64,000 nt of DNA, taken from assembly GCA_013298215.1 (NCBI GenBank), contig JAAFKE010000001.1, positions 134,692 through 198,691 on the forward strand, in the 5' to 3' direction. The notes beneath the pieces were generated by a model that searched no databases, was not told where the DNA came from, and worked only from the letters and a program-made list of their open reading frames with translations. The translations under genes were made by a program, and so were the position numbers. Shown here in pieces: positions 1 through 64,000 of this stretch. Position 1 is the first letter of the stretch. Every line of letters starts with the position of its first letter. The DNA comes from Cytophagales bacterium. Its GTDB lineage: Bacteria; Bacteroidota; Bacteroidia; Cytophagales; Spirosomataceae.

Positions 1-1307
1 GCGATGAAGCCTTTTTTGGGGGTAGTTTTCAGTTTAGGTTTCAGCAGTTTGGGCGCGAGTCGGGAATGTTCGACACCTGGCACATCGACTACGTGTACCT
101 GAACGCCAACCGAACCGCCCGCGACCGCGCCACCAAAGACCTGGCCGTGCGCCAGCCCGTGAGTTCATTTTTGAAACGCTACTCGGCCATGCCGCTGGCG
201 CAATACCTCGTCAGCCCACGCACCGAAACCGCCGATACCCTCACCACCGAGCTCAATAGTTTGTTTAATCAAACTCGGCGGCCCACTTTTTTCTTTACCG
301 TTAAAGATGCACAAACAAACAAAAATTTTCAGGCATCGTTAGAATCTGGTTTCATTCAGGTGTTTTCTTTCAGCTCTTTTCTGACCAAGATACGAATCCA
401 GCCGCTGCCCGACGAAGTAAAAAACCTTAAAAAACTAACGCTCGTATCAACTTTTGCTTTCAATACCACCGACGAACAAGACCCGCCCATCCGTGGGGTT
501 GATCTGACCCGCAACGACACGATTTCGGGGCGCACTGTTTTTGACGATTACTACGCCTACGACGACGGGTCGGCCGAGCTGGCGGCTTTCAACGTGAAAC
601 CACTCTCCAAAACCGCCGTGCAGTTTATTCTCAATAAGCCCGATACGGTTTCGGGCGTTCGGCTCAATATTGTTCCCATTCGCAAAAACTTGGTGAACCA
701 GCCCATGACGCTGCAAGTCTGGAACAGCGAACGCGGCAAGCCTAAGAGTTTGCTCTACCAAAAGTCGTTTAGGGTCTCCTACCCTGCCGACCCGCGCCAG
801 GGTTTCGTAGACTTTAAGTTCGATTTTGGCGTAGCCGTCAAAGACACCTTTTACGTGGGCTGGTTGCAGATCGGCAACGACCCGCTACCCGTTGGCTTGG
901 ACAAAAATACGCGCTCGGAAGACAAAATATTTACGAACGAAGGCCAAGAATGGGTGAGCCAAGCCGCCCGCCGAAGCGACCCCAACTACCTGTCGGTTTC
1001 GGGCAGTTTGCTCATTAGGCCCGTTTTGGGAAGCGCACCCGCCCCAAAAATCCTCGCCAACGAGCCTACCATTGCGTCGCCGCAGCTGGTGGTCTTTCCA
1101 AACCCAACATCGGGCGTTGTTCGTTGGAACAGCGACAACATTCAACAAATAGAGCTCCTCAACCTGAGCGGCCAGCTGCTCCAAACCCACCGCATAGAAG
1201 CACTCCAAAACGAACTTGAACTGGGCAAACTACCAGCGGGGCTGTATTTGCTGCGGCTGTGGGACGGCCAGCGAAGTAAGATTCAAAAAATAGTTATTCA
1301 GCGTTAG
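1..1307 (+). CDS. T9SS cargo protein, C-terminal part (5' end outside window)
   Basis: The frame is already open at base 3 and reads GGSFQFRFQQFGRESGMFDTW through the first in-window ATG (base 66), so that ATG is internal and the true start lies upstream; about 434 residues are present. The last 75 residues (from VVFPNPTSG to KIVIQR) form a type A sorting domain of the Bacteroidota type IX secretion system, which is cleaved on export while the protein is secreted or bound to the cell surface. The body has no catalytic motif I recognise and looks beta-rich; this kind of large Cytophagales protein is usually annotated only by its sorting domain. Its stop overlaps the convergent downstream gene by 14 bases. 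Function of the body is unknown. Confidence 0.85.
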   Translation, partial: DEAFFGGSFQFRFQQFGRESGMFDTWHIDYVYLNANRTARDRATKDLAVRQPVSSFLKRYSAMPLAQYLVSPRTETADTLTTELNSLFNQTRRPTFFFTVKDAQTNKNFQASLESGFIQVFSFSSFLTKIRIQPLPDEVKNLKKLTLVSTFAFNTTDEQDPPIRGVDLTRNDTISGRTVFDDYYAYDDGSAELAAFNVKPLSKTAVQFILNKPDTVSGVRLNIVPIRKNLVNQPMTLQVWNSERGKPKSLLYQKSFRVSYPADPRQGFVDFKFDFGVAVKDTFYVGWLQIGNDPLPVGLDKNTRSEDKIFTNEGQEWVSQAARRSDPNYLSVSGSLLIRPVLGSAPAPKILANEPTIASPQLVVFPNPTSGVVRWNSDNIQQIELLNLSGQLLQTHRIEALQNELELGKLPAGLYLLRLWDGQRSKIQKIVIQR

Positions 1308-2832
1308 CGCTCCCGTTGGCGTGTTTTGCGGCAACGCGCCGCTCGGGCAATGGGTGCTGGTGAGTTTTTTTCTCGATCAAAAGCAACGAGCTGCCTCCCT
1401 GCTCAGTCTGAACCCCCGAACCCAACATGATGTCTAATCTGCCGTCTTGGTTATAGTCTTGGGAGTCCATCACGAGCCAACGGCCAGCATCAGTTTTGGT
1501 GGTTGCGTGGGGCGAGAATTTGAAGTTTTTATCGTTTTGCAGGTAAACAAACCCACGATTGGGCTTGGCAGTTTCGTCATAAAAAAACGAAATGGCGGCA
1601 ATATCCAGGTCGCCATCGCCGTCAAAATCTCGGGCAAGCGCTTTGGACGCGCCAGGCATCGGAAAAAAATACGCGGGTTTAAAGTTGTTTTCGCCCTGGT
1701 TTAGGTACAAACGAACACCGTGGTAGGGCTTCAGAATAATCGAATAATCGGCATTGTCGCCGTTGGTGTAGAGAATATCGAGCAAACCATCGGAGTTAAA
1801 ATCAACCAACTCGAACGACGACGAGCCGTACACTGGCGGAAAAGCCAATACCTGTTTTTGGGTAAACTGCCCGTGGCCGTCGTTCAAAAAAAAGTAAACA
1901 CCCTCCCGTGCCTGCCCCATCAAAACGGCAATGTCGGGGTGCTGGTCGTTGTTCAGGTCGCGCACAACCACGTATTGCGCACCCGGATCGGCCAAAAGCA
2001 GGTGCTTCACGGGTTTTCCGTGGTTGAACTCATACCAAGCCAAGTCGCCAGCGTAGTAGCCATACGAACAAACCACCGCATCCTGCTGGCCGTCGGAGTT
2101 CAGATCGGCCATGGCGGCGTGCACGGGCCGCGCCAGGTTGTCGATCCGCTGATTCATTTTGAACGAATCGGTGCCTTGGGGCTTGGCCACCACAAAACTA
2201 CCTTCTTTGAAAACATTGGGGTTCATGTTGCCCACAAACGTAAAGCCAAGCGAGCCGTCCGAACTTTGCTCCAAGTCGGTGAACGTACCCACCATTTGAA
2301 CAGCATTGGTTATTTTGGCCGTCAGTGGGTCGAGCCGCAGTAGCTTTCCGAAACGCGTACCCGCCAAAACATCCCCATTTTTCTTGTCCCGATCCAAAAA
2401 AACAATCGGCTCCTCCACGCCCGCGAAAGCCCTGATTGTGAACGCCGACTCTAACGGGCGACAAGCCACTGGGGCGGGGATGGGCAGGGAATCGGGGGCA
2501 TTTTTGAGGTAATAGTCTTGTATGAGCAACCACTCTGCCTCGCTAACGAGCGGTGAACTCGGAAAAACGCCCGACTTCTGAACGGCTTCGATTTGCTGAA
2601 ACGATAAATCTGGTGAGTTTTCGATGGGCTTGGCGCCAACCCAGTAGGCCATTTGGGGCAGCACACCGTTTTGCCAGGTTTTTTTGTCGAGCAAACTGGG
2701 GGCGGGCAACTGGTGGCAGCCAGCGCAATGAACCTGCGCCAGTTTTTGGCCCGCATCAGCGTGAGGTTGGCACGCTGCCAGCCCAGCCAACGAGTACAAG
2801 CAAATCCAAGAAACGATTCGATTGGTTTTCAC
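1294..2832 (-). CDS. Cytochrome c / FG-GAP (VCBS) repeat lipoprotein
   Basis: About 512 residues from a GTG start placed 5 bases after the stop of the upstream gene; a longer in-frame extension exists but would run antisense-like through that gene. The N-terminus is a lipoprotein signal (lipobox LAAC, Cys21), followed by a c-type heme site CAGCH (residues 36-40) with a possible distal Met in LPQMAYW. The rest is a series of Asp/Asn-rich FG-GAP calcium-binding repeats (DLNSDGQQD, DLNNDQHPD, DFNSDGLLD, DFDGDGDLD) of a beta-propeller. It is probably an outer-membrane or periplasmic lipoprotein with an electron-transfer domain. It is the last gene of a three-gene minus-strand unit with two genes upstream. 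The substrate or partner is not evident. Confidence 0.8.
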   Translation of the reverse strand: MKTNRIVSWICLYSLAGLAACQPHADAGQKLAQVHCAGCHQLPAPSLLDKKTWQNGVLPQMAYWVGAKPIENSPDLSFQQIEAVQKSGVFPSSPLVSEAEWLLIQDYYLKNAPDSLPIPAPVACRPLESAFTIRAFAGVEEPIVFLDRDKKNGDVLAGTRFGKLLRLDPLTAKITNAVQMVGTFTDLEQSSDGSLGFTFVGNMNPNVFKEGSFVVAKPQGTDSFKMNQRIDNLARPVHAAMADLNSDGQQDAVVCSYGYYAGDLAWYEFNHGKPVKHLLLADPGAQYVVVRDLNNDQHPDIAVLMGQAREGVYFFLNDGHGQFTQKQVLAFPPVYGSSSFELVDFNSDGLLDILYTNGDNADYSIILKPYHGVRLYLNQGENNFKPAYFFPMPGASKALARDFDGDGDLDIAAISFFYDETAKPNRGFVYLQNDKNFKFSPHATTKTDAGRWLVMDSQDYNQDGRLDIMLGSGVQTEQGGSSLLLIEKKTHQHPLPERRVAAKHANGSANAE

Positions 2833-2837
2833 GATTT

Positions 2838-5800
2838 CTAAGGCTGCACGCGCCTTCGCTGGCCGTCGTTGGTAACTACATCTGCGTGGCGCACATTGTT
2901 GGGAAGCCACAAAACGTGGGGCGACTGCGACAAAAACGACGAGCCGTAGCCCAGTTCCTCGCGGCGACTCTTGCCCGAGTTTAACGTCAAGATAACGGTT
3001 GTTTCGTTGGCTGCCAAGGCCACGCGTCGGGGCTGGTTGTTGGCCTTGAACGCCTTCATATTCCCCTGATTTTGCGCCGAAAACACCAGCATATCTCCGT
3101 TTGCGGCCGCAAGGCGCACCAAACTTTTGGCATCTCCTGGCACGCAATACCCGCTCTGGGCCATGCCAACGGCCTCGAAACCGCCGTTGCCGTTGCCCCG
3201 CATTAGCACGCCGTTAAAGGCATCGTACCTCCCCGTGGACACCTCCGTACCAAAATCGTTTCCAGCAAGGAGCACATCCAACTGGCCGTCAAAGTCAAAA
3301 TCTTGGACAATCATCCCAAAAACGGGGGCAAATTGGGCTTCAATTGGCAACGCTCGTACTTCAAACTGGCCTTTTCCCTTGTTTTCTACGTAGCTCGACC
3401 GCGACCAGTTGGCCGTTAGCGTGGTTGCCCCGCTCAGTTCATTGGGTTTTAGCACGTCTTCGATGGTGGCGCGGGCATATTTGGCGTAGTTCTGAAAACG
3501 CTGTCTGGTTTGGACAAACTGCTTGGCCAGGTCGTCGCGGGTGTTGTAGGGAAACTCTTTGAAAACACCCGCCGAATCTTTAAAATAAACCGTCGGAATG
3601 GCATCGTAGAGCCCATCGTTGTTGAAATCTTTGGCGTACATCCGAACCGGACGCGCCTCGGTGGCACGCATAAATGAGTTGTCGCCCAAGTTACCCGCCA
3701 CGTAATCCATGTCGCCGTCGTTGTCAAAATCGCCCGCCGTTAGGCTGTTCCAAAAGCCTACTTTTTGGTCGAGTGCCGAGTGAAGCTGGGCGAACTTTCC
3801 TTGGTTGTTTCTAAGAACTGTCAGCGGCATAAACTCGCCCGCGAGCATCAGATCAGGCCAGTTATCGTTGTCAAAATCGGTCCAAATTGCGTCGCAAACC
3901 ATGCCAATATCTACGAGTGCTGGCGCGAGCTGCGCCGTTACGTCGGTGAACCGCACCCGCTTGCCATTTTTTTCGCCAACTTGGCTATCGTTGCGCAAAA
4001 TAAAGCTCGAAACCCGCTTCGGATACGCGTAAGGCTCCACGCGCCCACCCACAAAAAGATCGAGGTCGCCGTCGTGGTCGTAGTCGGCGGCTTTCACGCA
4101 GGAGCCGCTCGACAAAAACGCGGGCAGTGCCGCCGCCTCGTGTTTAAAATGGCCGCGCCCGTCGTTGGTGTACAAACGGTCTTGCAACCCCGCCGACCCT
4201 GCCGCTATTTCGTAGCTCCCGCTCACGACGTACAGGTCTAAATCGCCGTCGGAGTCCGCGTCGAAGAGCAGTGCGCCCATGTCTTCGGTATTTTTTTCTA
4301 AGCCATTTTCACCTGGCAACAAATCAGATTTTATGAATTTCCCTGCCTTGTTTTGGAGCAAAAAAACGCCCTTAAATGTCCGCGCACCCGCCACAAACAC
4401 GTCGTCGAGGCCGTCGTTGTTCACGTCTCCAACGGCCAAAGCTGGGCCAAATTGCGACAGTTTGTGGGGCAATAGTTTCTGCACATTAAAGTCAATCTGA
4501 TCGAGCTCTTGGTGTGTGTAGTCTATTTTGAGGGCATCGGTTACGTCCTCAAAGATCAACTTTGTTGGCTTAGTTGGGGCACTTACCTCGCTTTGGGCAT
4601 TGCTCTGCTTCACAGTCAAGCACTGGTTTGCTTTCACGTTTTTGAGTAATTGCGTTTTACCGTCTGGCCACGTTATTTTGAGCTGGACCACTGCCGTGTT
4701 TTTACCCAAACCAAAGTAGGCCACTGGCTCGATGGTCGATAAATAGCCGCGATACGGTGAGTTTTCGTGGACTTGTTTCTGCCCGTCTGGGTGCAGTATT
4801 TCTGCCCACGCACCTATTCCATTCAGGTTGCTTTCGTTTCCTATAAACTTAATTTTCAGGTAGTTGGTCTCCGTTGGCTTTTGCTGCACCGCGTTGTTTC
4901 TGTACACCGATGCCACCGAATTGATGTTGTTCACAATGTAGTCGAGGTCTCCATCGTTGTCAAAATCGGCGTAGGCCGCTCCGTTCGAGAAGCTGGGTTG
5001 GCCCACCCCCCATTCGTTGGTTGCGTCAGCAAACTGAATGGCTTTTGATGCTCCCATTCCTTGGTTTCGGTACGCAAAGTTGCCGATTTTTACCGACGGG
5101 GTGTAGTCCAAAAGTGCTTTCTTGCTCAATAGATTTGCCGTTTCTACGCGGTAAGCCATAAAGTCCTGGTCGGTAATATCCCTCGGAAAACCGTTGGTAA
5201 TAAGCATGTCCCTAAACCCATCGTTGTCAAAATCGACCACCATCGGAGTCCAACTCCAGTCGGTTTCGGCTACCCCTGCCAGCAAACCAATCTCGCTAAA
5301 AACGGGCCGTCCCGTTTTGGGGTCTTTTCCCTGGTTGAGTTGCAACGTATTGCGGGCATACTGGTAGCTATAATTGTATTTGGCGTTGTTTTGGTAGGTG
5401 ACGTAACTATTGGCGGGGGTCATCATTTTTTTGCGGTAGTTGCCGTTGGGCATCATATCCACCGCCACCACGTCCACCAGGCCGTCGTTGTTGATGTCTG
5501 CCACCTCGTTGCCCATCGCCGAGTACGAAGTGTGCTTAAAATACAGGCTCGATTGTTCCGAAAAAGTGCCGTTTTGGTTGTTTATGTACAACAAATCGTT
5601 GGTCAAAAAATCGTTGGTCACGTACACATCCTTCCACCCGTCCCGATTAATGTCCGTAATATTTACGCCCAAGCCAAAGCCCTCCTCCCCAATACCAGCC
5701 TGCGCCGACACATCCACAAAACGGACAGTGGCGGGCTGGCCACGAACGCCCTCGTTGCGGTACAGGCGGTCGGTGCTGGGCGAAGAGCCGTCGGTGGTTT

Positions 5801-6434
5801 TGGCGTGGTACTGGTTCGGAAACCCGCTTTCGTCCATTTGATTTACGACCAAATACAAGTCCAAATCTCCGTCGTTGTCGTAGTCAAAAAAAGCAGCGCT
5901 GGTGGTGTGTGTTGTGTCGGCGATGCCGTATTGTTGCGCCATTTCCTTAAAAATGGGCCTATTGTTGGCATCGTTTCCCTGGTTTACGTACAACAAATTT
6001 GCCCGATCTTTGCCCTTCTTTTTGGCCGTGGCACACACATAAATATCTAATTTTTGGTCGTTGTTAATGTCCACCAGTGCCACGCCCGCGCACCACCGCC
6101 CCTCACCGTTGGCGCGCGCCGAGGCGGTGGCGTTTTTAAATTTGAGCGTACCAATTTCGGTTGTCTCGTTGATATACAGCTGGTTGGGGGTATTGTTGGC
6201 CGTCAGATACACGTCTGTCAGGCCATCGTTGTTCAGATCGCCGAGTGCCACGCCGCCGCCGTTGTAGATGTATTCGTAGGCCAAAACGTTCATGTTTTCG
6301 TCTTCCCGAATCGTGTTCTCGAACGTTATTCCAGTATCATCGGCGGGCAGTTGGGTAAACAACGTCGGCGTGTTTTGGCACGACAGTAGCTGCGCGGCCA
6401 GGCCAATCCACACTAACAAGGGCTGTTTGTTCAT
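2838..6434 (-). CDS. Large VCBS/FG-GAP repeat lipoprotein, ASPIC/UnbV (CRTAC1) type
   Basis: 1198 residues with a lipoprotein signal (MNKQPLLVWIGLAAQLLSC, lipidated Cys19). The protein holds many FG-GAP/VCBS repeats with D-x-D/N-x-D-G loops (DLNNDGLTDVYL, DINNDQKLDIYV, DYDNDGDLDLYL, DFDNDGFRDMLI), forming probably two beta-propellers. An ASPIC/UnbV-like segment is visible at about residues 540-620 (GIGAWAEILHPDGQKQVHE, then YFGLGKNTAVVQLKITWPDG). Such proteins are abundant surface lipoproteins in Cytophagales, often beside SusC/SusD or redox genes; their ligands are mostly unknown. It lies 24 bases downstream of an unknown gene and 5 bases upstream of a cytochrome/VCBS lipoprotein, so the three are probably co-transcribed. 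The repeat content produces several long but meaningless open frames on the other strand. Confidence 0.85.
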   Translation of the reverse strand: MNKQPLLVWIGLAAQLLSCQNTPTLFTQLPADDTGITFENTIREDENMNVLAYEYIYNGGGVALGDLNNDGLTDVYLTANNTPNQLYINETTEIGTLKFKNATASARANGEGRWCAGVALVDINNDQKLDIYVCATAKKKGKDRANLLYVNQGNDANNRPIFKEMAQQYGIADTTHTTSAAFFDYDNDGDLDLYLVVNQMDESGFPNQYHAKTTDGSSPSTDRLYRNEGVRGQPATVRFVDVSAQAGIGEEGFGLGVNITDINRDGWKDVYVTNDFLTNDLLYINNQNGTFSEQSSLYFKHTSYSAMGNEVADINNDGLVDVVAVDMMPNGNYRKKMMTPANSYVTYQNNAKYNYSYQYARNTLQLNQGKDPKTGRPVFSEIGLLAGVAETDWSWTPMVVDFDNDGFRDMLITNGFPRDITDQDFMAYRVETANLLSKKALLDYTPSVKIGNFAYRNQGMGASKAIQFADATNEWGVGQPSFSNGAAYADFDNDGDLDYIVNNINSVASVYRNNAVQQKPTETNYLKIKFIGNESNLNGIGAWAEILHPDGQKQVHENSPYRGYLSTIEPVAYFGLGKNTAVVQLKITWPDGKTQLLKNVKANQCLTVKQSNAQSEVSAPTKPTKLIFEDVTDALKIDYTHQELDQIDFNVQKLLPHKLSQFGPALAVGDVNNDGLDDVFVAGARTFKGVFLLQNKAGKFIKSDLLPGENGLEKNTEDMGALLFDADSDGDLDLYVVSGSYEIAAGSAGLQDRLYTNDGRGHFKHEAAALPAFLSSGSCVKAADYDHDGDLDLFVGGRVEPYAYPKRVSSFILRNDSQVGEKNGKRVRFTDVTAQLAPALVDIGMVCDAIWTDFDNDNWPDLMLAGEFMPLTVLRNNQGKFAQLHSALDQKVGFWNSLTAGDFDNDGDMDYVAGNLGDNSFMRATEARPVRMYAKDFNNDGLYDAIPTVYFKDSAGVFKEFPYNTRDDLAKQFVQTRQRFQNYAKYARATIEDVLKPNELSGATTLTANWSRSSYVENKGKGQFEVRALPIEAQFAPVFGMIVQDFDFDGQLDVLLAGNDFGTEVSTGRYDAFNGVLMRGNGNGGFEAVGMAQSGYCVPGDAKSLVRLAAANGDMLVFSAQNQGNMKAFKANNQPRRVALAANETTVILTLNSGKSRREELGYGSSFLSQSPHVLWLPNNVRHADVVTNDGQRRRVQP

Positions 6435-6457
6435 TGGTGTATTTGGGGCGTTTTGGG

Positions 6458-7546
6458 CTATGCAAACCGTCGTTTCACGAGTTCCATCAACTCCGAAACT
6501 GTGTCGCCAGTCATGTCCCAGAGGTACTGCGAAGCATATTTATATTGAATCAGATCGCGGGCTTGGCCGTAGCTTTCTACCCGATCGAGTTCGGTAATGG
6601 CGGCTTCGTAGGCGGCGGTATTGCCACTAAAAAGCTGGTGGATAAACATAATTTTTTGGTACATCGGAATCCCCCGAACGATGTTTTCCAGCGGTTGGCG
6701 GTTCACTGTTTCCACCTCGGCCACCTTGTGAGAGTTCCTCAACACATCGTTCAACGACTCGGGCGCGGTGATGGCAGGCACCTCGCCTATTATTTGCCTG
6801 TCGGGCGGTGCCATCTGCGGGGCGGGGGCTTCTTCGGCCATAAAACCGTTTGGCGAATCGTGGGGCAAGTCAAAAAAAGAAACCACTGGCTCGGGTTCTT
6901 CCACCAACACTGGCACAACGGCAGCAACCCGCCGCGTAAGTGAGGCGGGGTTTAAGGCCACTATCTCCGAAAACTTACTTACCACCACGTCCGTGTTTTC
7001 GGGTGCTTTTTGGTCTAATATTTCGTTTAGCCACGTCACGGCTTGGTTGGCATACACAAATTCTTTGGCCTCCATCCGGCTCAAAATACCATTTGGTACG
7101 TATTTATTGATCCGCGTATATTTAAGCAGTGCGTTGGCGGCCTCTTTGGAGAGCGTAAAGTTGGGTTGATTCCTGAAAAAATCGTCAAAAAAATGGCGCG
7201 GATCGAACGTCAGGTGGAGCGTTTGGCGGGTGGCATCGCTCAAAAGTGGCTCGAGGTCTCGGCGTTTTACGGCAATATGCTGCGAGACGGTGTTCATAAA
7301 AACCTGCAAAGCATTTTTTACTTCGAGCTGCTCAAAATCAAAATAAGGGCTCTTGAATCCTTGGGCATCAGTCTTCCATTTTTCAAATAAAGCGCTAACC
7401 ACAAACGAATTGACCTGCCCCACGGGCGTAAAATTCAGAATTTCTCTGCCAGATGCCACTGTTTTCTGGTCGAAAAACGAATCGCACACAAGCCGCGCAA
7501 AATCTTGCGCGTAGGCATCTACTGCGGCTGGATGTAACTTTGACAT
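6458..7546 (-). CDS. Conserved protein of unknown function (362 aa)
   Basis: I do not recognise a named family. No signal peptide or membrane segment is visible, so it is probably cytoplasmic. Residues 1-200 are helical and charged; residues about 205-265 are a proline/acid-rich linker (VLVEEPEPVV, EEAPAPQMAPPDR); residues about 283-362 form a compact helical C-terminal domain (RGIPMYQKIMFIHQLFSGN, then a Tyr/Gln-rich helix ending LMELVKRRFA) of a kind I have seen at the ends of uncharacterised Bacteroidota proteins. It begins the minus-strand unit that continues into the two VCBS lipoproteins, 24 bases before the next start, and is divergent from hisH. The start is the ATG at 7546; no alternative is needed. 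Confidence 0.65.
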   Translation of the reverse strand: MSKLHPAAVDAYAQDFARLVCDSFFDQKTVASGREILNFTPVGQVNSFVVSALFEKWKTDAQGFKSPYFDFEQLEVKNALQVFMNTVSQHIAVKRRDLEPLLSDATRQTLHLTFDPRHFFDDFFRNQPNFTLSKEAANALLKYTRINKYVPNGILSRMEAKEFVYANQAVTWLNEILDQKAPENTDVVVSKFSEIVALNPASLTRRVAAVVPVLVEEPEPVVSFFDLPHDSPNGFMAEEAPAPQMAPPDRQIIGEVPAITAPESLNDVLRNSHKVAEVETVNRQPLENIVRGIPMYQKIMFIHQLFSGNTAAYEAAITELDRVESYGQARDLIQYKYASQYLWDMTGDTVSELMELVKRRFA

Positions 7547-7592
7547 TTATTAAAACCGTTTTTTATTATTGGTTCAAATTTGGTGAAAAATA

Positions 7593-7623
7593 TTGGAAAC
7601 TTAATCCTATAAACCCACCTTTG
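7593..7623 (+). promoter_or_regulatory. Candidate Bacteroidota promoter for hisH
   Basis: TTG at 7593-7595 lies 20 bases before CACCTTTG (7616-7623), one mismatch from the Bacteroidota -7 consensus TAnnTTTG. It would put transcription start near 7630, about 15 bases before the hisH ATG. Supported only by pattern and position. Confidence 0.3.
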
Positions 7624-7645
7624 CCTTCAAAAACTAAAATCTCGC

Positions 7646-8233
7646 ATGAATATTGTTATCATCAAATACAACGCTGGCAATGTGCAGTCGGTCATGTATG
7701 CCCTCGACCGGCTGGGTGCAAACTACGAACTTACCGACGATGAGGCCACCATTCGGGCCGCCGACAAGGTGATATTTCCTGGCGTTGGCGAGGCCAGCAC
7801 TACCATGGCTTACCTGCGTACTTGCGGTCTCGACCGCATTATTCCGACGCTAACCCAACCCGTGCTGGGCACCTGTGTGGGCATGCAGCTCATGTGCCGG
7901 TATTCGCACGAAAACGACACCACCTGCATGGGCATTTTTGATACCGACGTACTACGATTTCCCGAAACGCCGCTCTTCAAAGTGCCCCACACTGGCTGGA
8001 ACAACCTATTTGAGGCTACTTCGCCGCTTACCGAGGGCATAAAAGATGGAGCATTCGTGTATTTTAACCACAGCTACTACGCGCCCATTGGCCCTGATAC
8101 CGCCGCCAAAGCTGACTATATTGTACCTTTCAGTGCTGTTCTGCAACGCAACAATTTCTACGCCGCCCAGTTTCATACCGAAATCAGCGGCGACGTAGGC
8201 CACCAGATTCTCAAAAACTTTCTCGAAATTTAA
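7646..8233 (+). CDS. hisH: Imidazole glycerol phosphate synthase, glutaminase subunit HisH
   Basis: 195 residues, the normal length. HisH hydrolyses glutamine and passes ammonia to HisF, which makes imidazole glycerol phosphate and AICAR in histidine biosynthesis. Class I glutamine amidotransferase motifs are present: FPGVG oxyanion region near residue 44, nucleophile Cys77 in GTCVGMQ, and His177/Glu179 in QFHTE. The last motif has Thr where Pro is usual (QFHPE), but the catalytic residues are kept. PHTGWN and YFNHSYY are also typical. Unusually it stands alone: the downstream gene is convergent and no hisF, hisA or other his gene is nearby, so the partner must be encoded elsewhere. A specialised sugar-pathway HisH paralogue cannot be excluded. 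Confidence 0.9.
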   Translation: MNIVIIKYNAGNVQSVMYALDRLGANYELTDDEATIRAADKVIFPGVGEASTTMAYLRTCGLDRIIPTLTQPVLGTCVGMQLMCRYSHENDTTCMGIFDTDVLRFPETPLFKVPHTGWNNLFEATSPLTEGIKDGAFVYFNHSYYAPIGPDTAAKADYIVPFSAVLQRNNFYAAQFHTEISGDVGHQILKNFLEI

Positions 8234-8244
8234 CCAACACTCGC

Positions 8245-8697
8245 TCAGAAAGGGAGCTTAATGCCCGTCTGAATCATGTTGGTGGCACACTTTGCAATAA
8301 TTTTACCCTCGGTGGTAGTCACCTGGGCCTCGCAATGGATCACGTTGCGCCCCGCCCGAATCACCTTGGCGTGGCAAGTGAGCACTTCGCCAACGCGAGC
8401 GGCACTCAAAAAATCGCAGTTTAGGTTCACCGACGTATAGCCAAACTCGCGCCCCAACCCAAAAACCATCATGCCCACGGTGTCGTCCATCATGGCCGAC
8501 ACCGCCCCCCCGTGGAGCGTGCCCATGGGGTTGGTCATGTCTTCGCGCACGGTAAACTCCACGACCATACTTTCGTAGTTGGCTTCACGCAGGGTACCAT
8601 TGAGCCAACTGCCCATTTTAGATATACTCTGCCCGAGCGTTTGTCCAATTTGGCTCTTGAAAAACTCTAATCGGGGATTGGTTTCTGTTGATGACAT
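8245..8697 (-). CDS. PaaI-family hotdog-fold thioesterase
   Basis: 150 residues of the single-domain hotdog thioesterase family, which hydrolyses acyl- or aryl-CoA thioesters in the cytoplasm. The typical core is visible: a Met-Gly-Thr-Leu-His-Gly-Gly segment (MGTLHGGAVSAMMDDTVG, about residues 57-74), where the Asp/Glu on the central helix is catalytic in the PaaI group, followed by TSVNLNCDFL and the beta-sheet with the pattern GEVLTCHAKVIRAGRN. The N-terminus is helical and specific to this protein. It is convergent with hisH 11 bases away and is probably monocistronic. Substrate is not predictable; phenylacetate-type or general housekeeping acyl-CoA are the usual guesses. Confidence 0.85.
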   Translation of the reverse strand: MSSTETNPRLEFFKSQIGQTLGQSISKMGSWLNGTLREANYESMVVEFTVREDMTNPMGTLHGGAVSAMMDDTVGMMVFGLGREFGYTSVNLNCDFLSAARVGEVLTCHAKVIRAGRNVIHCEAQVTTTEGKIIAKCATNMIQTGIKLPF

Positions 8698-9006
8698 ATA
8701 AAGTTTTACGGTTTAAAGTTTTATGGTTTTACGAAATTACACGTGTACGAAATCAGCATTGCCAAAACAATGCCACGGTTCGTGTCGTTTTGCAGCAAAA
8801 TAATTTTTCTGGGGAGCTTGTTTGGTGTAAGTTTAAGAAATTAACTAAACAAAAAATAAAGTCCCAATGAAAAATTAACAATATTCGCAAGGTCGATTTG
8901 TCGGTTTTAGTTGCAAAACTGAGCTTTTTTTTCAAAACACTCTACTACTTTAACTAATTGGCCATCAAGACATAAATAATCATAGTGTTTCGTTTTTTCA
9001 TGTCTT

Positions 9007-9096
9007 TTACATTGTAATTTCTTCAATCAATTCTTTAACGCATTCGGTTATTAAATCCTTTTCCCACTTCCCCAAATGGCTAATTTTCTGACCGAT
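9007..9096 (-). pseudogene. C-terminal fragment of an unidentified gene
   Basis: A 30-codon stretch open up to the stop at 9007-9009 reads like genuine protein (KISHLGKWEKDLITECVKE, then LIEEITM). It has no start and is closed in frame by a TAA immediately upstream at 9097-9099. It looks like the tail of a lost gene next to the transposase fragment. Identity is unknown. Confidence 0.35.
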
Positions 9097-9101
9097 TTAG
9101 A

Positions 9102-9185
9102 TATACCTGTTCGCAAAATATAAAACAGGGCATCTAACACGTCGCGTGAATTATATTTTCGCGTTGTTCGCGGTCTGCCAATTTT
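9102..9185 (-). pseudogene. IS5-like transposase fragment (decayed)
   Basis: The minus strand encodes KIGRPR, then RDVLDALFYILRTGI (about 28 codons). This matches the conserved N-terminal motif of IS5-group (DUF4096-type) transposases, where GRPR is followed by a DhLdAhFYhLRTGhxW helix. The frame continues for about ten codons of unrelated residues and ends; the DDE catalytic part is absent. No matching terminal inverted repeats are visible, so this is a relic and not a functional element. The call rests on motif recognition of a short fragment. Confidence 0.45.
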
Positions 9186-9272
9186 TATACTGAAAATAAC
9201 TCGCCTACTTTTATGTTAAAAACCTAACCATCAACTGATTAAATATCTCATTTAAAAAATCTAAAAATCAAG

Positions 9273-9301
9273 GTGTCGTAAAATATTTTTTTTTACGACA
9301 C
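9273..9301. promoter_or_regulatory. 11-bp hairpin upstream of the ompA-like gene
   Basis: GTGTCGTAAAA (9273-9283) pairs perfectly with TTTTACGACAC (9291-9301) across a 7-base T-rich loop. It lies 64 bases before the ATG at 9366, and a TACTTTG element follows at 9309-9315. It may be an operator, or a remnant terminator of the decayed region; position alone does not decide. Confidence 0.35.
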
Positions 9302-9365
9302 AAATTGCTACTTTGGCTGCTGTAAACCTAAAGTTTCAATCTTTTTATCACAAAACCCTACTTCT

Positions 9366-10244
9366 ATGCCGATTAAAACACTCGCTTGGATTGCCCTTAT
9401 GCTGTGGATGGGCGGTTCGACCTACTGGCACACCTGTAAAATCAAACAGTTATGCGATGGTCCAGCCCCTGAAGCAGCATCAAACTATTTGGTACCACCA
9501 TTGAGTATTGTAGACTCAGTCGCGCTCAACCTGTCTTCACCGTTGAATTTTGGTTTCAAAAAATCGATGGCCGAACCAAATTATTACAACGTCAAAAAGG
9601 AATTGGATTCGTTGGCTTCTTATCTAAAGGTCAATCCCGCACGCAAAACCACTATCACGGGCTTGTACTCGTCCGTCGAGAAAAACGCAACTTCTTTTGC
9701 TGATTTAGGATTGGCTCGCGCCGATGCCATCAAGCAATACTTGGTAAAGGCAGGCGTTCCCGCAGCACAATTAGGCACCGCCAGCCGAATGGTAGATCTG
9801 GCATTTAGCCCCGACGATTCGACCCACGGTATGGAATTTGGATTTGTAGGACTCCAAGTACCCCAAACCAATCAGGCACTGGCCGACGCTGAGATCCACA
9901 CTACTGTATTTGAGCCAATGGACTTGTATTTCCCATCGGGCAGTGCAGACTATATCAAAACTACCGAAAACGGCAAATTTTTGGTCGAAGCCAAAAAGTT
10001 TTTGGCCGAAAATAAAAATGAGAAACTGCTGCTGACTGGTTACGCAGACAATGTAGGCCCAGAAAACAGCAATCTAATTCTTTCTCAGCAACGTGCAGCC
10101 AACGCGCTCCGAACGTTCAAGAAAGAAGGTATTCCAGCCAGCCGATTGACCACCGATGCCAAAGGCGAATCTGAACCCAAGACTACAAATGACACGCCCG
10201 AAGGCCGCCGCGCCAACCGCCGCGTAAGCGTTGTAGTTCAATAA
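9366..10244 (+). CDS. OmpA-family protein with N-terminal membrane anchor
   Basis: 292 residues. Residues 4-20 (KTLAWIALMLWMGGSTY) form one hydrophobic segment, either an uncleaved anchor or a signal sequence. Residues about 60-165 form a first module with an OmpA-like pattern (PLNFGFKKSMAEPNYYNVK, a Ser/Ala-rich helix, then ARADAIKQYL). The C-terminal module (about residues 178-292) is a clear OmpA domain: FEPMDLYFPSGSA, LLLTGYADNVGPENSN, RAANALRTF, and ending GRRANRRVSVVVQ. These domains bind peptidoglycan through the Asp/Arg pair, here in the TGYADN and RRANRRV motifs. So it seems to be a tandem double OmpA protein in the cell envelope. It is followed by a terminator and two related membrane-anchored HhH proteins, which may act with it. 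Confidence 0.8.
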   Translation: MPIKTLAWIALMLWMGGSTYWHTCKIKQLCDGPAPEAASNYLVPPLSIVDSVALNLSSPLNFGFKKSMAEPNYYNVKKELDSLASYLKVNPARKTTITGLYSSVEKNATSFADLGLARADAIKQYLVKAGVPAAQLGTASRMVDLAFSPDDSTHGMEFGFVGLQVPQTNQALADAEIHTTVFEPMDLYFPSGSADYIKTTENGKFLVEAKKFLAENKNEKLLLTGYADNVGPENSNLILSQQRAANALRTFKKEGIPASRLTTDAKGESEPKTTNDTPEGRRANRRVSVVVQ

Positions 10245-10251
10245 GAAGCAG

Positions 10252-10284
10252 TTGCAAGGGTAAAACACCCTTGCAATTTATTTT
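10252..10284 (+). terminator. Rho-independent terminator after the ompA-like gene
   Basis: TTGCAAGGGT (10252-10261) pairs perfectly with ACCCTTGCAA (10267-10276) over a 5-base loop and is followed by TTTATTTT. It begins 7 bases after the stop codon, so it should limit read-through into the next gene 30 bases downstream. Confidence 0.8.
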
Positions 10285-10314
10285 AATCATACTCAAAACT
10301 AATAAACACTTATT

Positions 10315-10773
10315 ATGTACGAACACTTTAATCCCCTTGGCTTGTCCGATGCTTGGTGGCAGCACATTTTGATGATAGTGGTAGCAGCTGTCTTAGGTTA
10401 CATCATCGGCTATTATTCGCGCAGGAGCGAGATCGAAGGCCTCGAAATTGAATTGGCAGGAATCGACGCTTCGCTCGATGACTGTTTGAGTAGCAAAAAG
10501 ATTGACGTTGTTGTACGACCCGACGACCTGAAAATAGTAGAAGGAATTGGCCCAAAAATAGAGGAGTTGTTCAAGAGCCAGGGCATTACAACTTTTGCCA
10601 AATTGGCTGCATCCAGCGCCGAACACCTACGCGAAATCTTGGTCACAGCGGGAACAAATTTTCAGATTCACGACCCAACCACCTGGCCACAGCAAGCAGC
10701 GATGGCCCGCGATGGCAAATGGGACGAACTCAAAAAATGGCAAGATGAGCTTTACAAAGGTCGTCCAGAATAA
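10315..10773 (+). CDS. Membrane-anchored helix-hairpin-helix protein, copy 1
   Basis: 152 residues. A hydrophobic segment at about residues 17-36 (ILMIVVAAVLGYIIGYYSRR) anchors the protein, followed by a short helical spacer. Residues about 75-115 are a helix-hairpin-helix module of the r-protein/flap-nuclease-like type (DDLKIVEGIGPKIEELFKSQ, GITTFAKLA). A distinctive tail follows: DPTTWPQQAAMARDGKWDEL, then KKWQDELYKGRPE. HhH modules usually bind DNA, but this subtype is common in Bacteroidota envelope proteins, where no DNA role is shown. The next gene is a clear paralogue, so the pair arose by tandem duplication. Terminators lie on both sides of the pair. Molecular function is unknown. Confidence 0.75.
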   Translation: MYEHFNPLGLSDAWWQHILMIVVAAVLGYIIGYYSRRSEIEGLEIELAGIDASLDDCLSSKKIDVVVRPDDLKIVEGIGPKIEELFKSQGITTFAKLAASSAEHLREILVTAGTNFQIHDPTTWPQQAAMARDGKWDELKKWQDELYKGRPE

Positions 10774-10801
10774 ATCTTAACCTTCAAACCGAAAAATCAC
10801 C

Positions 10802-11281
10802 ATGATTATATTACAAGCTACTCCCCTAAGCCAAAACTTTTGGGTAGCCATCTTAGAGGCCCTATTGTTGTTGGCTCTTGCCGCCTATATCGGTTGGTGG
10901 ATTGCCCGCCGAACGTTGGCCACTCAAATTGAAGGATTGCAAGCTGATATTCGCACAAAAAAATCTGAATTGGACGATTGCCGCCGTAAGCCTACCCCTT
11001 CTAAAGCAGCCACGGCACGGGCAAAATTTGACGACCTAAAAATGATAGAAGGTATTGGTCCTAAGATAGAAGAACTATTAAAAAAAGACGGCATTAGTAC
11101 TTTTAAGCAATTGGCCGATACCACTGCCGTACACATAAAAAAGGTTTTAGACGTAGCAGGGCCGCGTTTTCAAATGCACGACCCAACTACTTGGCCACAA
11201 CAGTCGGCGATGGCTCGCGATGGCAAATGGGACGAGCTCAAAAAATGGCAAGACGAGCTCTACAAAGGACGGTTAGATTGA
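10802..11281 (+). CDS. Membrane-anchored helix-hairpin-helix protein, copy 2
   Basis: 159 residues, same architecture as the preceding gene: a membrane segment at about residues 12-33 (VAILEALLLLALAAYIGWWI), a coiled helical spacer with Cys in LDDCRRKP, then the HhH module (DDLKMIEGIGPKIEELLKKD) and the tail WPQQSAMARDGKWDELKKWQ. The last 35 residues are almost identical to those of copy 1, while the spacer and membrane parts have diverged, so selection seems strongest on the C-terminal domain. It starts 28 bases after copy 1 and is probably co-transcribed with it. It ends at a strong terminator 4 bases downstream. Confidence 0.75.
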   Translation: MIILQATPLSQNFWVAILEALLLLALAAYIGWWIARRTLATQIEGLQADIRTKKSELDDCRRKPTPSKAATARAKFDDLKMIEGIGPKIEELLKKDGISTFKQLADTTAVHIKKVLDVAGPRFQMHDPTTWPQQSAMARDGKWDELKKWQDELYKGRLD

Positions 11282-11285
11282 TTTT

Positions 11286-11330
11286 TAGCCCAAAAAAACC
11301 CAAACTGAACGTTTGGGTTTTTTTGGGCTA
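11286..11330 (+). terminator. Strong intrinsic terminator
   Basis: A perfect 20-bp stem (11286-11305 with 11311-11330) and a 5-base loop TGAAC, immediately after the second HhH gene. The stem itself carries an A7/T7 run; only a weak T-tract follows. The symmetrical A/T content would let it work in either direction. Confidence 0.8.
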
Positions 11331-11387
11331 AAATTTCTGTTTTCACCCCTAAACCATGGTCAGAAACAGGAACTCGCGGCGTTGAGG

Positions 11388-11395
11388 TAACTTTG
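11388..11395 (+). promoter_or_regulatory. -7 promoter element for the alkyltransferase-like gene
   Basis: TAACTTTG is an exact match to the Bacteroidota -7 consensus TAnnTTTG. It lies 47 bases before the GTG start at 11443, giving a leader of about 40 bases. No good -33 TTTG is visible at the proper distance. Confidence 0.45.
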
Positions 11396-11442
11396 TAGAT
11401 GGTATTGTCGCCTTTATCCGTCATTCAACATCATTACTTACA

Positions 11443-11784
11443 GTGGCTAACAGAGATTCAAACAAAGATTTTTTTTCGGACGTTTACGCCGTCGTGCGCT
11501 TGATTCCTCCGGGTCGGGTGTCGTCTTACGGTGCAATTGGCCGTTATTTGGGCAGCCGCACGGCCGCCCGCATGGTAGGATGGGCCATGAACAACGCCCA
11601 CGCAATGCCCGACGTTCCCGCCCACAGGGTTGTCAATCGGGCGGGCGTACTCACGGGCAAGCATTGCTTTGGTGGCCCGTTGGTTATGCAGAGCCTGTTG
11701 GAAGCCGAGGGTGTAATAATAGAAAACGATAGAATTATAGACTTCGAGCGCGTCAATTGGGATCCCACCGACGAACTACCTTAG
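11443..11784 (+). CDS. Alkyltransferase-like protein (MGMT fold, no acceptor Cys)
   Basis: 113 residues from a GTG start; no in-frame ATG is available upstream of the conserved region. It is the C-terminal DNA-binding domain of the MGMT/Ogt family: IPPGRVSSYGAIGRYLG, then the helix RTAARMVGWAMNNA, then PAHRVVNRAGVLTG. In true O6-alkylguanine transferases the active site is PCHRV; here Cys is Ala (PAHRV), so alkyl transfer is impossible. Such alkyltransferase-like proteins bind O6-alkylguanine, flip it out and hand the lesion to nucleotide excision repair. The better-known ones have Trp at this place, while Ala is known from a Thermus homologue. The gene is isolated, between a terminator and a convergent gene. 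Confidence 0.85.
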   Translation: MANRDSNKDFFSDVYAVVRLIPPGRVSSYGAIGRYLGSRTAARMVGWAMNNAHAMPDVPAHRVVNRAGVLTGKHCFGGPLVMQSLLEAEGVIIENDRIIDFERVNWDPTDELP

Positions 11785-11790
11785 ACGTAT

Positions 11791-12111
11791 TCAGGGCAGT
11801 TTTACCACCACCGCCGTGCCGCTGGCACTTACCATGAGCATAGAACCGTTGATGGTTTCGTAGTCTAAGTCGGTGGCAATGACCGCGTTTGCGCCCAGGT
11901 GCTGGGCTTGTTCAATCATTTCTTTGATGGCAATGCTCTTGGCCTCGCGCAGGCCTTGTTCGTAAGCACCCGAGCGGCCGCCCACCACGTCGCTAATGCC
12001 CGCAAAGAAGTCTTTGACGATGTTTGCCCCAATGATGGCTTCGCCAGTTACAAGGCCAATGTATTTGGTAATTGTGTGGCCTTCGAGGGTGTTGGTGGTA
12101 GTGATGAGCAT
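11791..12111 (-). CDS. YbjQ/UPF0145 family protein
   Basis: 106 residues from the ATG at 12111, which gives the normal start [11 protein letters not shown]; an upstream in-frame ATG at 12138 would add an atypical nine residues. The sequence shows the family features: [36 protein letters not shown], and an Ala/Asn-rich segment [16 protein letters not shown]0145 proteins form a pentameric ring and are sometimes labelled heavy-metal binding; function is not established. It follows the polyprenyl synthase gene by 33 bases on the same strand and may be co-transcribed. Convergent with the alkyltransferase-like gene, 6 bases apart. Confidence 0.85.
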
Positions 12112-12144
12112 AATTTGGGGGGAGTGAACTATGAACAAAAGTTG

Positions 12145-13131
12145 CTATTTTGTGCGTTCGATGGTATAGGCCACCAAACCCTTTAACGAGGCGCGGTAGG
12201 GCGTGTCGGCAAAAGTGTTTAGTATCTGGAGGGCGTCGTGCACGAAACGCTGCATGGCTTGGGTTGCGTATTCGATGCCACCCGATTCTTTGACAAACCG
12301 TATGACCTCGGCTACTTTGTTGGGCTTTTGAGATTCGTTTTTAACGATGTTGATGATGCGACGCTTCTCTAACCAACTGGCCTGGTTGAGGGCATAAATG
12401 AGTGGCAAGGTCATTTTTTTTTCTTTAATGTCAATCCCCAGCGGCTTGCCTACTTCGGCTTCTCCGTAGTCGAAGAGATCGTCTTTTATCTGGAAAGCAA
12501 TGCCGATCGTTTCGCCAAATTTTTTCATGCGCAGCACCGTTTCGTCGTCAGACCCCACCGACGACGCGCCCGCGCCGCAGCAAGCGGCAAAAAGGGAGGC
12601 AGTTTTTTGGCGGATAATGTCGTAGTAAACCGCCTCGGTAATATCTAAGCGACGCGCCTTTTCTATTTGCAGCAGTTCTCCTTCGCTGATCTCGCGGACG
12701 GCCTCCGAAACAATTTTAAGTATCTGAAAGTCACCGTTGTCGATCGATAGCAACAGCCCGCGCGACAGCAGGTAGTCGCCCACCAGAACCGCTATTTTGT
12801 TTTTCCAGAGGGCATTAATCGAGAAAAAACCCCGCCGATAATCTGAGTCGTCCACCACATCGTCGTGCACGAGCGTGGCCGTGTGCAGGAGTTCGATGAG
12901 CGCCGCGCCCCGGTAAGTAGCATCTGAGATGGCTCCGCAAACGCCCGCCGTCAGAAACACAAACATGGGCCTAAGCTGTTTTCCTTTGCGCCGCACAATG
13001 TAGTTCATAATCTGGTCGAGCAGCATAACGTCGGACTTCATAAACTGACGAAAACGCACTTCAAATGCCTGCATTTCGGGGTCTATGGGGGCCTGTATTT
13101 CTTTAATCGTCATTAGAATAGGGTTGTTCAT
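12145..13131 (-). CDS. Trans-polyprenyl diphosphate synthase (IspA/IspB family)
   Basis: 328 residues. The enzyme condenses isopentenyl diphosphate units onto an allylic primer to make a long all-trans polyprenyl diphosphate, in this phylum normally the side chain of menaquinone. Both aspartate-rich motifs are present: DDVVD (residues 90-94) with the following YRRG, and DDLFD (217-221); the substrate-binding GKQLRP (50-55) is also intact. Length and the bulky residues before the first motif (LLHTATLVHD) suggest a long-chain product, but chain length cannot be read safely. The second in-frame ATG (13113) is a possible start. The UPF0145 gene follows 33 bases downstream. Confidence 0.88.
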   Translation of the reverse strand: MNNPILMTIKEIQAPIDPEMQAFEVRFRQFMKSDVMLLDQIMNYIVRRKGKQLRPMFVFLTAGVCGAISDATYRGAALIELLHTATLVHDDVVDDSDYRRGFFSINALWKNKIAVLVGDYLLSRGLLLSIDNGDFQILKIVSEAVREISEGELLQIEKARRLDITEAVYYDIIRQKTASLFAACCGAGASSVGSDDETVLRMKKFGETIGIAFQIKDDLFDYGEAEVGKPLGIDIKEKKMTLPLIYALNQASWLEKRRIINIVKNESQKPNKVAEVIRFVKESGGIEYATQAMQRFVHDALQILNTFADTPYRASLKGLVAYTIERTK

Positions 13132-13290
13132 TCATTGTTTCAAGGCTCAAATATAAGTCCGATTGGTCAATAAAAGTTCTTTCTGTGTTCGGATCGTTGG
13201 CAAAACTAAAGCAACCGAACCAAATCTGGTTTTTGATTGAAACCTAAAAATTTGCAATTTGCGTGCTTTCTGGCTATAACACCCAACCTC

Positions 13291-14112
13291 ATGAAAATAT
13301 ACCACGATCTTTTACGGCACATCTTAGCAAACGGCACCCAAAAAACCGACCGCACCGGCACGGGAACGGTCAGCGTTTTTGGATACCAGATGCGCTTCGA
13401 TCTGCGCGAGGGTTTCCCGATTGTGACAACCAAAAAAATTCACCTCAAATCAATCATCCACGAACTCCTTTGGTTTATTGCTGGCGACACAAACGTTGGC
13501 TATTTGCAAAACAACGCCGTGCGAATTTGGGACGAGTGGGCCGACCAAAACGGTGATCTTGGGCCCGTTTATGGCAAACAATGGCGCAGTTGGCAAACGC
13601 CAAACGGCCAGAGCATCGACCAATTGAAGAACGTTTTGGCACAACTAAAAAGCACCCCCGACTCGCGCCGACTGATGGTAAGTGCCTGGAACCCAGCCGA
13701 TGTACCCAACATGGCACTGCCACCGTGCCACGCGCTTTTCCAGTTTTATGTGGCTCCGCCCGACATTAAAAAAGGTGAGGATAAACCCAAATTGTCGTGC
13801 CAACTATACCAACGCAGTGCCGACGTTTTTCTGGGTGTTCCCTTCAACATTGCGTCTTACGCCCTGCTCACAATGATGGTGGCGCAAGAATGCGGCTACC
13901 AAGCCCACGAGTTTATATGGACTGGCGGCGACACCCACATTTATACCAACCACCTGCCGCAGGTTGAACTTCAACTAACCCGCACGCCGCTGCCGCTGCC
14001 GCAGATGCACTTAAATACCGGCATAAAGTCCATTTTTGATTTTAAGTACGACGATTTTACCCTCAAAAACTACCACCCCCTCCCTGCAATAAAGGCTTCG
14101 GTGGCGGTTTAG
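13291..14112 (+). CDS. thyA: Thymidylate synthase
   Basis: 273 residues with the start at 13291 ([12 protein letters not shown]); an upstream in-frame ATG would add 18 residues absent from the family. ThyA methylates dUMP to dTMP with methylenetetrahydrofolate as donor and reductant. Visible signatures: the phosphate-binding Arg in [22 protein letters not shown], the nucleophile Cys146 in [11 protein letters not shown] (same position as in E. coli), [17 protein letters not shown] and the Asn/His ligands in HIYTNHLPQ. It stands alone here; the usual Bacteroidota partner folA (dihydrofolate reductase) is not adjacent. It is divergent from the polyprenyl synthase gene. Confidence 0.96.
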
Positions 14113-14334
14113 AAAATTATGAATGATGAATTATAAATTTTCAACTTGCTGATTATTAGAAGATTGAAACTCAAAATCCATCATTTTGTTTTGATTAATT
14201 CGCTTAATGCCAAATTATTGACCAGAAAAAAAAACAGGTAGCAATAGCCCAATAATCTACATTTGTTTAATACGTGATGGCATGATTATCAGCTATTTAT
14301 TCTATAATTCACTCATTCAAAACTCATTCCTAAC

Positions 14335-14622
14335 ATGAATATTGACCAAGAAACCCTGCGCAAAGTGGCGCATTTGGCACGCCTCGAACTCCGCCCCGAC
14401 GAAGAACTCTCGATGCAACAAAACTTAGAAAGTGTGCTGAGTTGGATGCAGCAGCTCGACGAAATTGACACCACGGGCGTGGAGCCGCTCACGCACATTT
14501 CGGAGCGCACCAACGCGTTTCGGGAGGACACCGCCCAGAACAACCTGCCCCTGCAACGGGCACTGGCAAACGCCCCTCGCAGCGACAGGTCTTTTTTCAA
14601 AGTACCCAAAGTGATTGAGTAA
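14335..14622 (+). CDS. gatC: Aspartyl/glutamyl-tRNA amidotransferase subunit C
   Basis: 95 residues, normal for GatC, the small subunit that wraps and stabilises the GatA-GatB pair which converts mischarged Glu-tRNA(Gln) or Asp-tRNA(Asn) to the amidated form. Typical features: VAHLARLELRPDEE near the N-terminus, the central LSWMQQLDEIDTTGVEPLTH and the C-terminal RSDRSFFKVPKVIE. As usual in Bacteroidota, gatA and gatB are elsewhere. It is convergent with nadE, 11 bases apart. The 222-base gap upstream (14113-14334) is AT-rich and contains no recognisable gene or RNA. Confidence 0.93.
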   Translation: MNIDQETLRKVAHLARLELRPDEELSMQQNLESVLSWMQQLDEIDTTGVEPLTHISERTNAFREDTAQNNLPLQRALANAPRSDRSFFKVPKVIE

Positions 14623-14633
14623 ACTCGGGGTGG

Positions 14634-16673
14634 TTAGAAGCCTATTTTCCCCCGGCGATTTTCGGTTTTTTTGTCCATAAAATACGCCTCCATTTCGGAT
14701 AGTTCTTTCTGGTAGCCCCCGTTTAGGATCGGGAATCGGCACCACGAGCGGGGGTCGAGATTAAGGTCGTCGAGGTGAAAACCCGGCGCGTAGCGTTCGC
14801 GTTTCCACTGGTTGCGGGCCCAGAGTGTAAAAAAGCGCGCCACCGAATTGTACAACAACTCGCGCTCGAAAACGCCCGCAAAACGCACCTCCATGAACTT
14901 CAAGCACTCCACGGGTGGTTTTTTGTCTCTGATCGCAACCTCTTCGATGGCATCCAGCAATTGGTAGGGCATCAGATCGGCCTCGTCGGTTTGCATTTGT
15001 TCTTTGGGCCGCAGTTCGGCGGTTGGTTGCAGACTATTTACTTTTTGGAGTCCTTTGATGCAGATATTTCGGCCTTTCACGTGGCAACCAATGGTTTCTA
15101 ACCACACCAACCACGTTCTGAGCCAGTGCTTGTCGATGCCCGAAATGGGGCTGATGCTCCCTGCCGTGTCGCCGTCCATGGTGCAATAGCCCACCGCTAC
15201 CTCCGAGCGGTTGGAGGTGGCCAGCAGCAGGTGGTTGTTTAGGTTTGTGAGCAACCAAACCCCTGGCGCACGCACCCGCGCCTGGATGTTTTGCAGGGCA
15301 ATGTCGTCGGTTTGCCACGTTATGCTTCGCCCAATTTGTTGTTCGATCAAGCCTTTGTAGGTTTCCACCAACCCATTAATGCCCACATTATAAAAAGTTG
15401 CGCCCATCGAAAAAGCCAAACTTTCGGCTGACTGATAGGTGTCGGTCGAGCTATTTTCGGTGCTTTGATAAATAGTGTGGATGAGCTGCTTTGAAATATC
15501 TTCCAGCGTTTGGCAATCCTGGATTTTTTTGATGTAAGCCAATTTATTTTTGAACGCATCGATCCCAATGCTCTCGTCGGCCAGCCGGATCATGAGGCCA
15601 CACAGGGCGGTGCAGGCGCAAGAGTCGGCCCCGCCCGAGAGCGAAATGGTGAACCCTTGCGAGCGCGATTTACGGAGGTAATCGAAAAGCCCCAAGCAAA
15701 CCGCCCGGGCAAACTCTTCTTCTTTGAGGTAGCCGCCGCGCTCGAATGGCTCTAATTGGGCCACCTGGTAAGCTGGTGCAATGGCAGGAAAATCGAAACG
15801 ATCGGATACTTTCCAGTTGCCCGCTGGCATCGGCGACTTGATCTGAGCGTGCGAAAGCTGGGTGACTTCGGTGTCGATAACCGCCGTGGTGAGCGTAAAT
15901 TCTTCGTAGCTAAAACGCGGACTCGACGCGAGCAGCTCGCCGTTCGAGGCAATCATGGCATCGCCGTCGAATATCAACCGCCCAGACTCGTTGCCCAACA
16001 GATTGGCGTACACGTAGGCGCACGAAAACGCCCGCGACCCGTCAATCACCAGCCGTTCGCGGGTTATGAACTTATTGAACGCAAAAGGACTGGCACTGGG
16101 GTTGAGGACAATATCTACGGCGCGGTCGAAATGCACGCGCCCTGGGCGGTTGGCCACCCAGGCATCTTCACAAATTTCAAACCCAATTCTGACCCCCGAC
16201 ACCTCAAAAACCAAATCACCAATCGGATACGTCAAGTCGCCAAGGGTAGAAGTCCCCATTTTAATCTCGTCGCGCCCGCCCGCAGGCCAGCGGTGAAACC
16301 ACCGGTCTTCGTAGAAAATGCCCGAATTGGGCAGGTGCTGCTTGGCCACAAAACCCAAAATACGTTTGTTGGCCAGCAAGCAAACGCAATTGTAAAGTTT
16401 GTGGTTGAGCCGCAGCGGCAAACCCACGCTGACGATGATGTTGGCCGTATGGGGAACGATCTCCAAGAGGCTTTCGGTGGCTTGGCGCACCGTGTCGGGG
16501 CTGTAGAAGGCATCGTCGCAACCGTAGCCCGATATGCACAGTTCGGGCAAGCACAGCACGCTCACTTCGGCCTTTCGGGCGGCTTCAATGGCCAACACAA
16601 TGTTGTTTCGGTTGTGCTCCCACGCCATCGGGGTGGTGTTTATGGTGCCAGCAGATACTTTAATGAGTCTCAT
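14634..16673 (-). CDS. nadE: Glutamine-dependent NAD+ synthetase
   Basis: 679 residues, the length of the two-domain glutamine-dependent type. It amidates deamido-NAD+ to NAD+, the last step of NAD synthesis. The N-terminal nitrilase-like glutaminase has its Glu-Lys-Cys triad at Glu44 (CLPELCISGYG), Lys111 (AKQHLP) and Cys168 (GFEICEDAW). The C-terminal NAD synthetase domain starts near residue 320, with the PP-loop SGGADS (346-351) that binds ATP, and the segment LLATSNRSEVAVGYCTMDGD. It overlaps the upstream DCC-family gene by four bases (ATGA), so the two are translationally coupled. It belongs to the NAD economy of the cell, like the island at 55-62 kb, but is an ordinary chromosomal copy. 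Confidence 0.95.
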   Translation of the reverse strand: MRLIKVSAGTINTTPMAWEHNRNNIVLAIEAARKAEVSVLCLPELCISGYGCDDAFYSPDTVRQATESLLEIVPHTANIIVSVGLPLRLNHKLYNCVCLLANKRILGFVAKQHLPNSGIFYEDRWFHRWPAGGRDEIKMGTSTLGDLTYPIGDLVFEVSGVRIGFEICEDAWVANRPGRVHFDRAVDIVLNPSASPFAFNKFITRERLVIDGSRAFSCAYVYANLLGNESGRLIFDGDAMIASNGELLASSPRFSYEEFTLTTAVIDTEVTQLSHAQIKSPMPAGNWKVSDRFDFPAIAPAYQVAQLEPFERGGYLKEEEFARAVCLGLFDYLRKSRSQGFTISLSGGADSCACTALCGLMIRLADESIGIDAFKNKLAYIKKIQDCQTLEDISKQLIHTIYQSTENSSTDTYQSAESLAFSMGATFYNVGINGLVETYKGLIEQQIGRSITWQTDDIALQNIQARVRAPGVWLLTNLNNHLLLATSNRSEVAVGYCTMDGDTAGSISPISGIDKHWLRTWLVWLETIGCHVKGRNICIKGLQKVNSLQPTAELRPKEQMQTDEADLMPYQLLDAIEEVAIRDKKPPVECLKFMEVRFAGVFERELLYNSVARFFTLWARNQWKRERYAPGFHLDDLNLDPRSWCRFPILNGGYQKELSEMEAYFMDKKTENRRGKIGF

Positions 16674-17095
16674 TGGTTGGGTGTTGTTGTGAATATAAAT
16701 CGGTGACTGTCAGCGGGTGTTGGCATTCGGCATGTGTTGGTTTTACCAAAGATAGCGTACCTATTTCTGGCAACTAACCCATAAATGGCATCTCTAAAAA
16801 AACGCGGCACAAACCGCAACGCCCACGCCCATTGCCAGCCGCGCAGGTGGCGGGCAATTCGCAGGGCGGCATCCGACTTTTCGTATATTCGACCGCCTTC
16901 AATCAATAGTACACTGTCAAGGTTCCCGTTTTTGTGGTCAAATTTGGCCAAATACGCCTCCGCCACCTCCGACTGCAAGGCTGCAAACCTAAACCGCTGG
17001 CCGGGGTCGTGATCGATCACAAAATTGATGCTGGCGTTGCAAAAGTTACAAACTCCGTCGAACAACACCAACGAAAACTCATTTTTTGGGTTCAT
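16670..17095 (-). CDS. DCC-family thiol-disulfide oxidoreductase-like protein
   Basis: 141 residues from the ATG at 17095; an in-frame upstream start would add 18 unusual residues (many Arg/His). It belongs to the DUF393/YuxK family, named after the conserved Asp-Cys-Cys: here LFDGVCNFCNASINFVID (near residues 10-27), resembling a thioredoxin-type CxxC. The rest is also typical: FRFAALQSEVAEAYL, the Arg pair in DAALRIARHLRGW and the C-terminal RNRYAIFGKTNTCRMP. Predicted redox or cofactor-related function; the reaction is unknown. Its last four bases overlap the nadE start. Confidence 0.85.
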   Translation of the reverse strand: MNPKNEFSLVLFDGVCNFCNASINFVIDHDPGQRFRFAALQSEVAEAYLAKFDHKNGNLDSVLLIEGGRIYEKSDAALRIARHLRGWQWAWALRFVPRFFRDAIYGLVARNRYAIFGKTNTCRMPTPADSHRFIFTTTPNQ

Positions 17096-17162
17096 TTCCA
17101 CGTGTCGAAGATGCAGAATGTGTGCCTTGTCGGTTCGTCCACGGCGCACATTCTACGTCTTT

Positions 17163-20006
17163 TTAACGACTCAAATACAAGTTTCGTTCCGAGTAAATTT
17201 GCTGGAAAAAATCATCCGTTAGGTCATCAATAAAATAAATCCCCTCTCCCGTCGATTTCATCTCGGGGCCGAGTTCTTTGTTTACATTGGGAAACTTGTT
17301 GAACGAAAACACGGGGATTTTAATGGCAAATCCTTTTTTAACGGGCTTAAAATCAAAATCGGTCACTTTTTTGTCACCCAACATCACCTTGGTGGCGTAG
17401 TTTACGTAGGGCTCCTGGTAGGCTTTGCAAATAAACGGCACAGTACGGGAGGCGCGCGGGTTGGCCTCGATCACGTAAACAACCCCGTTTTTGATGGCAA
17501 ACTGAATGTTTATCAGCCCCACGGTTCGGAGTGCCACGGCTATTTTGCGGGTGTGTTCTTCGATCTGCCTAATCTCGTCGTCGCTCAGGTCGAAAGTCGG
17601 CAGCAGCGCATAAGAGTCGCCCGAGTGGATGCCAGCGGGTTCGATGTGTTCCATGATGCCAATAATATACACGTTTTCTCCGTCGCAAATCGCGTCGGCT
17701 TCGGCTTCGATGGCATTTTCTAAAAAATGGTCGAGCAAAATATTATTTTCGGGAATATCGTTCAAAATTTTCATCACGTGTTGCTCCAACTCTTGTTCGT
17801 TGATGACGATCTTCATGCTCTGGCCGCCCAACACGTAGCTGGGGCGCACCAAAAGTGGAAAACCCAACGTGCGCGACAGTTCGAGCGCGGCATCCGACTC
17901 GCGCACGGTACCAAATTTAGGAAACGGAATCTCTAATTTTTGGAGCAACTCCGAGAAACGTCCGCGATCTTCGGCCAAATCGAGGGCATCGTAGCTTGTT
18001 CCGATAATTTTTATGCCCAGTTTGTCGAACTTTTCGGCCATTTTAAGTGCCGTTTGGCCGCCCAATTGCACAATTACGCCCACGGGCTTTTCGTGCTCGA
18101 TAATGTCCAGAACGTGTTCCCAAAAAACGGGTTCAAAATACAGCTTATCCGAAATATCGGGGTCGGTCGAGACCGTTTCTGGGTTACAATTTATCATAAT
18201 GGTCTCGTAGCCAGCTTCTTTGGCCGCCAGCACACCGTGAACGCACGAATAGTCGAACTCGATACCCTGCCCAATTCTGTTTGGCCCCGAGCCCAGCACC
18301 ACCACTTTTTTACGATCCGAAACCACCGACTCGTTCTCGGGCGCGTCCTGATCGACGTTGAAAGTAGAATAATAATACGGTGTTTGAGCGGCAAACTCCG
18401 CCGCGCAGGTATCAACGCATTTGTAAACCCGATTTATGTTGAACGCCTTTCTTTTCTTGGTAACGGCGCTTTCTTTTACTTTTAAAATGTGGGCAATCTG
18501 CCGATCTGCGAAGCCCTTCTGCTTGGCCGTCAGCATCAAATCGCGCGGTAGGTCAGCAAGATCAAACGCTTCTATTTGGCGCTCCACCGTCACCAGTTCC
18601 TCCACCTGGTGCAAAAACCACGGGTCGATCTTGGTCAGATTCTGAATCGTTTTAAACGACATTCCCGCCTTGAAAGAGTCGTAAATGTGGAACATTCGGT
18701 TCCAACTGGGGTTTGCCAAACTGTGTTTTAGCGCAGCTTGGTCGGTGAGTTCTTTGCCGTCGGCTCCCAGACCGTTGCGCCTAATCTCGAGCGATTGACA
18801 CGCTTTTTGGAGGGCTTCCTGAAAATTGCGTCCAATGCCCATGGCCTCGCCCACCGACTTCATCTGCAAACCCAGGGTGCGGTCGGCACCAGGAAATTTG
18901 TCGAAGTTCCAGCGCGGTACTTTCACGATCACGTAGTCGATGCTTGGTTCAAAAAACGCCGACGTACTGCCCGTAATCGGGTTGATGAGTTCGTCCAGAT
19001 TGAAACCAATGGCCATTTTGGCCGAAATCTTCGCAATTGGGTATCCAGTGGCTTTGGAGGCCAACGCCGACGACCGCGACACGCGCGGGTTGATCTCAAT
19101 GGCGATGATCTCGTCGGTGGTGGGGTTCAACGAAAACTGAACGTTGCACCCACCCGCAAACTGCCCAATTCCGTTCATCATCCTGATGCTCATGTCGCGC
19201 ATTTGCTGGTAAACGGTGTCAGAGAGCGTCATGGCGGGCGCAACCGTAATGCTGTCGCCGGTATGAATACCCATCGGATCGAAGTTTTCGATGGAGCATA
19301 TAATAATAAAGTTACCCAAATTGTCGCGGAGTAGCTCTAATTCGTATTCTTTCCAGCCCACAATACTCTGCTCCACGAGCACCTCGTGGATGGGCGACGC
19401 GTGCAGGCCGTTGTTGAGTGCCCGATCGAACTCCTGCGGGGTGTTCACAAAGCCTCCGCCCGTGCCACCAAGCGTAAACGAAGGGCGAATAACGAGCGGA
19501 AATCCAATTTCTTGCGCCACTTCTTTGCCCTCCAAAAACGACCGCGCGGTGCGGCCCTTGCAAACGCCAATGCCGAGTTGGATCATCAGCAGGCGGAATT
19601 TTTCGCGGTCTTCGGTCGTTTCAATGGCCTTAATATCAACCCCAATTATTTCGACTCCGTATTTTTTCCAGATGCCTACTTTGTCGCAATCAATGGCCAA
19701 ATTAAGGGCCGTTTGGCCGCCCATTGTTGGCAAAACAGCGTCGATGGGCTTGCCCATGGCGCGGTGTTTTTCGAGAATCTCAACGATAGATTTTTTTTCT
19801 AACGGTTTCAGATAAACGTAGTCCGCGTTCATGGGGTCGGTCATGATGGTGGCTGGATTGGAGTTGATGAGGCTCACCTCCACGCCCTCCTCCCGCAACG
19901 ACCGCGCCGCCTGCGAACCAGCGTAGTCGAACTCGCAGGCTTGACCAATAATGATGGGTCCGGAGCCAATAATAAGCACCGAATTGATGGTAGGTTTCTT
20001 AGGCAT
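17163..20006 (-). CDS. carB: Carbamoyl-phosphate synthase large subunit, without allosteric domain
   Basis: 947 residues against about 1070 in E. coli. CarB makes carbamoyl phosphate from bicarbonate, ammonia (from CarA) and two ATP, for arginine and pyrimidines. Both ATP-grasp halves are intact: the first begins SVLIIGSGPIIIGQACEFDY and contains MGGQTALNLA and SRSSALASKATGYPIA; the second begins VVVLGSGPNRIGQGIEFDY (near residue 560) with LGGQTALKMA and EANPRASRTVPF. The protein stops about 25 residues after GPEMKSTGE, where the MGS-like regulatory domain would begin. So the UMP/ornithine-binding domain is missing, as I recall for many Bacteroidota. carA is not in the window. The last base of the gene is 67 bases from the upstream DCC gene. 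Confidence 0.95.
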   Translation of the reverse strand: MPKKPTINSVLIIGSGPIIIGQACEFDYAGSQAARSLREEGVEVSLINSNPATIMTDPMNADYVYLKPLEKKSIVEILEKHRAMGKPIDAVLPTMGGQTALNLAIDCDKVGIWKKYGVEIIGVDIKAIETTEDREKFRLLMIQLGIGVCKGRTARSFLEGKEVAQEIGFPLVIRPSFTLGGTGGGFVNTPQEFDRALNNGLHASPIHEVLVEQSIVGWKEYELELLRDNLGNFIIICSIENFDPMGIHTGDSITVAPAMTLSDTVYQQMRDMSIRMMNGIGQFAGGCNVQFSLNPTTDEIIAIEINPRVSRSSALASKATGYPIAKISAKMAIGFNLDELINPITGSTSAFFEPSIDYVIVKVPRWNFDKFPGADRTLGLQMKSVGEAMGIGRNFQEALQKACQSLEIRRNGLGADGKELTDQAALKHSLANPSWNRMFHIYDSFKAGMSFKTIQNLTKIDPWFLHQVEELVTVERQIEAFDLADLPRDLMLTAKQKGFADRQIAHILKVKESAVTKKRKAFNINRVYKCVDTCAAEFAAQTPYYYSTFNVDQDAPENESVVSDRKKVVVLGSGPNRIGQGIEFDYSCVHGVLAAKEAGYETIMINCNPETVSTDPDISDKLYFEPVFWEHVLDIIEHEKPVGVIVQLGGQTALKMAEKFDKLGIKIIGTSYDALDLAEDRGRFSELLQKLEIPFPKFGTVRESDAALELSRTLGFPLLVRPSYVLGGQSMKIVINEQELEQHVMKILNDIPENNILLDHFLENAIEAEADAICDGENVYIIGIMEHIEPAGIHSGDSYALLPTFDLSDDEIRQIEEHTRKIAVALRTVGLINIQFAIKNGVVYVIEANPRASRTVPFICKAYQEPYVNYATKVMLGDKKVTDFDFKPVKKGFAIKIPVFSFNKFPNVNKELGPEMKSTGEGIYFIDDLTDDFFQQIYSERNLYLSR

Positions 20007-20050
20007 TATTGTTTTTTTTGCAATTGAATAGATAACAGCTCAAAATTGTG

Positions 20051-20058
20051 CAAAGGTA
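20051..20058 (-). promoter_or_regulatory. -7 promoter element for carB
   Basis: TACCTTTG on the minus strand is an exact match to the Bacteroidota -7 consensus TAnnTTTG. It lies 45 bases before the carB ATG at 20006. No clear -33 TTTG is visible at 17-20 bases upstream. Confidence 0.45.
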
Positions 20059-20133
20059 GCCCATTTTAGAATTTTGAGGTACTTTGTCCGAAAAAATCCC
20101 TAAATTTTAGGAAAGTAAACTCATGCTTGTAGG

Positions 20134-20916
20134 CTACAGAATAAACTCAATTTCTTTGAAACCAAAGTATTTTAGGGTGTCATCTACCAATACAATAAGC
20201 TGCCCGCTGGGGTCTATGCCCATAATTACACCCGTAAAGACCGTATTATTTTTGCGGTACAAGTGAGGCTCTTGGTAACGAAACAACACTTGGAGGTAGG
20301 CCGTTTTTAGGTTATCTCGCTGGTTGTTTCGGAGGGCGAGGTAGTATTTTTCGATGCAGGTGAGCAGTCTGGGCAGCAAAACTACCAGGTCATACTGCCG
20401 CCCAGTGAGCAGCCCGAGCGACGTGGCGGGCAGCGCTTCAAAATCCAACTGGTTGATGTTTAGACCAATGCCAACCACCGACGAATCCAAGGCGTAGCCT
20501 TTCAACGTATTTTCGATCAGCACGCCGCCCATCTTTTGGTTTTGGTAATAAATATCGTTCGGCCACTTTACGCTCAAATTACTCGGCAAATAATGGCTTA
20601 AAAAATCGTGTATGCCCAAACTAATTGCCATATTGAGCCAGAATTGTTCGGTGGCCAGCAGAAACGAGGGCCTGAGCACAACCGAGAGCGTAAAATTGTC
20701 GCCAGGTTGTGCCTGCCACTGGTTGCCGCGCTGGCCACGCCCCGCCGTTTGAAAATCGGTGATGATAACAGTACCCTCCATTGTGTCCGATTGCCGCAAA
20801 AATTCGGCAGCAATATCGTTGGTAGATTGACAAGATGGCAGATAATGTATATTATTGCCAATAATTAGGTTCTCCGAATGAATTTTGTACAATTTTTGTT
20901 CGTTTTTAAATAACAT
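20134..20916 (-). CDS. birA: Biotin--[acetyl-CoA carboxylase] ligase
   Basis: 260 residues with the start at ATG 20916; a farther in-frame ATG at 20955 would overlap the divergent rsfS start. The enzyme activates biotin with ATP and attaches it to the biotin carrier lysine of carboxylases. Signature motifs are SCQSTND (substrate recognition), TAGRGQRGNQW (the biotinyl-adenylate loop, GRGxxG) and KWPNDIYYQNQKMGGVLIE, then VGIGLNIN. There is no N-terminal winged helix, so it is a class I ligase that cannot act as the BirA repressor. It is divergent from rsfS with a 24-base gap, so promoters must overlap coding sequence. Confidence 0.92.
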   Translation of the reverse strand: MLFKNEQKLYKIHSENLIIGNNIHYLPSCQSTNDIAAEFLRQSDTMEGTVIITDFQTAGRGQRGNQWQAQPGDNFTLSVVLRPSFLLATEQFWLNMAISLGIHDFLSHYLPSNLSVKWPNDIYYQNQKMGGVLIENTLKGYALDSSVVGIGLNINQLDFEALPATSLGLLTGRQYDLVVLLPRLLTCIEKYYLALRNNQRDNLKTAYLQVLFRYQEPHLYRKNNTVFTGVIMGIDPSGQLIVLVDDTLKYFGFKEIEFIL

Positions 20917-20940
20917 AATCAATCCAGTTATCCTCGTCGA

Positions 20941-21327
20941 ATGAAAAAACGCCAAACAGCAAATAGCTTTAGTTCCAAAGATTTAGCCGATCTGATCGTA
21001 AAAGGAATGCAAGAGAAAAAAGCCCAGGACATCGTTGTCATGGATCTGCGCAAAATTAATAATGTTATCACAGATTTCTTTGTAATAAGTTCGGGAAACT
21101 CAGACACCCAAGTCGATGCCATTGCCGATTCGGTGGAAGAAGAAGTTTACAAGACGATCCAACAAAACCCGTGGCAAAAAGAAGGAAAAATGCAGCGTGA
21201 ATGGATACTTTTAGACTACGTTGATGTTGTCGTTCACGTTTTCAAGAAAGACCGCCGCGAGTATTTCGACCTCGAAGGCCTCTGGGGAGATGCCAACATT
21301 ACCCGCGTGGCCGAGCAACTGGCCTGA
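20941..21327 (+). CDS. rsfS: Ribosomal silencing factor RsfS
   Basis: 128 residues of the RsfS/Iojap/DUF143 family, which binds ribosomal protein L14 and blocks joining of the subunits in starvation. Typical motifs: MQEKKAQDIVVMDLRKINNV, ITDFFVISSGNSDTQVDAIA, then WILLDYVDVVVHVF, and YFDLEGLWGDA. It is followed by ftsH after 58 bases, the usual Bacteroidota rsfS-ftsH order, and is probably in one transcript with it. It ends with TGA, one of several genes here showing that TGA is a normal stop in this organism. Confidence 0.95.
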   Translation: MKKRQTANSFSSKDLADLIVKGMQEKKAQDIVVMDLRKINNVITDFFVISSGNSDTQVDAIADSVEEEVYKTIQQNPWQKEGKMQREWILLDYVDVVVHVFKKDRREYFDLEGLWGDANITRVAEQLA

Positions 21328-21385
21328 CCCCAATCAAACATTTACTTCAACAAATTCGTTATAACAGCATCACTTAATCAATGCC

Positions 21386-23398
21386 ATGTCAGATAACAAC
21401 GAAAACAATTCGCTTTCTCCCAACAAAAAGCCCAAGCCAAACAGCTACCAGGGCTGGATCATCGCTGGCTTGATAGCCGCCATACTTGGCATCACTATTT
21501 TCAACCGCAGTGCCTCTATTAGAGAAACCACCCAGAAAAGATTCGAGACTATGTTTAAAGACCGCGACGTATCGTTTGTGAGCGTGGTCAATGACAAAGT
21601 TGTGGAAGTAACCCTCACCCCAGACGCCCTGCGCAAGTCTGAATACAGCAAATTGTTCACAGATCCCAACAGCGCCCAAAGCCAAAGCCCTGGGCCTCAC
21701 TACCAGTTCAAAGTCAATTCGGGTTCGGATTTCAAAAAGGAGGTCGAACAACTGAGAACCGAAAACAAAATTGAGGAAAAGTTAGATATCAGGATCGAGC
21801 CGCGCGCCAGTTTCGTGGAGTGGTTTGGTTCGTGGGGTATTCTGGTGGTAATGGTCGTGTTGATGTACTTCCTGCTGGGCCGCATGGCTGGTGGAGCGGG
21901 TCCAGGCGGCCAGATTTTCAACATTGGCAAATCGCGAGCGGCTCTTTTCGATGCCGAAAACAAAGTCAAAATTACCTTCAACGATGTCGCTGGCCTCGAC
22001 GAAGCCAAAGAGGAAATCAAAGAGATCGTAGATTACCTCAAAACGCCTACTAAATTCACAAAGTTAGGTGCCAAAATACCAAAGGGCGCTTTGTTGGTTG
22101 GCCCTCCTGGAACGGGTAAAACCCTGCTTGCCAAGGCAGTAGCGGGCGAAGCGGGCGTTCCTTTCTTTTCGTTGTCGGGTTCAGACTTCGTCGAAATGTT
22201 TGTGGGTGTGGGCGCGGCACGGGTTCGCGACCTCTTCAAACAAGCCAAAGAAAAAGCTCCCTGCATTATATTTATCGACGAGATAGACGCGGTAGGTCGC
22301 TCGCGCGGGCGTGGTGCCATGCCAGGCTCGAACGACGAGCGCGAAAATACCCTCAACTCCCTGTTGGTAGAAATGGACGGTTTCGCCACCGACTCGGGCA
22401 TTATTATTTTGGCAGCCACCAACCGCCCCGATGTTTTGGATCCTGCATTGATGCGCCCGGGTCGTTTCGACCGCCAGGTATCCATCGATAAACCAGACAT
22501 TATTGGGCGCGAGGCCATATTTAAGGTTCACTTAAAGCCAGTAAAAATTGCGTTAGACGTAGACCCCAAAGAACTGGCCGCCCAAACGCCTGGCTTTGCG
22601 GGTGCCGAAATTGCCAACGTTTGCAACGAAGCCGCCCTGATAGCCGCCCGCCGCGACCGTGAGGAGGTGTGCATGAAAGATTTTCAGGATGCCATGGACA
22701 GAGTTATCGGTGGAATGGAAAAGAAAAATAAGATCATTTCGCCCGACGAAAAGGAAATTGTAGCCTACCACGAAGCAGGCCACGCCGTAGCGGGCTGGTT
22801 CTTAGAGTTCGCCGATCCGCTGGTGAAAGTAACGATCGTTCCCCGTGGTGTTGCCGCCTTGGGATACGCCCAATACCTACCCCGCGAGCAGTATTTGTAC
22901 CGCGCCGAGCAACTGATCGACGAGATGTGTATGACCCTGGGCGGCCGCGCGGCCGAAGATATTATCTACGGTAAAGTATCAACCGGCGCACTCAGCGACT
23001 TGGAGCGCATCACCAAACTTGCCTACAGCATGGTAACAGTTTATGGAATGAACGACCGCATCGGGAACGTCTCTTTCTACGATTCTAAGCAATCTGAGTA
23101 CAGTTTCAACAAACCTTATTCGGAGTCCACCGCGCAGGCCATCGACGAGGAGGTTCGCAAAATAATTGACCACGCCTACGAGCGGACAAAGGCGTTATTG
23201 ACCGAAAAACGCCCCGAACTCGAAATTATTTCCAAGGAACTTTTGAAAAGAGAATTGCTCTACCAAAGCGATCTGGAAACACTCATTGGCAAACGCCCCT
23301 TCGAGCGCAGAACCGCTTACCAGGAGTTTATGGACGCAAAAGTTGAAAAAGGCACAACTCCCCCCGAAGTAGTGGAGGAAGCAACCGCCCAGTCGTAA
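21386..23398 (+). CDS. ftsH: ATP-dependent zinc metalloprotease FtsH
   Basis: 670 residues. FtsH is a hexameric inner-membrane AAA+ protease that removes damaged membrane proteins and regulators. Two membrane segments flank a periplasmic domain (about 21-40 and 149-165). The ATPase has Walker A GPPGTGKT (239-246), Walker B IIFIDEID (294-301) and the second region of homology [19 protein letters not shown]. The zinc protease site is HEAGH (462-466) with the third ligand in a downstream Asp. The N-terminal 20 residues and the C-terminal tail ([14 protein letters not shown]) are low-complexity, as usual. Upstream is rsfS, and downstream, 13 bases away, is the Ldh-type gene. Confidence 0.97.
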
Positions 23399-23411
23399 TA
23401 CAACCTGGCGA

Positions 23412-24494
23412 ATGAACATTACAGTTGAAGCACTGCGCACCTTTACGGAACAAGTGTTTGTGGGCATGGGATGCCCCCAAGCCGATGCCGAGCTGGCCGC
23501 CGATGTGCTGGTTTCGGCCGACTCGCGCGGCGTAGATTCGCACGGGGTTGCGCGGCTGGCGGGCTACGTGCGCCTGCTCGACCTCAAAAGGCTCAATCCA
23601 AGACCACAGATAACGGTCGTTCACGAGACCCCCAGCACCGCCGTTGTCGATGGCAACGCTGGGCTCGGGCTCGTGGTAGCTCCCCGAGCTATGCAAATTG
23701 CCATCGAAAAAGCGCGAAACGTTGGCACGGGTTGGGTGGCAGTTCGGAACTCGAACCACTTCGGCATAGCGGGGTATCACGCTCTTTTGGCAACAGAACA
23801 CAACATGATCGGCTGGACAATGACCCACGCCGCCCCGCTGGTTGCGCCCACTTTTTCGCTCGAAAAAATGCTCGGCACAAACCCCGTGGCGGTGGCCATA
23901 CCCGCCAACGAAGAACCTACTTTCTTAGCAGATTTTGCCAGCACCGCCGTTGCCTACGGCAAAATGGAGTTACTCCAACGCAAAAACGAACCAACCCCAG
24001 AAGGTTGGGCGCAAGATGCCGACGGGCAGGCTACCACCGACCCCAACGCCGTCAAAAGCGGTGGGGCACTACTGCCGCTCGGCTCCGACCGCCAACACGG
24101 AAGCCACAAAGGCTACGCACTGGGTGCGGTAGTCGATATTCTGTCGGGTGTGCTGTCGGGGGCGAACTACGGGCCGTGGGTGCCTCCGTTTGCCACCGCT
24201 GGTTTTATGACCGCCGACGAAGGCGTTGGAGTAGGAACGGGTCATTTTGTGGGTGCAATGCGCATCGATGCGTTTAGGCCAGCCCAAGATTTTAAGAACA
24301 ACATGGACGTTTGGATTAGAAGGTTTAGAAACGCCAAAGCCGTTGAAGGGCAGCGGGTTTTGATACCAGGCGACCCCGAACGCGAGACCGAGGCCCTGCG
24401 CCGCCACCAAGGAATACCCCTGCACCCAACCGTCGTGAAAACACTCGAAGAACTGGGCGCACGCTTCGGAGTTCCACTCAGAGTTCCACTTTGA
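23412..24494 (+). CDS. Ldh_2-family malate/L-lactate-type dehydrogenase
   Basis: 360 residues of the LDH2/MDHG2 oxidoreductase family (relatives: AllD, YlbC, delta1-piperideine-2-carboxylate reductase), which use NAD(P) to oxidise 2-hydroxyacids. Family signatures visible: VSADSRGVDSHGVARL (catalytic His in SHG) at the N-terminus, VRNSNHFGIAGYHALL, the segment LGTNPVAVAIPAN and GSDRQHGSHKGYALGAVVDI. The substrate cannot be deduced; malate, lactate, ureidoglycolate and sulfolactate are all possible. It starts 13 bases after ftsH and its stop overlaps a possible TTG start of the following adenosyltransferase, so the three genes may be one transcript, though without an obvious shared pathway. 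Confidence 0.85.
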   Translation: MNITVEALRTFTEQVFVGMGCPQADAELAADVLVSADSRGVDSHGVARLAGYVRLLDLKRLNPRPQITVVHETPSTAVVDGNAGLGLVVAPRAMQIAIEKARNVGTGWVAVRNSNHFGIAGYHALLATEHNMIGWTMTHAAPLVAPTFSLEKMLGTNPVAVAIPANEEPTFLADFASTAVAYGKMELLQRKNEPTPEGWAQDADGQATTDPNAVKSGGALLPLGSDRQHGSHKGYALGAVVDILSGVLSGANYGPWVPPFATAGFMTADEGVGVGTGHFVGAMRIDAFRPAQDFKNNMDVWIRRFRNAKAVEGQRVLIPGDPERETEALRRHQGIPLHPTVVKTLEELGARFGVPLRVPL

Positions 24495-24511
24495 CCACAA
24501 AAAATTATTTC

Positions 24512-25069
24512 ATGAAAATATATACCAAAACTGGCGACCAAGGAATGACCTCACTCGTGGGTGGGACGCGCGTGAGCAAGGCCAACCTGCGGATAGATAC
24601 CTACGGAACCGTCGATGAGCTAAATGCCTACGTGGGCCTGGTGCGCGACCAACCCGTGAACGAAGCCCGGCGCGGTCTGTTGAAAGAAATTCAAGATCGA
24701 CTTTTTACGATTGGAGCTATTTTGGCCTCCGAGCCAGACCAAACCAAAAAACAACTGCCCGACTTACACGAGGCCGACCTCAAATTGCTCGAAGACGAGA
24801 TGGACGCAATATCGGAAATTGTGCCACCACTTCGGGTTTTTGTGCTGCCAGGCGGGCATCAGTCGGTGTCGTTTTGCCACGTGGCACGTACAGTTTGCCG
24901 ACGCGCCGAACGCCTGGTTATTGCCCTAAACAGCACCGAACCCACCGACGAGTTGGTAGTAAAATACCTCAACCGCCTGTCTGATTATTTGTTCATGCTG
25001 TCTCGGTTGATGACCCACGAACTGGGCAGCGAAGAGGTAGCGTGGCATCCGAGGCTGGCCGCCAAATAG
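24512..25069 (+). CDS. Cob(I)alamin adenosyltransferase, PduO type
   Basis: 185 residues from the ATG at 24512, which gives the family start MKIYTKTGDQG; an overlapping TTG 21 bases earlier is less likely. It transfers the adenosyl group of ATP to cob(I)alamin, making coenzyme B12. The ATP site is TKTGDQGMTSLVGG (residues 5-18) and the family motif is VDELNAYVGLVR; the C-terminal RTVCRRAERLVI and the Asn/Arg-rich YLNRLSDYLFMLSR are also present. No other cobalamin gene is near, so it probably serves a B12-dependent enzyme such as methylmalonyl-CoA mutase encoded elsewhere. A terminator-like hairpin follows. Confidence 0.93.
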   Translation: MKIYTKTGDQGMTSLVGGTRVSKANLRIDTYGTVDELNAYVGLVRDQPVNEARRGLLKEIQDRLFTIGAILASEPDQTKKQLPDLHEADLKLLEDEMDAISEIVPPLRVFVLPGGHQSVSFCHVARTVCRRAERLVIALNSTEPTDELVVKYLNRLSDYLFMLSRLMTHELGSEEVAWHPRLAAK

Positions 25070-25087
25070 ACTTACTCGCAAAAGCAA

Positions 25088-25130
25088 CGCCGCAACCCAA
25101 CGCGGGTTTAGGTGCGGCGAATGCACTTTT
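25088..25130 (+). terminator. Putative terminator after the adenosyltransferase gene
   Basis: CGCCGCA (25088-25094) pairs with TGCGGCG (25113-25119), with a second inner stem AACCC/GGGTT; CACTTTT follows. The hairpin is 19 bases after the stop codon. The T-tract is modest. Confidence 0.55.
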
Positions 25131-25237
25131 AAGTAATAATGTTGAATGATTGAATAAATAAATATCTGATAATAAGATAGTTGCAAAATGCCGATTATTC
25201 GGTTACATCTACTTAGTATCCTTTTTGACAAAAATAA

Positions 25238-26242
25238 ATGGTTTTAATTACTGGTTGTAATGGCTTGGTAGGCAGCGCAGTAGCACGCGAACTACTCCAA
25301 AACGGGTGCGCCATACGAGCATTGGTTAGGCCAAACGCAGACCGAAGTTTGTTGAAAGACATCGAAGAAAAAATAATGTGGGTCGAAGGCGACGTTCTCG
25401 ACGTTTGTGCGCTCGAGGAGGCCCTGGCGGGTGTGTCGCACGTAGTACACGCAGCGGCGGTGGTCTCGTTTGCCCCCTCCCAACGCGCCACCATGCACAA
25501 CACCAACGTGGAGGGAACGGCCAACGTAGTTAATGCTTGCTTGAAAGCCAACGTACAAAAACTGTGTTTTGTAAGTTCGGTTGCGGCCTTGGGCCGTCCA
25601 GATCCATCGCGAGGGCCAAAACCAGAAACTGGCGAGCAGATTGTTATTGACGAAAACCAAAAATGGGAAGAATCTCTACTAAATTCGGCTTACTCAAAAA
25701 CCAAACGACTGGCCGAACTGGAGGTATGGCGGGGTGTGGCCGAGGGGCTGAGAGCGGTGGTGGTGAACCCAAGCGTGGTTTTGGGTGAGGGTAACTGGGA
25801 GCGAAGCAGTTCCCAATTGTTTAAGTACGCCCACGACCAAAAGCCTTTTTACACCCAAGGCACGGTCAATGTGGTGGATGCCGCCGACGTGGCACGTGCT
25901 GTACGATTGCTGTTGTTTGCCGACATTGTGGGCGAGCGCTTTATTTTGAGCGCGGGTGCGTTGAGCTACCAATCGCTTTTTGGTAAAATGGCCGATGGTT
26001 TTCAAAAAAAGCACCCGACCATAAAAGTGACTGACTTTATAGCCCAGGTTGTGTGGCGGGTAGAGGCCGTTCGGTCGTGGATAACTGGTAAAGCACCTTT
26101 AATAACCCGCGAGACGGCCATGTCGTCGCGGACAAATTTTTTAATGGACGGCCAAAAAATAAAACAGTCTTTGGATTTTGATTACACCGACATTGGGACA
26201 ACCATTGCCCGCGTTTGCAAATATTTTCAAACAACTATTTGA
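25238..26242 (+). CDS. NAD-dependent epimerase/dehydratase family protein (extended SDR)
   Basis: 334 residues. An extended short-chain dehydrogenase with the N-terminal nucleotide-binding loop GCNGLVGSAVARELL (the G-x-x-G-x-x-G pattern, residues 6-12), the VEGDVLD adenine pocket and the catalytic YxxxK (YSKTK at about residue 148). The pattern SHVVHAAAVVSFAP is typical of dihydroflavonol-4-reductase-like or sugar-nucleotide SDRs. The substrate is not clear. The gene lies between a terminator and a TPR gene, with no pathway neighbours. Usual size for the family. Confidence 0.85.
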   Translation: MVLITGCNGLVGSAVARELLQNGCAIRALVRPNADRSLLKDIEEKIMWVEGDVLDVCALEEALAGVSHVVHAAAVVSFAPSQRATMHNTNVEGTANVVNACLKANVQKLCFVSSVAALGRPDPSRGPKPETGEQIVIDENQKWEESLLNSAYSKTKRLAELEVWRGVAEGLRAVVVNPSVVLGEGNWERSSSQLFKYAHDQKPFYTQGTVNVVDAADVARAVRLLLFADIVGERFILSAGALSYQSLFGKMADGFQKKHPTIKVTDFIAQVVWRVEAVRSWITGKAPLITRETAMSSRTNFLMDGQKIKQSLDFDYTDIGTTIARVCKYFQTTI

Positions 26243-26306
26243 CCGACACAATTTTAAATCTAAATTTAAGCGTTAAAGCTTATAAATATACTTTCAGCCT
26301 AACTGA

Positions 26307-27710
26307 ATGGAACAGGATTTCGAAGAGCGTGCCGAAAACTTAAAAAGTTCGGTAGTACGGTTTGAACAAACGTTGAGAACCGATGAAAAACTATACTTTG
26401 ACTTAGAGACTTTTGAGTCGTTGGTGGAGCACTACATCTTGAAAAACGATGCCGTGCGCGCATTGCAGGCTTGCGAGCAAGGCTTGGCGCACTATCCACA
26501 CTCTTTAGAACTACTTTTGGACAAAGCCCAACTGCTGGCCAACGCCGACAAATGCGAAGAGGCCATGGATATCTTAGACCATGCGTCGATGTTTCATCCC
26601 AACGATGCCGATATTATGTTCATGCGCGGGTCTATTTTTGGCCAGATGGGCGATTTTGAGCAAGCACTCGACATTCTGCGCGAGGCGTTGATTTATACCG
26701 ACGAAAAGGACGAGATATATTTTCAGATTGGGCAAACTTACCAAAACTCCGACAAGTACGACGAAGCAATTGACTACTACAAACAAGCATTGAGTGCCAA
26801 CATTGGCAACGAACACGCCATGTATGAGCTGGCATTTTGCTTAGATATTCTGGGCAAACTCGACGATAGCCTGTCGTATTACCAAGATTTGATCGATCGT
26901 GACCCCTTCTCGCACAACGCCTGGTACAACATCGGCATTACGTACAGCAAGCTGGAGCGCTTTAAAGAAGCCGCCCAGGCCTATGAGTATGCCACGCTCA
27001 TCAAAGAAGATTTTGCTTCGGCGTATTTCAACCTCGCCAATTCTTTCATGAACACTGAGCAATACGCCAGTGCCACCGAAAACTACCTGCTTACCATTAA
27101 ATACGAAGAACCATCGGCCGACGTTTATTGCCACCTGGGCGCGAGCTACGAAAAACAAAAAGACTTTGAGAACGCACTAAAAGCCTACCGGCAGTCTATA
27201 AAGATGGATAATCTTTGGGACGAGGGCTGGTATGGCATTGCCATGTGCCTGGGCGAGCAAGGCAAATGGCCCGAGGCATTGACGTGTTTGCGGAGAGCTA
27301 TCAAAATAAACGATAGCGCGGCCGATTACTGGGTCGCCCAGGCCGAAATGGAGTACAAGATCGGCAATATTTTGTCGAGCTACACAGCATTTGAGCGCGC
27401 CGCTGACCTCGAGCCCGAAAACGTGGAGGTATGGTTGGCTTGGTCGCTGGTTATGTTTGACCAGGGCGACTACCCGAAAGCCTACGAGCTACTCAAGCAA
27501 GGAATAGACGAGAACCCCGACAACGCCGACCTGTTTTACCGTGCCACTATTTATTTGTTGCACTCGGGCGAGTACCGCGAGGCACTCCTGAATTTAGAAA
27601 TTGCCCTGACGCTCGACTACGACAAGCACCAACAGTTGTTCAATTTTTTTCCTGACCTTGAAAAACAGAAAGCTCTCTACAAAATAATTGAACAATACCG
27701 CAGAGTTTAA
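26307..27710 (+). CDS. Tetratricopeptide repeat protein
   Basis: 467 residues made almost wholly of TPR motifs, at least ten (for example DEAIDYYKQALSANIGNE, SHNAWYNIGITYSKLERF, EDALKAYR-like repeats with conserved Trp/Gly/Ala positions). The N-terminus is short and helical and the C-terminus ends IIEQYRRV. No signal peptide or membrane segment is visible, so the protein is probably cytoplasmic and acts as a protein-binding scaffold. Proteins of this size and type are common in Bacteroidota beside housekeeping genes; partners are unknown. It is separated by 34 bases from the convergent polysaccharide gene cluster. Confidence 0.8.
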   Translation: MEQDFEERAENLKSSVVRFEQTLRTDEKLYFDLETFESLVEHYILKNDAVRALQACEQGLAHYPHSLELLLDKAQLLANADKCEEAMDILDHASMFHPNDADIMFMRGSIFGQMGDFEQALDILREALIYTDEKDEIYFQIGQTYQNSDKYDEAIDYYKQALSANIGNEHAMYELAFCLDILGKLDDSLSYYQDLIDRDPFSHNAWYNIGITYSKLERFKEAAQAYEYATLIKEDFASAYFNLANSFMNTEQYASATENYLLTIKYEEPSADVYCHLGASYEKQKDFENALKAYRQSIKMDNLWDEGWYGIAMCLGEQGKWPEALTCLRRAIKINDSAADYWVAQAEMEYKIGNILSSYTAFERAADLEPENVEVWLAWSLVMFDQGDYPKAYELLKQGIDENPDNADLFYRATIYLLHSGEYREALLNLEIALTLDYDKHQQLFNFFPDLEKQKALYKIIEQYRRV

Positions 27711-27744
27711 AACAACGCTCAAAATAGGTCTGCGAGCCAATGTA

Positions 27745-29055
27745 TTATATTTTTGATGCCAATTCGGGTTGTTTGTAATAATACTTAGCACCCAAAAAAC
27801 GCAGGTAGGGCATAAAAGAAAGCCAGTAATTCCAGTCGGTCGGTCGCCCGTTGGTAACGACCATGACGAAGTAAGTCATCGAAAAATAAGCCAAAAATAG
27901 CGAGTAATCGTTCGTTGGATTTTTAATTTCTTTGAAGGCATAATACCAGACCAATACAAAAAAACCACCGAAAAAAAACACCCCTAACATTCCGTAGTTC
28001 ATCCACGCCTCCAAAATGGGTATGTCCAGCCACGTAGCCTCGTGGCCCAACCCAAACACAATTCCAATAATATTGCCCGACTGAATGAGATCGGTAAAAC
28101 GACCAAAACTGGCCACGCGGCCCATCGACGAGGCATCTAACTGAACGGCCGAGCCCTTTACTTTGGTACCCGCCAGGGAGTAAACGATGTTGAGCGCGTT
28201 GTCGGTAAAGGAAGAGGTGTATCGGCTCACGATCGAAAAGACATCGTAGAACTGGTTGGCAATTTGCGACAAAATAACCATCACCACCACCACGGTGAGG
28301 ATGTTCTTGACGTTGAACACCCCACGAATAATGGCCTTGAAGCCAGTTTTTCTAAAATTAAAGAAAACGGAAGCTGCAACTACCAGTATGAACCCAAAAA
28401 GAGTGGAACGAACTTGGCACATGAACAAAATAACGAGGCTAAAAATAGCAATTAAGTAGCAAAGCACCCGCAAAACTACCCCCACCCGCGCCGAATAAAC
28501 CATGGCAGCGATAATGCAATAAAGCGCGTTGTAGGCATACACGTGCGGATTGCCACCCGACTGAGCGTCTTCGTTGCCAAACGATATGGCCGCGCGCTTT
28601 CCAACGACCCAGTAAGGATCTTTTAGGATGCCGATAACGAGCGAAATACTGCCGATTAAACAATAAATAATAATAACCGGCAGAATTTTTTCGGCAACAA
28701 TGTTGGGGGTGTATATCAAAAAAATAATAAAGACCATCGGCAAAGCGAACGTCAAAATATCGCGCTCTATTTCGGCTACGTAACCCCAGTAGAGGTATTG
28801 GAGCGTAAGGTACGTGAGGACGATAACGCCGAACGACCACAAAAACGCAAACAAACCAGTGTTAATGCGGTACATAGGACGCGCAAAGCCCATCGGAATC
28901 ATAATGAGCAGACCCAACGCCCAAAATGCAGCGGTGAACGTACTATTTTTGGGGCCAAAACCCAGAAAGTCGCGGATGAAAAAGACGACTGGGTAGGCAT
29001 TAAAGACCATGCAAATACCAATCGACTGCCGCAGTGTGTTGATGTTTCCGAACAT
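27745..29055 (-). CDS. O-antigen polymerase/ligase-like membrane protein
   Basis: About 436 residues from the ATG at 29055, five bases after the upstream glycosyltransferase; the longer in-frame start would read through that gene. It has about ten or more hydrophobic helices (for example NTLRQSIGICMVFNAYPVVF, GLLIMIPMGFARPM, AFLWSFGVIVLTYLTL, and several after residue 370) and a soluble loop containing VRSTLFG, a pattern typical of the Wzy/WaaL group with the conserved Arg in a periplasmic loop. The group either joins repeat units into O-antigen or transfers polysaccharide to a lipid or protein. It is the last gene of the cluster. Polymerase versus ligase cannot be told from sequence. Confidence 0.7.
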   Translation of the reverse strand: MFGNINTLRQSIGICMVFNAYPVVFFIRDFLGFGPKNSTFTAAFWALGLLIMIPMGFARPMYRINTGLFAFLWSFGVIVLTYLTLQYLYWGYVAEIERDILTFALPMVFIIFLIYTPNIVAEKILPVIIIYCLIGSISLVIGILKDPYWVVGKRAAISFGNEDAQSGGNPHVYAYNALYCIIAAMVYSARVGVVLRVLCYLIAIFSLVILFMCQVRSTLFGFILVVAASVFFNFRKTGFKAIIRGVFNVKNILTVVVVMVILSQIANQFYDVFSIVSRYTSSFTDNALNIVYSLAGTKVKGSAVQLDASSMGRVASFGRFTDLIQSGNIIGIVFGLGHEATWLDIPILEAWMNYGMLGVFFFGGFFVLVWYYAFKEIKNPTNDYSLFLAYFSMTYFVMVVTNGRPTDWNYWLSFMPYLRFLGAKYYYKQPELASKI

Positions 29056-29060
29056 AAGCG

Positions 29061-29939
29061 TTATATTTTTTGTCGATGTTTGATGTAGGCGAAATCGAAG
29101 TTGAGCAGAAACCAACCCATTTTACGAAGGCGGCAGTACCAAAGCCAGAACCTAAGCCCCAACACGGAGTCAATCTGGCTAGTGTAGCGTTGCTTAATGG
29201 TTTCGTGTTCGCGGGTGCCCACGTCAGAAATTGTACTGGTTTTGGCACTTATATGTTTGCGAAAACCGCCCAAAAAATAATTGATTTGACGGCAAACCAC
29301 CGACGTGTTCATCGTGAAACGGGTGATGAATTCATAATCGAAGGCAAACTGGTAGGCCGTGTCAAAAAGACCAAATCGGTCAATGAGCGAACGCTTAAAA
29401 AACAGACTCTGGTTGTGAATCTGCATTCCTTCGGCCACCTGACACTGGCGGCAAAAAGGTACTGTTTTCAACTGCTCGATGACAATATCGTGTTCATCGA
29501 TCATTACAATATGACCGTATAAAATATCGACCGACCGCGACTTGGTAATCTCGGCGGCCACCCTGACCAGGGCATTCGGCGCATAAACATCGTCCGAATT
29601 TTGAAAACTTAACCACTCGCCCGTGGCTCGCAACAGCCCCTTGTTGATGGCATCTACCTGGCCATTGTCTTTTTCGCTGACCCAAAAATGCAGGTACTTT
29701 TCGTATTTTTTAATAATCTCAACGCTTCCATCGCTCGAGCCACCGTCGATGATAATATACTCTAAATTGGGATAATTTTGGTTAAGAACACTCAAAATGG
29801 TTCGTTCCAAAAAAGCCGCTTGGTTAAAAGACGGCGTTATGACGGATAATTTTGGGTATGCAGCATTTTTAACCGCAAGCACCTGCGGCTCGAAGGTAGG
29901 GTGCTGTACAAAATCCGTTAGACTATTGGGTTGGAACAT
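29061..29939 (-). CDS. Glycosyltransferase family 2
   Basis: 292 residues from ATG 29939; a TTG at 29963 overlapping the upstream stop would add eight residues. GT-A fold: LSVITPSFNQAAFLERTILS (about residues 30-49), LEYIIIDGGSSDGSVEII, then the DxD-like segment SFQNSDDVYAPNA, then FDYEFITRF. It probably adds a sugar to a lipid-linked polysaccharide intermediate at the cytoplasmic membrane. The C-terminal part lacks membrane helices. It sits between a GT4 gene and the polymerase/ligase gene. Donor and acceptor unknown. Confidence 0.88.
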   Translation of the reverse strand: MFQPNSLTDFVQHPTFEPQVLAVKNAAYPKLSVITPSFNQAAFLERTILSVLNQNYPNLEYIIIDGGSSDGSVEIIKKYEKYLHFWVSEKDNGQVDAINKGLLRATGEWLSFQNSDDVYAPNALVRVAAEITKSRSVDILYGHIVMIDEHDIVIEQLKTVPFCRQCQVAEGMQIHNQSLFFKRSLIDRFGLFDTAYQFAFDYEFITRFTMNTSVVCRQINYFLGGFRKHISAKTSTISDVGTREHETIKQRYTSQIDSVLGLRFWLWYCRLRKMGWFLLNFDFAYIKHRQKI

Positions 29940-29959
29940 AATTGGCAGAAAATATATTT

Positions 29960-31069
29960 TCAAATCACTGATTTATAGATACTTAAAGTTTCGAGTGCGT
30001 TTCTACGAACCGAAAACTGACTGGCCTGTTGGTAGCCGCGCTGCACCATCTGGGTCCTCAGCGTGTCGTCGTAGAGCACCGATGCTACCGCGTCTCTAAT
30101 TTCTTCGGGAGAGTTAGGGTCAAAGTAAACCGCTGCCTCCCCTCCTACCTCGGGCAGCGAACTGTTGTTGGCCAACGCACACGCACAGCCGCATTGCAGC
30201 GCTTCGAGGGCCGTGAACCCGAAGCCCTCGTTGAGCGACGGATAGACGAAAACTTGGGCGTTGGCGTATATTTCGGCCAATTCGGAGTCGGTCTCAAAAC
30301 GCAGTTGTTGTACCCGTTGCAACAGACCTGCCGCCACGAAAGTAGCTTGTTCTTGGTCAGTAAAAGCCCCACCTCCCGCGCAAATTAAGTGCAGCGAAAC
30401 ATCTTGCCTCAAAACCTCTGCTATGCCAAGCCACATTCCTGCAAAGTTTTTGTAAAAATCGCGCTTGCCCACAAACAACACATAACGCTCGGGCAACTTG
30501 CCTTTGGGAAGCACCGCTTGGCCACGCTCAATGGTGCTTCCCAGATAGACGACCTTTATTTTTTCGGGATCTATCTCAGGAAAATACTTTATTATATCCC
30601 TTCGAGAGTTTTCGGAAACGGCAATAATTGCCGCCGCCCGCGCCAGCAATTTTGCTTTTTGGGCGGGCAGATGCTCCCCGATTTCGGGGTAAATTTTGCC
30701 CATTTTTTCGCTCGACGCGTCGTGAAATGTAATAACGAAGGGCTTGTTTTTCAGTGGTTTGAGAAAATATTCGTGGTAATAAGTCGGGTGGAACACGTCG
30801 AAATTGCCAGCGGATATTTTGCTTTTACTAACCAACCGATTAAACATCGAAAACGTTTGGTTTGCCCTGCCATTATTGGCCAAAGATTGGTAACTAAACG
30901 GTTTTGCAAACCGCAGATTTTTTAAATATTCGTTGTTTGAAAAGGCCGCCGCTACCTCAACTTCGACGGTACTTTGCAGCGAAAGGTACTGAATCAGCTC
31001 AAAAAAGTAGCGCGAAACCCCACCGTGTTGGCTCCCCGTGAAGGCTTGGTGGTCGTACAATATCCGCAT
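29960..31069 (-). CDS. Glycosyltransferase family 4
   Basis: 369 residues from the ATG at 31069 (MRILYDHQAF); the longer frame start would overlap the upstream gene. GT-B fold: an N-terminal acceptor domain (GSQHGGVSRYFFELIQYL), and a C-terminal donor domain with the phosphate-binding GKRDFYKNFAG, and the E-x7-E region LNEGFGFTALEALQCGCACA, retaining both Glu. It is probably a retaining hexosyl or rhamnosyl transferase (mannosyltransferase-like) in the polysaccharide cluster. It begins 26 bases downstream of the preceding GT4 and overlaps the GT2 gene by at most a few bases. Confidence 0.87.
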   Translation of the reverse strand: MRILYDHQAFTGSQHGGVSRYFFELIQYLSLQSTVEVEVAAAFSNNEYLKNLRFAKPFSYQSLANNGRANQTFSMFNRLVSKSKISAGNFDVFHPTYYHEYFLKPLKNKPFVITFHDASSEKMGKIYPEIGEHLPAQKAKLLARAAAIIAVSENSRRDIIKYFPEIDPEKIKVVYLGSTIERGQAVLPKGKLPERYVLFVGKRDFYKNFAGMWLGIAEVLRQDVSLHLICAGGGAFTDQEQATFVAAGLLQRVQQLRFETDSELAEIYANAQVFVYPSLNEGFGFTALEALQCGCACALANNSSLPEVGGEAAVYFDPNSPEEIRDAVASVLYDDTLRTQMVQRGYQQASQFSVRRNALETLSIYKSVI

Positions 31070-31095
31070 GCTGCTTCGTGATGGTTTCCACAAAT

Positions 31096-32292
31096 TTACA
31101 AAATATTCTTTGTACCAGAAACCTCCGCCAAAATCGCGCACAAGTTATCGATGCTTTTTATGGGGTCGTGCCGCTCAATTACTTTGTTTTGGGCGTTTTT
31201 TCCCAACGCCTTTCGCACCTTCGGGTTCTCGATCCAACCTTGAACTACCGCCGACATGGCCTCCACGTCGGCATAGGGCACTACCGCCCCAGCGTCTTCC
31301 GCAATTAAATCAGGCAACCCGCCCGACTGCTCGAAACACACAATTGGGGTTTGGTTTAGGGCCGCCTCCAAGGCCACCAACGGGTAGGGATCTTCGCGTG
31401 AGGTGAGCGCAAAAATATCGAACTGGGTGGTATAATCAAAAACAGCGGGGGTGGGTTCTATCAAAATTATTTTGTCGGTTAATCCCATTTTGGCAATATC
31501 AAATGCCTGAACGGTGTGCAACTCGGTATTTTTGGGCAGGCCCACCCACATAAAATAAACATTTTCGGGATACTTTTTTAGGACGCTTTTTGCCAAACCC
31601 AAAAATAGATCGTTGCCCTTGCGGAGTTCGGCATTGCCGCATCCACCCACCAAAATTGCCCCAGCGGGTACGTTGTAGCGCATCCTGACGTTGCCTTTTC
31701 GGGCATTTTCTATTTTTACCAACATCTCACGGGTGTCGATGTGCGTGAAAATAGAAACATTTTTGGGCAAAAAAGCGTGGACTTGCACGTAATAATCGGC
31801 CAGTGCCTGCGCCACCACCAGCAACCGATTGGTATGCCTAAAAGTATGGGCAAGTTGGGCGGGGTCGGTGTATATTTCTACGGCCATGGCCAGTTCGTGG
31901 GCAAACAAAACGACTGGTTTTTGGAGGTGTTCTATCTCCTTGGAGAGCGCACTGCTCGCCACCGTGTTCATAAACACCAGATCGATCTTGGCATCAGCCA
32001 TGTTTTTTTCAAAAATCGACCGCTGCTTTTCAGCGTCTCTTCGTTGAAAAAAAGGCAGAATGCCCAACGTAGCCAAGAGTTTATCGATCCTGACACCGAA
32101 AAAAAAGTCGCGCGGTTGGGGCAACTTACTAATGGGCAAAAGTTTTTCAAAATCTCCCTCCAGCGGCCCGCCACCGCCCAGCAGTAGGTGCATGGCCGCT
32201 CCGCGTTGCTTCAATTGTTTGATGACTTCGAGCAGCACGATCTGCGCACCTGCACGGTTGGCATCGTGGCTCACAAACAAGATGGTTTTCAT
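31096..32292 (-). CDS. Glycosyltransferase family 4
   Basis: 398 residues. The start MKTILFVSHDANRAGAQIVL gives the typical GT4 N-terminal loop. The donor domain contains GGCGNAELRKGNDLFLG (phosphate-binding) and SREDPYPLVALEAALNQTPI (the E-x7-E donor-binding motif), followed by CFEQSGGLPDL. It overlaps the upstream GT4 by four bases (ATGA), so translation is coupled. The SREDPYPLV motif is shared with that neighbour (AREDPYPLVMIEAA), suggesting the two may be related by duplication. Probable role is chain extension of the surface polysaccharide. Confidence 0.87.
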   Translation of the reverse strand: MKTILFVSHDANRAGAQIVLLEVIKQLKQRGAAMHLLLGGGGPLEGDFEKLLPISKLPQPRDFFFGVRIDKLLATLGILPFFQRRDAEKQRSIFEKNMADAKIDLVFMNTVASSALSKEIEHLQKPVVLFAHELAMAVEIYTDPAQLAHTFRHTNRLLVVAQALADYYVQVHAFLPKNVSIFTHIDTREMLVKIENARKGNVRMRYNVPAGAILVGGCGNAELRKGNDLFLGLAKSVLKKYPENVYFMWVGLPKNTELHTVQAFDIAKMGLTDKIILIEPTPAVFDYTTQFDIFALTSREDPYPLVALEAALNQTPIVCFEQSGGLPDLIAEDAGAVVPYADVEAMSAVVQGWIENPKVRKALGKNAQNKVIERHDPIKSIDNLCAILAEVSGTKNIL

Positions 32293-33401
32293 GGCTGCGT
32301 GGTGCGTTTCAAAATATCCTTCCAGTGGTCTATTTGGTTGCTAACGTCAAATTCGAGGCTTCGCTCGCGCAGTTTTTTAACATCGACGGGGGTCTTTCCG
32401 TCGCTTACTGCCATCATAGCCGCTGCCAAGTCGTTTAGTCCAAACCCCTCTACGACCGCCCCCATGCCCGTTTGCACAAATTCTTCGATGCCCCCCGAAT
32501 TAAAACCCACGATGGGTTTTTGCAGGTAAGCCGCCTCTATCATAACCAGTGGGTAGGGGTCTTCGCGGGCAAGGAGCAAAAACCCGTCGCAAATATTAAG
32601 GTAATCGTAGTAGTCGGCCTGGTCTTTTGCGCCCAGCTCAACAAAATTCAGGTTTTCGTTGCGCACGCGTTGGTCTAAATAATAGTTTAGTCCCGTCTGG
32701 CGCGAATCTCCGAGCCAAACTACGTACACATTTTTGGGGAGTTTTTCGAGCAGGTCTGGCACAAAATCGTATCCTTTACGGAGTGCCATCGTTCCCGACA
32801 TGAGCCACACGAAGGCATCTTGGCCAATGCCCAACTGTTGCCTAATTTTATGCCGATCCGTTTTTATTTCGATCGCCCTGGTGTCGATAAACTCGTACTG
32901 GAGAATCGTATTTATAAAGCCCATCTGCCGAAAACGTTTTTCGACTATTGCCGAACAACACACAATATACTTGGCGTTTTCGAGCATATTTTTCATCTCT
33001 GGGTATTTGAGTTCGTCGTAAAGCGAAACCAGTTCGTGGGCGTGGACGAAATACGGAACGCCCAACTTTTGCGCCAAAACCGCAAATTGGGGCATTGTTA
33101 TTGTGTTCAAGTACCAAATATCGGGTTTTATGCGCCCGTGCAACCGCTCCAAATGGGCTTCCTCTGGCGACCGTCCGAAGATTTTGTAGTACACGCCCTC
33201 GTAGATCTGAAACAAAAAACCACGCTTCGTGCCGTAGCTGTAGGTATGCACCGTGGGTGGATTTTGGGCAAAGAAAGTTCCCGCCTTTCGGCTGAAAACA
33301 AATGCCTCGAACGCGCTCCCCGCCAGGGCTTTGATTAAGTACCAAAGCATCATTTCGGAACCAGTGCGCCCGCCCGTTGGTGTGAGGAATAGTATTTTCA
33401 T
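32289..33401 (-). CDS. Glycosyltransferase family 4
   Basis: 370 residues; the N-terminus MKILFLTPTGGRTGSEMMLW is a standard GT4 loop. The C-terminal donor domain has SGTMALRKGYDFVPDLL and AREDPYPLVMIEAAYLQKP, with the following FNSGGIEEFVQTG. It overlaps the downstream GT4 by four bases and follows the GT2 gene 33423-34403 by 21 bases. Sugar specificity cannot be determined. Confidence 0.87.
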   Translation of the reverse strand: MKILFLTPTGGRTGSEMMLWYLIKALAGSAFEAFVFSRKAGTFFAQNPPTVHTYSYGTKRGFLFQIYEGVYYKIFGRSPEEAHLERLHGRIKPDIWYLNTITMPQFAVLAQKLGVPYFVHAHELVSLYDELKYPEMKNMLENAKYIVCCSAIVEKRFRQMGFINTILQYEFIDTRAIEIKTDRHKIRQQLGIGQDAFVWLMSGTMALRKGYDFVPDLLEKLPKNVYVVWLGDSRQTGLNYYLDQRVRNENLNFVELGAKDQADYYDYLNICDGFLLLAREDPYPLVMIEAAYLQKPIVGFNSGGIEEFVQTGMGAVVEGFGLNDLAAAMMAVSDGKTPVDVKKLRERSLEFDVSNQIDHWKDILKRTTQP

Positions 33402-33422
33402 GGTGTCACGAATAGAACCAGT

Positions 33423-34403
33423 TTATAATCTGTAAAAATGGTTCTGGTTGAACAATATCTTGCCAAAGTAGCCCGTGAGTAGTGCCACCTTGCGGGCAAA
33501 ATCGACCTGGTTTTCCAATTGAAAGAACGGACTCCTGGCATTTTTTAGGTTTACGGCCATCTTCCAGCCAAAATAAACGGGTGTCATCAACCAGTAATTA
33601 GCCATTAACGCCAAAAACTGCCCAATTCCGTATTCTTTTCTAATCCAGACCAGGTTTGAAAGCGTAATCTGCGGAAAAATACGGTTTATGGGCGTAATCT
33701 CTTGATTTTTGCGCTCTGGATGGCTCCCCCACTCGTAGTGAATGTACTGACAGTCGCCGTAAACTTTCAGCTTTCCTACCCTACCGAGGCGGCAGTTCCA
33801 TTCGGTGTCTTCGCCGTACATAAAAAAACGTTCGTCGAGCATTCCCGCTTTTGCTACCGTACTTTTTCGAGCCACCAAAAAAGCGGCTGGAATCCAATCT
33901 ACCTGTTCGTGGTCGGTGTATTGGGTTTCGGGATACAGTTTTTCGAGCAGTCGGTCAATACCTTTTGAGGGTGGATAAATGTACTGAAACCGCCTGAACG
34001 CGGCCAAACTCTTAAAAAAAGGCCGCTCCGTCAGGTCTGGATACAACTGCACCCCGCCGCAAGCCACCGTGGCGGGGTCGGCACCGAGGTGCTGTTTTAC
34101 CTTGGCCAGCAGGTCGTCTATGAGCAACGTATCCGAATTGAGCAACACCAGATTTTCGCCCTTGGCCGCTCTCATGCCCGCATTGTTGGCCCGGGCAAAG
34201 CCCGCATTGCTGCCCATGTCTATCCATTTCACGGCTGGAAACTCGCCCGTAACGACGGCTTGGCTGTTGTCTCGGGAGTCGTTATCGACCACAATAACCT
34301 CCACGGAAGCGCCCTTCGTTTGCTTAAAAACCGACCGCACGCAATCGGCGGTCATTTGCGGGGTTTTGTAGTTTACGATAATAACCGAAAAATCTGGTGT
34401 CAT
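33423..34403 (-). CDS. Glycosyltransferase family 2 (rhamnosyltransferase-like)
   Basis: 326 residues. GT-A signature: FSVIIVNYKTPQMTADCVRS, EVIVVDNDSRDNSQAVV, then GFARANNAGMRAAKGENLVL and LNSDTLLIDD, which is the WsaF/rhamnosyltransferase-like pattern of GT2 enzymes (VNYK, VDNDS and AGMRAA). The C-terminal part has RKSTVAKAGMLDERFFMYGE, containing the likely catalytic Asp/Glu, and EDTEWNCRLGRVGKL. Membrane association could come from the terminal hydrophobic stretches. Position in the cluster: between the PglD-like acyltransferase and the GT4 genes. Confidence 0.87.
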   Translation of the reverse strand: MTPDFSVIIVNYKTPQMTADCVRSVFKQTKGASVEVIVVDNDSRDNSQAVVTGEFPAVKWIDMGSNAGFARANNAGMRAAKGENLVLLNSDTLLIDDLLAKVKQHLGADPATVACGGVQLYPDLTERPFFKSLAAFRRFQYIYPPSKGIDRLLEKLYPETQYTDHEQVDWIPAAFLVARKSTVAKAGMLDERFFMYGEDTEWNCRLGRVGKLKVYGDCQYIHYEWGSHPERKNQEITPINRIFPQITLSNLVWIRKEYGIGQFLALMANYWLMTPVYFGWKMAVNLKNARSPFFQLENQVDFARKVALLTGYFGKILFNQNHFYRL

Positions 34404-34422
34404 TGGGGGCTTGCTTTTTACC

Positions 34423-35076
34423 TTAATAAACGTCGTAACTAAACGCGCTTTTCTTTACGGCGGGGTTGCCCACGTACACGCCCCACGCCTCGGTGTTGCG
34501 GGTCACGGCGGCGGCCATGCCCACGAGCGTTCCCTCGGCAATGTGCAGGTAGTCTCGAATGGTGGCGTTTACGCCAAAAAACGAGTAAGAATCTACCACG
34601 CAATGACCCGACAAAACGACCTGCGAAGTAAAAAATACGTGGTCGTTTATCTGCCCGTGGTGCCCAATGTGGTTGCCGCTCCAAAGCACCACATTGTTGC
34701 CAATGGTGGTGTAGGGCTGAATGGTATTGTTCTCTAAAATAAAGCAGTTGTCGCCAATGGGATTATTAAAAAGCGTTGCCTTGGAACTCACATAACTAAT
34801 CAGTCGGTAGCCTTTTGCTTTGGCATCGTTGTAAATCTGCTCCCTATTTTTGTTCATCTTGCGGCCCGTCATGGGGGCAAAAAAATCGAATCCGTCGGGC
34901 GGATAAACCTGCTCGACGGTCTCGAAGGCCACCACGGGCAGGCCATGAAAATAAGGTTCTTTGAGGTACTCCGCGTGCACGGCAAAGGCCACAACTTCGT
35001 GCTCGGAGTCGTGGGTGAGGTAATAATGGGCGAGTTCGGCGGTATCTAAAACGCCAAAAATGACTACTTTCGACAT
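34423..35076 (-). CDS. PglD/NeuD-type sugar O- or N-acyltransferase
   Basis: 217 residues with an N-terminal PglD-like Rossmann domain (MSKVVIFGVLDTAELAHYYL) and a C-terminal left-handed parallel beta-helix (hexapeptide repeats: NNTIQPYTTIGNNVVLWSGN, HIGHHGQINDHVFFTSQVVL, HIAEGTLVGMAAAVTRN). His in HIGHHG is typical as the general base. Such enzymes acetylate an amino sugar (UDP- or dTDP-4-amino type) or a nonulosonic acid precursor. The DegT aminotransferase upstream in the cluster supports a product such as an N-acetylated 4-amino-4,6-dideoxy sugar. Confidence 0.82.
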   Translation of the reverse strand: MSKVVIFGVLDTAELAHYYLTHDSEHEVVAFAVHAEYLKEPYFHGLPVVAFETVEQVYPPDGFDFFAPMTGRKMNKNREQIYNDAKAKGYRLISYVSSKATLFNNPIGDNCFILENNTIQPYTTIGNNVVLWSGNHIGHHGQINDHVFFTSQVVLSGHCVVDSYSFFGVNATIRDYLHIAEGTLVGMAAAVTRNTEAWGVYVGNPAVKKSAFSYDVY

Positions 35077-35106
35077 ATTCGTATCTTTTATGGTGATTAA
35101 AAACCG

Positions 35107-35808
35107 TTAGGCAACCAATTCGTACAGGTCTAACAGCGCATTCACTTCGGCCACGCTGTTAAACATCAAAACATCTAATACCGACAAAAACGGGACGTAT
35201 TCGTTCTGAAACTGCCTGTAAACCAGTGGATTAGTTTTTATAAATCGCAACGTTATTTTCTCGGCATCGAACGCAAGGTGGTTGTACAGTTGCTGGCCGC
35301 CAATTGGGTTTATGTACAATTTGGCGTTTTCTTGGCGACAAATATCAATAATTCTGTCCTGCGCTTTGAGTTGCTCATTGCCATACACCGCCGAACTCCG
35401 CACAAGGTCGGTGGTTATGGCCAAATACTGCATTATTTCTTGAATACTACCAAAAATAAGGTCGGCCACGCGCGGTGAGGTATTGTGTAGAATGCGCTCA
35501 ACGATTGGGTAAACTTGCGCAAAGTACGGGGCTTTTTTGTAAGACTGCCCAACGGTTTGGAGTAGTTTGGGCCGCCACTTGGGGTCGTCAGAAAGTTCTA
35601 TTTGGTTAATCAATTTATTCTGACTGGCATCTTTGAGCGGAACGGTAAACAAAAACGCCTTGCCGTTCACGAGCAGATTGTTTCGGTTTATCCACCCCTT
35701 ATTGATGTAGTTCACGTCGTCGTACAGCACAAACTTATCGACCGCTTTGATGAGCTGAAAATACCCGATGTAGGGTAAAAAATAAGGTTGCATGATGGCT
35801 ATTTTCAT
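35107..35808 (-). CDS. WbqC family protein
   Basis: 233 residues of the WbqC-like family, recognised from MQPYFLPYIGYFQLIKAVDK at the start and the following FVLYDDVNYINKGWINRN. The central and C-terminal parts (RADLIFG-type segment and QQLYNHLAFDAEKITLRFI) are also characteristic. WbqC proteins are common in O-antigen clusters, next to aminotransferases of 4-amino-4,6-dideoxy sugars; their role is not clearly established, though they are suspected to act on the amino sugar or its acyl group. It overlaps the upstream membrane protein by four bases. Confidence 0.88.
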   Translation of the reverse strand: MKIAIMQPYFLPYIGYFQLIKAVDKFVLYDDVNYINKGWINRNNLLVNGKAFLFTVPLKDASQNKLINQIELSDDPKWRPKLLQTVGQSYKKAPYFAQVYPIVERILHNTSPRVADLIFGSIQEIMQYLAITTDLVRSSAVYGNEQLKAQDRIIDICRQENAKLYINPIGGQQLYNHLAFDAEKITLRFIKTNPLVYRQFQNEYVPFLSVLDVLMFNSVAEVNALLDLYELVA

Positions 35809-37865
35809 CTCAATTTTCGGAGATAGTAGTCCTCTCCGCGCGTGAGCGGGTTGGCCACTGTGGTGTCGGTGCCCAACCTAATGTCTCCTTTTTGGGGCGC
35901 AATAACGTTCTTAGAAAAAAACAAAAAATCGGCCACTTTCGGAATGGGTTGCACGCCCTGCTCAAATGGATTGATGGCAATGAGCCGCCGACTGAGGTTT
36001 TTGCCGTAGAGGGGGTATTCAAAGTCGTCGTTGATGGTGCCGAGGGCCACCGTGGCATTTTCGGGAACGATCTCATCGAAGAGTTCGTAGGCTGGGATCA
36101 CGTCGGGACGCGCCCAGAGCATGTAAGGCAAGCGCGGTGCTCCCACCGCCGACCGATACCCGAGGACATCAAAGGGCAGGCAACGCACGTTGAAATAAAC
36201 GATCATAAAGCCCGATAAACAGGCCAAAACGCTCACCAAGGCCACGTAGCTCTTGCCCACTATTCGTTTGGCAACGTTTATTTTTACGGTTGGATGCGTG
36301 AACAACAAACCCAAAAACAGTACCGCAAAAACGCCCGTTTCAATAAAATAACGGCCTTTGAAGGGATCGTAGGGAGCCGAGAACGAAAGCGCCAAAAAGT
36401 GCAGCAACACGGCAACTCCCAGAAAATAGTGTACCCGCGACGGCACAATGCTCAACAAGACCATAAAAATGAGCGGAAAAACCAAACCAAAACCCCAAAC
36501 ACCCCAGTACGGGTTGGCGTTGTAGTACTCAAAACGCCGCTCGAAGCTAAAGGGCAGAATGGTAAAATCGGTTACTTCGTCTAAGTATAATCCTAATTTA
36601 TCTTCTAACCGAACGGCCAATCCGCGCATCGAACGGTTTAGCGCTGCGCCAGCGGCGATGTTTCTGATGCCATCCAAATTAAAAAAATCGTAGCCGTACC
36701 TAACCACGTTCCGACTGCCCTGTTTGAACAGGTTGCGGGGTGTTCCAGCCCGCTCGACCGATTGGTGTTTGAGGGCCGTGGACGGGCCAATTGGATGGCC
36801 AAAAACCTCAATATTTTTTAGGTATCCCGTGGGCAACGTCCAAATCAGCCCAGAAACGACGATGCTAACGCCCAGTTTCACCACTGCGTCCCAGTGAATG
36901 AAACGGTGTACGCGCCAGGTTTTTCGCTGGTCGAAATTCCAGAAAACGGTGTATAGCATCACCACAAATACGGACGGAAGCAACAACAAAAACGTGATTT
37001 TATGCCCCAACGCTACCGCAAAAACGATACCCGACAGGTACAAATACGCAGCGCGGCGCGATTGGTAGTAACTGAACAAAAAAAACAAAAGGCAACTCAA
37101 ATACGCTGTCAGCACCACATCGGTTTCGGTGGTGACGGCCTGCATGAGTAAATCCAGAAAAAGAGCGTAGGCCAGGGCACAAAAAAACGAAGCCGACAGG
37201 TTTTTGAATATTCGCTGGCTGATGCCAAAAATAGCGACCACCGAAACCCAGTAGGACAAAAAATGAATGATCTTAAAGGCGTTTTCGACGCGCCCAGTCA
37301 TTAAATAACTATAAATCTGGATTGTGCAAACGCTCTTCGGGTAGGTATCCATGTTCCAGTTGGTGCCGCCAAAGTGCGCCATTGTTCCGCGCTGAATATA
37401 CTGCACCACGCGGTTGAGGTGGCCCGTCATGCTGTCCCATTCGTTGGGAACGGTAAGAACAACGAGTATTAAATTGGTAACTCCGAGCGCAAAAACGGTC
37501 ATAAACAATATGCCAAACACCCAGCGCAGATACGCCGACAGGCCCGCGTACCACGCTAAGGTGGTTTTTAAGCGGTTTGCCGCGAGCGTGCGCGTGCTGG
37601 CCGCCGCCGTAGTTGTAATAATTCCCGAAACACTGGCCAAGAAATAAAACGCCAGCAAAGGCACCAGCACCGCCACCGACCAAGCAAAAGCATCGGCCGT
37701 GAGGTCGAGCCCCGACAGCACGAAACCAGTTGAAATAATACAAGCAGTGAAGAGCACAAAACTGAGCAGCAAACGCTCAACCAGCGATTCTTTGGCGAAC
37801 TGGGAAGATAGTTTGGTGCACAGGTAAGCAAAAATTATGAATGGAACGATGAACAGGTGGCTCAT
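35805..37865 (-). CDS. Multi-spanning GT-C type glycosyltransferase-like protein
   Basis: 686 residues with some 12 to 14 predicted membrane helices and one larger soluble C-terminal part (about residues 590-686). The N-terminal loop carries the acidic/aromatic motif VPNEWDSMTGHLNRVVQY, resembling the acidic periplasmic-loop motif of GT-C transferases (GT39, ArnT/PMT-like) that use polyprenyl-phosphate sugars. So the protein may transfer a lipid-linked sugar in the periplasm, for example to decorate the polysaccharide. Overlapping four bases on each side with its neighbours, it is part of the same operon. A glycan flippase role is not excluded. Confidence 0.65.
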   Translation of the reverse strand: MSHLFIVPFIIFAYLCTKLSSQFAKESLVERLLLSFVLFTACIISTGFVLSGLDLTADAFAWSVAVLVPLLAFYFLASVSGIITTTAAASTRTLAANRLKTTLAWYAGLSAYLRWVFGILFMTVFALGVTNLILVVLTVPNEWDSMTGHLNRVVQYIQRGTMAHFGGTNWNMDTYPKSVCTIQIYSYLMTGRVENAFKIIHFLSYWVSVVAIFGISQRIFKNLSASFFCALAYALFLDLLMQAVTTETDVVLTAYLSCLLFFLFSYYQSRRAAYLYLSGIVFAVALGHKITFLLLLPSVFVVMLYTVFWNFDQRKTWRVHRFIHWDAVVKLGVSIVVSGLIWTLPTGYLKNIEVFGHPIGPSTALKHQSVERAGTPRNLFKQGSRNVVRYGYDFFNLDGIRNIAAGAALNRSMRGLAVRLEDKLGLYLDEVTDFTILPFSFERRFEYYNANPYWGVWGFGLVFPLIFMVLLSIVPSRVHYFLGVAVLLHFLALSFSAPYDPFKGRYFIETGVFAVLFLGLLFTHPTVKINVAKRIVGKSYVALVSVLACLSGFMIVYFNVRCLPFDVLGYRSAVGAPRLPYMLWARPDVIPAYELFDEIVPENATVALGTINDDFEYPLYGKNLSRRLIAINPFEQGVQPIPKVADFLFFSKNVIAPQKGDIRLGTDTTVANPLTRGEDYYLRKLR

Positions 37866-38938
37866 AAAGCATTGTTTATCAGCTCACAGATTTGAAGAAC
37901 TGATTCGGGTTCGAGTTCGGGGTAGAGCGGTAGCGCGGCGGCGCGGGCAGAGATACGCTCCGAAATAGGGCAGTCGTGTTTAGTATCAAAAAAAGGCAGG
38001 GTGTTGAGCGACGGATAAAAATAGCGGCGCGGCTGAATTTGGTGTTCGAGTAGTTTTGCAAACACGGTTCGCAGTTGCGCCTCCGACTCAAAAACGGTTG
38101 GGTAGTAGGCGTAGTTGCGCTCCAAATCGGACACGAACGTGGGTTTGCTTAGTTTACTGTAATCCAAATGCGCATCGTAAAGGTCGCTCAGTATCTTTCG
38201 TTTGGCAATGAGTTCATCTACTTTGGGAAGCATACAAAGTCCCATTGCAGCGTGAAACTCCGACATTTTACCATTTATGCCCACCATCTTGTAGTATTCG
38301 TCGCCGCGATGGCCAAAGGCCCGCAGCAACTCAAACTCCTCGCTCAGGTGGGTGTGCGGCGACACAATGGCCCCGCCCTCCACGGTATGAAAAACCTTGG
38401 TGGCGTGGAAACTCAACGTGCTCGCATCGCCGTGGTTGAGCAACGACTCCCCTTTGTACTTTACGCCAAAGGTATGGGCGGCATCGTAAATAACTTTTAG
38501 GTTGTGTTTTTTGGCAATGGCCCCTATCCGCTCCACGTCGCAGGCGTTGCCATAGACGTGGGTAGCCATAATGGCCGTTGTCTTTTCGGTAATTGCGGCC
38601 TCAATAAGTTCAGGATCAATGCAATACGTTTCGGGGTCAATGTCCACAAACACGGGTTTGCAGTTGTGCCATATCAGGGCGTTGGTAGTGGCCACATACG
38701 AAAACGGCGTGGTAATCACCTCGTCAGTAATGTTGAGCACTTTAAGGGCAAACTGCAACACAATTGTGCCGTTGGAGTAGGCATAAAGTTGCTCCACGCC
38801 CAAATGAGCGCGCAATTTTTGTTCCAGTTCTTGCACGAGCGGGCCATTGTTGGTGAGCCACGCCCGATGCCAGATGCCCTCCAAGTGAGCTTTATAGGTG
38901 TCTATATCGGGGAGATATGTTTTTGTGACGTTAATCAT
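37862..38938 (-). CDS. DegT/DnrJ/EryC1/StrS aminotransferase
   Basis: 358 residues, fold-type I PLP enzyme that makes amino sugars from keto-sugar nucleotides. The PLP lysine is Lys181 in LSFHATKVFHTVEGG, with the conserved SNGT/IVLQFAL (PLP phosphate), TTPFSYVATTNALIW, and the Asp of VIYDAAHTFGV. Resemblance is closest to VioA-type transaminases, which make dTDP-4-amino-4,6-dideoxyglucose (Qui4N); the call of the exact sugar is inference. It overlaps the Wzt gene by eight bases and the GT-C gene by four, so it is coupled to both. The PglD-like acyltransferase is a likely later step. Confidence 0.88.
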   Translation of the reverse strand: MINVTKTYLPDIDTYKAHLEGIWHRAWLTNNGPLVQELEQKLRAHLGVEQLYAYSNGTIVLQFALKVLNITDEVITTPFSYVATTNALIWHNCKPVFVDIDPETYCIDPELIEAAITEKTTAIMATHVYGNACDVERIGAIAKKHNLKVIYDAAHTFGVKYKGESLLNHGDASTLSFHATKVFHTVEGGAIVSPHTHLSEEFELLRAFGHRGDEYYKMVGINGKMSEFHAAMGLCMLPKVDELIAKRKILSDLYDAHLDYSKLSKPTFVSDLERNYAYYPTVFESEAQLRTVFAKLLEHQIQPRRYFYPSLNTLPFFDTKHDCPISERISARAAALPLYPELEPESVLQICELINNAL

Positions 38939-40187
38939 TCACTGCTATTTCGGCTTGGTAAATTTCAAAGTTTAAATTGGGGCGCACGTAGCCAGGCCAC
39001 TTGTCGTACCAGGTCACACCCACGCGGTGGTCTTCAATGTCGAACGAAATGGCCTCCTCTAAATTATAAAGCACCGTTGAGGTATCTTTGACGATCATCA
39101 CCGAAATACTGTACGAACCATCGTTGAGAAAATGGCCAGGTATGTCGAGCGTTGCCGCCACCACACCCTGCTCAAAAGCCCGCGAACTTGTTCCCACGTT
39201 AAAAACGCACTCGCCAGTGAAAGCAAACAGGTGTAGACTGAGATTTAGCTTTGCGCCGTCTTCCATGTTCCAAAACTCAAAATGGAGCTTCATGGATGTC
39301 CTAATGTCGATGTGCTGGAGCGCGTCTTTGTATTGGGGTTCTAACTCAATTCTTTTTACGCGCACTTGGTCGCCGCCAGGTGCGGTAGCGGGGGCTTCCC
39401 AGGTTTGTTTGAGGGCGGTTTTCGACACCCGCGACAAGTATGATGTAACTACGTGGTTGGTTTCTCCTTGCATGAGCAACTGGCCTTTTTCGAAATACAT
39501 CGCCTTGTTGCACAGGGCTTGGATGGCCGTTAGGTTGTGGCTCACAAACAAAATAGTGCGCCCACTGTCGGCAAGTTCGCGCATGTTCCCGAGGCATTTT
39601 TTCTGAAATTCGGCATCACCCACGGCCAAAACCTCGTCTATAATCAGAATTTCGGGGTTTAGGTGCGCCGCAATGGCAAAACCCAAACGCACGTACATTC
39701 CCGAAGAGTAGCGCTTGACTGGTGTATCCAAGAATTTTTCGACCCCCGCAAAATCGACGATGGTGTCGAAGTGCTTGCGGATTTCTTCTTTTCTCATACC
39801 CAGTATCGCGCCATTCAAAAAAATATTCTCGCGCCCAGTGAGCTCAGGATGAAACCCCGTGCCTACTTCGAGCAAACTGGCCACTCGCCCCCGAACTGTA
39901 ATAGAGCCCGTGGTGGGCTCGGTAATTTTGCTTAGTATCTTGAGCAACGTAGATTTTCCAGCCCCATTATGACCCACAATCCCGATCCTGTCACCTTGGT
40001 TAATGCTAAAATCGACTCCTTTCAAGGCCCAAAATTCTTCTTTTTCGGTATTTTCGCCGTCAGATTTATCCCAAAACCCTTTTATTTTTTGGGTAATGGT
40101 TTGCTTGAGATCTAAGTTTTTGACGCTCTTTCTCTTGTGGTCGATGATGTACTTTTTACTGACATTTTCGGCTGTGATGACCTGCAT
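38931..40187 (-). CDS. Polysaccharide ABC exporter, ATP-binding subunit (Wzt) with C-terminal domain
   Basis: 418 residues. ABC ATPase with Walker A GHNGAGKST (72-80), signature YSSGMYVRLGFA, Walker B LIIDEVLAVGDAEF. The remaining 160 residues are a Wzt-C type jelly-roll domain that binds the end of the finished polysaccharide (segments FEFWNMEDGAKLNLSLHLFA and FLNDGSYSISVMIVKD). With the Wzm permease downstream it moves lipid-linked polysaccharide across the inner membrane. The C-domain implies recognition of a specific terminal sugar or cap. It overlaps the DegT gene by eight bases. Confidence 0.93.
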   Translation of the reverse strand: MQVITAENVSKKYIIDHKRKSVKNLDLKQTITQKIKGFWDKSDGENTEKEEFWALKGVDFSINQGDRIGIVGHNGAGKSTLLKILSKITEPTTGSITVRGRVASLLEVGTGFHPELTGRENIFLNGAILGMRKEEIRKHFDTIVDFAGVEKFLDTPVKRYSSGMYVRLGFAIAAHLNPEILIIDEVLAVGDAEFQKKCLGNMRELADSGRTILFVSHNLTAIQALCNKAMYFEKGQLLMQGETNHVVTSYLSRVSKTALKQTWEAPATAPGGDQVRVKRIELEPQYKDALQHIDIRTSMKLHFEFWNMEDGAKLNLSLHLFAFTGECVFNVGTSSRAFEQGVVAATLDIPGHFLNDGSYSISVMIVKDTSTVLYNLEEAISFDIEDHRVGVTWYDKWPGYVRPNLNFEIYQAEIAVND

Positions 40188-40206
40188 AGCGGTTTTTTTT
40201 CTGTTC

Positions 40207-41037
40207 TTAAATATGGTCTACGAACGATCTCTCTTCTCTTTTGAAGTAATACACTGAAAAAACGAGAAACAAAGATACAACTACCACCGACGCGATCAAG
40301 CTATTGGGGTTAAAATACGCGCCCTCGCCCAACAAACACCACCTGAAACCGTCGATGATACCCACCAGCGGGTTTAGGGTGTAGTATTTGTACCACCACT
40401 CTCCCTGGCCTAAGCTACTGCTGTATGCAATGGGGCAAATGTAGAAGCCGATTTGCACCAAAAAGGGAATCAGCTGGGCCACGTCGCGAAAACGAACGTT
40501 GATGACGGCAAAAAACAACCCAAATGCCAGCGATGCCATGAGCGACAAAATGACAAAAAGTGGCAAGTAAAGAATATTTGCCGTGGGTGGGTGCTGATAC
40601 CAGGTGGCAATGGCGATATACAGACCAAACGTAACCAGAAAATCGACCAAACCCACCACCACTGAGCTAAGGGGCATGAGCAAACGCGGAAAATACACCT
40701 TAGTAACTAAATTTGAATTATAGAGAATACTCACACTCACCTGAGCGAAGGTGTTGGAAAAAAAGGTCCAGATCGTTATTCCCGACAGCACCATGAGTGG
40801 ATACGGCACACCAGGGTCGCTTTTTAGTTTGGCAATGTAGCTAAACACAAACACCATCACCATGGTAGTAGCGAAGGGCCGCAAAACGACCCAACCCATG
40901 CCGAGGAACGTTTGTTTATAGCGCACCGAGATGTCTCTTTTGGCCAAGATTACAAGTAGCTCAGTGTTATTGAGTAAGTCGCGCCAATAATTTTTGGCCG
41001 CATAGCCAGCTTCAATTTTCGTTTCTTGCACGCCCAA
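40207..41037 (-). CDS. Polysaccharide ABC exporter, permease subunit (Wzm)
   Basis: 276 residues with six membrane helices of the ABC-2 exporter type. Landmarks: AKNYWRDLLNNTELLVILAK at the N-terminus, the amphipathic RDISVRYKQTFLGMGWVVLR, and VNVRFRDVAQLIPFLVQIGF followed by PIAYSS near the C-terminus, which is the conserved motif of the Wzm/KpsM/TagG group. It forms the membrane channel with two Wzt subunits. Located 19 bases downstream of... the Wzz gene and 19 bases before Wzt start in the same operon. Confidence 0.93.
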   Translation of the reverse strand: MGVQETKIEAGYAAKNYWRDLLNNTELLVILAKRDISVRYKQTFLGMGWVVLRPFATTMVMVFVFSYIAKLKSDPGVPYPLMVLSGITIWTFFSNTFAQVSVSILYNSNLVTKVYFPRLLMPLSSVVVGLVDFLVTFGLYIAIATWYQHPPTANILYLPLFVILSLMASLAFGLFFAVINVRFRDVAQLIPFLVQIGFYICPIAYSSSLGQGEWWYKYYTLNPLVGIIDGFRWCLLGEGAYFNPNSLIASVVVVSLFLVFSVYYFKREERSFVDHI

Positions 41038-41058
41038 TGTCGTTATTTAAACTATTTA

Positions 41059-42147
41059 TTAGAGATCAATTCCCATTTGCTTCACTTGTTGGTAAAGCGT
41101 TTTGACGTAGATGGCTATCAGGCCCAGAAGCACTCCCAGAAACGACCCGATGGGCAGGCCATTGCCTTTGGCTTGTTTAGACACCAAAGGAAGGTGTACG
41201 GGTTCGATGATCGTAAAAAGTGGGGTTTCTTTAATGAGCGACACCCGCAGGTTTTCGTAGCTTCTGATGGCCTCAAAATACATCGTCGAAACAAAGCCTG
41301 ACTTACGCGCCAGCTGGGTCTCGGCCATTTTACTTTCGGCCATCACTGCGTAGGCATCCACGGTTTGGCTGGCCGCCAGCCTTGTTTCGGTGCGGTTCAA
41401 TATCCTAAAAAGCGAGTCGGCACGGTTTTTAAGAATGACGAGCGTCTCTCGAGATTTTTGCGTTTGGATCGAGTCGTGCACTTCTTCGATGGTCTTGATG
41501 AGGGTCTCGGCCCACACCTTGGCCAGTGTTTCGTTTTCGATCCCGACCGTGAGCTGCGAAAACGTAACTTTCTTGCCCGCTATGTCCAACAGCGTCTGCC
41601 CTTTTATTCGGCCATACATTTGATCCAAAACGATGCTTTCAAAATAATTGAGTTTAGAAACTGGTTTGTTTGTAAACTTAACCGTCAGCAGTTCTGGAGA
41701 GCCAATAAACTCCTCATTGAATTCGCTCGAATCTTTGTAAAAATTGGCCAAAATGAGCTTTTGATCGTTTACCTTCACGGTTTTCATCAATGCTTTCTCA
41801 ATCACTGGCCGCGAGAGCGCGTAGCTGTAGAAATTCTCGCCCACAAACAGGCCAGCATCGGGTGCTGCTCCGCCTCCACCGCGGCCAAGCAGCGAGCTGA
41901 TGTCGCCGAAGCCACCTTGCTGGGGTGCAGCACCGCCCATGTTAAAAATAATTGAGGCCGTATAGACTGGGCGTTCCTTGGTGACAAGGTCGAAAATCAG
42001 CCCGCCAAGAACACCTGCGGCAATAAAGCCCACCAGCAGTTTCCAGTTTTTTTTGATTGCATTTTTGATCTGAAGCACTCCCACCAGCACGTCGCGCAGC
42101 GCAAACTGTTCAGCTGGCAGGGCATTATTTGATTTGTTGGATTCCAT
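41059..42147 (-). CDS. Chain-length determinant / Wzz-type protein
   Basis: 362 residues with two membrane segments, near residues 35-55 (KNWKLLVGFIAAGVLGGLIF) and near the C-terminus (GSFLGVLLGLIAIYVKTLYQ), and a long extracytoplasmic helical part between. This is the Wzz/PCP topology, which sets polysaccharide chain length or couples synthesis and export. The cytoplasmic kinase of Wzc is absent. The middle has a Gly/Gln-rich loop (GGAAPQQGGFGDISSLLGRG) as in Bacteroidota. It lies between the Wza and Wzm genes with short spacing. Confidence 0.85.
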   Translation of the reverse strand: MESNKSNNALPAEQFALRDVLVGVLQIKNAIKKNWKLLVGFIAAGVLGGLIFDLVTKERPVYTASIIFNMGGAAPQQGGFGDISSLLGRGGGGAAPDAGLFVGENFYSYALSRPVIEKALMKTVKVNDQKLILANFYKDSSEFNEEFIGSPELLTVKFTNKPVSKLNYFESIVLDQMYGRIKGQTLLDIAGKKVTFSQLTVGIENETLAKVWAETLIKTIEEVHDSIQTQKSRETLVILKNRADSLFRILNRTETRLAASQTVDAYAVMAESKMAETQLARKSGFVSTMYFEAIRSYENLRVSLIKETPLFTIIEPVHLPLVSKQAKGNGLPIGSFLGVLLGLIAIYVKTLYQQVKQMGIDL

Positions 42148-42152
42148 ATAAA

Positions 42153-44612
42153 TTATCTGATGGTTCTGAATAAAAGTACCGACGTGATGAGCGTCATCAA
42201 CGACGTACTAATGCCAATTATGCGGTTGAGGGACTGGTTTACGTCCAAGTCGGCAGCGGTTCTAACGGGTACGATTACGTCGGTGCCAGGCTCAATGCGC
42301 GGATAGATGTTCACAAATAAAAACTTGCGGGTGCGGTCTATCGAACCGTTTGGATAGACCACGTAGCATTTTCTTTTCAGCGACCGCGATGTGAAGCCGC
42401 CTGCCTGCGAGATGTAGTCCATGAAAGTCCCGCCCCTAAATTTAATGGTAGTCGGATACAACACCTGGCCCTGCACGCGCACTGTTTCCAGTCGCTTGGG
42501 GATTCTGAGCAGGTCGCCGTCCTGCAAAATCAAATCTTCCGACCCGTTGGGCTTTTTCATGATTTCGGCCAGATTTATGCCCACCGACTCTTCGGTGTTT
42601 TCACTAATTGTCTCAGCCACAAACGCTCCTTTTTTGGCATCGTCGGCCAGTATATTTATTGATTTGTTGCGGCGCTCAATCTCGGCAGCACTCAAATTCA
42701 CCTTTCGCACCAGGGTAGCACCAGCCGTGTAGGCTTGCGGCGTTAGACCGCCCGCCCGGGCGAGGAGGTCAGATATTTTTTCGTCTTTGTTTATGATCCC
42801 GTAATCGCCAGGGCTCAGTACCTCCCCCTCGATCGCAACGAAAGTCTGGGGCTGGTAGTTGGGGGCTTTCCTGATGATAATTTCATCAAAGGGTTGCAGC
42901 GCAAACTTATTGTCGTCGGCATCTAAGCCCAAATTTCGGTTTACATTAAACCTAAAAACCTCCGAAACCTGCGCCGTGGCCGACATCAAGTTTACGTCCT
43001 TTTTACGCCTCACCACCTCTACTTGGGCGTTCTGAGCCGATTCTTTCATGCCCCCCGCTTTGAGTATAATATCGGCCAGTGTGATGCCATAATAGTAAGG
43101 TGACTCAAAAAAGTCTGGATTGTTCACCTCGCCGCTGATGCGGATGTAGGCGCGTTCGGCCAGGTCAAACTTTGAGGTTACGGTCACTACGTCTTCTCTT
43201 TTAAGTTCAAAGTCGGGCTGAGTACCATTTATGATGGCTCCCAAGTCGAGCGAGATGCTCTCAATCGACAAGTCTTCGCGGGTTCTAATCACGCTGATTC
43301 GCCCCGTAAACGCGTCTCCTTTTAGTCCTTCGGCGTTTTTAATGAGCGTGAGCAGCGTGGGGTTTTGAGTGAGTGAATACTCGCCCTCGCGGTACACGGC
43401 TCCGTTCAACAAAACCAAGTTGGCGAACCTGTCGAGCAGCAGCCCCACTTCAATAACATCTCCGTTGGTAGGTATATGGGCGGCAAAATCCTTCTTCTCA
43501 ATTTCGTTGATGGTTCGCTCGCGGTCCGACAGACCCCGTACTTTCACCCGCGAGGTGTAGGCGTTTTGTCCAAAATTGCCCGCGTAATAAAACGCCTTTT
43601 CTAAACTTTCTTTGGCCGTGAGTTCATAAATGCCAGGCCGCTTCACGTTGCCGATTACCTCTACCTGTTTTGAGTAAACGGGTATAAAAATATTATCGTT
43701 GTCTTGCAGCCTAATATCGGCCACGAGTGTGCCTCGGAGTAGGTATTCGTACAAGTCAATGGTTTCGATGACCTTATTTTTGCGGATTACCTTTATTTCT
43801 CTGAACGAACCGTTTTCGGTTGGCCCGCCCGACTGATACAACGCATTGAGAGCCGACGACAGCGACGACAACGAGTAGCTCCCTGGCGTAATAACCTCGC
43901 CCGTAACGGTCACCTTAATGGTTCGTAGCTTGCCAATAGTCACCTCCATGGTGGTGGCGGCACGCGCACCTCCTTGGCCCATCATGCCCAAATAAAACTT
44001 AGATAAACGGTTTATGAGAATTTTTTTAATTTCCTCGATGGTGTTGCCGCTCACAAAAATGGCACCAGCGCGCTCTAAAAAAATGAAACCATCGTTATTG
44101 ACGGTGGCTTTGAGCTGGTTTTGAGAATATCCATATATATAAATCAGCAGTTCGTCGCCTGGGCCAACGGTATAGTCGCGGGGGGTGGCCAAAGATTGTG
44201 ACGGCTGGAAACTCACATTCTGATTGTTGAAAATATCATAACCAAATATTTTCTTTCGGCGAGCCAATACCTCCGCGCTCACACCAGTGCCAGTTTGGGT
44301 GTTTCGGGCTGAATCCGACTTGCCACTGGCCAAGTTTTTGGTATTTAGCGGCGTCGATTTGGCCGAATTTTGCCCGCGTCCGTTTTCGGTTCTTAGATTG
44401 GGGGTGTTTTTTGGCGCGTTTTCGACGGGCTGGTTTTGAGTCGCAGCGGGAGTCGCCACGCTCGGAGCGGCGGGTAGCGCGGCAGGGGCTGGTTGCTGGG
44501 CGAACGTATTTAGTGCGCTTACCAAAAGGATTGTGGAACAAAAAAACGAACTCCACGCACGAATCTCACTATTTTTTTGTGTAACAAACCTAATAATTGT
44601 GTTGCTTTGCAT
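42153..44612 (-). CDS. Outer-membrane polysaccharide export protein (Wza-like, SLBB repeats)
   Basis: 819 residues, much longer than E. coli Wza (379). An N-terminal signal peptide (about residues 1-38, cleaved near FAQ-QP) has no lipobox Cys. A Pro/Ala-rich low-complexity stretch follows, then the poly-export domain (DYTVGPGDELLIYIYGYS, about residue 144-162), then at least five SLBB-type repeats with the VTGEV/GNVKRPGIY/GAVYREGEYSL/GEVNNP/GEVLSPGDYG pattern, ending in a hydrophobic segment (IIGISTSLMTLITSVLLF). The first gene of the polysaccharide operon, divergent from parE. It probably forms the outer-membrane channel; the repeats resemble a longer periplasmic barrel. Confidence 0.9.
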   Translation of the reverse strand: MQSNTIIRFVTQKNSEIRAWSSFFCSTILLVSALNTFAQQPAPAALPAAPSVATPAATQNQPVENAPKNTPNLRTENGRGQNSAKSTPLNTKNLASGKSDSARNTQTGTGVSAEVLARRKKIFGYDIFNNQNVSFQPSQSLATPRDYTVGPGDELLIYIYGYSQNQLKATVNNDGFIFLERAGAIFVSGNTIEEIKKILINRLSKFYLGMMGQGGARAATTMEVTIGKLRTIKVTVTGEVITPGSYSLSSLSSALNALYQSGGPTENGSFREIKVIRKNKVIETIDLYEYLLRGTLVADIRLQDNDNIFIPVYSKQVEVIGNVKRPGIYELTAKESLEKAFYYAGNFGQNAYTSRVKVRGLSDRERTINEIEKKDFAAHIPTNGDVIEVGLLLDRFANLVLLNGAVYREGEYSLTQNPTLLTLIKNAEGLKGDAFTGRISVIRTREDLSIESISLDLGAIINGTQPDFELKREDVVTVTSKFDLAERAYIRISGEVNNPDFFESPYYYGITLADIILKAGGMKESAQNAQVEVVRRKKDVNLMSATAQVSEVFRFNVNRNLGLDADDNKFALQPFDEIIIRKAPNYQPQTFVAIEGEVLSPGDYGIINKDEKISDLLARAGGLTPQAYTAGATLVRKVNLSAAEIERRNKSINILADDAKKGAFVAETISENTEESVGINLAEIMKKPNGSEDLILQDGDLLRIPKRLETVRVQGQVLYPTTIKFRGGTFMDYISQAGGFTSRSLKRKCYVVYPNGSIDRTRKFLFVNIYPRIEPGTDVIVPVRTAADLDVNQSLNRIIGISTSLMTLITSVLLFRTIR

Positions 44613-44856
44613 AATTTAGAATTACGTTAAGAATTTGGTGAAACCAAATCAACCGCCTTTGTTTTAGGGCAGCAAAGTAAAGCATCTTTTTTGGCTTATT
44701 AAACTTTTTTCTGTTTTTTAGCCTCAAAACACCCCCAATAATGGTACTATTCTAATATTTACACCCTACCACATCCATTAAAGCAGCAGTACCAAACTTG
44801 TTTTAACGAACAAACCTGTGTTTTGCTCAAACCCAACAAACAAAGAAACAGTACGA

Positions 44857-46743
44857 ATGAACAACAAAGAGGTAGTTTATAACGAAGACAGTATCAAGTC
44901 GTTAGACTGGAAAGAACACATCAGGTTACGGCCAGGAATGTACATTGGCAAACTTGGCGACGGAGCCGCCGCCGACGACGGCATTTACGTGCTGGTAAAA
45001 GAAGTGATTGACAACTGTATCGACGAGCACACGATGGGACACGGCAAAACCATCGAAATAAAAGTGATGGATCACCGCGTGGAGGTACGCGATTTTGGGC
45101 GGGGTATTCCGCTCGGTAAGGTCATCGACGTGGTCTCTAAGATAAACACGGGAGGTAAGTACGACTCGGGGGCGTTTCAAAAATCGGTGGGACTCAACGG
45201 GGTGGGTACAAAGGCCGTCAATGCGCTGTCGTCGTATTTTAAAGTGCAATCTTTCCGCGACGGCAAGTCGGTGTGGGCGGAGTTCGAGGGCGGAGTCCTC
45301 AAAAAACAGTTCGATGAAACAACCTCCGACAAAAACGGCACGTTCGTGGTCTTTGAGCCCGACAACACGATCTTTAAGAACTACCATTTTATTCCACAGT
45401 ATTTAGATAATTTACTTTGGAACTACTGCTACCTCAACGCAGGGTTGGTCATTAACTTCAACAAACAAAAGTACGTTTCTCAAAACGGCCTTTTAGATCT
45501 ATTGAAAAGCAAAACCGATGCCGACACGCTCCGCTACCCGATCATCCACCTGAAAGGCAACGACATCGAAATTTCGCTTACCCACGGCAACCAATACGGC
45601 GAGGAGTACTACTCGTTCGTAAACGGCCAATATACCACCCAAGGAGGCACCCACTTGTTGGCATTTAGGGAGGCTATTGTCAAGGCCGTTCGGGAGTTTT
45701 TTAAGAAAGACTACGAAGCCTCCGACGTGCGCGCATCGATGGTGGGCGCAATAAGTGTGCGGGTTCAAGAGCCCGTTTTTGAGTCTCAGACCAAAACAAA
45801 ACTGGGGTCTAACAACATCTCGCCCGATTCGAGCAGTACTACCATTCGGACCTTTGTAAACGATTTTTTGAAGGAACACTTAGACAATTACCTCCACAAA
45901 AACCCCGAAACGGCCCAAGCCCTCAAACGCCGCATCGAGCAGTCGGAGCGCGAGCGCAAAGAACTGGCTGGCATCAAAAAACTGGCCAACGAGCGCGCCA
46001 AAAAAGCCAACCTACACAACAAAAAACTCCGCGATTGCCGCGCCCACCTGACAGACCTAAAAAACGAAAAGCGTTTCGACACCACCCTGTTTATTACCGA
46101 GGGCGACTCGGCCAGCGGCTCGATCACCAAGTCGCGGCTGGTTGATACCCAGGCCGTATTTAGTCTGCGCGGCAAACCACTCAACTGCTTTGGGCTGAAC
46201 AAAAAAATTGTTTACGAAAACGAAGAGTTCAACCTGCTCCAGCACGCATTAGACATTGAAGACGGCCTTGAGAGTTTGCGCTACAACAAAATAGTGGTGG
46301 CCACCGATGCCGACGTGGACGGAATGCACATCAGACTGCTGCTGATGACGTTTTTCTTGCAGTTTTTCCCCGATTTGGTTCGCAATGGGCACTTGTATAT
46401 CTTAGAAACTCCGCTTTTTAGGGTTCGCAATCCGCGCAACCAAAAGGACGAAACCTACTACTGTTATTCTGACAAAGAAAAAACGAAGGCCATAAACAAA
46501 CTGACCAAGGGCGGTAAAAAGGTAGAAATAACCCGTTTCAAAGGGCTGGGAGAAATATCGCCCGACGAATTTGGGAAGTTTATCGGCGAGGATATTCGGT
46601 TAGAACCCGTTATTTTGCAAAAAGACACGGGCATCGTAAAACTGCTGACCTATTACATGGGCAAAAACACGCCCGACCGCCAACGGTTTATCATTGATAA
46701 CCTGCGGATTGAAGAAAATATTGAAGAAGTTGAATTGGCATAA
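44857..46743 (+). CDS. parE: DNA topoisomerase IV subunit B
   Basis: 628 residues from ATG 44857 ([18 protein letters not shown]), a better start than the in-frame ATG at 44818. The GHKL ATPase is intact: [36 protein letters not shown]. The TOPRIM domain has [10 protein letters not shown] (EGDSASGS is the ParE-type variant, where GyrB has EGDSAGGS) and the metal-binding [17 protein letters not shown]. ParE with ParC decatenates chromosomes. parC is not in the window. It is followed nine bases later by pheA. The GyrB alternative is judged less likely because of the length and the TOPRIM signature. Confidence 0.9.
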
Positions 46744-46752
46744 TACAGTAAA

Positions 46753-47835
46753 ATGACACTCCAAGACCTAAGAAACTCAATTGACTGCATCGACGATCAG
46801 TTGCTGGCCCTGCTCAACGAGCGAATGGCGTTTGTGCAACAAGTGGGCGACCTCAAACGAAGCACCAAAGCGCTGATCTACCGCCCCGAACGCGAAAAAT
46901 ACATCGTTGATCGGCTTACCCAGGCCAACCAGCAAAAAAAAGAAATCCTGAATCAGTCGGCGATTGAGGCCATATTTTTGGAGATTTTTGCCGTAGCTCG
47001 CAACATCGAACTGCCCGAACGCATTGCATTTTTGGGGCCAGAGGGCAGTTTTACGCACCAAGCCGCCGAGAGCCGATTTGGGGCCATGAGCGAATATTTG
47101 GTACTGCCCACCATCCGCTCCATCTTTGAGAGTGTAGAAACTGGGCGCGCCAAATTTGGCGTTGTGCCGATCGAAAACAACCAAGAAGGCATGGTTTCCG
47201 AAACCATCGATCTGCTCTGCGACACCAACCTGGTGATTGCCGCCGAGGTGCTCATGCCGATTCATTTTGCCTTTGCCACTACCTGCGAGCGGCTGCAAGA
47301 CATTACCCAGATATACTCAAAAGACATTGCATTTAGGCAGTGTGGTAAGTTTTTGCGCGATACCTTCGACCCCGAGAAAACGGTTCAAGTACCCGTAGAA
47401 TCGACCTCGAAAGCCGCAAAACTGGCCGCTCAAAACCCCAACACGGCGGCAATATGCTCGCCAATTGCGGCAAAATTGTTTGGTGTGCCCGTGCTTTTTG
47501 AAAACTTGGAAGACAGCGCCCAGAACCGCACCCGGTTTTTGATTATTGCCAAAGATTTTGAAAACCAACCCAGCGGCGCCGACAAAACGACAATTGCCGC
47601 CATTTTGCCCAACACCGATCGGGCGGGCGTGCTGGCCGATTTTTTGAAGGATTTTAAAGATCGGAACATCAACATTATAAAAATCGAAAGCCGACCCCTG
47701 CGACTGGGAGCCGACTTTAAATTTTGGTTTTTGCTCGAAGTAGAGGGCCACCGCCACGACCCGTTGCTCAAAAATATATTCGAGCTCCACGCCGACTCGC
47801 TGCGGTGGCTGGGCAGTTATTTGAAAGTAGTCTAA
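46753..47835 (+). CDS. pheA: Bifunctional chorismate mutase / prephenate dehydratase
   Basis: 360 residues in three parts. Residues 1-90 are an AroQ-type chorismate mutase (LRNSIDCIDDQLLALLNERM with Arg/Lys catalytic positions). Residues about 92-275 are prephenate dehydratase (AFLGPEGSFTHQAAE, PIENNQEGMVSETID, and RTRFLII). Residues 280-360 form an ACT domain (DRAGVLADFLKDFKDRNINI, then IKIESRPL), the site of phenylalanine feedback. The enzyme makes phenylpyruvate from chorismate. The gap to parE is 9 bases, so they may share a transcript, but the functions are unrelated. Convergent with ribF, which ends 5 bases away. Confidence 0.92.
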   Translation: MTLQDLRNSIDCIDDQLLALLNERMAFVQQVGDLKRSTKALIYRPEREKYIVDRLTQANQQKKEILNQSAIEAIFLEIFAVARNIELPERIAFLGPEGSFTHQAAESRFGAMSEYLVLPTIRSIFESVETGRAKFGVVPIENNQEGMVSETIDLLCDTNLVIAAEVLMPIHFAFATTCERLQDITQIYSKDIAFRQCGKFLRDTFDPEKTVQVPVESTSKAAKLAAQNPNTAAICSPIAAKLFGVPVLFENLEDSAQNRTRFLIIAKDFENQPSGADKTTIAAILPNTDRAGVLADFLKDFKDRNINIIKIESRPLRLGADFKFWFLLEVEGHRHDPLLKNIFELHADSLRWLGSYLKVV

Positions 47836-47840
47836 GCAAA

Positions 47841-48764
47841 TTACAAAAGGCCCTTGGCTGTTTGCTGGTCGAGAGCCAGCTGCGCCTTTAAGGAGTCTAA
47901 GCCACTAAACTTTTGCTCGCTGCGGATGTACGAAACAAACTCAACCGTGAGGTGTTCGCCGTAAATATCGCGCTCAAAATCAAAAATATTTGCTTCAATT
48001 GTGCGCAGTGTGCCATCTACGGTGGGGCGCGTGCCAATGTTGAGCATACCACCGAAAACCTCGTGGCGGTGCACCACCCTAACCGCGTACACGCCGTTGG
48101 CTGGCACGAGCTTATAAGATTCTTCGGGCAGAATATTGGCCGTTGGGTATCCGATGGTGCGGCCCAATTGTTTGCCTTTTACGACTGTCCCCGACAAACT
48201 ATACGCCCTGCCGAGCAGCGAAGTGGCAGTTTGAAGGTTGCCCTCGAGCAGTGCTAACCTAATTTTCGATGAACTTACGCCCATGGCATCCACGTCTTGG
48301 CGGGGTATTTCTTCGATACCAAACCCGTAGCGGAGGCTGTTGGCTTGCAGGTACTCAAATCCGCCTTCGCGGTCTCGGCCAAAGCGGTGGTCGTAGCCGA
48401 TCACCAATTTTTTGGTGCCAATGGCATCAATCAAAATTTGCTGAATAAAATCTTCGGACGATAACTCCGAAAACTGGCGCGTGAACGGAATAATGAGTAG
48501 ATGTTGCACGCCATTTTTGGCCAACAGTTCAATTTTTTCGTCAATCGTCGATAGCAGTTTCAAATTAGAACTATCGCTCGAAACCACCGTGCGCGGATGC
48601 GGCCAAAAAGTAATAACCACACTCTCGCCAGCGTTGGCCGTGGTTATTTCGCGCAGCCTGGCCAGTATTTTCTGGTGTCCCAAATGCACGCCGTCAAAAG
48701 TCCCGCTCGTAACGATGGCGTTTGCAATGGGTTCAAAATCGGTTATTCCGTGGTAAACTTTCAT
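47841..48764 (-). CDS. ribF: Bifunctional riboflavin kinase / FAD synthetase
   Basis: 307 residues. It makes FMN and then FAD from riboflavin and ATP. The N-terminal adenylyltransferase domain has SGTFDGVHLGHQKIL (the HxGH motif) near residue 18 and GYDHRFGRDREG. The C-terminal kinase domain has the GKQLGRTIGYPTANI motif and the ATP/flavin site NIGTRPTVDGTLRTIEANIF. Last gene of the well-conserved Bacteroidota series ftsX-DUF3098-uppP-truB-ribF; it starts one base after the end of truB. Confidence 0.95.
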   Translation of the reverse strand: MKVYHGITDFEPIANAIVTSGTFDGVHLGHQKILARLREITTANAGESVVITFWPHPRTVVSSDSSNLKLLSTIDEKIELLAKNGVQHLLIIPFTRQFSELSSEDFIQQILIDAIGTKKLVIGYDHRFGRDREGGFEYLQANSLRYGFGIEEIPRQDVDAMGVSSSKIRLALLEGNLQTATSLLGRAYSLSGTVVKGKQLGRTIGYPTANILPEESYKLVPANGVYAVRVVHRHEVFGGMLNIGTRPTVDGTLRTIEANIFDFERDIYGEHLTVEFVSYIRSEQKFSGLDSLKAQLALDQQTAKGLL

Positions 48765-48765
48765 C

Positions 48766-49470
48766 TCAATCTAAGCCTTTCTGGGTTCTTTTGTGGGCCA
48801 CAAAATCGGTTATTTCCCAGGCATCTTCCAGTTTATAGTCGCCAATTCGGGTGCGGCAAAGACTGGCCATGTACGCGCCCGATTGCAGCAGTTCGCCAAA
48901 ATCCCGAACCATACTCCTAATGTAAGTCCCTTTGGAACAAACAATTCTGAAGCCGATTTCGGGAAACTGCTCGGTATCAATTTCAAATTCGTACACCTGC
49001 ACGGTGCGTGGTTTCACCTCCACGTCTTTGCCCTGCCGCGCCAGGTCGTAGGCCCGTTTGCCGTTTATTTTTACTGCCGAATAAATCGGCGGGAGCTGCA
49101 CAACATGGCCAGTTAGTTTATCAACGGCCTCATTCATAAGCGCTTGGGTGATGTGTTGGGTGGGGTACTCGCCGTCGAAGTCCGATTCTAAATCGACCGA
49201 AGGGGTTGTTTTACCCAAAACGAGCGTACCCGTGTATTCTTTTTGTTGGGCCTGAATACCGTCGATCTGCTTGGTCATTTTGCCCGTGCAAACAATGAGC
49301 AGGCCCGTGGCCAGTGGGTCGAGCGTGCCAGCGTGGCCAATTTTTTTGATCTTCGCCCCGTGTTTTAGTTTATTAACAGCATCGAACGATGTCCAAGTTA
49401 GCGGCTTATTGAGCAAAATCACCTCCGCTTCGTCGGGTTCTGGTGCACTTGTTTGGGTGGGCGGGTTCAT
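48766..49470 (-). CDS. truB: tRNA pseudouridine(55) synthase
   Basis: 234 residues. TruB makes pseudouridine 55 in the T loop of tRNA. The catalytic Asp51 is in [14 protein letters not shown], with the usual [18 protein letters not shown] before it and [14 protein letters not shown] after. It lacks a C-terminal PUA domain of the E. coli enzyme (314 aa), as in many Bacteroidota copies. The gene is packed between uppP (6 bases upstream) and ribF. Confidence 0.95.
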
Positions 49471-49476
49471 AGATGG

Positions 49477-50268
49477 TTAGACAATTTCTAATTTTACGCC
49501 AGCGGCCAGTAGGCCCAAGATTAGCAAACCAGCCACGATGCGGTAATAACCAAAAACCCTAAAACCGTATTTGGTCAAAAAATTAATAAAGAATTTGATG
49601 GCGATGATTGCCACCACGAAAGCCACCGCATTGCCAACGAGCAGCAAATTGAGTTGGGCCGAGTCGAACGACAATGTGCCAGCTTTGTAGCCTTTGAGCA
49701 GTTTGTAGGCCGAGGCCGCAAACATGGTGGGCACTGCCAAAAAAAAGGAGAATTCTGCCGCGTCTTTTCGGGTGAGCCCCTGCGACATTCCGCCGATGAT
49801 CGAGGCCGCCGACCGCGACACGCCAGGAACCATGGCAAGGCACTGAAAAAGCCCAATTTTTACGGCCCCAAAATAGTCTAAGTTGGCTTTTACGGGGCGT
49901 TTTTCAAAGTAGCTGTCCACAAATAGCAAGATAATGCCCCCCAAAACGAGCATAACCGCCACCGTGGCCACGCTTTCTAAGAGGCTGTCGATGAAATCGT
50001 TGAGCAAAAAACCGATGATAGCCGCTGGCACAAACGCCGCCAGGAGTTTCAGGTAGAAGTCGAAAGACTGCAAAAAACGCCGCCAGTACAACACCAAAAC
50101 GGCCAAAATGGCCCCAAATTGAATGTTTACTTCAAAAATTTTGGTAAAGTCTTGGTTGCTTATGCCCATCAGCGACGCGCCGATAATCATGTGGCCAGTA
50201 GACGAAATGGGTAGGTATTCGGTGATTCCCTCGATGATGGCGAGGATTATGGCCTGTAAGATTGTCAT
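49477..50268 (-). CDS. uppP: Undecaprenyl-diphosphate phosphatase
   Basis: 263 residues, an integral membrane enzyme (about eight helices) that dephosphorylates undecaprenyl diphosphate to recycle the cell-wall carrier lipid; also links to bacitracin resistance. Signatures: [20 protein letters not shown] (catalytic Glu and Ser region) and [18 protein letters not shown] (the second motif, with the active-site Arg). The gene overlaps nothing but sits 2 bases after DUF3098 and 6 bases before truB. Confidence 0.95.
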
Positions 50269-50270
50269 AC

Positions 50271-50486
50271 TTATTTTTTAAGGATGGCAAAAAACTCAAC
50301 CACAAAGCCACTCATGACCAAAATTGGGCCAAGGGTGAGACCCAGAAAACCAAACCCGAAGGCTTCTTTGTCTAAGGTCATCGTGAAGAAGCCCGTTAGA
50401 ATGAGGCCAATTCCGACCAGCATAAGGGTATAATTTTGTTTTCCGAAAGGAAGTGCGGCTTTGTTTTTTTGATCGAGGTTAGACAT
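50271..50486 (-). CDS. DUF3098 family small membrane protein
   Basis: 71 residues with two membrane segments ([18 protein letters not shown] and [20 protein letters not shown]). DUF3098 is a Bacteroidota family with no known function, almost always between ftsX and uppP, suggesting an accessory role in division or envelope synthesis. The start is ATG 50486, and the gap to ftsX is 104 bases. Confidence 0.9.
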
Positions 50487-50590
50487 TTGTTGGGGGGATT
50501 AATGATTGAATGTTTGGATGAGTGAGTGAATCGTTGAATTGCGGGTGGGATATGCTGCTGGCCGATAGTCCATTTGAGAAGTGGGCACTA

Positions 50591-51454
50591 CTAATACAGA
50601 TCGTCTAAGGTGAGGCGTAGGTAGCGATAGAGCGACTGGTAGGTACTTATGACCCCGATCAGCACGCCCAACACAACCACCGCCATTAGCAACACGACAA
50701 GCTTGAGGTTGTCTTGAAGGAGGTATAATCCTTCGATCTGGTTGATGGCCAACTGCAATGCCCCCACAATTAAACCGCTGGCTATGAGGCCACTAATGAG
50801 TCCTTGTACGGCACCATTCACCAAAAATGGGCGTTGAATAAAGCCATTGGTTGCCCCCACCAGCTGCATACTCCTAATCAGAAAGCGTTGCGAGTACAAC
50901 GCCAGCCTGATTGTGTTGTTCATCAACAAAATAATGATGCAAAGCAGAACCGCCGCAAAACCTGCCAAGATAATGTATACTTTTGTAAGATTTTTATTGA
51001 TCTGATCGGCTAAGTTTTCTTGGTAAACTACTTCAAAAACGCCATTTATTTTCCCCAAATCCGCTTTAATATTTTTGAGTTTAGCCTCCTCAAAATAATC
51101 TTCCACTATCTTCACGCGGTAGGCATCTCGGAGGGGGTTTTCGCCCAGAAAGTCTTTAAAATCTTCTTTGGTGTCGGCTATGAACTCGTCGGCGGCTTGC
51201 TCTTTGGATACGAACGTAACCAGGTTGTCGAGCACGTATTTTTTAGCTTTGATTTGCACGGCCACCGAATCGGCCTGGGTTTTGGTCAGGCTTTTTTCCA
51301 GGAACACGCGCACCTCGAGGTTTTGTTTAACCAGCGAGATCAATTTTTTAGACTGCACAACCATCAAACCGCAGAAGCCGATCAAAAACAGCGCAGCGGT
51401 GAGGCTCACCACAATCATTGTTTTGGGCGAAGTGCCAATTTTCTTTTTTTTCAT
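50591..51454 (-). CDS. ftsX: Cell-division protein FtsX (permease-like)
   Basis: 287 residues with the FtsX topology: one membrane segment at about residues 13-33 (MIVVSLTAALFLIGFCGLMVV), an extracytoplasmic domain of about 120 residues, and three more membrane segments after residue 165. FtsX pairs with the ATPase FtsE to control peptidoglycan hydrolases at the septum. ftsE is not here and is usually unlinked in this phylum. The start is ATG 51454, after a Lys-rich cytoplasmic tail MKKKKIG. A terminator for the preceding gene lies just upstream. Confidence 0.9.
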   Translation of the reverse strand: MKKKKIGTSPKTMIVVSLTAALFLIGFCGLMVVQSKKLISLVKQNLEVRVFLEKSLTKTQADSVAVQIKAKKYVLDNLVTFVSKEQAADEFIADTKEDFKDFLGENPLRDAYRVKIVEDYFEEAKLKNIKADLGKINGVFEVVYQENLADQINKNLTKVYIILAGFAAVLLCIIILLMNNTIRLALYSQRFLIRSMQLVGATNGFIQRPFLVNGAVQGLISGLIASGLIVGALQLAINQIEGLYLLQDNLKLVVLLMAVVVLGVLIGVISTYQSLYRYLRLTLDDLY

Positions 51455-51471
51455 GCCAGAAGATTAAGAAT

Positions 51472-51515
51472 AAAAATCCCCTGCAAAAGTAATGATATTC
51501 TCATTCTTGCAAGGG
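51472..51515 (-). terminator. Terminator after the bifunctional nuclease gene
   Basis: On the minus strand CCCTTGCAA (51515-51507) pairs with TTGCAGGGG (51486-51478) with one mismatch, followed by ATTTTTATTC. It separates the nuclease gene from ftsX. Confidence 0.6.
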
Positions 51516-51547
51516 CTTTGGGAGTGATTTAACAAGTTTTAAGAAAC

Positions 51548-52147
51548 TTAGTTGCGGTGGCTAATCTGATCTCTGATTTTAGCGGCACGTTCATATTCTT
51601 CGTTTCTGAGGGCTTCGGCCAGTATTTTGTTGAGCTCATCGACGCTCATGTCCTTAATTTGTTCGCCGAAGGGTTTCACCTCCTTGCCTGGTTTGTTGAT
51701 AATTTCGGTTAGCTCCGACTCGTCGGCATCGGTGGCTGCGCCCGTTTCGACCCCCGCCTCTTGCAGCACTGCGTCGGTGGTAAATATAGGAACGCCGAAG
51801 CGGAGCGCAATGGCAATGGCATCGGACGGGCGCGCATCAACTACCGCATCGCGGATGCCATCTGAGCAAACTACCCGGGCGTAAAATATACCCTCGCGGA
51901 GGTCGGAGATCATAATTTCGCGCACACCGTAGTTGAAAGCCTTGGCAAAAGATTTGAAAAGGTCGTGGGTCATGGGCCGATTCGGGGTTATCTTTTCGAT
52001 CTCGATGGCGATGGCCTGGGCCTCAAACATCCCAATAATGATGGGCAATCGGCGGGTACCGAACTCCTCCCCCAGCACCAAGGCAAAGGAGCCGTTTTGG
52101 GTTTGACTGGGTTGTAATCCTAAAATTTCTAATTTTATCTTCTCCAC
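51548..52147 (-). CDS. Bifunctional nuclease family protein
   Basis: 199 residues of the BFN/DUF151 family. The core is LGEEFGTRRLPIIIGMFEAQ (residues about 25-44), then RPMTHDLFKSFAKAF, and the ARVVCSDGIRDAVVDARPSD motif with the Asp/Arg thought to be in the active site. After residue about 170 a UVR-type helix hairpin follows (EALRNEEYERAAKIRDQI), a protein-interaction motif from UvrB/UvrC. The family in plants shows DNase and RNase activity; in bacteria the role is not firmly established. It is followed by a terminator and is probably a single-gene unit. Confidence 0.85.
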   Translation of the reverse strand: MEKIKLEILGLQPSQTQNGSFALVLGEEFGTRRLPIIIGMFEAQAIAIEIEKITPNRPMTHDLFKSFAKAFNYGVREIMISDLREGIFYARVVCSDGIRDAVVDARPSDAIAIALRFGVPIFTTDAVLQEAGVETGAATDADESELTEIINKPGKEVKPFGEQIKDMSVDELNKILAEALRNEEYERAAKIRDQISHRN

Positions 52148-52245
52148 GTGACGGTATTTTCTTCAAAAAGTGTGCGAATTTAATGATAAGACAGCACCCA
52201 GCCAAAAATGGTTCTAAAATATACCATTGCTGCACCCATTTTAGC

Positions 52246-52298
52246 CACATTGCCTCCCAAACGCACCATTGAACTGGATACGTTTGGGAGGCAATGTG
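52246..52298 (-). terminator. Perfect 18-bp hairpin after etfA
   Basis: Bases 52246-52263 and 52281-52298 are exact reverse complements, with a 17-base loop. The hairpin starts 8 bases after the etfA stop. On the minus strand there is an A-run before it and no T-run after it; on the plus strand a T8 run follows. The T-tract thus suits the opposite direction, so its role as etfA terminator is likely but not certain. Confidence 0.5.
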
Positions 52299-52305
52299 CT
52301 TTTTT

Positions 52306-53268
52306 TTACAGTGCTTTTACTGCCGCAGTGAGCTTGGGCAAAATCTCAAAAACATCGCCCACAATGCCATAATCGGCCGCTTTGAAGAACGGTGCCTCGG
52401 GGTCTTTGTTGATAACAACGATTACTTTCGACGAGTTTACGCCCGCCAAGTGCTGGATGGCCCCCGAAATACCGCAGGCAATGTACAAATTTGGCGACAC
52501 CTTTACGCCCGTCTGCCCCACGTGTTCGTGGTGAGGCCGCCAGTCTAAGTCCGAAACGGGCTTTGAGCAGGCCGTAGCCGCACCCAGTGCATTGGCAAGG
52601 TCTTCGACGATCCCCCAGTTTTCGGGTCCTTTAAATCCACGTCCCGCCGACACAACCAGGTCGGCTTCGGGCAGCGAGATGGCACCCGAGGCTTTGGTTT
52701 GCCCAGTAATCTTAACGCTAAAATCGGCATCGTTGAGGGCTGGAGCAAAAGCCTCTACGGTAGCCAAAGCGGCAGTTTCTACGGGTACGATGGCGTTTTT
52801 CTTGATCGCAATTATTTTCACGTCGGCTTTGAGTTCGGTTACGGCAAAGGCTTTGCCCGTAAAAATGCTGCTCATCACCCTAAAACCGTTCGACAAATCG
52901 GGCAGGTCGGTCACGTTTGCGCCCAAAGCTGCTTTCATTTTACCCGACAGGCGCGCCATGACGCCGTCCGACAGCGTAGATTTTGCCGTAACGATAACCT
53001 TGGCGCCTTCGTGGGCGGCGGCGGCGGCAATTACGCTGGCGTATGCCATGCTGTTGGCTTCGTTTAGTGCGCCGTCGGCAGCGTGCAGCACTTTAGTTAC
53101 CCCAAAACGACCCGCCGCAGCCAGCGCGTCGGTATTTGCACTACCAATGGCGAGTGCGGTGGCGGTAGTGCCCATCATTTCGGCTACTTTTGCGCCGTAA
53201 TAAAGTGCCTCCTGGGATGATTTTCGGATTGCGCCGTCGGCTACTTCGGCAAATATGAGAACTGACAT
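52306..53268 (-). CDS. etfA: Electron transfer flavoprotein subunit alpha
   Basis: 320 residues. EtfA with EtfB carries electrons from acyl-CoA dehydrogenases to the quinone pool. The N-terminal half ([20 protein letters not shown]) is the ETF domain; the C-terminal half (residues about 190-320) is the FAD-binding domain with [20 protein letters not shown], then [20 protein letters not shown], and the [20 protein letters not shown] signature, with a [20 protein letters not shown] ending. It follows etfB 31 bases downstream. Confidence 0.96.
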
Positions 53269-53299
53269 TGTCTTTGTATTTTTTAGTTAAAAACTTAAT

Positions 53300-54037
53300 T
53301 TACAATACTTTAGCTTCTGTTTTCAAGAGCATAATGAGTGTTTCGGCCTCCTCGGCAGGAATCATCCGACAGCTCGACCGCGCGGCGGGTAGTTCGTAAC
53401 TGTCCACGCTCGTCAGCACGTCGTTGGCGGCGGGCTCTACCACGCGCAGAGGCTTGGTGCGGGCGGTCATAATGCCGCGCATATTCGGGATTTTCCAGTC
53501 GGCAATGGGTTCTTGGCAACCCAAAACCAGCGGCAAGGGTGCTTCCACGGTTTGCTTACCGCCTTCGATCTCTTTATACATTTTGGCCACGCCGTTCTCA
53601 ATGTCCAGCTTCATAACGGGCGTAATGCTCGGAATACCCAACATCTCGCCCACAATGCCGTGCACTTGCCCACCGTTGTAGTCAATCGACTCGCGCCCCA
53701 TTAATATTAGGTCGTAGTTGCCCTCTTTGGCCACTGCGGCAATTTGTTCGGCCACAAAATAGGCATCGGTCGGCACGGCGTTTACGCGCACAGCGTCGTC
53801 GGCACCGATGGCCAGACACTTCCGAATCATCGTTTCGGTGTCGGCCTCGCCCACGTTTATGACCGTAACGGTGCCCCCAAATTGTTCTTTCAGCTCAACC
53901 GCCCGCGACAGCGCGTAGTCGTCGTAAGGGCCCGCAATGTAGGTCACACCCGCCTTGTTGAACTTCGTGTTGTTGTCGGTAAAACTAATCTTGGTCGTCG
54001 TGTCGGGTACCGACGTAACGCAAACGAGAATTTTCAT
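53300..54037 (-). CDS. etfB: Electron transfer flavoprotein subunit beta
   Basis: 245 residues, the normal length. Residues 1-200 form the ETF beta domain (MKILVCVTSVPDTTTKISF, then the AMP-binding region SRAVELKEQFGGTVTVINVG), with the conserved GRESIDYNGGQVHGIVGEML. EtfB holds AMP and docks partners such as acyl-CoA dehydrogenases. The start is ATG 54037, 60 bases away from a divergent small TPR gene. The gap carries a palindrome that may be an operator. Confidence 0.96.
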   Translation of the reverse strand: MKILVCVTSVPDTTTKISFTDNNTKFNKAGVTYIAGPYDDYALSRAVELKEQFGGTVTVINVGEADTETMIRKCLAIGADDAVRVNAVPTDAYFVAEQIAAVAKEGNYDLILMGRESIDYNGGQVHGIVGEMLGIPSITPVMKLDIENGVAKMYKEIEGGKQTVEAPLPLVLGCQEPIADWKIPNMRGIMTARTKPLRVVEPAANDVLTSVDSYELPAARSSCRMIPAEEAETLIMLLKTEAKVL

Positions 54038-54062
54038 TGTTCGATATTTGGTTGTTGATCCT

Positions 54063-54083
54063 TAAATTTGCACGAAATTCGTG
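54063..54083 (+). promoter_or_regulatory. -7 element and 13-base palindrome between etfB and the small TPR gene
   Basis: TAAATTTG (54063-54070) is an exact match to the Bacteroidota -7 consensus on the plus strand and is placed 28 bases before the ATG at 54098. It is followed at once by the perfect palindrome CACGAAATTCGTG (54071-54083), which sits where transcription would begin and also in the leader of the divergent etfB. A repressor or activator site is possible, but only pattern supports it. Confidence 0.4.
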
Positions 54084-54097
54084 ATCTAAAAAATAGT

Positions 54098-54424
54098 ATG
54101 CAAGCAGAGCGTTTAAAAATTTTATTGGACTTCTACCAACAAGAACCCCAAGACCCCTTCAATTGTTATGCCCTGGCGATGGAATACCTCAAAACCGCGC
54201 CCCAGACGGCACTCGGCTACTTAGAAAAGCTCTTGGAAACCCACCCCGATTACCTGCCAACTTATTACCAAGCCGCGCAACTGTTGGAACAAACCAACAG
54301 CCAACGCGCAGAACTGGTGTACGAAAAGGGAGTGAAACTGGCCGAAGCGCAGAAAAACAGCAAAATTTTTCAGGAGCTACAACGCGCCTTGCGCGGTTTT
54401 CAGGACGAGCTGGCAGACGACTGA
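54098..54424 (+). CDS. Small TPR-like protein
   Basis: 108 residues from ATG 54098 (MQAERLKILLDFYQQEPQDP). A TTG farther upstream would put the start inside the promoter and palindrome. The protein consists of helical repeats with TPR spacing (PFNCYALAMEYLKTAPQTAL, ETHPDYLPTYYQAAQLLEQT), ending in an acidic tail. It is probably a soluble protein-protein adaptor. It ends directly beside the convergent curA-like gene, no bases between the two stops. Function unknown. Confidence 0.75.
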   Translation: MQAERLKILLDFYQQEPQDPFNCYALAMEYLKTAPQTALGYLEKLLETHPDYLPTYYQAAQLLEQTNSQRAELVYEKGVKLAEAQKNSKIFQELQRALRGFQDELADD

Positions 54425-55426
54425 TTAACTGTGATCTACTTTTAGGAGCAGTTTGCCGAAGTTCTTTCCCGTAAAGAGCATCATCAACGTTTCGTAGAAG
54501 TTTTCGATGCCCTCCACCACGTGCACCTTCGAGGCCAGCGTGCCTTGGTCGATCCACTGCGCCATCTGAACGGCGGCCTCCGAGTAGTGAGCCGCGTTGT
54601 CGAACACCACAATGCCCTCCATGCGGGCGCGGTTTACGAGCAGCGACAGGTAGTTTGAGGGGCCTTTCACGGGCGTGTCGTTGTTGTATTGCGATATTGC
54701 CCCGCAGACTACAATGCGGGACTTAAACTTTATTTGCCCCAGTACCACATCCAAAATGTCGCCCCCGACGTTGTCAAAATACACGTCTATGCCGTCGGGG
54801 CAGGCGGCTTTGAGTTGCTTGCGGAGGTCGCCGTTTTTGTAATCTACGCAGGCATCAAAGCCGAGTTCAGACACGCAATACTCGCATTTGTCTTGGCCGC
54901 CCGCAATGCCCACCACGCGGCAGCCTTTTATCTTGGCAATTTGCCCCACCACGCTACCCACCGCGCCCGCCGCGCCCGACACCACCACGGTCTCGCCAGG
55001 CTGCGGCTGCCCCGTGTTTAGTAGCCCAAAGTAGGCCGTCATGCCGGGCATTCCGAGGGTGGCCAGGTAGGTGGCCAGCGGAGCCACCTGGGTATCAACT
55101 TTTATAAGGTCTTTTCCGTTGGAGACCGCAAACTGTTGCACTCCCCAGCTGCCCGTCACGTGGTCGCCGACTTGAAACCCAGGGTGTTGGGAGGCCACAA
55201 CCCTACCCGCCGTACCCGCCCGAAAAACCTCGCCAATTTGCACGGGTTTGATGTACGAGCGGCTATCGTTCATCCAGCCGCGCATGGCGGGGTCGAGCGA
55301 CACGTAAATGGTTTCGATCAACACCTCTCCGTCTCGGGCGGTAGGTTGGTCGGCAGTTTCGAAAGAAAAATCAGTTTTTTGCACCATCCCAACGGGGCGG
55401 GCGGCGAGTTTTACTTGCTGGTTCAT
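54425..55426 (-). CDS. NADP-dependent reductase, CurA/leukotriene B4 dehydrogenase-like (MDR family)
   Basis: 333 residues from ATG 55426 (MNQQVKLAARPVGMVQ), a better start than the in-frame ATG 36 bases upstream. It is a medium-chain zinc-less reductase of the CurA/PTGR1 group, with AGTAGRVVASQHPGFQVGDH, GMPGMTAYFGLLNTGQPQPG, the dinucleotide-binding loop VVSGAAGAVGSVVGQIAKIK, then VDYKNGDLRKQLKAACPDGI and the DVYFDNVGGDILDVVL motif. Such enzymes reduce the C=C bond of enones and curcumin with NADPH. Gene is in its own unit, with a candidate promoter at 55453-55482. Confidence 0.9.
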   Translation of the reverse strand: MNQQVKLAARPVGMVQKTDFSFETADQPTARDGEVLIETIYVSLDPAMRGWMNDSRSYIKPVQIGEVFRAGTAGRVVASQHPGFQVGDHVTGSWGVQQFAVSNGKDLIKVDTQVAPLATYLATLGMPGMTAYFGLLNTGQPQPGETVVVSGAAGAVGSVVGQIAKIKGCRVVGIAGGQDKCEYCVSELGFDACVDYKNGDLRKQLKAACPDGIDVYFDNVGGDILDVVLGQIKFKSRIVVCGAISQYNNDTPVKGPSNYLSLLVNRARMEGIVVFDNAAHYSEAAVQMAQWIDQGTLASKVHVVEGIENFYETLMMLFTGKNFGKLLLKVDHS

Positions 55427-55452
55427 GTAGATTATAAAGAAAATGAAGGACG

Positions 55453-55482
55453 CAAAGTACAATATAAAAATACGATTATCAA
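55453..55482 (-). promoter_or_regulatory. Candidate promoter for the curA-like gene
   Basis: On the minus strand TTG (55482-55480) is followed after 20 bases by TACTTTG (55459-55453), a one-base-short version of the Bacteroidota -7 consensus. It would start transcription about 15-20 bases before the ATG at 55426. The same TACTTTG also precedes the wza gene and the ompA-like gene. Confidence 0.35.
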
Positions 55483-55605
55483 TTGGTGGGGGTTACAGAA
55501 TCAAACTTACCATGAATAAGGATGCGAACCAACAGAATATTGCGTAAGTTACTACCCAATCATTCCTGCCTAAAACCACTTCGGTAGTGGCAAAATAAGA
55601 ACTGA

Positions 55606-55728
55606 TTAACTATCTTTGATTTTCGCTAATTGGTACTTTAAATAATGAACCAAAAAACTTGTGAGTCGTTCTAATTCGCGCACTTCGTCGGGGTATTGGC
55701 GGAGAAAAGGAATTAGAACTCCAAATGT
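55606..55728 (-). pseudogene. C-terminal fragment of an unidentified gene
   Basis: About 40 codons are open up to the stop at 55606 and read like a real helical protein (VLIPFLRQYPDEVRELERLT, then FLVHYLKYQLAKIKDS). An in-frame stop closes it immediately upstream at 55729 and no start codon is available. It is probably the remains of a gene at the island edge. I do not recognise the family. Confidence 0.3.
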
Positions 55729-55778
55729 TTATTTCCTCTGCCTCTTTTTTGCCAATACCATCGGAGCCACGCGTGCGG

Positions 55779-57239
55779 TTATCTGTCGTTTTTTCTTATT
55801 TCGCTCCTAATTTCTTCCAATTTCAAGTCCACCAAAAGTTTTCCATCTCGGAATATTTCTTTTAGTTCGCCTGTCTTTTCTTGCACCCAATTTACTTGGT
55901 CAATGAGTTTATAAGTACCATCTTCTAACACAATTTTCATCAAACCTTTGGCAGATTTTTTTGTACCATCGTCCGTGATGGGGTCTTTAAAAATTTCTCT
56001 ACCAACACCATCAACTTCACCATAAGTTGCTTTCATGGCAAAGCCAAAGGTATCTCTGGTGTTGTATTGGTAGGTATAAGAACCAATGCCCAAAACAATA
56101 TTTGTACTGGCAAACCCTTTGGTTTTGAGGCGTTCGCAGATTTGAGTGGCTCTGTCAATGGTTATACTATCGCCATAAATTGCCCCAATTTGAGGAATCA
56201 ATTCTTTGTACCCTTTGTCGTTTGTACTTCCGCCAAATGTATCCCAAAGCAATTCAATTACGCCTTTTTTCTCATTATCGCTTTTGCCGTTAGGATTACC
56301 GCAAATTATATCCACAGGGTCGCCACTATCTGGTCTTATCACTACTTTTCCTTCTCGATTGATGATCTCGTTTTTGAGCTTGGGCAAATATTCTGTCAGC
56401 ACTTTCCATAAATCCCAAGTATCAGAAACGATCGAGACAATGCCTTTTGGATAAACTTCTGTGATTAACCTTTTGAAAGTTCCTAATTCATCATCTAATG
56501 TTCCCATACACATCACTGAATGTTCAGTCGCACTGACTGACCCGCCAATGAGTTCCGTTTCAGCGTTGGCGTTGTAATATTTTTCCAAAAAATCAATGGC
56601 AGGAATTGTATCGGTGCCTGTGAAACTCAATAAATGCCCACTTGCCGAACAAATTGCCGCTTCAATTCCTGCCATGCCACGCATAGAAAAATCGTGCCCT
56701 TGCCAATCGACAAAATCGGGCGTAGAAGATGTTTCAGCGGCGTATTTGTCCAACACTTTTCTGTATTGTTTGGCGATGGTTGCCGACGTACAAGGCATCC
56801 AAATTACAGCCGAAAGCAAAGTTTCAAAATAATTGGTAAGCCAGAAAAATTCGGGCAACGTGTTATACATCGTAAACATCGGTACTCGCACGGGAACACT
56901 TGCACCTTCGGGCAAGGCTTTTATTACCATAGGAATGTAGCCCAAATCGTGCAGGTCTTCGATGTGTTTCGTGCCAACTTGGTTTTCGCCGAGATAATTA
57001 TTGATTCTTCGACGGTATTCGGCCACCACTTTTTCTTTGGGTTGTTTGAAAAAATAGGTTTCAAAATCTTCCAAAATATATTTTTTGATAAAGTATTGCA
57101 AGCCAAAAAACACAACTTCGTCAATGCCTTCGATACGGCTTTTTCGGGGTGTCCAATTTGAGTAAACCAAGGTTGTACCGTTGGGGTATTGTCGGCGGTG
57201 ATCAACTTTATAGCCGTCTGTCAAGAGTAATGGATTCAT
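55779..57239 (-). CDS. nadV: Nicotinamide phosphoribosyltransferase-like protein (NAMPT/NadV)
   Basis: 486 residues, full length for the NAMPT family (human enzyme 491). NAMPT joins nicotinamide to PRPP to give NMN. The N-terminal LLLTDGYKVDHRRQYPNGT is typical. The Asp that sets nicotinamide over nicotinate is kept (Asp210 in SFTGTDTIPAI, equal to human Asp219), and the active-site His is His240 in SVSATEHSVM (human His247). RPDSGDPVDI is the phosphate-binding region. Last gene of the NAD/ADP-ribose operon, 13 bases after a broken yhcG gene. An alternative is a nicotinamide ADP-ribosyl-transferring enzyme of the phage NARP1 type, a family relative that is hard to tell from sequence alone. 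Confidence 0.88.
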   Translation of the reverse strand: MNPLLLTDGYKVDHRRQYPNGTTLVYSNWTPRKSRIEGIDEVVFFGLQYFIKKYILEDFETYFFKQPKEKVVAEYRRRINNYLGENQVGTKHIEDLHDLGYIPMVIKALPEGASVPVRVPMFTMYNTLPEFFWLTNYFETLLSAVIWMPCTSATIAKQYRKVLDKYAAETSSTPDFVDWQGHDFSMRGMAGIEAAICSASGHLLSFTGTDTIPAIDFLEKYYNANAETELIGGSVSATEHSVMCMGTLDDELGTFKRLITEVYPKGIVSIVSDTWDLWKVLTEYLPKLKNEIINREGKVVIRPDSGDPVDIICGNPNGKSDNEKKGVIELLWDTFGGSTNDKGYKELIPQIGAIYGDSITIDRATQICERLKTKGFASTNIVLGIGSYTYQYNTRDTFGFAMKATYGEVDGVGREIFKDPITDDGTKKSAKGLMKIVLEDGTYKLIDQVNWVQEKTGELKEIFRDGKLLVDLKLEEIRSEIRKNDR

Positions 57240-57252
57240 TTTGTTTTAGGTT

Positions 57253-58266
57253 TTATGATGATATTTTTTTTCGTTCAATTTTTTCATTTGCTTCCAACCA
57301 AGCATTATGAAGTTGCTTTTGAAATATTTCTTTCGGTGGTAGTTCCGTCCAATATTCTGCAACCATGATACCGTCTTTGTGCATTTCTAAGAGTTCTATT
57401 TGTTCCTTGCTACTTTCTGGACAAAGAATCAATCCGATTGGTGCAAGTTCGCCTTCTTGTCTTTCGTATTTATCCAACCATTTCAAATATAACTCCATTT
57501 GCCCCTTATGTTTAGCTTGAAATTTGCCTATTTTAAGCTCTATTGCTACTAATCTTTTTATTTTTCGATGATAAAAAAGCAAGTCCAAATAAAAGTCTTC
57601 CCCGTCAATAATCATTCGTTTTTGTCTTTCTACAAAAGCAAAACCTCGCCCAAGTTCCATGATAAACTTTTCCAAATTTGCTAAAATGGCGGATTCTAAA
57701 TCTTTTTCGAGATAGCCAGTGCTTAAATTTAAAAAATCAGCCAAATAAGGGTCTTTGAAAATACCCGTTTCTATGGTTTCACTTCCTATAATTTGGCTGT
57801 CTGCGATGCCTACTCTTTCAAATGTTTTATTGGCAATTTGTTTGCGTAATTCACGAACTCCCCATGCTTCTGATACAGATTTTTGAGCATAAAAAATTTG
57901 GGATTCTGTACTTGAAAGCGGAATGATGACCAAAAAATGCGATCAACTTAATTGTCGTGACAGTGTAACGACAATTTCAAAATCGGTAAACGTATCAGCA
58001 AATTGAAGCATTCTACGCATATTTTTTTCTTCAAAATTCCTGCCGTATTGTTCCTCCAACTGTCTTGACAGAGTTGCGATGATTTGTTTGCCATAAGTTG
58101 CTCTTTGTTGTTCCAGTATAAAATGGTTGCAATGATGCCCAATTTGCCAAAACAGCATGGTCAATGCACTATTTGCCTGTTTCAAAACTTGACTTTTGCT
58201 TTTTTCAATCAAAGTTTTAATGCTTTTTAACAATACCTGTTCTGAATTTGAGATTTCAATGTTCAT
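57253..58266 (-). pseudogene. YhcG-type PDDEXK nuclease (DUF1016), interrupted by one in-frame TGA
   Basis: The N-terminal DUF1016 domain (MNIEISNSEQVLLKSIKTLI to TLSRQLS, about 107 residues) and the C-terminal PDDEXK part are in the same frame and separated only by TGA at 57943-57945. The join reads LSRQLS-stop-SHFLVIIPL, where the family has Trp (LSWSHF). So a TGG to TGA change broke an otherwise complete gene of about 340 codons. The nuclease core is intact: DFYLDLLFYHRKIKRLVAIE (D, then E-x-K in IELKIGKFQ). YhcG-like proteins are mobile and often seen in defence or accessory regions. The downstream half could be translated from the TTG at 57933. It is packed with no gap to its upstream neighbour. 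Confidence 0.85.
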
Positions 58267-59241
58267 CTATTTGGTTTTTTGTTCTAAACGATTACACAAA
58301 TCTTCAATATCCTCTTTTCTAGCCAATACATCAATCCACTTTTTAGGAATGTTCTCAAAACCATATAAAATACCCGCTAATCCTCCTGCAATAGCAGCGG
58401 TTGTGTCGGTATCTTTACCTAAATTAACTGCTTTTAAAACGGTTTCTTGGTAAGAATTACATTTCAATAAACACCAAAATGATGCCTCTAAACTGTGTAA
58501 CACGTAGCCTGAACCAAATATTTCAGCTTCAGAACACTCATACAAAGGCATAATCTTATAATTGCCAATAGGATTGCCCAATATTCGATGAAATAAGTCT
58601 ATCTCTCTTTGTGAACAAATTGGGTTATTGTCTAAAAAATCATTCACTATTTTAACTGTTTCATTATACGCCTTCCATTTATCTTGATTTTGTAAAAGCT
58701 GCAATGCCATTTCTACATAGATAAAACAAGCGAGAATAGAACGAATATGAGCATGAGTAAGCGAAGAAACATCTTTGACAATTTTAAATCGCTTTTCAAT
58801 ACTCAAATCTTTTACATAAAAGACAATGGGTAAAATACGCATCAATGAACCATTGCCATTACTTTCTTCATCTTTACCACCCGCCAAAACAGGCAAAACA
58901 CCCTTACTTAATGAATAAATTGCTTGGGAAGTTGCTATGCCAACATCAAAAACTTTGCCGTGTGACGTCCAATAAGCATGGTTATACCAATTAACAAAGT
59001 GATTAGCCAAATTTTGAAGGTCATATTTGCCACAAAGCATTTCTACCAAGCAAAACGTAAGCGAACTATCGTCCGACCAAGTGCCTGCGAGTTGGTTATG
59101 TGTACCAAATCCAATCATTTCTGTAACAGGGTTTTGGGTCAAATATTCTCTTGATTTAAACTCAACAGGTACGCCCAAAGCATCGCCAACGGCTACACCA
59201 AACAAGGCACTATGGATTTGTTTTTTATGTTGTTCTGTCAT
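58267..59241 (-). CDS. ADP-ribosylglycohydrolase (DraG/ARH family)
   Basis: 324 residues. These enzymes remove ADP-ribose from protein arginine, serine, or nucleic acid. The two metal-binding sites are intact: ALFGVAVGDALGVPVEF at the N-terminus, WSDDSSLTFCL (Asp57, Asp58, the DD-S/T motif) and GKDTDTTAAIAGGLAGILYG near the C-terminus (paired Asp-Thr that bind Mg). No signal peptide. It is the fifth gene of the operon, 2 bases after DUF4291 and directly abutting the broken nuclease gene. Together with NADAR, this supports an ADP-ribose reversal theme. Confidence 0.9.
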   Translation of the reverse strand: MTEQHKKQIHSALFGVAVGDALGVPVEFKSREYLTQNPVTEMIGFGTHNQLAGTWSDDSSLTFCLVEMLCGKYDLQNLANHFVNWYNHAYWTSHGKVFDVGIATSQAIYSLSKGVLPVLAGGKDEESNGNGSLMRILPIVFYVKDLSIEKRFKIVKDVSSLTHAHIRSILACFIYVEMALQLLQNQDKWKAYNETVKIVNDFLDNNPICSQREIDLFHRILGNPIGNYKIMPLYECSEAEIFGSGYVLHSLEASFWCLLKCNSYQETVLKAVNLGKDTDTTAAIAGGLAGILYGFENIPKKWIDVLARKEDIEDLCNRLEQKTK

Positions 59242-59243
59242 TT

Positions 59244-59882
59244 CTATTCTCTTATAATTCCAATTCTTTTACAAATTTTATCATCCCCAATCTCTACTAC
59301 ATTTTCAATTGGCACAAGTAGTTTATTTATTTGATGTGATTTCACAAATTCAAATTGCTCTCTCACAAAGGGCGTTATATCTTCTATTTTGATAATCCAT
59401 TCTGTACAAAAAAATTTCAAAATATCACCTTTCATACCCAACTGAATTGCTTTTCGCTCTTGCTTATTTCCGTGTGGGTCATGGTCGGGGTCCCACTGTA
59501 ATCGTACTTCTGTTTCAGCCAATGCGATTTTCCAAGATTCATGTGTATCAAACAAAGTATCGTCAAAAGACGAAATTGTGGCTTGCGATAGGATATTTTT
59601 AAAATTTTCTAAGGAAATTGTGATTGCCAAAATACGCTCTTGCTGTTCTTTGGTTGCCCAACCTGCCCGATACATCATCCAAAGAAAATTTGGTTTTATC
59701 CATGACATTCTGTTAAAACTATAATCTGCCCCACCAAAACGTTGATGTTCAACGGCATAATTTGATATTTTTGGATTAAAGGCTTGATAAACAATGATAT
59801 TATCGTTTTCACTTTGCCCGATAATCTGTTTACCCGACTTGGGTATTCTTTCTTTTTGTGCTATGTATTTTTCTGTTTTCAT
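59244..59882 (-). CDS. DUF4291 family protein
   Basis: 212 residues of DUF4291, recognised from IIVYQAFNPKISNYAVEHQR, then FGGADYSFNRMSWIKPNFLW and MMYRAGWATKEQQERILAIT. Family function is not known to me. The conserved motif with aromatic residues and Arg/His suggests an enzyme binding a nucleotide. The neighbourhood (NADAR, ADP-ribosylglycohydrolase, NAMPT) suggests work on NAD or ADP-ribose, but that is inference. It overlaps the preceding gene by four bases (ATGA), so it is translationally coupled. Confidence 0.8.
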   Translation of the reverse strand: MKTEKYIAQKERIPKSGKQIIGQSENDNIIVYQAFNPKISNYAVEHQRFGGADYSFNRMSWIKPNFLWMMYRAGWATKEQQERILAITISLENFKNILSQATISSFDDTLFDTHESWKIALAETEVRLQWDPDHDPHGNKQERKAIQLGMKGDILKFFCTEWIIKIEDITPFVREQFEFVKSHQINKLLVPIENVVEIGDDKICKRIGIIRE

Positions 59883-60301
59883 TTTTGTAATTGATTTGCA
59901 TGGCTAATTGATATTTGAGTTGCCTCATCAGTTTTCAAGAAATCAAATTGTTTCCCTAAAAACACTTTGACTATTTCAATTTCCCCAATAATTTGATTAT
60001 TAAATTCTTCTAATTCTTCCGAAGGAACCCATAATTCATTGTGAAATTTGTCCCCCACATTTTGGATTCCATATTTTTTCAAATACTTCGTTGGCAAATT
60101 AAATTGTGTAACTATCCCGCAATATCCTGAAAACTTATCGTTTGTATTCCACTCAAAAGCTATTTGTTCAGCATATTTTTGATTCATAACAGGATAAAAT
60201 ATGGGCTGCCAAGTCAATCTTGGAGGAAATTTCTTGAACTCCAAATCTATGATTAATTGTAGTTCTTTTAAACCTATCGGTCTGTATAACATGGTATTCA
60301 T
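59879..60301 (-). CDS. Small protein of the ADP-ribosylation/crystallin J1-labelled family
   Basis: 140 residues. The sequence LYRPIGLKELQLIIDLEFKK, then FPPRLTWQPIFYPVMNQKYA and ELWVPSEELEEFNNQIIGEI match a small family that databases, as I recall, label ADP-ribosylation/crystallin J1. That label implies but does not prove an ADP-ribose connection, and the DraG metal motifs are absent. It has no signal peptide. It begins six bases after the NADAR gene and overlaps DUF4291 by four bases. The reaction is unknown; in this setting it may recognise or modify an ADP-ribosylated substrate. Confidence 0.6.
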   Translation of the reverse strand: MNTMLYRPIGLKELQLIIDLEFKKFPPRLTWQPIFYPVMNQKYAEQIAFEWNTNDKFSGYCGIVTQFNLPTKYLKKYGIQNVGDKFHNELWVPSEELEEFNNQIIGEIEIVKVFLGKQFDFLKTDEATQISISHANQLQK

Positions 60302-60307
60302 AGTTTC

Positions 60308-60829
60308 TTATTTCTTCAATTCATCTCTCACTTCCATCAAAGCAAAACCCAATAGATTTAAGCCTTTCCAAAGTAATGGGTTTTCAATATGTGAGCGAGT
60401 ACCTATTCCCCAAACTTTATCAAAAGGGCTGGCTTCTACTATAATATTTTCCTCTGTACTTAATAAAAAAATTTCCAAATTAGCATTTTGTGAAAATTTA
60501 TGACGGTTTCCTTCAAGCACATACTTATAGCGATATTTTTCCCAAACAGTATCATCAAAACCTTTCACTCCTCTACCATATTTTTTTGCCATTGCAGGGC
60601 TATCAGTAGCTAAGATATTTCCAAGTTGTTCCTCATCTCCAAACAATCTTGCCTTTTCTGCCATCATCCAATGTTCGGCAGTTTTGTAAGTGATATTATC
60701 CACAACAAATGGACTAACCCACCATTGACTAAAACAGGTTTTAGTAATTGTGCCATCTTTTGATGGTTGATGCCCCCAAAAGAATAAAAATTTATTCGCT
60801 GGGTCAATATTTTCAATGGTATATTTCAT
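60308..60829 (-). CDS. NADAR family N-glycosidase-like protein (YbiA/RibX type)
   Basis: 173 residues from ATG 60829, whose ATGA overlaps the stop of the prs-like gene; the longer in-frame start would lie inside that gene. NADAR domains cleave N-glycosidic bonds, in ADP-ribosylated guanine nucleic acid or in riboflavin intermediates. The family motifs are all here: FFWGHQPS near the N-terminus, FSQWWVSPF, TAEHWMMAEKARLFGD, KKYGRGVKGFDDTVW, and the closing PFDKVWGIGTRS. Some NADAR proteins act as antidotes to ADP-ribosylating toxins (DarT type). The setting here, with NAMPT and ADP-ribosylglycohydrolase, favours the ADP-ribose role. Confidence 0.88.
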   Translation of the reverse strand: MKYTIENIDPANKFLFFWGHQPSKDGTITKTCFSQWWVSPFVVDNITYKTAEHWMMAEKARLFGDEEQLGNILATDSPAMAKKYGRGVKGFDDTVWEKYRYKYVLEGNRHKFSQNANLEIFLLSTEENIIVEASPFDKVWGIGTRSHIENPLLWKGLNLLGFALMEVRDELKK

Positions 60830-61731
60830 AACAATACGTTCAATTTTATCTGCGTTAAACAACTGTGATTTAGGTCTTTAAAAGAATTTGTGGTAAAAAT
60901 ATGGGTAAAGCATTTTTCTAATTCTTCAAATCCTTTACTAAAAATACCATGACTCACTGCCAAGTACAATTTACCAGCATTTTTCTTTTTTAGCTCCTCC
61001 GCCAAACCGATAAATGTGCCGCCACCATCACAAATATCATCCACAATCAAACAATTTTGACCGTCCAAATCATCGGCATAGACTTTAAAACCCGTCAATT
61101 TACCCGTTTTTACATCTCTACTTTTACTACATTCCACCACTTCAACACCTCCGAGAAACTCAGAAACTTTATAGATTTTCTTCAAAGCACCACCATCGGG
61201 CGAAATTAGTTTTACCTCCGCCCCAATTTTTTCAATCACTTGCTTGATAAAAACATGATTTGCAATCACCTCACAATTATTCAAAACAGCGGGCGTAACC
61301 TCCGAATGTGCATCTAAAACAATTACTTTTTTAAAACCCAAATTATTGATAATGTCTGCATAAACTTTTACAGAAAGTGGTTCGCCTTTTACCATCACAC
61401 GGTCTTGTCGGGCGGCAGGAAAATAGGGTATAATCAACGTTGAAAGCTCAATATCCATGCGTTTCAAGGCATCAACAGCTAAACAAAGCAAACCCAAATC
61501 GTTGAATGAGTTTAGGCGGTGAGTAACTGTAGCCCCCCCGCCCGCGCGGCGTCGCAGTGGCGCACCACCCGTCCCGGAGGGGGAGTTCAATCTATCAATA
61601 GTTCCCCCTCTGGGGGTTAGGGGGCTTAGGCTTATCTTTATATGCGGTTCGCCACCTGAAAAAGTAAAGTTCTGAAATTCAATTTCTCTTCCATCTAATG
61701 GTTTGAAATCTTTGTCTAAATTGAGTACCAT
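60826..61731 (-). CDS. Ribose-phosphate pyrophosphokinase-like protein with an inserted repeat
   Basis: 301 residues of the PRPP synthetase family. The flexible catalytic loop PYFPAARQDR (103-112) and the PRPP-type loop CLIVDDICDGGGTF (227-240) are present. They differ from the housekeeping forms: DAHSEVTP stands where DLHAxQIQG is usual, and DDICDGGGT replaces DDMxDTGGT. These mark the NAD-associated Prs group found beside nadV. Residues about 36-67 (SPLTPRGG to RRRAGGGA, rich in Pro, Gly and Arg) are encoded by a GC-rich repeat inserted in frame. First gene of the operon behind the two operator copies; it overlaps the NADAR gene by four bases. It may supply PRPP to NAMPT, or make ADP-ribose pyrophosphate as in phage NARP1. 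Confidence 0.85.
   Translation of the reverse strand: MVLNLDKDFKPLDGREIEFQNFTFSGGEPHIKISLSPLTPRGGTIDRLNSPSGTGGAPLRRRAGGGATVTHRLNSFNDLGLLCLAVDALKRMDIELSTLIIPYFPAARQDRVMVKGEPLSVKVYADIINNLGFKKVIVLDAHSEVTPAVLNNCEVIANHVFIKQVIEKIGAEVKLISPDGGALKKIYKVSEFLGGVEVVECSKSRDVKTGKLTGFKVYADDLDGQNCLIVDDICDGGGTFIGLAEELKKKNAGKLYLAVSHGIFSKGFEELEKCFTHIFTTNSFKDLNHSCLTQIKLNVLL
61531..61626 (-). repeat. 96-bp GC-rich repeat-like element inserted in frame in the prs-like gene
   Basis: The segment is strikingly GC-rich inside an AT-rich gene. Its ends are inverted (AGCCCCC at 61531-61537, GGGGGCT at 61620-61626). Internally, CCCCC-TCT-GGGGG forms a mini-hairpin (61604-61616), and a second GAGGGGGAG/GTTCCCCCTC pair adds another stem. 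The length, 96 bases, is 32 codons, so the frame stays open. The end sequence CCCCTCTGGGGGTTAGGGGG resembles the short repetitive sequences found in Bacteroidota genomes. No clear target-site duplication is visible. No second copy was noticed in the window. Confidence 0.65.
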
Positions 61732-61743
61732 AATTCTTTATTT

Positions 61744-61760
61744 TGTGTAATAATTACGCA
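61744..61760. promoter_or_regulatory. Predicted NrtR operator 1 (prs operon)
   Basis: TGTGTAATAATTACGCA, a 17-base near-palindrome (one mismatch between half-sites). It lies 13 bases before the prs-like start and overlaps the -7 element by two bases, so a bound repressor would cover the transcription start. Same consensus (TGYGTAA-W4-TACGCA) as the two sites below and above. Confidence 0.65.
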
Positions 61761-61789
61761 AAATTAAATGGATTGTTTTACTATCCAAA
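61759..61789 (-). promoter_or_regulatory. Promoter of the prs-nadV operon
   Basis: On the minus strand TTTG (61789-61786), a 19-base spacer and TAATTTTG (61766-61759) match the Bacteroidota promoter consensus exactly. It lies between operators 1 and 2. Transcription would begin within operator 1, about 20 bases before the prs-like ATG. Confidence 0.7.
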
Positions 61790-61794
61790 CAATT

Positions 61795-61811
61795 TGTGTA
61801 AAAATTACGCA
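61795..61811. promoter_or_regulatory. Predicted NrtR operator 2 (upstream of prs promoter)
   Basis: TGTGTAAAAATTACGCA, 51 bases from operator 1 centre to centre, about five helical turns. With its right flank AAATTAA it repeats operator 1 almost exactly over about 25 bases. It overlaps the stop codon of the nrtR-like gene. The spacing suggests that two repressor dimers can sit on the same face of the DNA, with the promoter between. Confidence 0.6.
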
Positions 61812-62497
61812 AAATTAATATCAAACAAGAATCCATCTTTCGCTAACTTATTGTATTTCAATTTATTAAACCTAAATAACTTTGCAGGACGACCACTTTT
61901 TTTTGGTGAAAAATTATCAGTTTCTTCAATGATACCAAAACTCAATATCTTTTTTCGGAAGTTTCTGCGGTCAATTTCTTTTTCTAAAATGGTGCAATAC
62001 AGGTTTTCTAAATCTGAAAACAAAAACTCTTTTGGAAGCAAATCAAAGCCGATAGGCTGATAGGTTAATTTATTTTGAAGCCGAAGAAGTGCGGTATTCA
62101 GTATGTCTTTGTGGTCAAAAGCAAGTGTAGGTAACTCTTTTATCGGAAACCATTTTGCATCTTCTGCATCGGTATCGGCCGTTAAAACAAGTTTGGTAGA
62201 ATTTACTAATGCAAAGTAGGCAACTGAAATCACTCTAAATCGTGGATCTCTGTCGATGTTGTCGCCAAAAGTAAAAAGCTGTTCCAAATAATTCACTTTT
62301 ATTCCTGCTTCTTCTTTCAGTTCTCGATTTACGGCATCGTTTAGGGTTTCATTGTCTTTTACAAAACCACCGACCAACGCCCATTGGTTTTTCAATTCGC
62401 CAAATTTTTGTTTGATTAGCAATACACTCAAATGATTGTCTGCATAGCCAAAAACAATTGCGTCCACCGCTATTTTAATGTTCTGTTCAAGTTTCAT
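61805..62497 (-). CDS. nrtR: NrtR-type Nudix transcriptional regulator
   Basis: 230 residues. The N-terminal Nudix domain has an intact box GFVKDNETLNDAVNREL/KEEAG (residues 44-65, pattern G-x5-E-x7-RE-x2-EE-x-G), so ADP-ribose binding and perhaps hydrolysis are possible. Residues about 150-230 are a winged helix domain typical of NrtR (FRKKILSFGIIEETDNFSPK, then KSGRPAKLFRFNKLKYNKL). NrtR repressors control NAD synthesis genes and are released by ADP-ribose. Its gene lies upstream of the operon on the same strand with its own promoter region. A related sugar-sensing Nudix repressor (AraR type) is possible by fold, but gene context argues for NAD. Confidence 0.85.
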   Translation of the reverse strand: MKLEQNIKIAVDAIVFGYADNHLSVLLIKQKFGELKNQWALVGGFVKDNETLNDAVNRELKEEAGIKVNYLEQLFTFGDNIDRDPRFRVISVAYFALVNSTKLVLTADTDAEDAKWFPIKELPTLAFDHKDILNTALLRLQNKLTYQPIGFDLLPKEFLFSDLENLYCTILEKEIDRRNFRKKILSFGIIEETDNFSPKKSGRPAKLFRFNKLKYNKLAKDGFLFDINFA

Positions 62498-62505
62498 TTT
62501 ATATA

Positions 62506-62528
62506 TGCGTAAATTATACGCAAATATA
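62506..62528 (-). promoter_or_regulatory. Predicted NrtR operator 3 and -7 element of nrtR
   Basis: TGCGTAAATTATACGCA (62506-62522) is the third copy of the 17-base palindrome, with one half-site mismatch. TATATTTG on the minus strand (62528-62521) matches the Bacteroidota -7 consensus and overlaps the operator by two bases, exactly as at the prs promoter. No clear -33 element is visible. The nrtR ATG is at 62497, so the operator sits over the transcription start and implies autoregulation. Confidence 0.65.
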
Positions 62529-62582
62529 CGAATCTTTCCTTAACTCGATGTGTCGGTTGAGGATTTCCCAAAATCGCCCACT

Positions 62583-63092
62583 TCACTCTTGCTTAGAAAG
62601 CACCTTGTGAGCGCGGCGTTTGCGCGTGGATTTGTGCGTAAAATCGTGCGACAAAACGCTGATGTTGCCGTCTATTTCAAGAACGGCCAAATCTACCTCT
62701 TCAATCGAATTAACGCCGTGTTCGCGCACGGCCGCTTCCAGCTCGGCGGTTGTAATTTGAGAATTGTCTAAATTTTGGCGTTGTATCTTGCCTTTATAAA
62801 TCAGCGTAAGTGGCTCTCCTTCAATTATTTTACTCAGTTTTTCGCTCTTAAACAGAATCATTTTCAGCGCATAATTTACCACAAACAACGCCCCTGCCGA
62901 AAGCAGCCCGCCAATAAAATCGTCCATACTGCCTACCATGGCGTTCTGAACGGCGTTGCTGATGAGCAAAATAAACACCAAGTCAATGACCGACAACTGC
63001 GCGAGTTCCTTTCGGCCAAAAAGCCGCAACGAAACCACCATGAGCAGGTAGATAGTAACGGTCTGGATAATAACGCTGACGTAGGGGTGCAT
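62583..63092 (-). CDS. DUF421 (YetF-like) membrane protein
   Basis: 169 residues from ATG 63092 (MHPYVSVIIQTVTIYLLMVV); a longer frame reading into the repeat array is rejected. It has three membrane helices in the first 85 residues (SVIIQTVTIYLLMVVSLRLF, DLVFILLISNAVQNAMVG, SAGALFVVNYALKMILF), separated by RLFGRKELAQLSVIDLVFIL, the DUF421 signature. The C-terminal soluble part has the conserved GEPLTLIYKGKIQRQNL and TTAELEAAVREHGVNSIEEV motifs. Function is poorly known; YetF of Bacillus resembles it. It follows a terminator and a repeat array, and is on the same strand as the GH97 gene. Confidence 0.85.
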   Translation of the reverse strand: MHPYVSVIIQTVTIYLLMVVSLRLFGRKELAQLSVIDLVFILLISNAVQNAMVGSMDDFIGGLLSAGALFVVNYALKMILFKSEKLSKIIEGEPLTLIYKGKIQRQNLDNSQITTAELEAAVREHGVNSIEEVDLAVLEIDGNISVLSHDFTHKSTRKRRAHKVLSKQE

Positions 63093-63123
63093 TTTTTTGT
63101 GGCTATTTTGTAAAAAAATTGCG

Positions 63124-63191
63124 AAAAAAAGCCGTGGTCTGTGTCCCCACAAACCATGACCATTGTAGTCTGTGGGGACACAGACCACGGC
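63124..63191 (-). terminator. Strong terminator downstream of the GH97 gene
   Basis: Bases 63131-63151 and 63171-63191 are perfect reverse complements (21 bp) with a 19-base loop, and on the minus strand the stem is followed at once by TTTTTTT (63130-63124). It is 76 bases after the GH97 stop. Its arm has been copied in the adjoining array. Confidence 0.75.
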
Positions 63192-63260
63192 GGGGGTGTC
63201 CCCACAGACCACGGCGGGGGTGTCCCCACAGACCACGGCGGGGACACAGACCACGGCGGC
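63179..63260. repeat. Short tandem array built from the terminator stem
   Basis: Two exact 24-base copies (63179-63202, 63203-63226), then a copy shortened to 18 bases (63227-63244) and a partial fourth copy (63245-63260). Each unit starts CACAGACCACGGC and ends GTGTCCC, so the units alternate the same sequence that makes the right arm of the terminator. Because unit sizes are multiples of three, an ATG-initiated frame stays open through it, but coding is unlikely. It is not CRISPR: there are no spacers. Confidence 0.8.
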
Positions 63261-63266
63261 TCAATT

Positions 63267-64000
63267 TCAAAGTTTTATAAAACTAATTGCACAACCGCCA
63301 CCGTTGGCAAGTTGTAGGTTCAATGTGTCTTTGTTGGTAACTATTTTCTGCTCAATTACGTAGGCTTCAGGATTTGTTTTCCAATCGGCGGCGGCAGCGT
63401 CTTGGTAAACTGTGGCTTTATAGCTGGTGTTTTCGGTTAGAAAATCAAGTTTTACGGTGCTTTTTCGCGCATTTTCGTCGGTAATTGCGCCCAAAAACCA
63501 ATTTTCTTCGCCCTTTTGCTTGCGCACAATCGTAACGTAATCGCCAGGTTCGGCTTCCAAAACCTTGGTGTCGCTCCAATCTACTGGCACGTCTTTGATA
63601 AACTGAAAAGCATCGAGGTGTTTGTCAAAATTTTCGGGAAAATCGCCCGCCATTTGCAGCGGACTGTACATCGTTACGTACAAAGCCAATTGTTTGGCAA
63701 GCGTAGTTTTTACCCGCGTTTTGCGGGTAGCATCGTATTGGTTGAGCTGAAAACAAAAAAAGCCTGGCGTGTAGTCCATTGGGCCGCCCATCAACCTCGT
63801 AAATGGCAAAATGGTTTCGTGTTCGGGCACAAGCCCCAAATTTGGCGCGTTGTTAAATTCGTTGCCACGGGCGGCTTCGTTGGCCAGCCAGTTTGGGTAG
63901 GTGCGGTGCAAACCCGTTGGGTGCACGGGCTCGTGCGCCTCCACCATGATTTTGTACTCGGCGGCTTTTTCGGCTACTCTCTGGTAATGATTCACCATCC
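63267..64000 (-). CDS. Glycoside hydrolase family 97 protein, C-terminal part (runs off window end)
   Basis: About 244 residues present; the frame is open to the last base, so the start lies beyond 64000. The sequence matches the C-terminal half of GH97 (SusB-like alpha-glucosidase or alpha-galactosidase): YKIMVEAHEPVHPTGLHRTY (start of the catalytic barrel end, with the Glu in EAHEP), PNWLANEAARGNEFNN, PFTRLMGGPMDYTPGFF, YVTMYSPLQMAGDFPENF, then a beta-domain ending LANGGGCAISFIKL. GH97 enzymes act in the periplasm on alpha-glucans, often with calcium. It ends before a terminator and repeat array. Retaining or inverting type cannot be told from the part seen. Confidence 0.88.
   Translation of the reverse strand, partial: MVNHYQRVAEKAAEYKIMVEAHEPVHPTGLHRTYPNWLANEAARGNEFNNAPNLGLVPEHETILPFTRLMGGPMDYTPGFFCFQLNQYDATRKTRVKTTLAKQLALYVTMYSPLQMAGDFPENFDKHLDAFQFIKDVPVDWSDTKVLEAEPGDYVTIVRKQKGEENWFLGAITDENARKSTVKLDFLTENTSYKATVYQDAAAADWKTNPEAYVIEQKIVTNKDTLNLQLANGGGCAISFIKL

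Follow-up and report, generated by a model that had tools for sequence, protein, structure and literature searches.

The window, that is, the whole 64,000-nucleotide stretch of a Cytophagales bacterium genome that we analyzed, carries on its minus strand nrtR followed by tightly packed genes in the same orientation, which overlap or are separated by very short gaps through NAMPT. The sole sizeable gap, 73 bp between nrtR and prs, contains a promoter and most of a pair of predicted operators. In the direction of transcription, the features are:

62521–62528, minus strand: predicted nrtR −7 box, TATATTTG (sequence; TA in 43 of 45 clusters)
62504–62524, minus strand: predicted NrtR operator at the nrtR promoter, core 62506–62522 (exact palindrome; comparison of loci)
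61805–62497, minus strand: nrtR, Nudix-related repressor with a Nudix domain and an NrtR winged helix, Nudix box intact (Pfam; PDB sequence and fold matches)
61793–61813, minus strand: predicted NrtR operator, upstream prs copy, core 61795–61811 (sequence; comparison of loci)
61786–61789, minus strand: predicted prs −33 box, TTTG, with a 19-bp spacer to the −7 box (sequence; clusters)
61759–61766, minus strand: predicted prs −7 box, TAATTTTG (sequence; TA kept in 30 of 34 clusters)
61742–61762, minus strand: predicted NrtR operator, downstream prs copy, core 61744–61760 (exact palindrome; conserved at prs in 55 loci)
60826–61731, minus strand: prs, ribose-phosphate pyrophosphokinase (profile searches)
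60308–60862, minus strand: NADAR-domain protein (Pfam 4e-51)
59879–60301, minus strand: 140-residue conserved protein, weakly ADP-ribosyltransferase/KptA-like fold (AlphaFold pLDDT 94; Foldseek best E 6e-3)
59244–59882, minus strand: DUF4291 protein (Pfam 6e-66)
58267–59241, minus strand: ADP-ribosylglycohydrolase (Pfam 2e-73)
57253–58266, minus strand: split YhcG/DUF1016 nuclease gene (two reading frames matching the two halves of the family), apparently divided by a frameshift
55779–57239, minus strand: NAMPT/nadV, nicotinamide phosphoribosyltransferase, the last gene of the operon (Pfam 3e-38; NCBIfam 3.5e-181)

The cores of the three predicted operators are the only exact matches in the window to the palindrome TGYGTAA-W4-TACGCA, at the three positions that the original prediction had stated. 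No match occurs in dinucleotide shuffles of the window or in 60 first-order simulations of it, and the runner-up, a palindromic site with two mismatches (5653–5669), lies within a 1198-codon open reading frame. A scan of the whole genome (3.55 Mb in 65 contigs), which that prediction had proposed, returned perfect matches to the 17-mer at the three nrtR/prs sites only, not at many unrelated places; chance occurrence of the palindromes is thus ruled out. When two mismatches are allowed, the genome-wide matches are scattered and at background level, so we claim no wider regulon.

The prs promoter in the window, TTTG-N19-TAATTTTG, is an exact fit to the Bacteroidota sigma-A pattern, that is, TTTG (−33), approximately 19 bp, and TAnnTTTG (−7). 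The predicted start sites are at approximately 61754 (prs) and 62516 (nrtR); when the −7 box is placed at −12 to −5, as described for Bacteroidota (PMC9723704), the core operator spans −6 to +11 at both promoters, a position that would suit a repressor that blocks initiation. The 21-mer of the downstream prs copy is predicted to cover approximately −8 to +13 of the prs transcript. The overlap of operator and −7 box, claimed to be exactly two bases, has this length for the 17-mer; for the 21-mer it is the whole TTTG, which the −7 box TAnnTTTG and the operator have in common at both promoters.

Both promoters were further said to have identical geometry, which is correct for the register between −7 box and operator but not for the −33 box. 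Counting the clusters left after the removal of near-identical sequences, the −33 TTTG at prs gives a sharp peak at the 19-bp spacer (exact in 14 of 34 clusters, at least three of the four bases in 27 of 34), whereas at nrtR no −33 box is found at the standard spacing in the window and an exact TTTG is present in 1 of 45 clusters; a fully common geometry is therefore ruled out for this element, and the two promoters are only half alike. Neither promoter element is enriched at the upstream prs copies (TA in 14 of 26 clusters).

For comparison across Bacteroidota we used a symmetric operator matrix built from 80 named orthologue loci and other relatives, which yields ATTTGYGTAAAATTTACRCAAAT; read along transcription, the operator is conserved as a 21–23-bp palindrome, TTTGYGTAA-N3-TTACRCAAA, with the 17-mer as its core. 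The strict 21-mer occurs one to four times per genome in 14 NrtR-bearing genomes, nearly always at nrtR or NAD-salvage genes, and the reversed control pattern has no matches in the same genomes. The two prs copies in the window are 51 bp apart (about five helical turns) with the promoter between them, exactly as predicted, and this pair is kept: two copies lie upstream of prs in 55 loci, 54 at 49–53 bp and one (G019) at 64 bp, close to one extra turn, although many of these loci are from Flavobacterium, so the counts are not independent events. The spacing has its mode at 52 bp (37 loci), with 51 bp in 8, 53 bp in 7, and 50, 49, and 64 bp in one locus each, and the pair at prs is found in Cytophagia, Sphingobacteriia, Flavobacteriia, Chitinophagia, and Saprospiria.

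An open scan for pairs at any spacing from 36 to 66 bp in approximately 790 Bacteroidota genome entries (two draws that overlap somewhat) identified pairs in 21 genomes from nine genera, every one at 50–54 bp; the reversed control pattern gave no pairs in these entries. An NrtR orthologue (at least 59% identity) is present in 11 of the 11 pair-bearing genomes that were tested. The genes downstream of the pairs include prs, NAMPT, and nadM, and pairs at 52–55 bp also occur without prs, either before nrtR or, downstream of nrtR, at other genes. One genome (G044) has a single recognizable site at prs, and many Flavobacterium nrtR promoters have no recognizable site. In one locus (L052, positions 14589–14845; genome G006), both operator copies follow nrtR, with a gene other than prs next, and the contig ends soon after.

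The NrtR protein matches the Pfam families NrtR_WHD (1e-23) and NUDIX (5e-20), and its nearest solved structures, both by sequence and by predicted fold, are BtAraR and SoNrtR; BtAraR is the closest (sequence E 6e-65, Foldseek E 2.6e-23; Foldseek 3e-17 for SoNrtR), and the predicted model (pLDDT 87) matches 3gz5/3gz6 and 5bs6. The score against NCBIfam NF050029 (ADPR responsive transcriptional repressor) is 145 bits (E 2e-42), below the curated cut-off of 400 bits, so we regard the protein as a distinct branch that is distantly related to this equivalog. ADP-ribose releases other NrtR proteins from DNA (PMC4666351, PMC6800001). Arg98, which contacts ADP-ribose in SoNrtR (PMC4666351), corresponds to R86 here; this arginine is invariant in 24 of 24 aligned orthologues, whereas roughly half of 22 more distant members of the family carry V, I, or L there. 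Asn43, another contact in SoNrtR, is replaced by Phe/Tyr, and the N-terminal aromatic contacts of SoNrtR have no clear match in the alignment, which leaves the ligand less certain than the operator; with these contacts not kept, ADP-ribose is predicted to be the likely signal for this protein. The Nudix glutamates E50, E59, E62, and E63, together with R58, are invariant in the 24 aligned orthologues, and 56 of 81 orthologues have an intact full Nudix box (the remainder differ by Gly to Asn), compared with 4 of 22 distant members, so catalysis by NrtR is predicted to be possible.

We consider it very probable that all three palindromes serve as operators for the NrtR encoded between them, which would repress its own gene as well as the prs operon, with the pair placed around the prs promoter and ADP-ribose causing release; binding, repression, cooperation of the two copies, and the signal are what we infer here. 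NrtR dimers would bind TTTGYGTAA-N3-TTACRCAAA, and the site on the predicted nrtR start site would repress nrtR itself. At prs, one site would occupy the start site in the same register, with the second just above the −33 box, upstream by about five helical turns; the promoter would thus be gripped from both sides. As ADP-ribose builds up from NAD breakdown, NrtR would let go, and Prs, the NADAR protein, ADP-ribosylglycohydrolase, and NAMPT would be made and NAD rebuilt from nicotinamide and PRPP. Autoregulation plus repression of the operon had been proposed from the window by itself; the comparison now argues strongly for this reading, with the pair conserved at prs, the NrtR orthologue in all pair-bearing genomes tested, and sites that stay with prs.

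The fixed spacing of the pair could reflect promoter room alone, that is, two NrtR dimers that bind independently, the downstream copy blocking initiation and the upstream copy blocking the −33 region or read-through from nrtR, with neither looping nor contact between the dimers. This explanation is compatible with NrtR operators, and we give it slightly less than an even chance: in almost all loci the upstream site ends beside the −33 box, so the layout of the promoter could by itself set the distance, but the lone large departure in G019 adds nearly a full turn, and pairs at 52–55 bp occur away from prs. Looping and simple blocking can be directly distinguished in a genetically tractable Flavobacterium. 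A more elaborate and rather doubtful version of our proposal is that NrtR, whose Nudix catalytic residues are invariant, is both switch and enzyme. It would cleave ADP-ribose, its own inducer, to yield AMP and the Prs substrate ribose-5-phosphate, with the result that the operon resets itself and the signal is recycled into NAD, and the two phased dimers would enclose the promoter in a repression loop of about five turns.

The upstream site, centered near −49, might instead be an activation site, in which case NrtR would both activate and repress prs. Its position is close to that of activators that touch RNA polymerase, and it is kept as strictly as the downstream site; however, the NrtR-family proteins described in PMC4666351 and PMC6800001 act as repressors, including the related AraR with its tandem sites (PMC4666351), and we judge activation improbable.

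Still less probable is that the sites belong to another regulator, e.g., an AraR/XylR-like paralogue, and adjoin nrtR by chance. The genome does have one or more NrtR-family paralogues (40% identity for the one on contig 1), and the winged helices of the family are related; however, the sites co-occur with NrtR orthologues of at least 57% identity and front NAD genes rather than sugar genes, and no operator sites are found at the paralogue locus (L046), which argues against their being binding sites of the paralogue.

The upstream prs copy includes the nrtR stop codon (61805–61807; TTT GCG TAA), and its left half encodes the Phe-Ala-stop of NrtR. In some other loci, nrtR has moved away from prs: nrtR is approximately 7 kb from prs in L053 and L105, and 121–285 bp lie between the two genes in L099 and six Aquimarina loci. 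Both sites are kept at approximately −80 and −28 from prs in these loci (with a weaker upstream copy in Aquimarina), and no palindrome is found at the 3′ end of their nrtR genes; in L053, Phe-Ala-stop is retained with the codons TTC GCC, whereas loci with adjacent genes use the TTT GCG of the operator. In another genome (G307), nadM-NAMPT follows the pair on contig 17, and nrtR is on contig 45. Arrangements of this kind speak for action of the sites in trans on NAD-salvage genes and against their origin as by-products of the nrtR coding sequence. That the upstream copy is merely conserved C-terminal coding sequence is hardly credible, since the stop codon comes before its right half and, with nrtR elsewhere, the palindrome remains at prs while the codons at the end of nrtR change.

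That NrtR controls NAD genes is established, and the 2008 description of NrtR reportedly also predicted control of PRPP synthesis and may already contain a Bacteroidota prs site; what we add here is the Bacteroidota operator, the phased pair across the phylum, the common register of −7 box and operator, and the evidence from displaced loci. SoNrtR (Shewanella oneidensis) and MsNrtR (Mycobacterium) are likewise autoregulated Nudix and winged-helix repressors with a palindrome at NAD genes and release by ADP-ribose (PMC4666351, PMC6800001), although here ligand and binding are predicted; they differ in operator sequence (the mycobacterial site is GTTTTCGA-N7-TCGAAAAC), and our system has prs-NAMPT as its targets, two phased sites, and a mostly intact Nudix box. 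BtAraR (Bacteroides thetaiotaomicron), also of the NrtR family, has tandem sites before its target operon; however, it responds to L-arabinose, controls sugar genes, has 3 or 42 nt between the copies, and carries Gly where this clade keeps Arg86. The ARG-centered ADP-ribose systems with Nudix or WYL repressors (PMC9503650) resemble ours in that variable operons bring together an NrtR-like repressor and genes for ADP-ribosylglycohydrolase, NADAR, Macro, and nuclease proteins; theirs are described for actinobacteria, planctomycetes, and proteobacteria, whereas ours are in Bacteroidota with a constant core of prs and NAMPT.

With this operator as a clean signature, NAD-salvage and ADP-ribose-processing operons can be found in Bacteroidota. 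The interval between prs and NAMPT varies among genomes and includes genes for NADAR, Macro, ADP-ribosylglycohydrolase, KptA/Tpt1, DUF4291, metallophosphatase, and PurA-like proteins, sets fitting an ADP-ribose and NAD-recycling response; these shifting ADP-ribose enzymes, several without a known role, look like a response to NAD loss or ADP-ribosylation. Large variable sets occupy this interval in L101, L111, L130, and L164 (Macro, KptA, ADP-ribosylglycohydrolase, metallophosphatase, PurA-like, and deoxyribosyltransferase-like). The 140-residue protein, which belongs to no Pfam family, recurs widely in these operons, and the confident model of it shows a weak resemblance to Tpt1/KptA and other ADP-ribosyltransferase folds. 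Within prs in the window, a palindromic C/G-rich element (61528–61636) adds, in frame, 24 residues that are absent from the orthologues, and elements like it, in both orientations, are found at several further locations in this genome. Between a DUF421 gene and the next gene, at 63140–63260, GTGTCCCCACAGACCACGGCGGGG-like units form short direct repeats in tandem.
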